Below, piece by piece: positions 1 to 22,197 of a stretch of 22,197 nucleotides of DNA. The stretch is from a virus. The notes under the pieces were generated by a model. It made no database searches, was not told the origin of the DNA, and saw only the letters and a list, made by a program, of their open reading frames with translations. Position 1 is the first letter of the stretch; each line of letters begins with the position of its first letter. The translations under genes and the position numbers were made by a program. Location: positions 1-22,197 of IMG/VR virus record IMGVR_UViG_3300006920_000285; one strand, 5' to 3'.

Positions 1-525
1 ACCGCTACTTCCAGAACTACCACTAGTTCCTGCGGTTCCACTCGAACCAGACGAACCAGATGAACCAGATGAACCAGATGAACCAGATGAACCGCTACTC
101 CCAGATGACCCACTTGTTCCTGCAGTTCCACTCGAACCAGACGAACCAGACGAACCAGATGAACCAGATGAACCAGATGAACCGCTACTCCCAGATGACC
201 CACTTGTTCCTGCGGTTCCACTCGAACCAGACGAACCAGATGAACCGCTACTTCCAGAACTACCACTAGTTCCAGATGACCCATTCGTTCCTGCAGTTCC
301 ACTCGAACCAGACGAACCGCTACTTCCAGAACTACCACTAGTTCCAGATGATCCACTTGTTCCTGCAGTTCCACTCGAACCAGACGAACCAGATGAACCG
401 CTACTTCCAGAACTACCACTAGTTCCTGCGGTTCCACTTGAACCAGACGAACCACTTGAACCAGACGAACCACTTGACCCAGAAGAACCACTAGTTCCAC
501 TAGTACCCGGATCACCTTTGTCACC
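1..525 (-). repeat. Second collagen-coding repeat block with ~90-bp higher-order unit
   Basis: Nine-base units encode Gly-(Ser/Thr)-Ser. Larger units are also repeated: the stretch starting at 91 recurs at 181 with few changes, a 90-bp (30-residue, 10-triplet) period, and shorter shared blocks continue to about 480. Near-identical copies suggest recent expansion by slippage or recombination, so copy number should vary between related phages. The block begins, in the coding direction, with GDKGDPG right after the globular domain. Confidence 0.85.
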
Positions 526-1506
526 TGTACGGGCAAACGTTAATACGCAATCATCTCCGTTTGAAAAAGGATTAGTTTCTGAACTATCGATAGGAGAAAC
601 TGTAAATCTAAAATAACCAGCGTTTTCAGAAATAGCAGTTGTAATTGCAAACATTATAAAAGTAGAAGCGTCGTATAGTTTACTTACTTTTACATGACCT
701 TTAATTGCAGATGTAGAATCATCTATAGTGCGAATATATTCTTGAATATCTGTTCCATTTAAGTCTACATCATCAATATTAATTCTAGTAGATGAATTTT
801 GAGCAACAGAATTAAATAGAAAATTACCGCTACCCGGATCTGTGTCAGTTATCGTTGTTAAAAAATTATACTTAAAAGAAGCGCCGCCAAAATTACCAGT
901 TTGACCTGATGAACCACTTGATCCAGATGAACCGCTACTTCCAGAACTACCACTAGTTCCTGAGGTTCCACTCGAACCAGATGATCCACTTGTTCCTGCA
1001 GTTCCACTCGAACCAGACGAACCAGATGAACCGCTACTTCCAGAACTACCACTAGTTCCAGATGATCCACTTGTTCCAGATGTTCCAGATGTGCCTGAAG
1101 AACCTGAAGTTCCTGATGAACCATCAGTTCCTGATGAACCATCAGTTCCTGATGAACCATTAGTTCCAGAGCTGCCACTAGTCCCAGATGATCCAGTAAT
1201 TCCAGAACTACCACTAGTTCCAGATGATCCACTTGTTCCAGACGTTCCAGATGCGCCTGATGAACCATCAGTTCCTGATGAACCATTAGTTCCTGATGAA
1301 CCATTAGTTCCTGAGCTGCCACTAGTCCCAGACGATCCACTTGTTCCTGCAGTTCCACTTGTTCCAGATGTACCAGAAGAGCCACTAGTCCCAGAGCTAC
1401 CGGCAGGACCCTTCTCTACCGAAGAAGTAGTAACAGTAGATCTCGGTGTTAAATTAACATCGATTTGATTACTACTTGACGATACATTTACATCAATTTC
1501 TCCCAT
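1..1506 (-). CDS. Collagen-like tail fibre / adhesin, C-terminus beyond window
   Basis: The minus-strand frame from ATG 1506 is open to position 1, giving 502 codons with no stop, so the gene is truncated by the window edge. It starts MGEIDVNV, followed by a short polar N-terminus of about 32 residues, probably the attachment end. A first collagen-like Gly-X-Y block of about 56 triplets (1410-893) is made of GSS, GTS, GTN, GTD and GTA. A globular, beta-rich domain of about 120 residues follows (892-526), ending in an FARTGDKGDPG junction. A second Gly-X-Y block (525-1) contains at least 58 triplets. Domains of this kind between collagen-like segments occur in phage fibres. X and Y are almost all Ser or Thr, with nearly no proline, so trimer stability may depend on glycosylation or on the globular domain. 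The start lies 4 nt after the stop of the upstream gene. Identity as a fibre is inferred from composition and position next to tail-type genes. Confidence 0.85.
   Translation of the reverse strand, partial: MGEIDVNVSSSSNQIDVNLTPRSTVTTSSVEKGPAGSSGTSGSSGTSGTSGTAGTSGSSGTSGSSGTNGSSGTNGSSGTDGSSGASGTSGTSGSSGTSGSSGITGSSGTSGSSGTNGSSGTDGSSGTDGSSGTSGSSGTSGTSGTSGSSGTSGSSGSSGSSGSSGSSGTAGTSGSSGSSGTSGTSGSSGSSGSSGSSGSSGQTGNFGGASFKYNFLTTITDTDPGSGNFLFNSVAQNSSTRINIDDVDLNGTDIQEYIRTIDDSTSAIKGHVKVSKLYDASTFIMFAITTAISENAGYFRFTVSPIDSSETNPFSNGDDCVLTFARTGDKGDPGTSGTSGSSGSSGSSGSSGSSGSSGTAGTSGSSGSSGSSGSSGSSGTAGTSGSSGTSGSSGSSGSSGSSGTAGTNGSSGTSGSSGSSGSSGSSGSSGTAGTSGSSGSSGSSGSSGSSGSSGSSGSSGTAGTSGSSGSSGSSGSSGSSGSSGSSGSSGTAGTSGSSGSSG
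893..1410 (-). repeat. First collagen-coding repeat block
   Basis: About 56 Gly-X-Y codon triplets run from GPAGSSG (codons from 1410 downward) to GSSGQTGNFGG near 893. This block is more varied than the second, with GTN, GTD, GAS and GIT triplets as well as GSS and GTS. Its copies are less alike at DNA level, so it looks older than the block at 1-525. The periodic codons leave other frames open and produce false ORFs on both strands here. Confidence 0.85.
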
Positions 1507-1510
1507 ATCA

Positions 1511-1840
1511 TTATAAGTGTGTTACATCAGGTAAAACATTTAGTCTAAATTCGAAAAGAGTTACATCTTTTATACCGGGAGCAAAAAAATGAATATCTCC
1601 ATATAAATTTATAGGAGGAAAAGCCTTCGTATTGCTAGCAGGTATATCAAAAAATACAGACGCACTTAAATCTCCCGCTGAAGTTACGGTAGGGATAAAT
1701 TGATAAATCAAGCTGCCATCAGGATGACTTCTGATTTGACCAGTACAGGTCAAAGCTGTAAAATCATCTGTAGCAGATGTTAAATTAATTGTTTGGGTAC
1801 CAAGTGTATCTCCTCGAATTATAGTAAGTTGTGTTGCCAC
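1511..1840 (-). CDS. Small beta-rich tail/baseplate-associated protein (GTG start)
   Basis: The product has 109 residues (MATQLTIIRGDTL...). The start codon is GTG at 1840-1838; no in-frame ATG lies near, and the frame begins cleanly with MATQ. The sequence alternates short hydrophobic and polar stretches, with a Thr-rich N-terminal strand region, an IRSHPDG turn and a C-terminal FEFRLNVLP strand, consistent with a single beta-sandwich. The architecture recalls the N-terminal domain of baseplate upper proteins (BppU-like), but I see no diagnostic motif, so the role is inferred from its place 4 nt before the collagen-like fibre gene. It could be an adaptor linking that fibre to the tail. The AGTGTAA element 8 nt upstream of the start is shared with three other genes in this window. 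Confidence 0.7.
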   Translation of the reverse strand: MATQLTIIRGDTLGTQTINLTSATDDFTALTCTGQIRSHPDGSLIYQFIPTVTSAGDLSASVFFDIPASNTKAFPPINLYGDIHFFAPGIKDVTLFEFRLNVLPDVTHL

Positions 1841-1848
1841 ATTCTACT

Positions 1849-1855
1849 TTACACT
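1849..1855 (-). promoter_or_regulatory. AGTGTAA element 8 nt before a start codon
   Basis: The minus strand reads AGTGTAA, followed by 8 nt and the GTG start at 1840. The same heptamer precedes three other minus-strand starts (5811, 7880, 14236). The function is unknown. It could be an extended -10-like element (TGTAAAGT) or a translation signal. Confidence 0.4.
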
Positions 1856-1880
1856 TAATACAATAAAAAAAGAAGAATAA

Positions 1881-2273
1881 CTAAATTTCTCCTAATATTT
1901 TTATGACTTTTTGATGCTCAGGGTCATTAGGATCCAACTTTAAAGCTGGGTTCTCAACTGACATAGCTATTGTAGGTTTATGAGTAGATTTAAATTCTCT
2001 TAATAATTTACTTTTAATATCCATTCTCGAACCGCTAGCAAAAATGCCAATTTTTTCGCACATATGCTGCATGTCAATTAACGTCATCTCACTTAATTTT
2101 TCTTTGAAAATTTGTAAATTTGACGTGCCGAAAGGGTTTGACTTTTCTATTCCTAAACACACCTCCAACTCTCTTACTCTAGCTATATCAGGATCTTCAT
2201 GAACTTTGCCGTCAGCAAAATTTAAATCGTCTAATTCAGACTTCTTCTTGGACTTAGTAATTTTTTTAGCCAT
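1881..2273 (-). CDS. Small virion-region protein with SAP-like motif
   Basis: The product has 130 residues. A very basic N-terminus (residues 2-11, many Lys) is followed by an acidic linker, then a helical region. Residues about 59-96 fit the SAP-like helix-turn-helix pattern: hydrophobic LSEMTLIDMQ, MCEKIG, then SGSRMDIKSKLL and REF. SAP-type motifs bind DNA or act as small helical modules, so a head-completion or DNA-contacting virion protein is possible. The C-terminal part (LDPNDPEHQKVIKILGEI) ends in a short amphipathic helix. The gene follows the MCP terminator and has its own TATAAT-containing promoter, so it opens the tail/fibre transcription unit. The function is not recognised beyond the SAP-like fold. 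Confidence 0.75.
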   Translation of the reverse strand: MAKKITKSKKKSELDDLNFADGKVHEDPDIARVRELEVCLGIEKSNPFGTSNLQIFKEKLSEMTLIDMQHMCEKIGIFASGSRMDIKSKLLREFKSTHKPTIAMSVENPALKLDPNDPEHQKVIKILGEI

Positions 2274-2279
2274 ATATAT

Positions 2280-2306
2280 ATTATAAAGTTAAAATTGAAA
2301 ATTCAA
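2280..2306 (-). promoter_or_regulatory. Promoter for SAP-like gene and fibre unit, start codon 6 nt after -10
   Basis: On the minus strand TTGAAT (2306-2301) is followed by a 15-nt spacer, TATAAT (2285-2280), 6 nt, then ATG at 2273. The -10 box matches consensus exactly and lies directly after the MCP terminator, so transcription restarts here. The 6-nt gap would place the transcript start at about the start codon, giving a leaderless mRNA. The same TATAATATA-then-ATG layout occurs before the portal and zinc-ribbon genes. Confidence 0.6.
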
Positions 2307-2307
2307 T

Positions 2308-2339
2308 AAAAAAGGGTGCTGCCCTTTCAGGCAGCACCC
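2308..2339 (-). terminator. Intrinsic terminator after the major capsid gene
   Basis: A perfect 10-bp stem GGGTGCTGCC / GGCAGCACCC (2314-2323 and 2330-2339) encloses a 6-nt loop. On the minus strand six T residues (2313-2308) follow it. It sits about 20 bp behind the MCP stop codon. It is by far the most GC-rich hairpin in the window and should end the head-gene transcript. Confidence 0.93.
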
Positions 2340-2360
2340 ATGTAGTGGATCTGATTGATA

Positions 2361-3521
2361 TTAAACGATAAGACCAATGAGAGCGCGAGTATCAAGAACC
2401 ATACGTCCCTCTTCGAGAGCTCCAAAGTAACCAATTTTACCTTGGCGAATGGTATATTGATCGTCAGCCTGTAAGTTGAATTCAGAACCTGTGTCAGAAT
2501 CAACTGCTACCGCACGAATAAGAGAATCGCGAGATCTGTCAAGACCGACAACAACCTGTTCACTTGCTTGAGCAAAAGTGGTTCCACCACCAGCTACTGT
2601 ATGAGCAGCATAGGTTGTAGCAGCACCACCGACAGAAGAGAAGATAGTGTTGAATTTCTTGCCATCACCTAATTCCAATATTTCCATAATAGAAACACCA
2701 TAAAACTCAGGTAAACCTCCAGAATTAAATAATTCCTGACGAATTGCCTCTGGAGCTGTGATTGAGTCATCACCGGCTGCAGGAGCAGCTGTCAAACTAG
2801 GCCCTTTTGTTGAAATAGGATTATAAGCCATTCCACGAATTTGCTCGACAATTTCAGGAGAAACAATGAGATCTGTTAAACCTCTACGAGCTCCAGAAGG
2901 AGTTCCCCCAACGAATGAAGAGTTAATTCTCTTAATCTTGGTGAACATTTTATTTAAATCGTCAAGAACGAAACGGTTAGCAGCAGCAGAACGGAAAACA
3001 TGCAAGTTATCTGTTGCTGTAGCGCTGTTACCCGTAGAAGCCGTTGCTAATGCAGTCATAAGAAGATTAGCAGATGTTCTTTCTTGCTTCAACATAACTT
3101 CTTGAGCTACGCGAGTGAAAGATTTGCTAACGACATCAAGGCGACTCTTAGCGGCATACTTCTTGTCAAAAGCAACAGCGCTATCTAAACGATAAGTTGC
3201 GATTTTGAGCTCAGAAGCTGTTGGCTGAACGATATTTTGAGGAAGACCTCCTGCAACGGATTGACTATAAACTTTGATATAATCTTCATCGAAAATATCA
3301 TAGTATAAATCAAGAGGAATTGAAGGGTTGTCTTCAGCGTTGAATTGTAAACTTGTGAATAAGTTAGAAACGGTTGGAGCGTTGTTAATGACTTCAGCTA
3401 AGACCGGACCAATGAATTCAGCCAAAGCTACTTGAGCGTCATAGGCTACCTCACGATTCTTGGATGCTAAAGCTTTAATTAGCTCAACCTGTTCGTCTGT
3501 TCTCTTTAAAACTATTTTCAT
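2361..3521 (-). CDS. Probable major capsid protein (HK97-type fold)
   Basis: The product has 386 residues, a typical size for an HK97-fold capsid subunit. It is the last gene of the portal, protease/scaffold, small structural protein series, which is where the major capsid gene normally lies, and a strong terminator follows it. The sequence has a helical N-terminal region (about 1-50) that could be a removable delta domain, then an alternating helix/strand body and a C-terminal IRQGKIGYFGALEEGRMVLD segment that fits the P-domain end. Base composition is clearly less AT-rich than in the glycosyltransferase genes, as expected for a highly expressed gene. No Shine-Dalgarno is seen; the ATG is immediately preceded by a TTAATATATAAT stretch. 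The identification rests on synteny, length and composition rather than a specific motif. Confidence 0.85.
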   Translation of the reverse strand: MKIVLKRTDEQVELIKALASKNREVAYDAQVALAEFIGPVLAEVINNAPTVSNLFTSLQFNAEDNPSIPLDLYYDIFDEDYIKVYSQSVAGGLPQNIVQPTASELKIATYRLDSAVAFDKKYAAKSRLDVVSKSFTRVAQEVMLKQERTSANLLMTALATASTGNSATATDNLHVFRSAAANRFVLDDLNKMFTKIKRINSSFVGGTPSGARRGLTDLIVSPEIVEQIRGMAYNPISTKGPSLTAAPAAGDDSITAPEAIRQELFNSGGLPEFYGVSIMEILELGDGKKFNTIFSSVGGAATTYAAHTVAGGGTTFAQASEQVVVGLDRSRDSLIRAVAVDSDTGSEFNLQADDQYTIRQGKIGYFGALEEGRMVLDTRALIGLIV

Positions 3522-3547
3522 ATTATATATTAATAAAGCCTTTCTAA

Positions 3548-4216
3548 TTACAAGGAGGTTGGGTTAACACAATCAATTTGAACCAAAGCGTATTTACCAG
3601 TAGTAGTTCCAGCGAACTGATCGCTTTGACCGTTAGAGGAAACACGTTGTCCAGTACCTAAAATTCTACCGACGATTGTATAATCACCAGTGAACGGACC
3701 AGCATTACTAGCTAATAAACCACTTACTTTGCCAGCGTTGCTTGAAACAACAAGATGCGAATTGGGAGTCATGCTACTGTCAGCCCAATCAACTGCATCA
3801 TCGGTTAATGTAAACATACCTCTTGTGGCAACAGGAGAAGCCTGACCACTTAAAACCGCTTGTAACTCTGCAGCTTTAACAGGATTATATAGAAGTTTCT
3901 CTCCATTCTCATCTTGTTGAAGAGTCTGATTTAACGTAATACCGAGGACAGGTTCTCCTGCAGTAGCCGTTGTAAATTTAAGAGGAACTTCTGGGTATTG
4001 TGCTGCGCCAACAAAAGGATAATCAGTTTTACCTAAATATCCGTTTGTAGCATAAGTAATTGGATCGGAATCCAAATTACCAGCTGATACCTTAACGAAC
4101 ACACCTGCGGAACCCGCTCCATTTGTAGATGGACTGGTATCAGCAGTGTTGCTGGCAAACAAGTTGATTACATCTTGTTCGCTATATTGTCTGAATGGTA
4201 ATAATCTTAGTGCCAT
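3548..4216 (-). CDS. Probable head decoration / structural protein
   Basis: The product has 222 residues (MALRLLPFRQYSEQDVINLFA...), mostly predicted beta structure and rich in Gly, Ser, Thr and Asn. It lies between protease/scaffold and MCP, the usual place for a capsid decoration or stabilising protein. A helical N-terminal arm (about residues 8-20) precedes the beta-rich body, and there is no signal peptide or membrane segment. The start ATG is 5 nt after the upstream stop, and the 3' end is 26 nt from the MCP start, so it is co-transcribed with both. Base composition resembles that of the MCP gene, suggesting high expression. The role is inferred from position and composition. Confidence 0.75.
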   Translation of the reverse strand: MALRLLPFRQYSEQDVINLFASNTADTSPSTNGAGSAGVFVKVSAGNLDSDPITYATNGYLGKTDYPFVGAAQYPEVPLKFTTATAGEPVLGITLNQTLQQDENGEKLLYNPVKAAELQAVLSGQASPVATRGMFTLTDDAVDWADSSMTPNSHLVVSSNAGKVSGLLASNAGPFTGDYTIVGRILGTGQRVSSNGQSDQFAGTTTGKYALVQIDCVNPTSL

Positions 4217-4221
4217 AACCT

Positions 4222-4950
4222 TTAAAAATTAATTGTTATATTTTCTTTTGAAAAAGCCTTACTTAATTTATCTTTCCAAGAAACCTTCTCTTCAGTAGGC
4301 TCAATGTTCTGAGCAGGTAAAGAAGCTTCTTCAGTTTGAGCGTTTGCTAATGCAGTTTCAACTTCGACTTCAGGAGTTTCAGTTTTTTCTGCAGTTGCTT
4401 CTACGACTTCAATTTCTTCAGTCTTCTGAATACGCTTAGCTAATTCAGCTTCTAATCTTTCTTGGAAAATCTTTTCTTGCTCATCTTTAAAAGCTTTACT
4501 CTTGTGACGATAAATCACAGTTAGCTTTTCTTGATAAGAAGCAAAAGCTTCTTCTGAGCTATCTAAAGTGTTTAATTCTTCAGCTAACAACTTACGGTCA
4601 GCGTCGTCAAAATCATATTCTGTATCAAGGGTACTCATTCTGGAACTAAATAATTCCTGAGCAGCCTGTGCAGAAAGAATAGATTCTAACTCGTTAATTT
4701 TAGAAAAAGCGCTATCTAACTTTTCATCGTTTTCAGCTAAGCTTTTTTTCAACTCTTCAGCTTCGGCAACTGCTGTCGCTTTAGCTTCTTCAGCTGAAAG
4801 AATTTGAGACTGAATTTCTTCACTCTTTTCTTTAATGCTTTCAGCGATTTTTGCAGAGATGCTAGCAACTGCCTCTTCACTGAATGATTCTTTCGTCTGC
4901 TTTTCAGCAAGGACGGTCTTTAAATCTGATAATATCTGTTCTAGATCCAT
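4222..4950 (-). other. Possible internal start producing free scaffold
   Basis: Met288 of the protease/scaffold protein falls exactly at the junction between the linker and the coiled-coil scaffold (MDLEQILSDLK...). Initiation at ATG 4950 would give a 242-residue scaffold without protease. TAATATT immediately precedes the ATG, resembling the AT-rich stretch before the MCP start. Nested protease/scaffold genes such as lambda C/Nu3 are an established arrangement. Expression here is inferred. Confidence 0.4.
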
Positions 4951-5811
4951 AATATTAGTTTTGGTTGTATTTACAGGCTTTTTTTCTTTTTGTGAAAAAT
5001 TTTCACGAATTTTTAATACTTCAGGTGTATTAAATTCACCGTCTTTATCATTCGCTTTGTTTTTATCCATTGTGTCTTGAGCTGCATCATCAATAATTAC
5101 ACCATTTACATTTGCCGCAGGATTGGTCGTGAAACCGATGCCCAACGGATAAATTCGTCCAGTTACGAGACGATAAACTGGAATCCCATCATCTGTAAAT
5201 CCAGTTCCGTCAAAACCTCGTAAGTACTTTTTAAATTCATTTATTTGCTCTTCTTTAGTAATAATCTCAGCCTCATGAAGCTTATCGCTACCCAAGGCGA
5301 TATTATAATTATTAAATCCTATCTCCCAGCTTGCGCTTATTTTTTGATATAAGTTTGAATCAGGATTATTAGATTCTAAAAGTGCTTCAGCAAAATCTTT
5401 ATCTACAGTTTTGTAAACAACGGCAGCTAAAGCGATATTAAAAGGATCTAACGACCCCTTGACATCTTCGTCTGTTAAAATCTTATTTTCTCCGAAAGAA
5501 GAAAAAGCGGAATTAACAATATGACCTACTACTTTTTGTTTTTTATGTTCTATATTAGTAGGTTTATGCGTAAAATAATTTTTAAATTCAATAGCGGTAT
5601 CAGTATCAATTCCATCTCCGTTTTTATTAAATGCATTGACTACTGCTCCGTTAAAAGCAGCGCCAATTAAATCTACATTTTTTTCTAAGTTAACAGATTT
5701 AGGAATTAACCCCTTGATAGGCTCTAATGATGCTTGCGACAACAATAAATTATTATCAAAATTTATTGAAGCAGTCACAACATTATTGAACCGCGTCTTG
5801 TACTTATACAT
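4222..5811 (-). CDS. Prohead maturation protease fused to scaffold
   Basis: The product has 529 residues. The N-terminal domain (about 1-245) fits herpesvirus/HK97-like prohead serine proteases: a conserved His in PTNIEHKKQKVVG (His89) and a catalytic-type serine in ISASWEIGF (Ser159 or Ser161). After a disordered, charged linker (about 246-286) comes a long helical, coiled-coil segment (about 288-455) rich in Glu, Lys, Ala and Ser, then an acidic tail ending in a basic WKDKLSKAF peptide; scaffold tails often contact the capsid shell through such basic ends. The enzyme is expected to assemble inside the procapsid and then cut scaffold and capsid arms. The gene follows the portal gene by 14 nt, and an AGTGTAA element lies 8 nt before its ATG. 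An internal ATG at 4950 could give scaffold alone. Confidence 0.88.
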   Translation of the reverse strand: MYKYKTRFNNVVTASINFDNNLLLSQASLEPIKGLIPKSVNLEKNVDLIGAAFNGAVVNAFNKNGDGIDTDTAIEFKNYFTHKPTNIEHKKQKVVGHIVNSAFSSFGENKILTDEDVKGSLDPFNIALAAVVYKTVDKDFAEALLESNNPDSNLYQKISASWEIGFNNYNIALGSDKLHEAEIITKEEQINEFKKYLRGFDGTGFTDDGIPVYRLVTGRIYPLGIGFTTNPAANVNGVIIDDAAQDTMDKNKANDKDGEFNTPEVLKIRENFSQKEKKPVNTTKTNIMDLEQILSDLKTVLAEKQTKESFSEEAVASISAKIAESIKEKSEEIQSQILSAEEAKATAVAEAEELKKSLAENDEKLDSAFSKINELESILSAQAAQELFSSRMSTLDTEYDFDDADRKLLAEELNTLDSSEEAFASYQEKLTVIYRHKSKAFKDEQEKIFQERLEAELAKRIQKTEEIEVVEATAEKTETPEVEVETALANAQTEEASLPAQNIEPTEEKVSWKDKLSKAFSKENITINF

Positions 5812-5819
5812 AGTAATTG

Positions 5820-5826
5820 TTACACT
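5820..5826 (-). promoter_or_regulatory. AGTGTAA element overlapping the portal stop
   Basis: AGTGTAA on the minus strand lies 8 nt before the protease/scaffold ATG and overlaps the portal stop codon (TAAGTGTAAC). The 8-nt spacing is identical to the copy before the GTG start at 1840. Confidence 0.4.
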
Positions 5827-7880
5827 TATTTTTTATTACTGTGATATAATAAAGCGGCTGCATAGGTATTTAAATCGTGCTGTGCAGCCAGATCTTGCAC
5901 AGCTTTCATCACGCCCAACTTATCTAAAGTAGACGGATCTTTTAAAACCGTTTCAGCTGCATCTTTCCAGTTAGTACTTTCTGAACCTATAATAATAGCT
6001 TCACTAACATTTTCAGCTAACTTCTTTTGATCTTTTGTTAAGCGTTTTTTATTATATTTTTGTTTCAATAAAGTCTGGACATCAGAATACAATCCTTTAG
6101 TTAAATCAAAAACTTCCGCAATAGCTTCTCTTGAATAAACATCAGCTTTAATTGCCCCAACTGGACGACCTCTTTCATTTGGCACTTTATTTTTTACTGG
6201 AGGTACTTTTTCAGAGCTTTTTTCTTCGGGAACTTCCTCAACATCACTCCCCATTGGAGGGGCTATAGAAGGGACGCCTCCTATAATAGGATTATAGAAT
6301 CCTTTCTTTCTTTGCTCAACAAATTTTTCTTGAGCAGCAGCGAGCTCTTCTCCAGAAGGATAAATACCAGTTTCGATAACTCTAATACCTTCTTCAGGGG
6401 GCAAGATGCCTAATTCCATCATTCTGGTTACAACTCTATTAAATTGCGTTTCATCTTTAATAGACACTTCTTCAAACTTAGCTAGAGGACATTTACCTTT
6501 AAAGCCTAAGTTTTTAAATATCAATTCCATTTCTGGTTGCAAGAAATCATTTAAGAAAGCATTTCTAGCCTCTCGCAATCTCTCAAAAAATACCTGAGCT
6601 TTAACTGTTGTATTTGCAAACTTCTCAGAACCAATTAAAATATTCTGTAGACCTTCTTTAATATCTTCGTTAACAATTTTATATTTCTCATACCCCAATA
6701 CTTTATTCATATCAGGAATGATAAAATCAGCTTTTGTTGTGTAATCCGCAACAAGGACGCGACCAACAGATTGATTACTCAATAGAGATTGCATTGCGGA
6801 AATATTTTTATGATTAATGCCACCTTTATCAGGGGTATTACCTAAAGTGATTAAAAGAATAACATTTTCAATTGTACGACAGATCGCTTGATCTATCTTT
6901 TTCATTTCTAACTTAAAGTTAATATCATCCAAAACGGCAAAGCCAAACGGCACAGCAAATGGCTCATAATCTTGTTTCTTATAAAAAGAATAAATAACAT
7001 CAGTAGGATTTAATTGTATTTTTAAACCATCTACAGACCATTGACCGTTTTTAATTTTATCTCTAGACTCTGCATCTAAACTTTCAAAAATTATTTTATC
7101 CTGTTCATTTTTTGGATTCTGTAATCTTTCTAATTCATACTCAGAAAGAACCTTTTCATATACAACCTGTTTCCAAGATGTAGATCTATTTGCCACAAGA
7201 AAAAATGGATTTAAGAGGGTATACTGTACAGGAATAGAGTTTTTGACATTGTAAGAAGTAGGGTAATTATAAATCTTTTCAACGTTATCGTAAGATAGAT
7301 CATCAGCATTAGCATAAGATTTTAAGATAGATTGAAAATCATCTAACGAAAATTTAGCATTTAATTTATAAAAAAAGATATTTCCGCTACGATAATATTC
7401 CCTGAAGTATTGATCTTTTACTTTCCAAATTTTTATATACCTCATCCACTTGCTGAAAAAGTCTCTAGCTTTTGCGCTGCCGCCCTCTAAGTTTATTTCG
7501 GCATTAGAAAATTCAGACATAATGTCTACAGCATTTCTAAATATAGCAACATTAGCATATGCTTTTTGACATAATTCAATAGCATCCCTTACGTTGTAAC
7601 CATTAATTGACGACTCAAATGGCAACAAACCTTCTCTAATATTAGCGTATTTATTAAATTTAGGCTGAGTAGATATCCTGTTTCTTCTTGTTGAAGTCGA
7701 AGATTCTCCTCCATTTCTAGAATAATTAGCTTTGCTGTCAAAGCTATAAAAAGGATCGCCTAACAATTGAGGCTCAGAAGGGTTTTTTTGGACTAGACTT
7801 TCTAAAGAAGTATTGTCACTTTCATTACCAGATGAAAATTTATCCCAATAATTTGATTTTTTTGTATATTTTCTAGGCAT
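5826..7880 (-). CDS. Portal protein
   Basis: The product has 684 residues. It lies between terminase (upstream, one gene removed) and the protease/scaffold, the standard portal position, and its size fits large myovirus-type portals. The N-terminus is polar and low in complexity (about 1-75, Ser/Asn-rich). It is followed by a mixed helix/strand core with many aromatics, a RTIENVILLITLG segment that fits the central channel helix region (about 335-348), and a helix-rich C-terminal core to about residue 530. An extra C-terminal extension follows: a Pro/Lys/Glu-rich linker and a helical domain (about 600-684) that is unusual for portals and might contact tail completion or scaffold proteins. A promoter with TATAAT lies 6 nt before the ATG, so portal expression can be uncoupled from the packaging operon. 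Family assignment is by synteny and general architecture. Confidence 0.83.
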   Translation of the reverse strand: MPRKYTKKSNYWDKFSSGNESDNTSLESLVQKNPSEPQLLGDPFYSFDSKANYSRNGGESSTSTRRNRISTQPKFNKYANIREGLLPFESSINGYNVRDAIELCQKAYANVAIFRNAVDIMSEFSNAEINLEGGSAKARDFFSKWMRYIKIWKVKDQYFREYYRSGNIFFYKLNAKFSLDDFQSILKSYANADDLSYDNVEKIYNYPTSYNVKNSIPVQYTLLNPFFLVANRSTSWKQVVYEKVLSEYELERLQNPKNEQDKIIFESLDAESRDKIKNGQWSVDGLKIQLNPTDVIYSFYKKQDYEPFAVPFGFAVLDDINFKLEMKKIDQAICRTIENVILLITLGNTPDKGGINHKNISAMQSLLSNQSVGRVLVADYTTKADFIIPDMNKVLGYEKYKIVNEDIKEGLQNILIGSEKFANTTVKAQVFFERLREARNAFLNDFLQPEMELIFKNLGFKGKCPLAKFEEVSIKDETQFNRVVTRMMELGILPPEEGIRVIETGIYPSGEELAAAQEKFVEQRKKGFYNPIIGGVPSIAPPMGSDVEEVPEEKSSEKVPPVKNKVPNERGRPVGAIKADVYSREAIAEVFDLTKGLYSDVQTLLKQKYNKKRLTKDQKKLAENVSEAIIIGSESTNWKDAAETVLKDPSTLDKLGVMKAVQDLAAQHDLNTYAAALLYHSNKK

Positions 7881-7886
7881 GTCTAT

Positions 7887-7913
7887 ATTATAGTTACACT
7901 AAGCAACTTTCAA
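7887..7913 (-). promoter_or_regulatory. Promoter for the portal-capsid block
   Basis: TTGAAA (7913-7908), a 15-nt spacer holding AGTGTAA (7900-7894), TATAAT (7892-7887), 6 nt, then ATG at 7880. The 56-bp gap before the portal gene is the only sizeable gap between terminase and MCP, which supports a promoter. The start codon would be at or next to the transcript start. Confidence 0.6.
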
Positions 7914-7936
7914 AGTGACTTTTAAACTTTTCTTTT

Positions 7937-8587
7937 TTAAAAAGAATATAGAAATACATTATTATTTCCAGTAAAAACTATATCATCATGCCTAGTCCAA
8001 CTTTTTTCTATTAAAAAGTCATGACAATCCATACCTTTGCCTACTGTTTTATCGTTTGTCTGAAAAATCTCTTTTCTACCATCAGGAAAAAATAATTCCA
8101 CCCATGTATTCGGCATATAATTATCGTCTATAGCTATAAAGGAGTTATTATTGACCCTATAAAAAAAAGAAATTAATTCACTCAAGTGATGAGAGGAAGA
8201 TGGTTTTGGATTATGCAGGTCTAACTCATAAGAATCTAAAAAAAACAAATCTATAGAATTGATAAAAGAATCAGGCATTCCTGAAATACTCTTAACACTA
8301 TCAGCACAAACATGATCTATTACATCTAAATATTCTTTATTGTATTTTCTAGATAATTTTATATGACCGTAATCATTATCTATTGTAGTTAATGTGCCTC
8401 CAAAATAATTTTTAATAAACTTAGCAAAAACATTAGTGAAACCTATTTTTCCAGAAAACTGCGTTCCCGTTTCCAAAATGTTAATCGGCCTATTTAAAGA
8501 CTCAAAATACTGAAAACATTTATAAAGGAATTGCTTTCTTGATTCAGTAAAAGAACAATTTTCTATTTCTTCTATAATCTTACTCAT
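7937..8587 (-). CDS. SAM-dependent class I methyltransferase inside the head operon
   Basis: The product has 216 residues with a Rossmann-type methyltransferase layout: glycine-containing motif I ILETGTQFSG (37-46), acidic end of the second strand TTIDND (67-72), motif with FFLDSYELD (115-123), then DDNYMP (154-159). This pattern resembles the methyltransferase-24-like family that acts on sugars or small molecules. Its ATG overlaps the terminase stop as ATGA, so it is translated with terminase, and it ends 56 nt before the portal gene. Such an enzyme is not needed for head assembly. It is either a cargo gene or part of virion/glycan modification together with the FkbM enzyme at 15301-15936. 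The substrate is unknown. Confidence 0.78.
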   Translation of the reverse strand: MSKIIEEIENCSFTESRKQFLYKCFQYFESLNRPINILETGTQFSGKIGFTNVFAKFIKNYFGGTLTTIDNDYGHIKLSRKYNKEYLDVIDHVCADSVKSISGMPDSFINSIDLFFLDSYELDLHNPKPSSSHHLSELISFFYRVNNNSFIAIDDNYMPNTWVELFFPDGRKEIFQTNDKTVGKGMDCHDFLIEKSWTRHDDIVFTGNNNVFLYSF

Positions 8588-10446
8588 AAAATAAAAGGCG
8601 TAAAAGAAGAATCTAGCTCTTCTTTTTTAAACGACTGCATATCATAATAAACTCTTGCCATCCAATTTGAAAGTATTAAAGCGGAATAGCTATCTTTTCT
8701 TGGTTTATCCGGCCCAGTCTTTCTTTTTAAATTGGGAGGTAAATCAAAACTTTGTGTACCTTGGGCTGTTGTAGTTATTTGTATTAATGCGCACTCAGTC
8801 TTGGTCAAAAGTATCATATCTGTTAAATGCTCCACAAAATCAATCATTTTAGCTTCTTCGTTTTGTTTGTCAGAATCCGCCATATTAGAAAACTTCATAT
8901 TTAATATGCCTATTTTCTTTTTAGATTGAGTTCTAAAATTTTGATCTATAGCTCTACTTCCAAAAAATATTCTTCTATGATCGAAATTTGCTTGCAGCAA
9001 TTCATTAGCGGTTCTGATCCAACTTGATGTAGGTTTTCTTAAAAAAACATATTTATAATTAGATTTATTATATTCATTTTTTGCAGAAAGTAAATTTTGA
9101 GGATAATCTTCTGGTTTTTCAAATTCTGTGGTTATTTGTTTCAAGTCAATTCCTTCGCTTTTAAACAATTCACTTTCATTACAAGAATTCATAAACTGCA
9201 CTCCGCCATTATAATCCATGCAAACAGCTACAATATTAAAGTTCTTTAAAATATATAAGAAATATTTAATATGATCCCTTAATGAACTACCCGATAAAGC
9301 GTATGAATGAACTAATGTGCTTATTTGTTTTTCTCTATTCAGCTTTAAAACTTGTATTGCGAAATCATCTGAAGATTCTGTTTCTGACCACGAAGGGTCA
9401 ACTGCTACAATATATTCGGCTTCTGCTTTACCAACCACCTCAACAGAAGGTGACTCTCCATCAGGAACGGTACATAATGCCATTTTAGATATTTTAAAAT
9501 ACCCAGAACTATCATCAGTGAATTGAGCACCAAACTCTCTCATAAATTGAGATTCACTCATAGTAGCTTTCGCTTGATTAATTAGATTTTGATCATACAA
9601 CTGCACAGGCGCACAATCATAACTAAACTGCATTACACATCGACGAGTTCTTTCCTTATTTCTTGGATTAGAAATTAAATTTTCATATTGTTCATATAAC
9701 TTATATAAATATTCAAATTTAAAAGAAGCAGATGAAAGAGCTATCAGTTTGTTATTCGGCCATTGATGTCTATCTTTTTCTTCCATTTTGCCCTGCTTAA
9801 TTAAATTATTCTCCGCTTGATACAGCTCTTCTCTTTGTGTAGGGTTCTGCACAACGGACAAAAATGGCACTATAACTTCATTATAAATGCGTTCAGGCAT
9901 CAACAGGAACTCGTCGATAATAATGCGATGAAAACGGAAGCCTCGCAGTTTTTCACCATCACCCAAGGGTAGCGCCCGAATACGGCTTTTGCCTATTTCC
10001 ATTACCCACTCATCATTACTTTTTGAAACGTGAGTAATACATTGCTTTAGTAAATAAGCTTCTGGCTTTGCGGCGATATCTTCGATTTTTTTAAAAATCA
10101 TTTTAGATTGCCGGAAAGATCTGGAAAGAATACCTGTTTCAACCCCTTGATTTAAAATGGCGTCTAAAACGGCATAAATTCCAGTTGTATAACTTTTACT
10201 CATACCGCGAGACCATACTCCTAAAAAATAATCACTTTCCAACATGCTTTTAATGGCCATATGTTGAAATGGGAATAATTGAACACCAGTGATTAAATCT
10301 GTAGCAAAAGTTGTGTTATTTCTTAAAAATTCATAAAATAAAAGTTTAGCTTCTCTCTCTTCTAAGAAGCCCTTCTTTTTTAAAAGATCTTCATTGCTAA
10401 TGAATTCTTTTTTTCTTGGTATTTGATTACCTGTCTCCCAACTCAT
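8584..10446 (-). CDS. terL: Terminase large subunit (packaging ATPase-nuclease)
   Basis: The product has 620 residues. The N-terminal ATPase has a phage-type Walker A SRGMSKS (79-85), Walker B IIIDEF (175-180) and a coupling motif LSSASFK (237-243). The C-terminal RNase H-like nuclease shows acidic residues in AVDPSWS (Asp350), CMDYNGG (Asp411) and KDSYSA (Asp585). This is the motor that cuts concatemeric DNA and pumps it through the portal into the procapsid. The start overlaps the upstream nuclease gene by 20 nt, and the downstream methyltransferase starts at its stop codon, so translation is probably coupled. The ATG at 10446 is the first in frame and gives a normal N-terminus. Confidence 0.95.
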   Translation of the reverse strand: MSWETGNQIPRKKEFISNEDLLKKKGFLEEREAKLLFYEFLRNNTTFATDLITGVQLFPFQHMAIKSMLESDYFLGVWSRGMSKSYTTGIYAVLDAILNQGVETGILSRSFRQSKMIFKKIEDIAAKPEAYLLKQCITHVSKSNDEWVMEIGKSRIRALPLGDGEKLRGFRFHRIIIDEFLLMPERIYNEVIVPFLSVVQNPTQREELYQAENNLIKQGKMEEKDRHQWPNNKLIALSSASFKFEYLYKLYEQYENLISNPRNKERTRRCVMQFSYDCAPVQLYDQNLINQAKATMSESQFMREFGAQFTDDSSGYFKISKMALCTVPDGESPSVEVVGKAEAEYIVAVDPSWSETESSDDFAIQVLKLNREKQISTLVHSYALSGSSLRDHIKYFLYILKNFNIVAVCMDYNGGVQFMNSCNESELFKSEGIDLKQITTEFEKPEDYPQNLLSAKNEYNKSNYKYVFLRKPTSSWIRTANELLQANFDHRRIFFGSRAIDQNFRTQSKKKIGILNMKFSNMADSDKQNEEAKMIDFVEHLTDMILLTKTECALIQITTTAQGTQSFDLPPNLKRKTGPDKPRKDSYSALILSNWMARVYYDMQSFKKEELDSSFTPFIL

Positions 10447-11347
10447 GATCTAAATAATATTGAATATCGACACTCCACAACCGATCCCCCAAATAAAGAA
10501 GTCTCGGTATAATGTCTAAAGATTTTTCTCTGTTTCCAGTAAAAATAAATTGAACGTTTCTTGGGTACTTATGACTTAAGCACCTCATATTATGAAATAC
10601 ATATTCTAAACTTGTCTTTCTTCTAAATTTCTTGTGATTAGATTTTATTTTATCAATAGTAGTTTCTATAACCACAAACAAATAACTATTTAATTGAACA
10701 GCTTTCTCAATTTCTCTCTCAAAACGCGAAACACCAGAAGCTAAAGTCCCTAAAAAATCTGTTTCACTTTTTCTATCAATGTAAGTATAAGTATAGTCGC
10801 CATCATTGTTTATATAGTCCCCAATATATAACTTTTCTTTTTTAGTTTTTTTAAAAGGTAATGGATCCTGTTCTCTTGTGTCAATTAAGATTTCAAACTC
10901 TGGAATTTCTTTGTCATAAAAATCAAATGGCATGGGCCTGTTAAAAAGAGGCTCTTCATTTATCTCTTTACAAGCTTTACTGTAAGATTTAAAATGTTTT
11001 TTAAAAATATTAACTGGAGGCAAACCTAAAGTTTTTAATTCATTATGAAACGGGGCGTATTCATATTTTTTATCTTCAATTCTTTTCGATAACAGCTCCA
11101 AACATTTTGTTTTCACTAAAACCGAGGCAGCATTTTTTTCCCATATAAGAAATTCATTTAAGTCAATAAACTCTCTTTCAAAATAATCTTTTTTATTTGT
11201 AAACGGAATTTGTTTTTTATAATGCAGTGAATACCTTGGATAATACCTGCAATAATATTCGGCCTGATAAAGGCCATGTTTTTTTAAATGAGCATGAAAC
11301 GATTTATCAGATTCAAATTCTTGATTACATATTTGACACTGATTCAT
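10427..11347 (-). CDS. C2H2 zinc finger + ERCC4/XPF-type nuclease
   Basis: The product has 306 residues. Residues 4-24 form a C2H2-type finger (CQIC ... HAHLKKH). The middle (about 30-145) is helical and unassigned. Residues about 151-235 carry the ERCC4 nuclease signature: IDTREQDP (Asp156, Arg158, Glu159), GDY (176-178) and a DRK motif, IDRKSETDFLG (Asp191-Lys193), then RFEREIEKA and a VVIE strand. ERCC4-family nucleases cut branched or flap DNA. A structure-selective nuclease translated just ahead of terminase (20-nt overlap) could resolve replication or recombination branches before packaging, the job endonuclease VII does in T4; that role is inference. Its start overlaps the stop of the HTH gene as ATGA. 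Confidence 0.87.
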   Translation of the reverse strand: MNQCQICNQEFESDKSFHAHLKKHGLYQAEYYCRYYPRYSLHYKKQIPFTNKKDYFEREFIDLNEFLIWEKNAASVLVKTKCLELLSKRIEDKKYEYAPFHNELKTLGLPPVNIFKKHFKSYSKACKEINEEPLFNRPMPFDFYDKEIPEFEILIDTREQDPLPFKKTKKEKLYIGDYINNDGDYTYTYIDRKSETDFLGTLASGVSRFEREIEKAVQLNSYLFVVIETTIDKIKSNHKKFRRKTSLEYVFHNMRCLSHKYPRNVQFIFTGNREKSLDIIPRLLYLGDRLWSVDIQYYLDHELGDR

Positions 11348-12414
11348 ATAGCATCTTCTTTGGACACACCTAAAATCCTAGCTTTCCAAGAAGACATAGA
11401 TTCAAATTTATCAGCTTCCTCCTGAATAGCTTGTTTCTGTAAATCAGCTATTTGAATCATCATTTGCCTTTCTTTTTCGTCTTGAAAAAGTTCAACTAGA
11501 TTCAAAATAGAAGCATTCTTCTGATGATGCTTGTCGATTCTTTTAGCTCTTTCGCCATTTAATTTTTGAATGCTCTGATCAATGCGCTTAGCGCATTGGT
11601 TATACTCCTCACTTATAGTTTTTAAAATTTCTGTGAGACGAATCGTTAAATCATTTTGCTCTTGAGTTTCATTAAACATTTCATTAACTTTATTTTTCTT
11701 TATATCAATTTGTCTCAAATTAATATAATCCATGCAAACATTTATATATAAGTTTATTTCATCTATCGTCAGATCCGGCTTATCCCAAATAGACCGAACG
11801 AATTCCGCCTCAAAAAGATCCTTATCACTAGAGCTTCCGTATGAATCATAGTTTCCAACAAAGCGTGGGCTTGCTAAATAAACTAATAATTTTTCTAAAA
11901 ATTTTCTATGCTGCAATGAAAGTTTTTCTTCGTTCAGGTTCTGCCCACACCATTTATTTACTTTATTTAAAACGGTTTTTAAAGATCGGGGCACAGAATA
12001 TTTTTGATTAACTCCCGATTCTGACTCAACTAAAAATTGAGGGTATTTTTCTTTTATGTATTTATGTACCGCTCTGTATTCAGCAGTAACATGAATATTT
12101 AAATTCTCAACGCCTTGAAACTTTTGATTAAAAATTAATTCAGTTATCTGTTTGGGACTCATACCCGATTCAACATTCTGATCTATAAATTCAGATTGAG
12201 CTTCAGTTAAAATTTCTTTGACATGAGAAAATCTAGCTTTCTTTTTCTTTTTTATAAGCCCTACTTCTACGAGATAATCCCTGACAAACCTAGATTCTTT
12301 TGATCTACCAGTTAGATTTTCTTTATTGTGCAAAAGGTTAGCTATGACCACATAGTCATTTAAACCTTCTTCAATTTTTTTATTGATAAAAATTTTGTCT
12401 TTTTCACTTAACAT
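11344..12414 (-). CDS. Tandem-HTH, coiled-coil protein; candidate small terminase or late regulator
   Basis: The product has 356 residues. The N-terminus holds two related helix-turn-helix-like units, about residues 1-53 (LSEKDKIFINKKIEEGLNDYVVIANLL) and 69-125 (LTEAQSEFIDQNVESGMSPKQITELI), separated by a lysine-rich linker; they align with each other and look like an internal duplication. A helical middle follows, and about residues 240-345 are predicted coiled coil rich in Gln, Glu, Lys and Ile. DNA-binding HTH units plus a multimerising helix, in an operon directly feeding nuclease and terminase, would suit a small terminase subunit that recognises the packaging site, although 356 residues is long for one. 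The other option is a regulator working with the sigma factor 1 nt upstream. No catalytic motif is seen. Confidence 0.7.
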   Translation of the reverse strand: MLSEKDKIFINKKIEEGLNDYVVIANLLHNKENLTGRSKESRFVRDYLVEVGLIKKKKKARFSHVKEILTEAQSEFIDQNVESGMSPKQITELIFNQKFQGVENLNIHVTAEYRAVHKYIKEKYPQFLVESESGVNQKYSVPRSLKTVLNKVNKWCGQNLNEEKLSLQHRKFLEKLLVYLASPRFVGNYDSYGSSSDKDLFEAEFVRSIWDKPDLTIDEINLYINVCMDYINLRQIDIKKNKVNEMFNETQEQNDLTIRLTEILKTISEEYNQCAKRIDQSIQKLNGERAKRIDKHHQKNASILNLVELFQDEKERQMMIQIADLQKQAIQEEADKFESMSSWKARILGVSKEDAI

Positions 12415-12415
12415 G

Positions 12416-13129
12416 TCATGATGAAAACAAATCGTTTTCCTTTATTATGGTTTTTGCTTTTTCATAAAGCATTTTTTTTAAATTTTTTATTTGTTTATAT
12501 CCAGCTTTTCTTCCACTCTCATTTGTTTTAAACTTTAATATTTTAGCGACATCTTCATCATTTAAATTATCAATAAAAAACATTTTATATATAAAGAACT
12601 GTTTGTTAGTTAAAGCCCTTTTCATTAACGAATGCAATTTTTGCTCAGCAGAAGCGTAATCCTGAATACTAGATCCCTCAAAGCTCATATAATAATTCTG
12701 ATGATTCTCTAAACTAACAGTCATCTTTATATCATATGCTGGTTTTTTTAATTTTTCCCATTTAGCATATAAAGGGCATTCATTACATTGAGTTTTGCTT
12801 GGTGTAAAACCGCATGAGTTTTCATAAACTATTTCAATACCTTTACTAGTATTAAATGGACATGATAAACAAGGTTTAGCGAAAGAAGTATAATTATTAC
12901 GTATAATATTTCTTATCTGATTTGTAGCTATCCTGTTAACCCAAGGTTCTATAGGCCTAGACTGATCCCAAAGATGCCATTTTTTATAGATGTGTAGTTT
13001 TATTACCTGTTCAATATCTTCAAAATCAAACCAAGTTATCGCTCTAAGCCTCCATTTAGATCTTCTTTTTTTTATTACTTCATCAATTTTTTCATACATT
13101 TCTTCAAAATTTTTCTTTTTAACTTTCAT
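12416..13129 (-). CDS. Phage sigma factor with cysteine-rich insert
   Basis: The product has 237 residues. Region 2-like sequence spans about 28-80, with a FDFEDIEQVIKLHIYKKW helix and a WVNRIATNQIRNIIRNNY segment like the -10-binding helix of group IV sigma factors. Region 4-like sequence spans about 172-225 (LTNKQFFIYKMFFIDNLNDEDVAKIL, then a basic recognition region). Between them lies an insert with five cysteines (87, 90, 106, 115, 118; CLSC ... CNEC), probably binding zinc. This layout fits a divergent phage late sigma factor with a role similar to T4 gp55. It should direct host RNA polymerase to phage promoters, possibly the TATAATATA sites described here. It overlaps the zinc-ribbon gene by 11 nt and lies 1 nt from the HTH gene. 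Assignment is by pattern, without a search. Confidence 0.78.
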   Translation of the reverse strand: MKVKKKNFEEMYEKIDEVIKKRRSKWRLRAITWFDFEDIEQVIKLHIYKKWHLWDQSRPIEPWVNRIATNQIRNIIRNNYTSFAKPCLSCPFNTSKGIEIVYENSCGFTPSKTQCNECPLYAKWEKLKKPAYDIKMTVSLENHQNYYMSFEGSSIQDYASAEQKLHSLMKRALTNKQFFIYKMFFIDNLNDEDVAKILKFKTNESGRKAGYKQIKNLKKMLYEKAKTIIKENDLFSS

Positions 13130-13481
13130 CTATATCTTTTATTACCCTAGGAGCACATTCTTTTAATGATTGAGCTAAATATTCTTCGCGAGTTAAATCT
13201 TGAACCTGATCTACAGGTCTATCTAACCTATCAGAATTACCTACAGGAGATGCATTAAAAAGTTCTTTTGCGCTAAATTTATTATTACCTCCATCTTGTA
13301 TTTCATATGCTAATCTAGAAGGCCTCCTGAAAGAACTATCTTCTAATTCTATTTGTGGATTTACCTCTTGAATCACTTTTTTTTGTGGAGCAAAACTGGA
13401 TAAAGCGTTACCACACGAAGAACAAAATTTAGAACCTGCGCTGCTTTTAGCTCCGCATTGAGAACAATAAATAATACTCAT
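13119..13481 (-). CDS. Zinc-ribbon small protein
   Basis: The product has 120 residues. A compact zinc ribbon occupies the first 24 residues, with CX2C pairs at Cys6/Cys9 and Cys20/Cys23. The rest is low in hydrophobics, acidic and probably disordered, with a short helical motif near LTREEYLAQSLKECAP (about 96-111). It overlaps the sigma-factor gene by 11 nt and is therefore translationally coupled to it. A polymerase- or sigma-binding accessory protein would fit, but there is no direct evidence. An exact TATAAT lies 6 nt before its ATG. Confidence 0.75.
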   Translation of the reverse strand: MSIIYCSQCGAKSSAGSKFCSSCGNALSSFAPQKKVIQEVNPQIELEDSSFRRPSRLAYEIQDGGNNKFSAKELFNASPVGNSDRLDRPVDQVQDLTREEYLAQSLKECAPRVIKDIDES

Positions 13482-13487
13482 TGATAT

Positions 13488-13516
13488 ATTATATGTGATT
13501 TAATTCATTTATCTAA
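13488..13516 (-). promoter_or_regulatory. TATAAT promoter for zinc ribbon-sigma-terminase operon
   Basis: TATAAT (13493-13488) is followed by 6 nt and ATG 13481. The -35 side is weak: TTAGAT (13516-13511) at 17 nt, no TTG at 15 nt. The box overlaps the short gap after phoH. A weak -35 with a perfect -10 would suit a promoter read by a special sigma factor. Confidence 0.5.
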
Positions 13517-14236
13517 TTTCTTAAATACGTTAACTATATATTTTAATATTTCGCTTCTAACAATATCTTTTTCATCAAATTCAAAACAGTGAATACCTTT
13601 ACTTTCACTTTCTTCGCTTTTAAATAAATCGTATATTTTAGTGAATCCAGATTTCATGCCAATGTCTGACTGCATTGAATCACCACAAATAAACATCTTG
13701 GTTCCCTCTCCTATACGTGTTAGAAGTGTCACAAGCTCCTTTGTGGAGTAGTTTTGAGCCTCGTCTGCTATGATTACCTTATCGTTCCATGTAGCGCCTC
13801 TTAGGAAGTTTACAGGGAACGCCTCTATATATCCTTGATCTTCTAAATATTTAGATTGGGTAACTGGAAGTAATTCGTCTAACTTATCGTACAACGGCAT
13901 CATGAATGGATTAAATTTTTCATCCACAGTTCCGGGTAAAGAGCCTAGACCTCTTTCTCCCGCTTCTGCTATTGTTCTGATATATTTTATTTCATATTTT
14001 GGATTTGAATTTAGTAAATGTAATGCGCAATAAACTGATAAAAACGTTTTTGATGAACCTGCTACCCCATTAATAAAGATTATTTTCGTATCATGCCGGA
14101 AAGCTAACTCCACTAAACTTTTTTGTTTTTCTGTTAAATCAAATTTGTTGATTTTCAGTTTAACTTGTCTGAATACATTGTCGTCTAAAACTTCTTTTAT
14201 TGTCCCTTTTGGTTGCCTACGTTTTTTTGTTGACAT
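13505..14236 (-). CDS. phoH: PhoH-like P-loop ATPase
   Basis: The product has 243 residues. It shows Walker A GVAGSSKT (57-64), Walker B VIIADEAQN (154-162), and the downstream GEGTKMFICGDSMQSDI segment typical of PhoH proteins. Length matches phage PhoH proteins, which are ATPases of the helicase-like PhoH family; their role in phages is uncertain (RNA metabolism or phosphate stress have been proposed). It is the first gene of the leftward regulatory/packaging operon and is divergent from the GT4 gene, with 28 bp between start codons. An AGTGTAA element lies 13 nt before the ATG, the same spacing as before the portal gene. Confidence 0.93.
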   Translation of the reverse strand: MSTKKRRQPKGTIKEVLDDNVFRQVKLKINKFDLTEKQKSLVELAFRHDTKIIFINGVAGSSKTFLSVYCALHLLNSNPKYEIKYIRTIAEAGERGLGSLPGTVDEKFNPFMMPLYDKLDELLPVTQSKYLEDQGYIEAFPVNFLRGATWNDKVIIADEAQNYSTKELVTLLTRIGEGTKMFICGDSMQSDIGMKSGFTKIYDLFKSEESESKGIHCFEFDEKDIVRSEILKYIVNVFKKLDK

Positions 14237-14256
14237 ATAGTAAAATATATTACACT
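14230..14256 (+). promoter_or_regulatory. Rightward promoter for the GT4 gene, overlapping the phoH start
   Basis: TTGACA (14230-14235) is an exact -35 box and overlaps the phoH start codon on the other strand. With a 15-nt spacer, TACACT (14251-14256) serves as a partial -10, and ATG follows 8 nt later at 14265. On the minus strand the same bases form the AGTGTAA element of phoH. The two genes may thus compete for one 28-bp control region. Confidence 0.45.
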
Positions 14257-14264
14257 ATATATGT

Positions 14265-15323
14265 ATGATTTTCCACTGTTTAAGTGTCCCTTATACCCCC
14301 ACTAAAAAAGAAGTGTCCTTGTGCGCTTTTACTCAAAAAGTCTATAAATTTTGTGAAGAAATGACCAAACGTGGCCATACAGTATATCATTATGGGCATG
14401 AAGATTCTGAAGTCACATGCACAGAGCACATAACCGTAACAAACAATGAAATTTTAAAAAAAAGTTATCAAGATTTAAATATTTGGAAAACAGAGGGCTT
14501 TAATCAAAGCGTTCACACCGAAGCTGTAAAAATTTTTAATGAAAATTGCATTAAAGAATTAAATAATAAAATAAAATCTCCAAATGAATTTATATTATGC
14601 TGGTTTGGGTTTGCGCATGAACCCTGCGTCAAAAATTTTAAAAACAAAGCAATAATTGTGGAACCCAGCATCGGATATGATTCAATGTTTGCTGAAATTA
14701 AAATGTTTGAAACTTATTCACAAATGCACAAACTCCATGGAGCGTCAAAAACAAATGTGCATTTCAATAAAGAATTTGTAGTTTATCCCGGCTTCAAAAA
14801 AGAAGATTTTTTATTTAAAAAACAGAAATCTAATGCAGCTCTTTTTCTAGGTAGAATCACAGACGAGAAAGGAGCTCAAGCTGCATATGATATGTGCAAC
14901 GCAGCTGGTCAAGAAATATATTTTGCGGGACCAAACACACTAAAACTTAAAGATACAAAATATTGCAAGATGCTTGGTTTTGTAGAACCAGAAGAAAGAA
15001 AAAAACTATTGTCTGACGCCAAATTTTTATTAGCTCCAAGTTTTTTTGTCGAACCATGCAACTGGACAGTGATAGAAGCTCAATTTTCAGGCACACCAAC
15101 TATAACGACAGATTTTGGAGGGTTTACTGAAACAGTTAAGCAGAGTTATACTGGATTTAGATGCTCGACATATCAACAATTTAATTTCGCGATAAGAAAA
15201 GGGTTTAAAGAAATTGAGCCTGAAAATTGTCTAAAAAATGCGACCCATAATTTTACCATAGAGATACAATGCAATCATTATGAGATGATATTTAGTCAAA
15301 TCACACAACAACTCCATTTATAA
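14265..15323 (+). CDS. GT4-type glycosyltransferase
   Basis: The product has 352 residues with GT-B architecture. The N-terminal half contains a VEPSIGYDS segment (132-140). The C-terminal half has FLGRITDEKGA (194-204) and the EX7E donor-binding motif of GT4 enzymes (Glu263 to Glu271 in EPCNWTVIE), then SGTPTITTDFGG. It should transfer a sugar from a nucleotide-sugar donor; acceptor and sugar are unknown. It is the only plus-strand gene between 1 and 21617. It ends convergently with the FkbM methyltransferase gene, with coding regions overlapping by 23 bp. The ATG at 14265 is preferred over the ATG at 14261, which opens only a 14-codon frame. Base composition is strongly AT-rich like the other glycan genes. 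Confidence 0.88.
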   Translation: MIFHCLSVPYTPTKKEVSLCAFTQKVYKFCEEMTKRGHTVYHYGHEDSEVTCTEHITVTNNEILKKSYQDLNIWKTEGFNQSVHTEAVKIFNENCIKELNNKIKSPNEFILCWFGFAHEPCVKNFKNKAIIVEPSIGYDSMFAEIKMFETYSQMHKLHGASKTNVHFNKEFVVYPGFKKEDFLFKKQKSNAALFLGRITDEKGAQAAYDMCNAAGQEIYFAGPNTLKLKDTKYCKMLGFVEPEERKKLLSDAKFLLAPSFFVEPCNWTVIEAQFSGTPTITTDFGGFTETVKQSYTGFRCSTYQQFNFAIRKGFKEIEPENCLKNATHNFTIEIQCNHYEMIFSQITQQLHL

Positions 15324-15936
15324 TTATTTCAGTATAATAATCTTTGTTACCCCAATAATATTCAGAAATGTCATAACCATCAGTTGAGTAAAGTCTAAAA
15401 TCAACTGAAGAATCATTTTTTAATTTATCCATCATTTCGTAAACTTCACTTCTTGGGAAATAATCGTTGCCAGCAAAATGAATTTCACCAGCAAATTTTT
15501 TTACATTTTTCTTAAATAAGTCATAATGAGTTACTAAAAATGTTTTCTCGTAACTTTCTATATCAAATTTTAAAAAATCAATTTTTCTATTTAGAAATTC
15601 CAACAAAGAAGGAAATGTTATAGAACTCACCTTTTGTTTTTGATCCTCATCATAAAAAGACCAATTAAAATCTTGGACTTGTAAGCTTTCACTAATAAAA
15701 GCGTTTATAATAAGGGGCTGTCTTTTGTCTTCTAAATTATCATAAAAATCATTTATACAATTTACGCTAGCATCCAACCCAACATAAACAATATCTTTAT
15801 CATAATTCTTAAAATAAAATGGACCCTGAGAGCACCCCAGATCCAGAACAAAGTCTCCGTCATTAACGTCAATAAATTTTTGATATTGATTATGTTCAAA
15901 TATTTCTTTATATGTAGAAGCGTGAATATTTTTCAT
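15301..15936 (-). CDS. FkbM-type SAM methyltransferase
   Basis: The product has 211 residues. Motif I VLDLGCSQGPF (30-40), acidic loop GLDAS (53-57) and the FkbM signature DFLKFDIESYE (120-130) are all present. FkbM-family enzymes O-methylate hydroxyls on sugars, polyketides or small molecules. Next to four glycosyltransferase activities, methyl capping of a glycan is the natural proposal. It starts 4 bp inside the end of the 1314-residue glycosyltransferase gene (ATGA-type overlap region) and is the last gene of its operon. Its 3' end overlaps the convergent GT4 gene by 23 bp, and no terminator is visible there. Confidence 0.85.
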   Translation of the reverse strand: MKNIHASTYKEIFEHNQYQKFIDVNDGDFVLDLGCSQGPFYFKNYDKDIVYVGLDASVNCINDFYDNLEDKRQPLIINAFISESLQVQDFNWSFYDEDQKQKVSSITFPSLLEFLNRKIDFLKFDIESYEKTFLVTHYDLFKKNVKKFAGEIHFAGNDYFPRSEVYEMMDKLKNDSSVDFRLYSTDGYDISEYYWGNKDYYTEIIINGVVV

Positions 15937-18900
15937 AAATTATTTTCTTTTCTTAATAAATTAATTTTATTTTTTACCATTTCAAAAGATATTTCCTTTG
16001 TACACTCAAAATTTTTGTTTTCGGGACACCAAAGCCAATTCGAGGGCTCAAACTGAAAAGAATCATTATTCCAGCATCCGTTACAAACTTTTTCATTTAT
16101 AACTCTGTAAGGGCTAGTAAACTCAGCATAAGGCTTAGAGAATCCCGATATCATCACCACTGGTTTTTGGCAAGCCCAAGCCAACCAAGATAGACCCGAA
16201 CCTAAACCAATAAAAAATTCACAATTGTATAAATCGTCGATTCTGTCTTGTAAACTTATGTCTCCAGTTTTATCTATACAATCACTTGGTATTGTGTTTT
16301 GATTACCCTTTATTCCAAAAGTTTTATGTTTATCTATACAAACAACGTCATAACCCAAAAACTTTAAATAATTTACAACTTTTTTCCAACCGTTTTTATT
16401 ATTCCAATACTTAGCTTGAGCTGTGGATTGAGTAGCTATGCAGACATATTTTTTAGAAAAAGACGAAGGTCGGCTCTTTTCTATTAAAACAGTTTTTTCT
16501 TCCTCATAAGGGATATCTAAAATTTTACATGCAACTTCTTGCAAAGAGTTGTTATGTGAAGTTGGTATGTCATAATGTAATTCTATAATAGAATCTTTAG
16601 ATTCAGGTTTCTGATTGTAATCGAAAAAGTTTATTAAATCGTACTTATCTTTATTGAAAATTTGCTTATGAGGACTGTAAAAATTAACTTTAGTTTTATT
16701 AAGTTCAGCGTATCTCTGAACCATAGGTACCCAAGCTATACAATCCCCTAAACTTCCTGATTCATTTACTATGTCTACAGTATTCTCCGGCGAAGGTAAA
16801 ATGTCATTTTCAACAGTATTATAAAATTCATGTTTGACTTTAGTTGATAAATTTTTTACAATTATTTTAACTCGCTCGTTGATTTCATCACAACCTGCCC
16901 ACATACCATTATTTATAGTAGTTCGATAAACTATAAAATTATCTTTTTCTTTTACAAAAGAAACTTCGTAATCAAACTGGTCGCTGCCACTTATCTCTAT
17001 TTTTGGCTTAGGGTTAAAAGTTGCATTGAAAATGTTTTTATCAGGCAAAGCAAAAGTTTTGATTTGGACATTATGCGCTTTATCCATGTTATCTAAAATA
17101 TAGCTCTTTAAATTATCACCATTTATAAAATTAATTAATTCTTCGTTTTTGTATTCACTTCTTAAAGTCTCTATATCTGAGATAAAACAAGGCATGTTCC
17201 ATGATAAAGCTTCTTTAATTGATATGGGATTGAGCTCTTTATAGGACGGTAAAACAAAAAGATCCATTGCTGCCATATAATCCCCTACATTATCTCTTTC
17301 ATCATGAACCACACAATTAGGAAGAGCTTTCATTTCTTCCGTTAATCCACAGTCATTATAAAAACATGTGTTACCAATAAAATGAAATTGAACGTCTTGG
17401 TTTTTTAATTGACTGGCTAGCTCATATAAAAATTTTTGATTTTTATTGCTATGAAAAAGAGCTACATTTAAAACATGATAATAATTGGGATTCAGACCTA
17501 ATTTAATCAAGCTAGAGGTCCTGTCTGGTTTAACTTTCTTTTCTACTTTCATGTCAACTAATTTAGACGACACATTTAAATTACATAAGTTTTTATGAAA
17601 AGATGAACAAAAATGAAACGCATCGGGGATTAATTTTTTGTCGTTAAAGTCGAACTCAGAAGTGTGACAGGTTTCTAAGATTTTAAAACTTCTGTTTTCA
17701 TCATATAGAAAGTTTTTTATGTCGTCAGTCAGTTTTTTTAAACTGAATATTTCAGCTAGCTCGTTTAAATGTATTTCATCAGGATTATAATCTTTTATAA
17801 AGTCAATAAGCTTTTGCGATTTTTCATCATATTGTTCATCGCTTTGCCTTAGATGACCAAAAGATAAAAAGTTTTGCTCACCAACTAAATCAATTATACA
17901 ATTTCTGTGAACAACATAATCTCCATAATAACAGTATTCAACAACTTTAACATCATAGCCTTGCGACTTTCTTTTATTTATTAACCAAAGAAGGTATGCG
18001 GGTGAACCACCAGTAGAAAGATGTGGAGCCAAAAACAAAATCTTTTTACTTTTTGAGGGTGTAATAATTTTTTCTATACAATCTACAACATTTTCAACTG
18101 GAGGATGACAATCGAAAGAACTCCTGTCTTCTAAACAATTTATAAGCGGCGGCACTCCTTGGATTGTTCCCCACTCTTTAATTCCATGTTTAATATCAGA
18201 AGCGCAGAAAGCTTCACAGGAACCTGAAATATAATCATACTTATATGATTGAGAATTTTTTCTAAATGGAGCTCTTAACTTATTGTTTATGGAAGATCCT
18301 AATTGAATAATATTTGTATCTGTTGTTCCTGCTAAATGGAGTAAACCCGAATCCATTGTGACAAATGCCTTCGCTTTATTTATAACATTCCAACATTGAG
18401 ACAGTGTTAATTTATTTGTTAAATCAATACCTAAATTAACATTTATGTCAATTGTTTTTTTATCTATTTCAAAAAAACCTCTTTCATGACTGTTTTTTCC
18501 AACTAAAACTACAGGTATATTTTTAGATGTTAATGTTTTAGTTAATTCTTCCCAATTCTTTTTTTCGTAAGTTCTAGAAGGCCAAGTCGATCCCACATGT
18601 AAAGCTATATAATCTTCGGGAAGATCATCTATGGCCTCACTCTCTTCAGGAATAAAATCATATTCCATTTCCGATTCACTTAAACAAAAACCTAAATCTA
18701 AAGCGTGAAACTGTCTTATATCAATTGTGCTATGTTTTTTTTCTATACCTCTCTTGTTTTTACCGCCTATATCAACAAAAGTTTCAAACACTTCTTTAGC
18801 ACTCTTTCTTAAATTCAATGTCCTTAAATCATCAAAAGAAAATGTTTTGTTAACATACGGATTGTTTTTAAATAATTCTGGAACATGAGTAACTACATTA

Positions 18901-19877
18901 ATTTTACTCTCGTAAACAAAACTTAGTTTTCTTAACGTAGGCGTTGCAGCTAATGTATCACCTAAAGAGGAAGAATGAATTAAAAGATAAAACTGTTTCA
19001 TATTTTCTTTCATTTTATTATAAACAGAATCACTGCATTTCCCATGAAAAAAATGTAAATTTTTCATAGAACCTTTTGATGGTATAGTACAAAAAGAAGT
19101 AATCCTTTCCAAAGAGTCTTTAGGATTGTCTAATTTTTTCAACATTAAATCAACATCACCTATTTCTTCTGGTATGTTTATTAAAACTCTATCTAAGCTC
19201 TGAACATTTTTTATTTTCCATAATAAACAATTAATTACAGTTTCTTCATGAAAAGGGGTTAAATATTGCCAGTTTTCTAAAATTAAATCCGAATAACATA
19301 ATTTTTTCCACTCTTCTAAAAAATGAGAGCATTTTTCATCAAAAATAAAAACTCCTGTTTGTAAATAACTAGCAGTACGAATATTTACGTCTAAACCAAG
19401 CTCATTCAATAAAGGCGCTTCCAAACATAAAGATAAATCTACTCCATTAGTGGTGAACGGATTACCTCTCCCACTATGTAACATGAATTCTTGACAACCT
19501 AAATTCAACAACGGATAATAGCTTATATTTTCAAATTTACCAAAAATTAAATCACAGTCATGTCTCGCTATACAATCAGCATCTATGTAACAAAAACGAT
19601 TTTCATTTCTAAAATCCTTTAAAACTTCTAGAACAATTATAGGCTTCAAAAAAACAAAAAAAGCTTTATCAACAAAGCTAGAACTTTTTTTATATAAAGC
19701 GGAAGTAAAATTATCTGAGTTTAATCTTTGCGGTATTACATTGTCAAATTTATTTTTGTAATCAAAATCAATAGTATAAAATATAATCTTATAATCTGAA
19801 AATAATTTTAAGCTTTCAAAAAGCCTTTCAGCATGTTTTAAAAAGTCTTTATCACAATGAGTAACAAAATAGTTCAT
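15933..19877 (-). CDS. Four-domain glycosyltransferase with TibC/Aah-like C-terminus
   Basis: The product has 1314 residues and appears to fuse four enzymes. (1) About 1-292: GT-A fold, GT8-like, DxD motif YIDAD (98-102 region). (2) About 296-605: GT9-like, SSLGDTLAATPTL (303-315), HVGSTWPSRTYEKKNW (427-442) and TMDSGLLHLAG (507-517), with a cysteine set at 554, 558, 581 and 590. (3) About 611-935: GT4-like, LAPHLSTGGSP (616-626), EX7E from Glu881 to Glu889. (4) About 945-1314: strand-loop-strand front (955-1000), GSLGDCIAWVP (1041-1051), YVCIATQSTAQAKYWNN (1144-1160), GLGSGLSWLAWA (1224-1235) and cysteines 1265, 1268, 1284, 1292. Domain 4 fits autotransporter O-heptosyltransferases (TibC, Aah), which sugar Ser residues of surface proteins and bind iron through four cysteines. 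The likely job is stepwise building of a glycan on a protein, possibly the phage fibre. No membrane segment is seen. Domain limits are estimates. Confidence 0.85.
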   Translation of the reverse strand: MNYFVTHCDKDFLKHAERLFESLKLFSDYKIIFYTIDFDYKNKFDNVIPQRLNSDNFTSALYKKSSSFVDKAFFVFLKPIIVLEVLKDFRNENRFCYIDADCIARHDCDLIFGKFENISYYPLLNLGCQEFMLHSGRGNPFTTNGVDLSLCLEAPLLNELGLDVNIRTASYLQTGVFIFDEKCSHFLEEWKKLCYSDLILENWQYLTPFHEETVINCLLWKIKNVQSLDRVLINIPEEIGDVDLMLKKLDNPKDSLERITSFCTIPSKGSMKNLHFFHGKCSDSVYNKMKENMKQFYLLIHSSSLGDTLAATPTLRKLSFVYESKINVVTHVPELFKNNPYVNKTFSFDDLRTLNLRKSAKEVFETFVDIGGKNKRGIEKKHSTIDIRQFHALDLGFCLSESEMEYDFIPEESEAIDDLPEDYIALHVGSTWPSRTYEKKNWEELTKTLTSKNIPVVLVGKNSHERGFFEIDKKTIDINVNLGIDLTNKLTLSQCWNVINKAKAFVTMDSGLLHLAGTTDTNIIQLGSSINNKLRAPFRKNSQSYKYDYISGSCEAFCASDIKHGIKEWGTIQGVPPLINCLEDRSSFDCHPPVENVVDCIEKIITPSKSKKILFLAPHLSTGGSPAYLLWLINKRKSQGYDVKVVEYCYYGDYVVHRNCIIDLVGEQNFLSFGHLRQSDEQYDEKSQKLIDFIKDYNPDEIHLNELAEIFSLKKLTDDIKNFLYDENRSFKILETCHTSEFDFNDKKLIPDAFHFCSSFHKNLCNLNVSSKLVDMKVEKKVKPDRTSSLIKLGLNPNYYHVLNVALFHSNKNQKFLYELASQLKNQDVQFHFIGNTCFYNDCGLTEEMKALPNCVVHDERDNVGDYMAAMDLFVLPSYKELNPISIKEALSWNMPCFISDIETLRSEYKNEELINFINGDNLKSYILDNMDKAHNVQIKTFALPDKNIFNATFNPKPKIEISGSDQFDYEVSFVKEKDNFIVYRTTINNGMWAGCDEINERVKIIVKNLSTKVKHEFYNTVENDILPSPENTVDIVNESGSLGDCIAWVPMVQRYAELNKTKVNFYSPHKQIFNKDKYDLINFFDYNQKPESKDSIIELHYDIPTSHNNSLQEVACKILDIPYEEEKTVLIEKSRPSSFSKKYVCIATQSTAQAKYWNNKNGWKKVVNYLKFLGYDVVCIDKHKTFGIKGNQNTIPSDCIDKTGDISLQDRIDDLYNCEFFIGLGSGLSWLAWACQKPVVMISGFSKPYAEFTSPYRVINEKVCNGCWNNDSFQFEPSNWLWCPENKNFECTKEISFEMVKNKINLLRKENNL

Positions 19878-19902
19878 AAACTGATCTTACTAATGCCATA
19901 GC

Positions 19903-20937
19903 TTAAAAATTTAAATAAAATTCTTTATCAAAAATAATCTCTTGATTTTTCTTTGACACGACTCTATAAAATATCTCATCAGCAACAGGTTTTTGCGATT
20001 TGATAAAAAAATCAACATCTGGAGTAATTGTTAAATTTGTCGTAAATAATAATTCCCCTTTGTCGTCATAAATATTAAAATCAAAATTATCATTTGTTTT
20101 AGTATTAACCACATAAAAACAGTGCTCATCTCTTTTATATATGATATCAAAAATAAAATCATTTTCTTTATTAGTTTTATGAACAACAGGCATAGGCAAA
20201 CTCCTGCTATCATAAAAATCTTTATTAAAAATTAATTTATTTTCTGAATTATATTTGAAAATACACCTACAACCCTCTGGTCCATTATATTTTCTATTTT
20301 GGTTAATAATTTTATCTGAAGTCCGTGGATCAGTCTCCAGCCAAGAATAATGGTCTACAAAAGCTGTATTTTTAGGGATTATAATTTTATTTATATTATT
20401 ATCAGTAGTTAGTCCATTTTTGTATCTAACATAACAATCAAAATAAAAGTCTTTAACACCTTCATGCCTATCAACCCAAAACGCAACAGATTTACTAAAA
20501 CCATCTTGCCAGTAAGGGTATTTAAAAACATAATTCTTAAATTGAATATCATAGATGTCAAAATGTTCATTTTCATTAATAAAGTCAATAATTTTTAAAA
20601 TTTGTTCTTTTGTATAGCATTCATCAGCGTCTACAACCCATATCAAATCCACATTTCGGTCTAATGCGAAATTCAGCATGTAATTTCTACCTTGTTCTTC
20701 GGTCCATAATTCTCCAGTGCCTGATGAATGTAAAAGAAAATCTAATTCTTTACCTATTAACTTTAAAAGCGAATGAGAACCTTTAGCATCGTTTTTATCT
20801 TCCGGTGAAAGACTATATCTGCCGTTTGTTGCGGCTAAGATTAACCCCAACTTATCTTTTAACTCTAACCAAGGCTCAAAAACCTTATCTATGTGAGCAG
20901 CACAATTATATGCAGAAAATAATACTCCTATCTTCAT
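19903..20937 (-). CDS. GT2-like glycosyltransferase with C-terminal beta domain
   Basis: The product has 344 residues. The N-terminal GT-A domain begins MKIGVLFSAYN and carries EEQGRNYML (80-88) and the metal-binding VVDADE (101-106). After about residue 255 comes a beta-rich C-terminal domain of about 90 residues (FIFDIIYKRDEHCFYVV...) without catalytic motifs, which may recognise the acceptor; in layout it recalls the strand-rich front part of the TibC-like domain in the next gene. The ATG overlaps the stop of the small acidic gene (ATGA), and the giant glycosyltransferase starts 25 nt after its stop. It probably adds another sugar in the same pathway. Donor and acceptor are unknown. Confidence 0.83.
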   Translation of the reverse strand: MKIGVLFSAYNCAAHIDKVFEPWLELKDKLGLILAATNGRYSLSPEDKNDAKGSHSLLKLIGKELDFLLHSSGTGELWTEEQGRNYMLNFALDRNVDLIWVVDADECYTKEQILKIIDFINENEHFDIYDIQFKNYVFKYPYWQDGFSKSVAFWVDRHEGVKDFYFDCYVRYKNGLTTDNNINKIIIPKNTAFVDHYSWLETDPRTSDKIINQNRKYNGPEGCRCIFKYNSENKLIFNKDFYDSRSLPMPVVHKTNKENDFIFDIIYKRDEHCFYVVNTKTNDNFDFNIYDDKGELLFTTNLTITPDVDFFIKSQKPVADEIFYRVVSKKNQEIIFDKEFYLNF

Positions 20938-21248
20938 TCTTCTTGTTTTATATGTTCATTAATAACAGTAGTAAAGAAAGTAGTAAATCCTAAAGCTTCA
21001 ATACTATCGCACACTTTCATATTAGACACATACCTACCAGCAAACTTACATGAGAAAAATTTACCATCTGCATCAGGGTCTCTGACTTTCTTATAAAAAT
21101 CCTCAGATTCTAATACCACCACTTCCGCTGCAGACATATCTTCGGTGTACTCATCAAAATCAACCGAATCATAGTACACCCCTTCATCGTCAGGAATCGC
21201 AGCCCGTTTTTCCCGGCTTTCATCTAGGTATACCATTAAATAATCCAT
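20934..21248 (-). CDS. Small acidic protein, first gene of the glycan operon
   Basis: With the chosen start (ATG 21248) the product has 104 residues: MDYLMVYLDESREK and onward. A longer frame to 21305 exists, but its extra 19 codons would contain the complete promoter, so the inner ATG is preferred; ATG 21236 is another option. The protein is acidic (DEGVYYDSVDFDEYTED region), with no signal peptide, membrane segment or recognised domain. It overlaps the GT2-like gene by 4 bp and is less AT-rich than the glycosyltransferase genes. It may be an early regulator or an accessory protein; the function is not recognised. Confidence 0.7.
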   Translation of the reverse strand: MDYLMVYLDESREKRAAIPDDEGVYYDSVDFDEYTEDMSAAEVVVLESEDFYKKVRDPDADGKFFSCKFAGRYVSNMKVCDSIEALGFTTFFTTVINEHIKQEE

Positions 21249-21255
21249 ACTGTAT

Positions 21256-21284
21256 ATAATAATGAATAGGTGGGCGGCTGTCAA
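21256..21284 (-). promoter_or_regulatory. Strong sigma70-type promoter of the glycan operon, leaderless start
   Basis: TTGACA (21284-21279), exactly 17 nt, TATTAT (21261-21256), then 7 nt and ATG at 21248. This is the best sigma70-type promoter in the window. The 7-nt distance puts the transcript start at or beside the start codon. A/T-rich repeats lie upstream (21330-21384) and could serve as an UP element. It probably drives the minus-strand genes to 15301. Confidence 0.8.
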
Positions 21285-21310
21285 ATAATATTTATCTGAT
21301 TTCACCTATT
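21265..21310. promoter_or_regulatory. Inverted repeat flanking the -35 box, possible operator
   Basis: AATAGGTG (21265-21272) and CACCTATT (21303-21310) form an 8-bp inverted repeat with a 30-bp gap. With one extra base, the match extends to TGA(A)ATAGGTG in both arms. One arm lies in the spacer of the glycan promoter, the other just upstream of its -35 box. Such an arrangement would suit a repressor dimer or a looped pair, but no regulator is identified. Confidence 0.4.
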
Positions 21311-21582
21311 TCAGGAGGCTGGCTTATTTTTTTTTGTTTTTTATTTATATTGATTTTTGTTAATGTTTATTGATTTTTATTAAATAGGGGGAGGGGTATG
21401 GGTTTTATTTTTTATTGGCTGGGTTTAGTTTGTCTGAAAATGAATTACATATTGAAGAAAGTGTCCCCCCACCGTATATAGAAATGTCAATAACAAAATT
21501 ATTTTAAAAAAAGGGTAGGGGTTGGCACAGATAATGAGGGGGGGAGGGGGTCCACATGTGTAAAAGTAATTGAAACTTTTTC
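21285..21582. other. Divergent intergenic control region with G-runs and A/T repeats
   Basis: No convincing gene lies here. It holds: two direct repeats of ATTGATTTTTRTTAA with a 20-bp period (21349-21364 and 21369-21384); a G-cluster GGGGG-A-GGGG-TAT-GGG at 21387-21402, with a further GGG at 21421; C6 at 21465-21470; a second cluster, GGG-TA-GGGG (21513-21521) and G7-A-G5 (21538-21550); and an 8-bp palindrome CACATGTG (21553-21560). Transcription leaves it in both directions. Strand-biased G-runs beside T-rich repeats would fit an origin of replication, a regulator-bound region or G-quadruplex-forming DNA. None of these is proven. Confidence 0.55.
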
Positions 21583-21611
21583 TTGCATACAAATAAAAAT
21601 TAAGCTACATT
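21583..21611 (+). promoter_or_regulatory. Promoter of the 68-residue gene
   Basis: TTGCAT (21583-21588), 17 nt, TACATT (21606-21611), then 6 nt to ATG at 21618. The short gap implies a leaderless or almost leaderless transcript. Its layout repeats at the next two genes. Confidence 0.65.
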
Positions 21612-21617
21612 ATAACC

Positions 21618-21824
21618 ATGGAAAACGAAATGACAAACACCTTAGGACACACAGGACAGATTGACAATATCATGTTTCAAATGGAAGAGATGAACTTGAT
21701 CCCCATGATGAAAGGAGACTTCAATATCGTAGACGAAATGAGAAGCCACTTCGGAGAGGAAAAGTTCCTTGACTTTCTCAAGGATACTGTCAGAGTTTGG
21801 GACATGAACATTGAAACCAAATAA
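21618..21824 (+). CDS. Small acidic phage protein, unknown function
   Basis: The product has 68 residues, Met-rich and acidic (MENEMTNTLGH...), with predicted helices around QIDNIMFQMEEMN and EKFLDFLKDTVRVWDM. No known domain, signal peptide or membrane segment is seen. It is the first of three small rightward genes, each with a promoter right before its start, a layout typical of early phage genes that change host functions. No Shine-Dalgarno is visible. The opposite-strand frame across 21642-21911 is considered a shadow because it would cover two promoter-linked genes. Confidence 0.75.
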   Translation: MENEMTNTLGHTGQIDNIMFQMEEMNLIPMMKGDFNIVDEMRSHFGEEKFLDFLKDTVRVWDMNIETK

Positions 21825-21853
21825 AAATAATGATACTTTTTTTAAAAAAACGC

Positions 21854-21883
21854 TTGTATTATCCTGAAAAACTGTCATACTAT
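21854..21883 (+). promoter_or_regulatory. Promoter of the 46-residue gene
   Basis: TTGTAT (21854-21859), 18 nt, TACTAT (21878-21883), then 4 nt to ATG at 21888. It matches the pattern of the promoters at 21583 and 22020. Confidence 0.65.
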
Positions 21884-21887
21884 AAGC

Positions 21888-22028
21888 ATGAAAGATAAAG
21901 AATTCAAACAATTCCTAGCACGAACCGCAGCCAAAAAATTAGCAAGAGACAAGGCCTCACGCAAACACTTGGACGGATTGAGATCTTGGGAGCTGGGAAA
22001 AAATAACCACTCTTTTTCCTTGCGTTAA
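21888..22028 (+). CDS. Small basic protein, 46 residues
   Basis: Reads MKDKEFKQFLARTAAKKLAR..., 46 residues, ending HSFSLR before TAA. It is strongly basic (Lys/Arg-rich, no Cys) with one predicted amphipathic helix over most of its length, so it may bind nucleic acid or a host protein. Support for a real gene: its own promoter 4 nt upstream, and placement between two other promoter-linked small genes. The last codons overlap the next promoter. The function is not recognised. Confidence 0.65.
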   Translation: MKDKEFKQFLARTAAKKLARDKASRKHLDGLRSWELGKNNHSFSLR

Positions 22029-22049
22029 TCTTTAAAACTGACATAATAT
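22020..22049 (+). promoter_or_regulatory. Promoter of the last, partial gene
   Basis: TTGCGT (22020-22025), 18 nt, TAATAT (22044-22049), then 9 nt to ATG at 22059. The -35 box lies within the last codons of the 46-residue gene. Confidence 0.6.
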
Positions 22050-22058
22050 TAACAAGAC

Positions 22059-22197
22059 ATGAGAGATATGAAAGAAGATGAGCCTAGTAAGTTAAGAGCC
22101 ACGCTTGACCAGATCAAGAAAGATGCATTTGAAGCTGGATTCCACGCTGGTTGGGATTATCTGACGACTGTGCTCCACACAGAGGCACCAAAGGTCG
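22059..22197 (+). CDS. Small phage protein, 3' end beyond window
   Basis: Starts MRDMKEDEPSKLRATLDQ and is open to the window edge (46 codons seen). It contains a helix with an AFEAGFHAGWDY segment, of a kind often seen in small uncharacterised phage proteins. A second ATG lies 9 nt downstream in frame (22068). It is the third of the promoter-linked rightward genes. The function is not recognised. Confidence 0.65.
   Translation, partial: MRDMKEDEPSKLRATLDQIKKDAFEAGFHAGWDYLTTVLHTEAPKV

Follow-up and report, generated by a model that had tools for sequence, protein, structure and literature searches.

The closest described relatives of the enzyme considered here are TibC and Aah (BAHT; TIGR04414; structures 4rap and 4rb4), a family characterised by an N-terminal beta-barrel needed for activity, a dodecameric ring, ADP-D,D-heptose as donor and serine as acceptor. 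In its own substrates TibC is described as modifying Ser and not Thr, and it accepts peptides (PMC4358343). A single virus protein of PBCV-1, A064R, carries two glycosyltransferase domains and an O-methyltransferase domain for the virion glycan, and Mimivirus L230 is able to glycosylate the virus's own low-proline collagen-like proteins (both as outlined in PMC9614988). BclA is a glycosylated prokaryotic collagen-like protein (PMC8968730), and phage-encoded decoration of virions has been reported for Mycobacterium phages (cited in PMC12619734). The glycosyltransferases of aquatic phages are mainly read as modifiers of the host surface or of DNA in the relevant parts of PMC7029224, PMC10202952 and PMC12619734, the last of which also mentions virion glycosylation for phages. 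No paper on TibC-type enzymes of phages was found in the open-licence full-text literature, nor was one on glycosylated phage collagen fibres when the titles and the beginnings of abstracts in the open-licence literature were considered.

The window, i.e. the whole stretch of DNA that was analysed, is a 22,197-bp IMG/VR virus fragment, so that the phage genome is incomplete here. It encodes an enzyme that resembles TibC/Aah in its equivalog-level sequence, in a predicted fold with the beta-barrel, the Asp and four Cys, and in a probable Ser acceptor within a repetitive protein. It differs in being phage-encoded and fused to three other glycosyltransferase domains, and its likely partner is a collagen-type fibre, the target repeat of the autotransporters being unmatched in 28 TibC-positive phage records. 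Each of the other systems also differs: A064R ends the N-glycan of an algal virus, with no TibC domain in the description given, and L230 is a lysine hydroxylase and glucosyltransferase acting on hydroxylysine in a virus of amoebae (both in PMC9614988); BclA is a spore protein bearing a tetrasaccharide with rhamnose and a 2-O-methylated sugar (according to PMC6222408); and the decorated proteins of Mycobacterium phages are capsid and tail-tube subunits, not collagen fibres (cited in PMC12619734). Of the possible explanations for this locus, we favour as the best supported, and consider likely, that the TibC-type enzyme starts O-glycan synthesis on serine residues of the collagen fibre encoded by the phage itself.

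On the minus strand, the order in the window is transferase module, phoH, terminase and collagen fibre. While phoH and the terminase were identified by PHROG matches, the names portal, protease, sigma-like and capsid protein were assigned by gene order and sequence. The features that matter here are as follows.

1..1506, minus strand: first 502 aa of a collagen-type fibre, truncated at the edge of the window (PF01391, 2.8e-50; PHROG tail fibre families); proposed acceptor
14265..15323, plus strand: GT4-family glycosyltransferase, adjoining phoH (PF00534, 1.2e-12; phrog_3408, 5.8e-60)
15301..15936, minus strand: FkbM-family methyltransferase, possibly adding an O-methyl cap (PF05050, 1.4e-5, 25.8 bits, cut-off 22.7)
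15933-19877, minus strand: ORF of the four-domain 1314-aa protein
15936..17042, minus strand: domain 4 of this protein (aa 946-1314), TibC/Aah O-heptosyltransferase family (TIGR04414; TibC 4rap); proposed priming enzyme
17043..18062, minus strand: domain 3 (aa about 606-945), GT4 family (PF00534, 4.1e-12, aa 791-913)
18063..19022, minus strand: domain 2 (aa about 286-605), GT9 heptosyltransferase type (PF01075, 3.3e-28, best stretch aa 410-540)
18996..19877, minus strand: domain 1 (aa 1-294), glycosyltransferase of predicted GT-A fold (predicted structure; without a Pfam match)
19903..20937, minus strand: GT2-like protein, variable module member (PF00535, 0.0026, weak)
20934..21305, minus strand: small ORF, which borders the variable module in several relatives (e.g. 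L004, L019, L116, L117, L119)

An earlier note on this DNA, made from the sequence alone, had placed a glycan module here, and its ORFs were confirmed at their positions, with the GT4 (PF00534) and FkbM (PF05050) families above cut-off; against the NCBIfam model fkbM_fam the methyltransferase ORF reached 19 bits, under the cut-off of 37.7. For the GT2-like ORF the position was right and the family assignment weak, the PF00535 match lying below cut-off. No family was found for the small ORF in Pfam, PHROGs or NCBIfam. The reading of the large gene as a four-domain glycosyltransferase also held, as GT-A fold, GT9, GT4 and TibC/Aah domains succeed one another along the 1314-aa protein, and so did the likeness of its product to TibC/Aah, since the domain scores above the threshold of the curated equivalog model and has retained the residues for catalysis and iron binding.

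The Aah/TibC equivalog model TIGR04414 (cut-off 200) gave 286.4 bits with the whole protein and 265.1 bits with its C-terminal 375 aa, while models of LPS heptosyltransferases stayed under their cut-offs. Domain 4 matches TibC in the PDB (4rap) at E 1.4e-55. Its AlphaFold model (pLDDT 87.9) has TibC 4rap as top match (TM 0.74, E 3.2e-30, 379 aligned columns) and, in the model only, forms an N-terminal beta-barrel of seven strands within the first 73 residues. The catalytic Asp (TibC D110, replaced by Ala in the inactive mutant structure 4rb4, D110A) aligns with aa 1045 of the 1314-aa protein and is present in all 32 aligned phage TibC domains; the four iron-finger Cys (TibC 339, 342, 358, 370) are all in domain 4, and each of them occurs in 31 of the 32. 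Membership is settled by sequence: the C-terminal domain is a phage-borne representative of the TibC/Aah O-heptosyltransferase family. For domain 1, no Pfam family was matched, and its model (pLDDT 92.6) retrieved LARGE1 (7ui6, E 1.5e-7) and glycogenin (1zct, E 1.9e-6) from the PDB with Foldseek, at TM about 0.5; D99, D101, P122, E153, E212 and H278 are invariant in 30 aligned sequences. Six module and methyltransferase proteins were checked, none with a clear membrane segment; the peak of hydrophobicity over 19 residues (1.78, at aa 68 of the 1314-aa protein) falls within the modelled GT-A domain.

The fibre fragment contains two runs of 58 Gly-X-Y triplets, 116 in total, and a run of at least 58 appeared in none of 2000 shuffles of the fragment. 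More than 110 triplets of the form Gly-(Ser/Thr)-Ser had been claimed in the earlier note; the number is correct for Gly-X-Y triplets, but it overstates the stricter form, which accounts for 94 of the 116 (X mostly Ser/Thr, Y mostly Ser), and Pro occurs in two triplets. By its Gly-X-Y repeats (PF01391) the product is a collagen-like phage fibre, and it is presumably present in the virion. In another record (L023), whose mapped genes are 100% identical to those of the window, the fibre gene continues to at least 708 aa, and in the relative G013 (L109) the collagen ORF terminates in an S74 chaperone domain, a domain known from phage fibres.

In Ser/Thr collagens generally, X is Ser or Thr about equally, while Y is predominantly Ser (set means 0.78-0.86, as against 0.02-0.05 for Thr). 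At Y, Ser outnumbered Thr in all 47 loci (9 from the window family, where one of ten was dropped for too few triplets, 23 TibC-positive and 15 TibC-negative), whereas in 21 of 22 Pro-type controls, chosen by their Gly-Pro pattern, it did not. An enzyme restricted to Ser and working at Y would explain this bias. The bias may also be structural, because it is equally strong in Ser/Thr-collagen records without TibC.

In the pathway that we infer, and this applies alike to the fibre as acceptor, the site, the sugar, its extension and methylation and the purpose, the TibC-family domain would add the first sugar to serines of the collagen fibre in the cytoplasm of the infected cell, the Y-position Ser of Gly-(Ser/Thr)-Ser triplets being the most likely acceptor. 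The first sugar may be that used in bacteria, D-glycero-D-manno-heptose from ADP-heptose; the host of the TibC-positive phage Mel-JY01 is Microcystis, a cyanobacterium, and this was counted against the reading. Extension of the glycan may then fall to the GT-A, GT9, GT4 and GT2-like enzymes, fused or adjacent, and its O-methylation to FkbM. As the module differs among close relatives, individual phages probably carry different glycans, with priming as the constant step.

Of the glycan module proposed in the earlier note, only part is constant among relatives, namely the TibC domain and the neighbouring GT4 gene (the latter present in 33 of 50 records), whereas GT2-like, FkbM and the other glycosyltransferase domains vary. 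Up to the GT4 gene the relatives have differing fused transferases, several of them of 600-1640 aa, and some carry additional genes such as an epimerase (L115), a carbamoyltransferase (L004), DUF6165 (L117) or FkbM-like genes. Within the window family, TibC is found in all 27 records with a complete GT4 gene (63-100% identical), although these represent fewer than 27 independent events because some are near-identical strains. PF01391 is found in 24 of the 27; the contigs of the remaining three (G002, G007, G028) stop short of the fibre site or at it.

The wider relationships were traced through the capsid protein (2361-3521), for which no Pfam or PHROG family was matched and tblastn against 50,697 phage records gave no match, while IMG/VR holds relatives in 164 stretches (80 of 164 retained). 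A related group (G045-G050, capsid protein 68-72% identical) has neither TibC nor PF01391 in any of its six records, these being fragments of 15-51 kb of which only G050 reaches far beyond GT4; a distant GT4 (42-46%) is kept in four of the six. A more distant sister lineage, found via its TibC, comprises eight loci with TibC 0.6-1.7 kb from a Ser/Thr collagen, the capsid protein sharing 45-47% identity with that of the window in the three loci compared. Both genes are absent in the one group and both present in the distant lineage, as joint gain or loss would give. TibC domains as low as 30% identical to that of the window occur in different gene contexts.

For a broader comparison, IMG/VR was scanned with two codon patterns, one requiring eight Gly-(Ser/Thr-like)-(Ser/Thr-like) triplets in a row and the other Gly-Pro triplets. 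Each scan gave at least 120 stretches; neither is a census, and the counts hold among the matches listed. Records of at least 40 kb were classified by their repeats, with the Ser/Thr type defined as at least 28 triplets and S/T of at least 0.74, and were afterwards searched with TIGR04414. The 44 controls consisted of 30 records with Pro-type, mixed or short collagen and 14 having between 0 and 12 triplets. Among the matches listed, TibC was present in 23 of 38 Ser/Thr-collagen records vs 1 of 44 controls (Fisher p 2e-9), in sets unmatched for habitat and lineage, and 22 of the 23 exceeded the TIGR04414 cut-off. The single positive control (G115, i.e. L156, 170 kb, mixed) also has a long Ser/Thr collagen, its Pro-type collagen lying closer to TibC. 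Restriction to records of at least 75 kb, again among the matches listed, gave 16 of 19 vs 1 of 15 (p 1e-5). Six Ser/Thr-type records of at least 40 kb stood outside the count (L166, L171, L187, L240, L252, L262), and among the controls were the three records L161, L167 and L172, each having 11-12 simple Gly-Thr/Ser triplets; p becomes 8e-8 if the six are counted as TibC-negative, and 4e-7 if the three are moved too. Ser/Thr collagen without TibC occurs in 15 of the 38, including contigs of 148, 104 and 96 kb.

Glycosyltransferases in general are also commoner alongside Ser/Thr collagen. In 25 long records of each type, PF00534 (GT4) was matched in 24 Ser/Thr vs 7 control records and TibC in 21 vs none; the Ser/Thr set is 25 of the 26 searched of at least 60 kb, without L206 (62 kb, TibC-negative), and the controls leave out L156/G115 (170 kb, TibC-positive). 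The transferase enrichment arises partly because TibC is often fused to GT4. When only GT4-matching records are considered, TibC is found in 21 of 24 of the Ser/Thr type and in 0 of 7 controls. The explanation that large phages simply carry glycosyltransferases was rejected on the TibC counts in the two sets of 25.

The two genes are also close to each other. In 18 nearly whole TibC-positive Ser/Thr records, compared with 20,000 random placements, TibC and the nearest Ser/Thr collagen were at most 2 kb apart in 7 (expected 1.1), at most 5 kb in 10 (expected 2.5) and at most 10 kb in 13 (expected 4.7), and none of the 20,000 placements reached the observed 2-kb or 10-kb counts. This test supersedes an earlier adjacency estimate, in which P was 2.5e-5 or 0.13 depending on the assumed number of collagen genes. 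Five TibC-positive records were left out of it (G062, G063, G068, G070, G081), and four of these have a Ser/Thr collagen less than 10 kb from TibC, with none in G062. Examples from named phages are Mel-JY01, in which TibC and a Ser/Thr collagen are one large gene apart, and the huge phage LR756501, in which they lie close together. Part of this closeness could be due to a tendency of accessory genes to cluster near fibre genes.

Searches that started from TibC gave a mixed picture. Relatives of TibC occur in at least 585 IMG/VR stretches. Among the best 80 TibC-first loci, with flanks of at most 10 kb and a criterion of at least 15 Ser/Thr triplets, a Ser/Thr collagen was found in 7 of 32 loci from the window's and sister lineages, all 7 belonging to the sister lineage, and in 2 of 48 loci outside them. 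The flank misses the fibre in the window's family because the fibre is about 14 kb away, and the 2 of 48 imply that a close TibC-collagen neighbourhood is not general. In whole TibC-first records, PF01391, which does not separate the Ser/Thr from the Pro type, was matched in 16 of 21 (18 longer IMG/VR records of at least 35 kb from outside the window family and three named phages; TibC-first records of similar size that were left out include L436, L454, L456 and L492). The five without a PF01391 match include the huge phage LR756504 (636 kb). The earlier note had named, as a case that would speak against it, related phages that carry the module but never a Ser/Thr-rich structural protein; for the whole set this is absent, while individual TibC records do lack a collagen match, these being the 5 of 21.

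A set picked by terminase, using query terminases from TibC-positive phages, comprised 32 of 80 loci (contigs of at least 25 kb). TibC and collagen were each present in 23 of the 32 and showed no association, collagen being found in 17 of 23 records with TibC vs 6 of 9 without (p 0.69), and the test as run gives no support for a link. The six records with collagen but without TibC are fragments of 25-35 kb; at 50 kb or more the counts are 10 of 12 vs 0 of 2, too few to weigh. The survey of enzyme and fibre repeats in related phages that had been proposed in the earlier note is on the whole in favour of the link: TibC goes with Ser/Thr and not with Pro-type collagen, lies nearer to it than chance in the 18 records placed and is absent together with it from a related group, but the terminase-picked set does not show the association.

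These data bear on four other explanations. The module might glycosylate another virion protein (capsid, tail tube or a different fibre), with the Ser/Thr collagen merely co-travelling in large phages. Capsid and tail-tube glycosylation is indeed reported for Mycobacterium phages (cited in PMC12619734), five of the 21 TibC-first records have no collagen match, and glycosyltransferases in general track Ser/Thr-collagen phages; we nevertheless think this unlikely, as even among GT4-matching records TibC is confined to the Ser/Thr set and, in the 18 records examined for distance, is closer to the collagen gene than random placement would put it. It is quite unlikely that the association is ecological or phylogenetic, both genes being frequent in a single broad group of large phages but functionally unlinked. 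TibC domains diverge down to 30% identity in differing gene contexts, a related group lacks both genes while a more distant lineage has both, and a similar pairing exists at a few bacterial loci; in favour of such an origin are the frequent yet unassociated occurrence of both genes in one terminase-picked lineage and the lack of matching for habitat and lineage between the Ser/Thr and control sets.

An alteration of the host surface polysaccharide (O-antigen) that excludes other phages is how the glycosyltransferases of pelagimyophages, likewise located in the tail fibre gene region, are read (in the part of PMC7029224 concerned), and the GT9 and GT4 families include LPS enzymes. For the present module we regard it as very unlikely, because the model that is passed, TibC/Aah, describes a protein O-glycosyltransferase and LPS heptosyltransferase models remain below cut-off, because the six module and methyltransferase proteins examined lack a clear membrane segment, and because the partnership with Ser/Thr rather than Pro-type collagen would be left unexplained. 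Glycosylation of phage DNA, a role commonly proposed for phage glycosyltransferases (as in the passages on them in PMC12619734 and PMC10202952), is extremely unlikely here: TibC belongs to a protein-glycosylating family, and the thymidylate-synthase family PF00303 occurs in only 7 of 28 TibC-positive records and is absent from both long relatives of the window phage.

If priming on the phage's own collagen fibre is correct, it provides a concrete and checkable protein target for one large class of aquatic-phage glycosyltransferases, and the TibC/Aah family would then act on virions as well as on bacterial adhesins (with at least 585 related IMG/VR stretches). It would also offer an explanation for the folding of nearly proline-free collagen fibres and for the diversity of the transferase locus between close relatives. 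To our knowledge, this would be the first prokaryotic virus system that glycosylates collagen. More tentatively, we consider it possible that the locus represents a widespread class of phage glyco-collagens, in which a TibC-type enzyme acts on Y-position Ser of Pro-poor fibres, the sugars serve the triple helix as hydroxyproline serves it in animal collagen, the hypervariable, domain-shuffled locus provides a strain-specific coat, and the same pairing of TibC with a Gly-Ser-Ser lipoprotein exists in a few bacteria.

The acceptor known from bacteria was also sought. TIGR04415, the model of the autotransporter target repeat, had matches in one of three bacterial genomes and the E. coli control and in 0 of the 28 TibC-positive phage records, many of them incomplete, and an autotransporter-like acceptor in the phage was rejected on this basis. 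The missing repeat bears on the target of the enzyme, not on its family membership. In the best 80 of 449 bacterial TibC loci, three (L550, L557, L572), which are MAG loci titled Acidiferrobacterales or Gammaproteobacteria, have TibC about 0.2-1 kb away from a lipoprotein-like (GSSGTSG)n ORF that contains Gly-Ser-Ser/Gly-Thr-Ser repeats. A collagen of at least 15 triplets was found in 3 of these best 80 (L493, L550 and L572, with 11 triplets in L557), and L493 resembles a phage contig.

A second TibC-like stretch, approximately 280–320 aa long, adjoins the TibC domain in six of the viral records (G007, G018, G025, G027, G041 and G042), where it is matched mostly without the first 70–80 positions of the model.

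Among the best 80 of 449 bacterial TibC loci, three from MAGs carry a TibC/Aah-family gene with a small lipoprotein-like repeat ORF nearby:

L550:8557-8985, repeat ORF with a long acidic tail
L572:11258-11884, repeat ORF
L557 near 4018, repeat ORF

These ORFs contain Gly-Ser-Ser/Gly-Thr-Ser repeats, and such pairs may be a bacterial equivalent of the combination of TibC and collagen in phages.

A small protein adjoining the TibC-bearing enzyme, and positioned ahead of the fibre or GT4 gene, was assigned to DUF6165 (PF19662) in the two loci to which Pfam was applied:

L480:10828-11217, DUF6165 small protein
L117:6847-7218, DUF6165 small protein

Five other loci (L473, L474, L492, L119 and L019) have ORF starts resembling it, as judged by eye. 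The protein is perhaps an accessory of the transferases.

In G013, a long relative of the window phage, consecutive ORFs resembling sugar-pathway and transferase genes by eye (L109:9466-19975) lie 6 kb past a collagen ORF.

Within the window, the convergent GT4 (+) and FkbM (-) genes share 23 bases at their 3' ends (15301-15323). Between terminase and portal lies a further gene, present in some relatives only, which looks like an insertion:

7937-8587, methyltransferase-like gene (Methyltransf_24, below cut-off)
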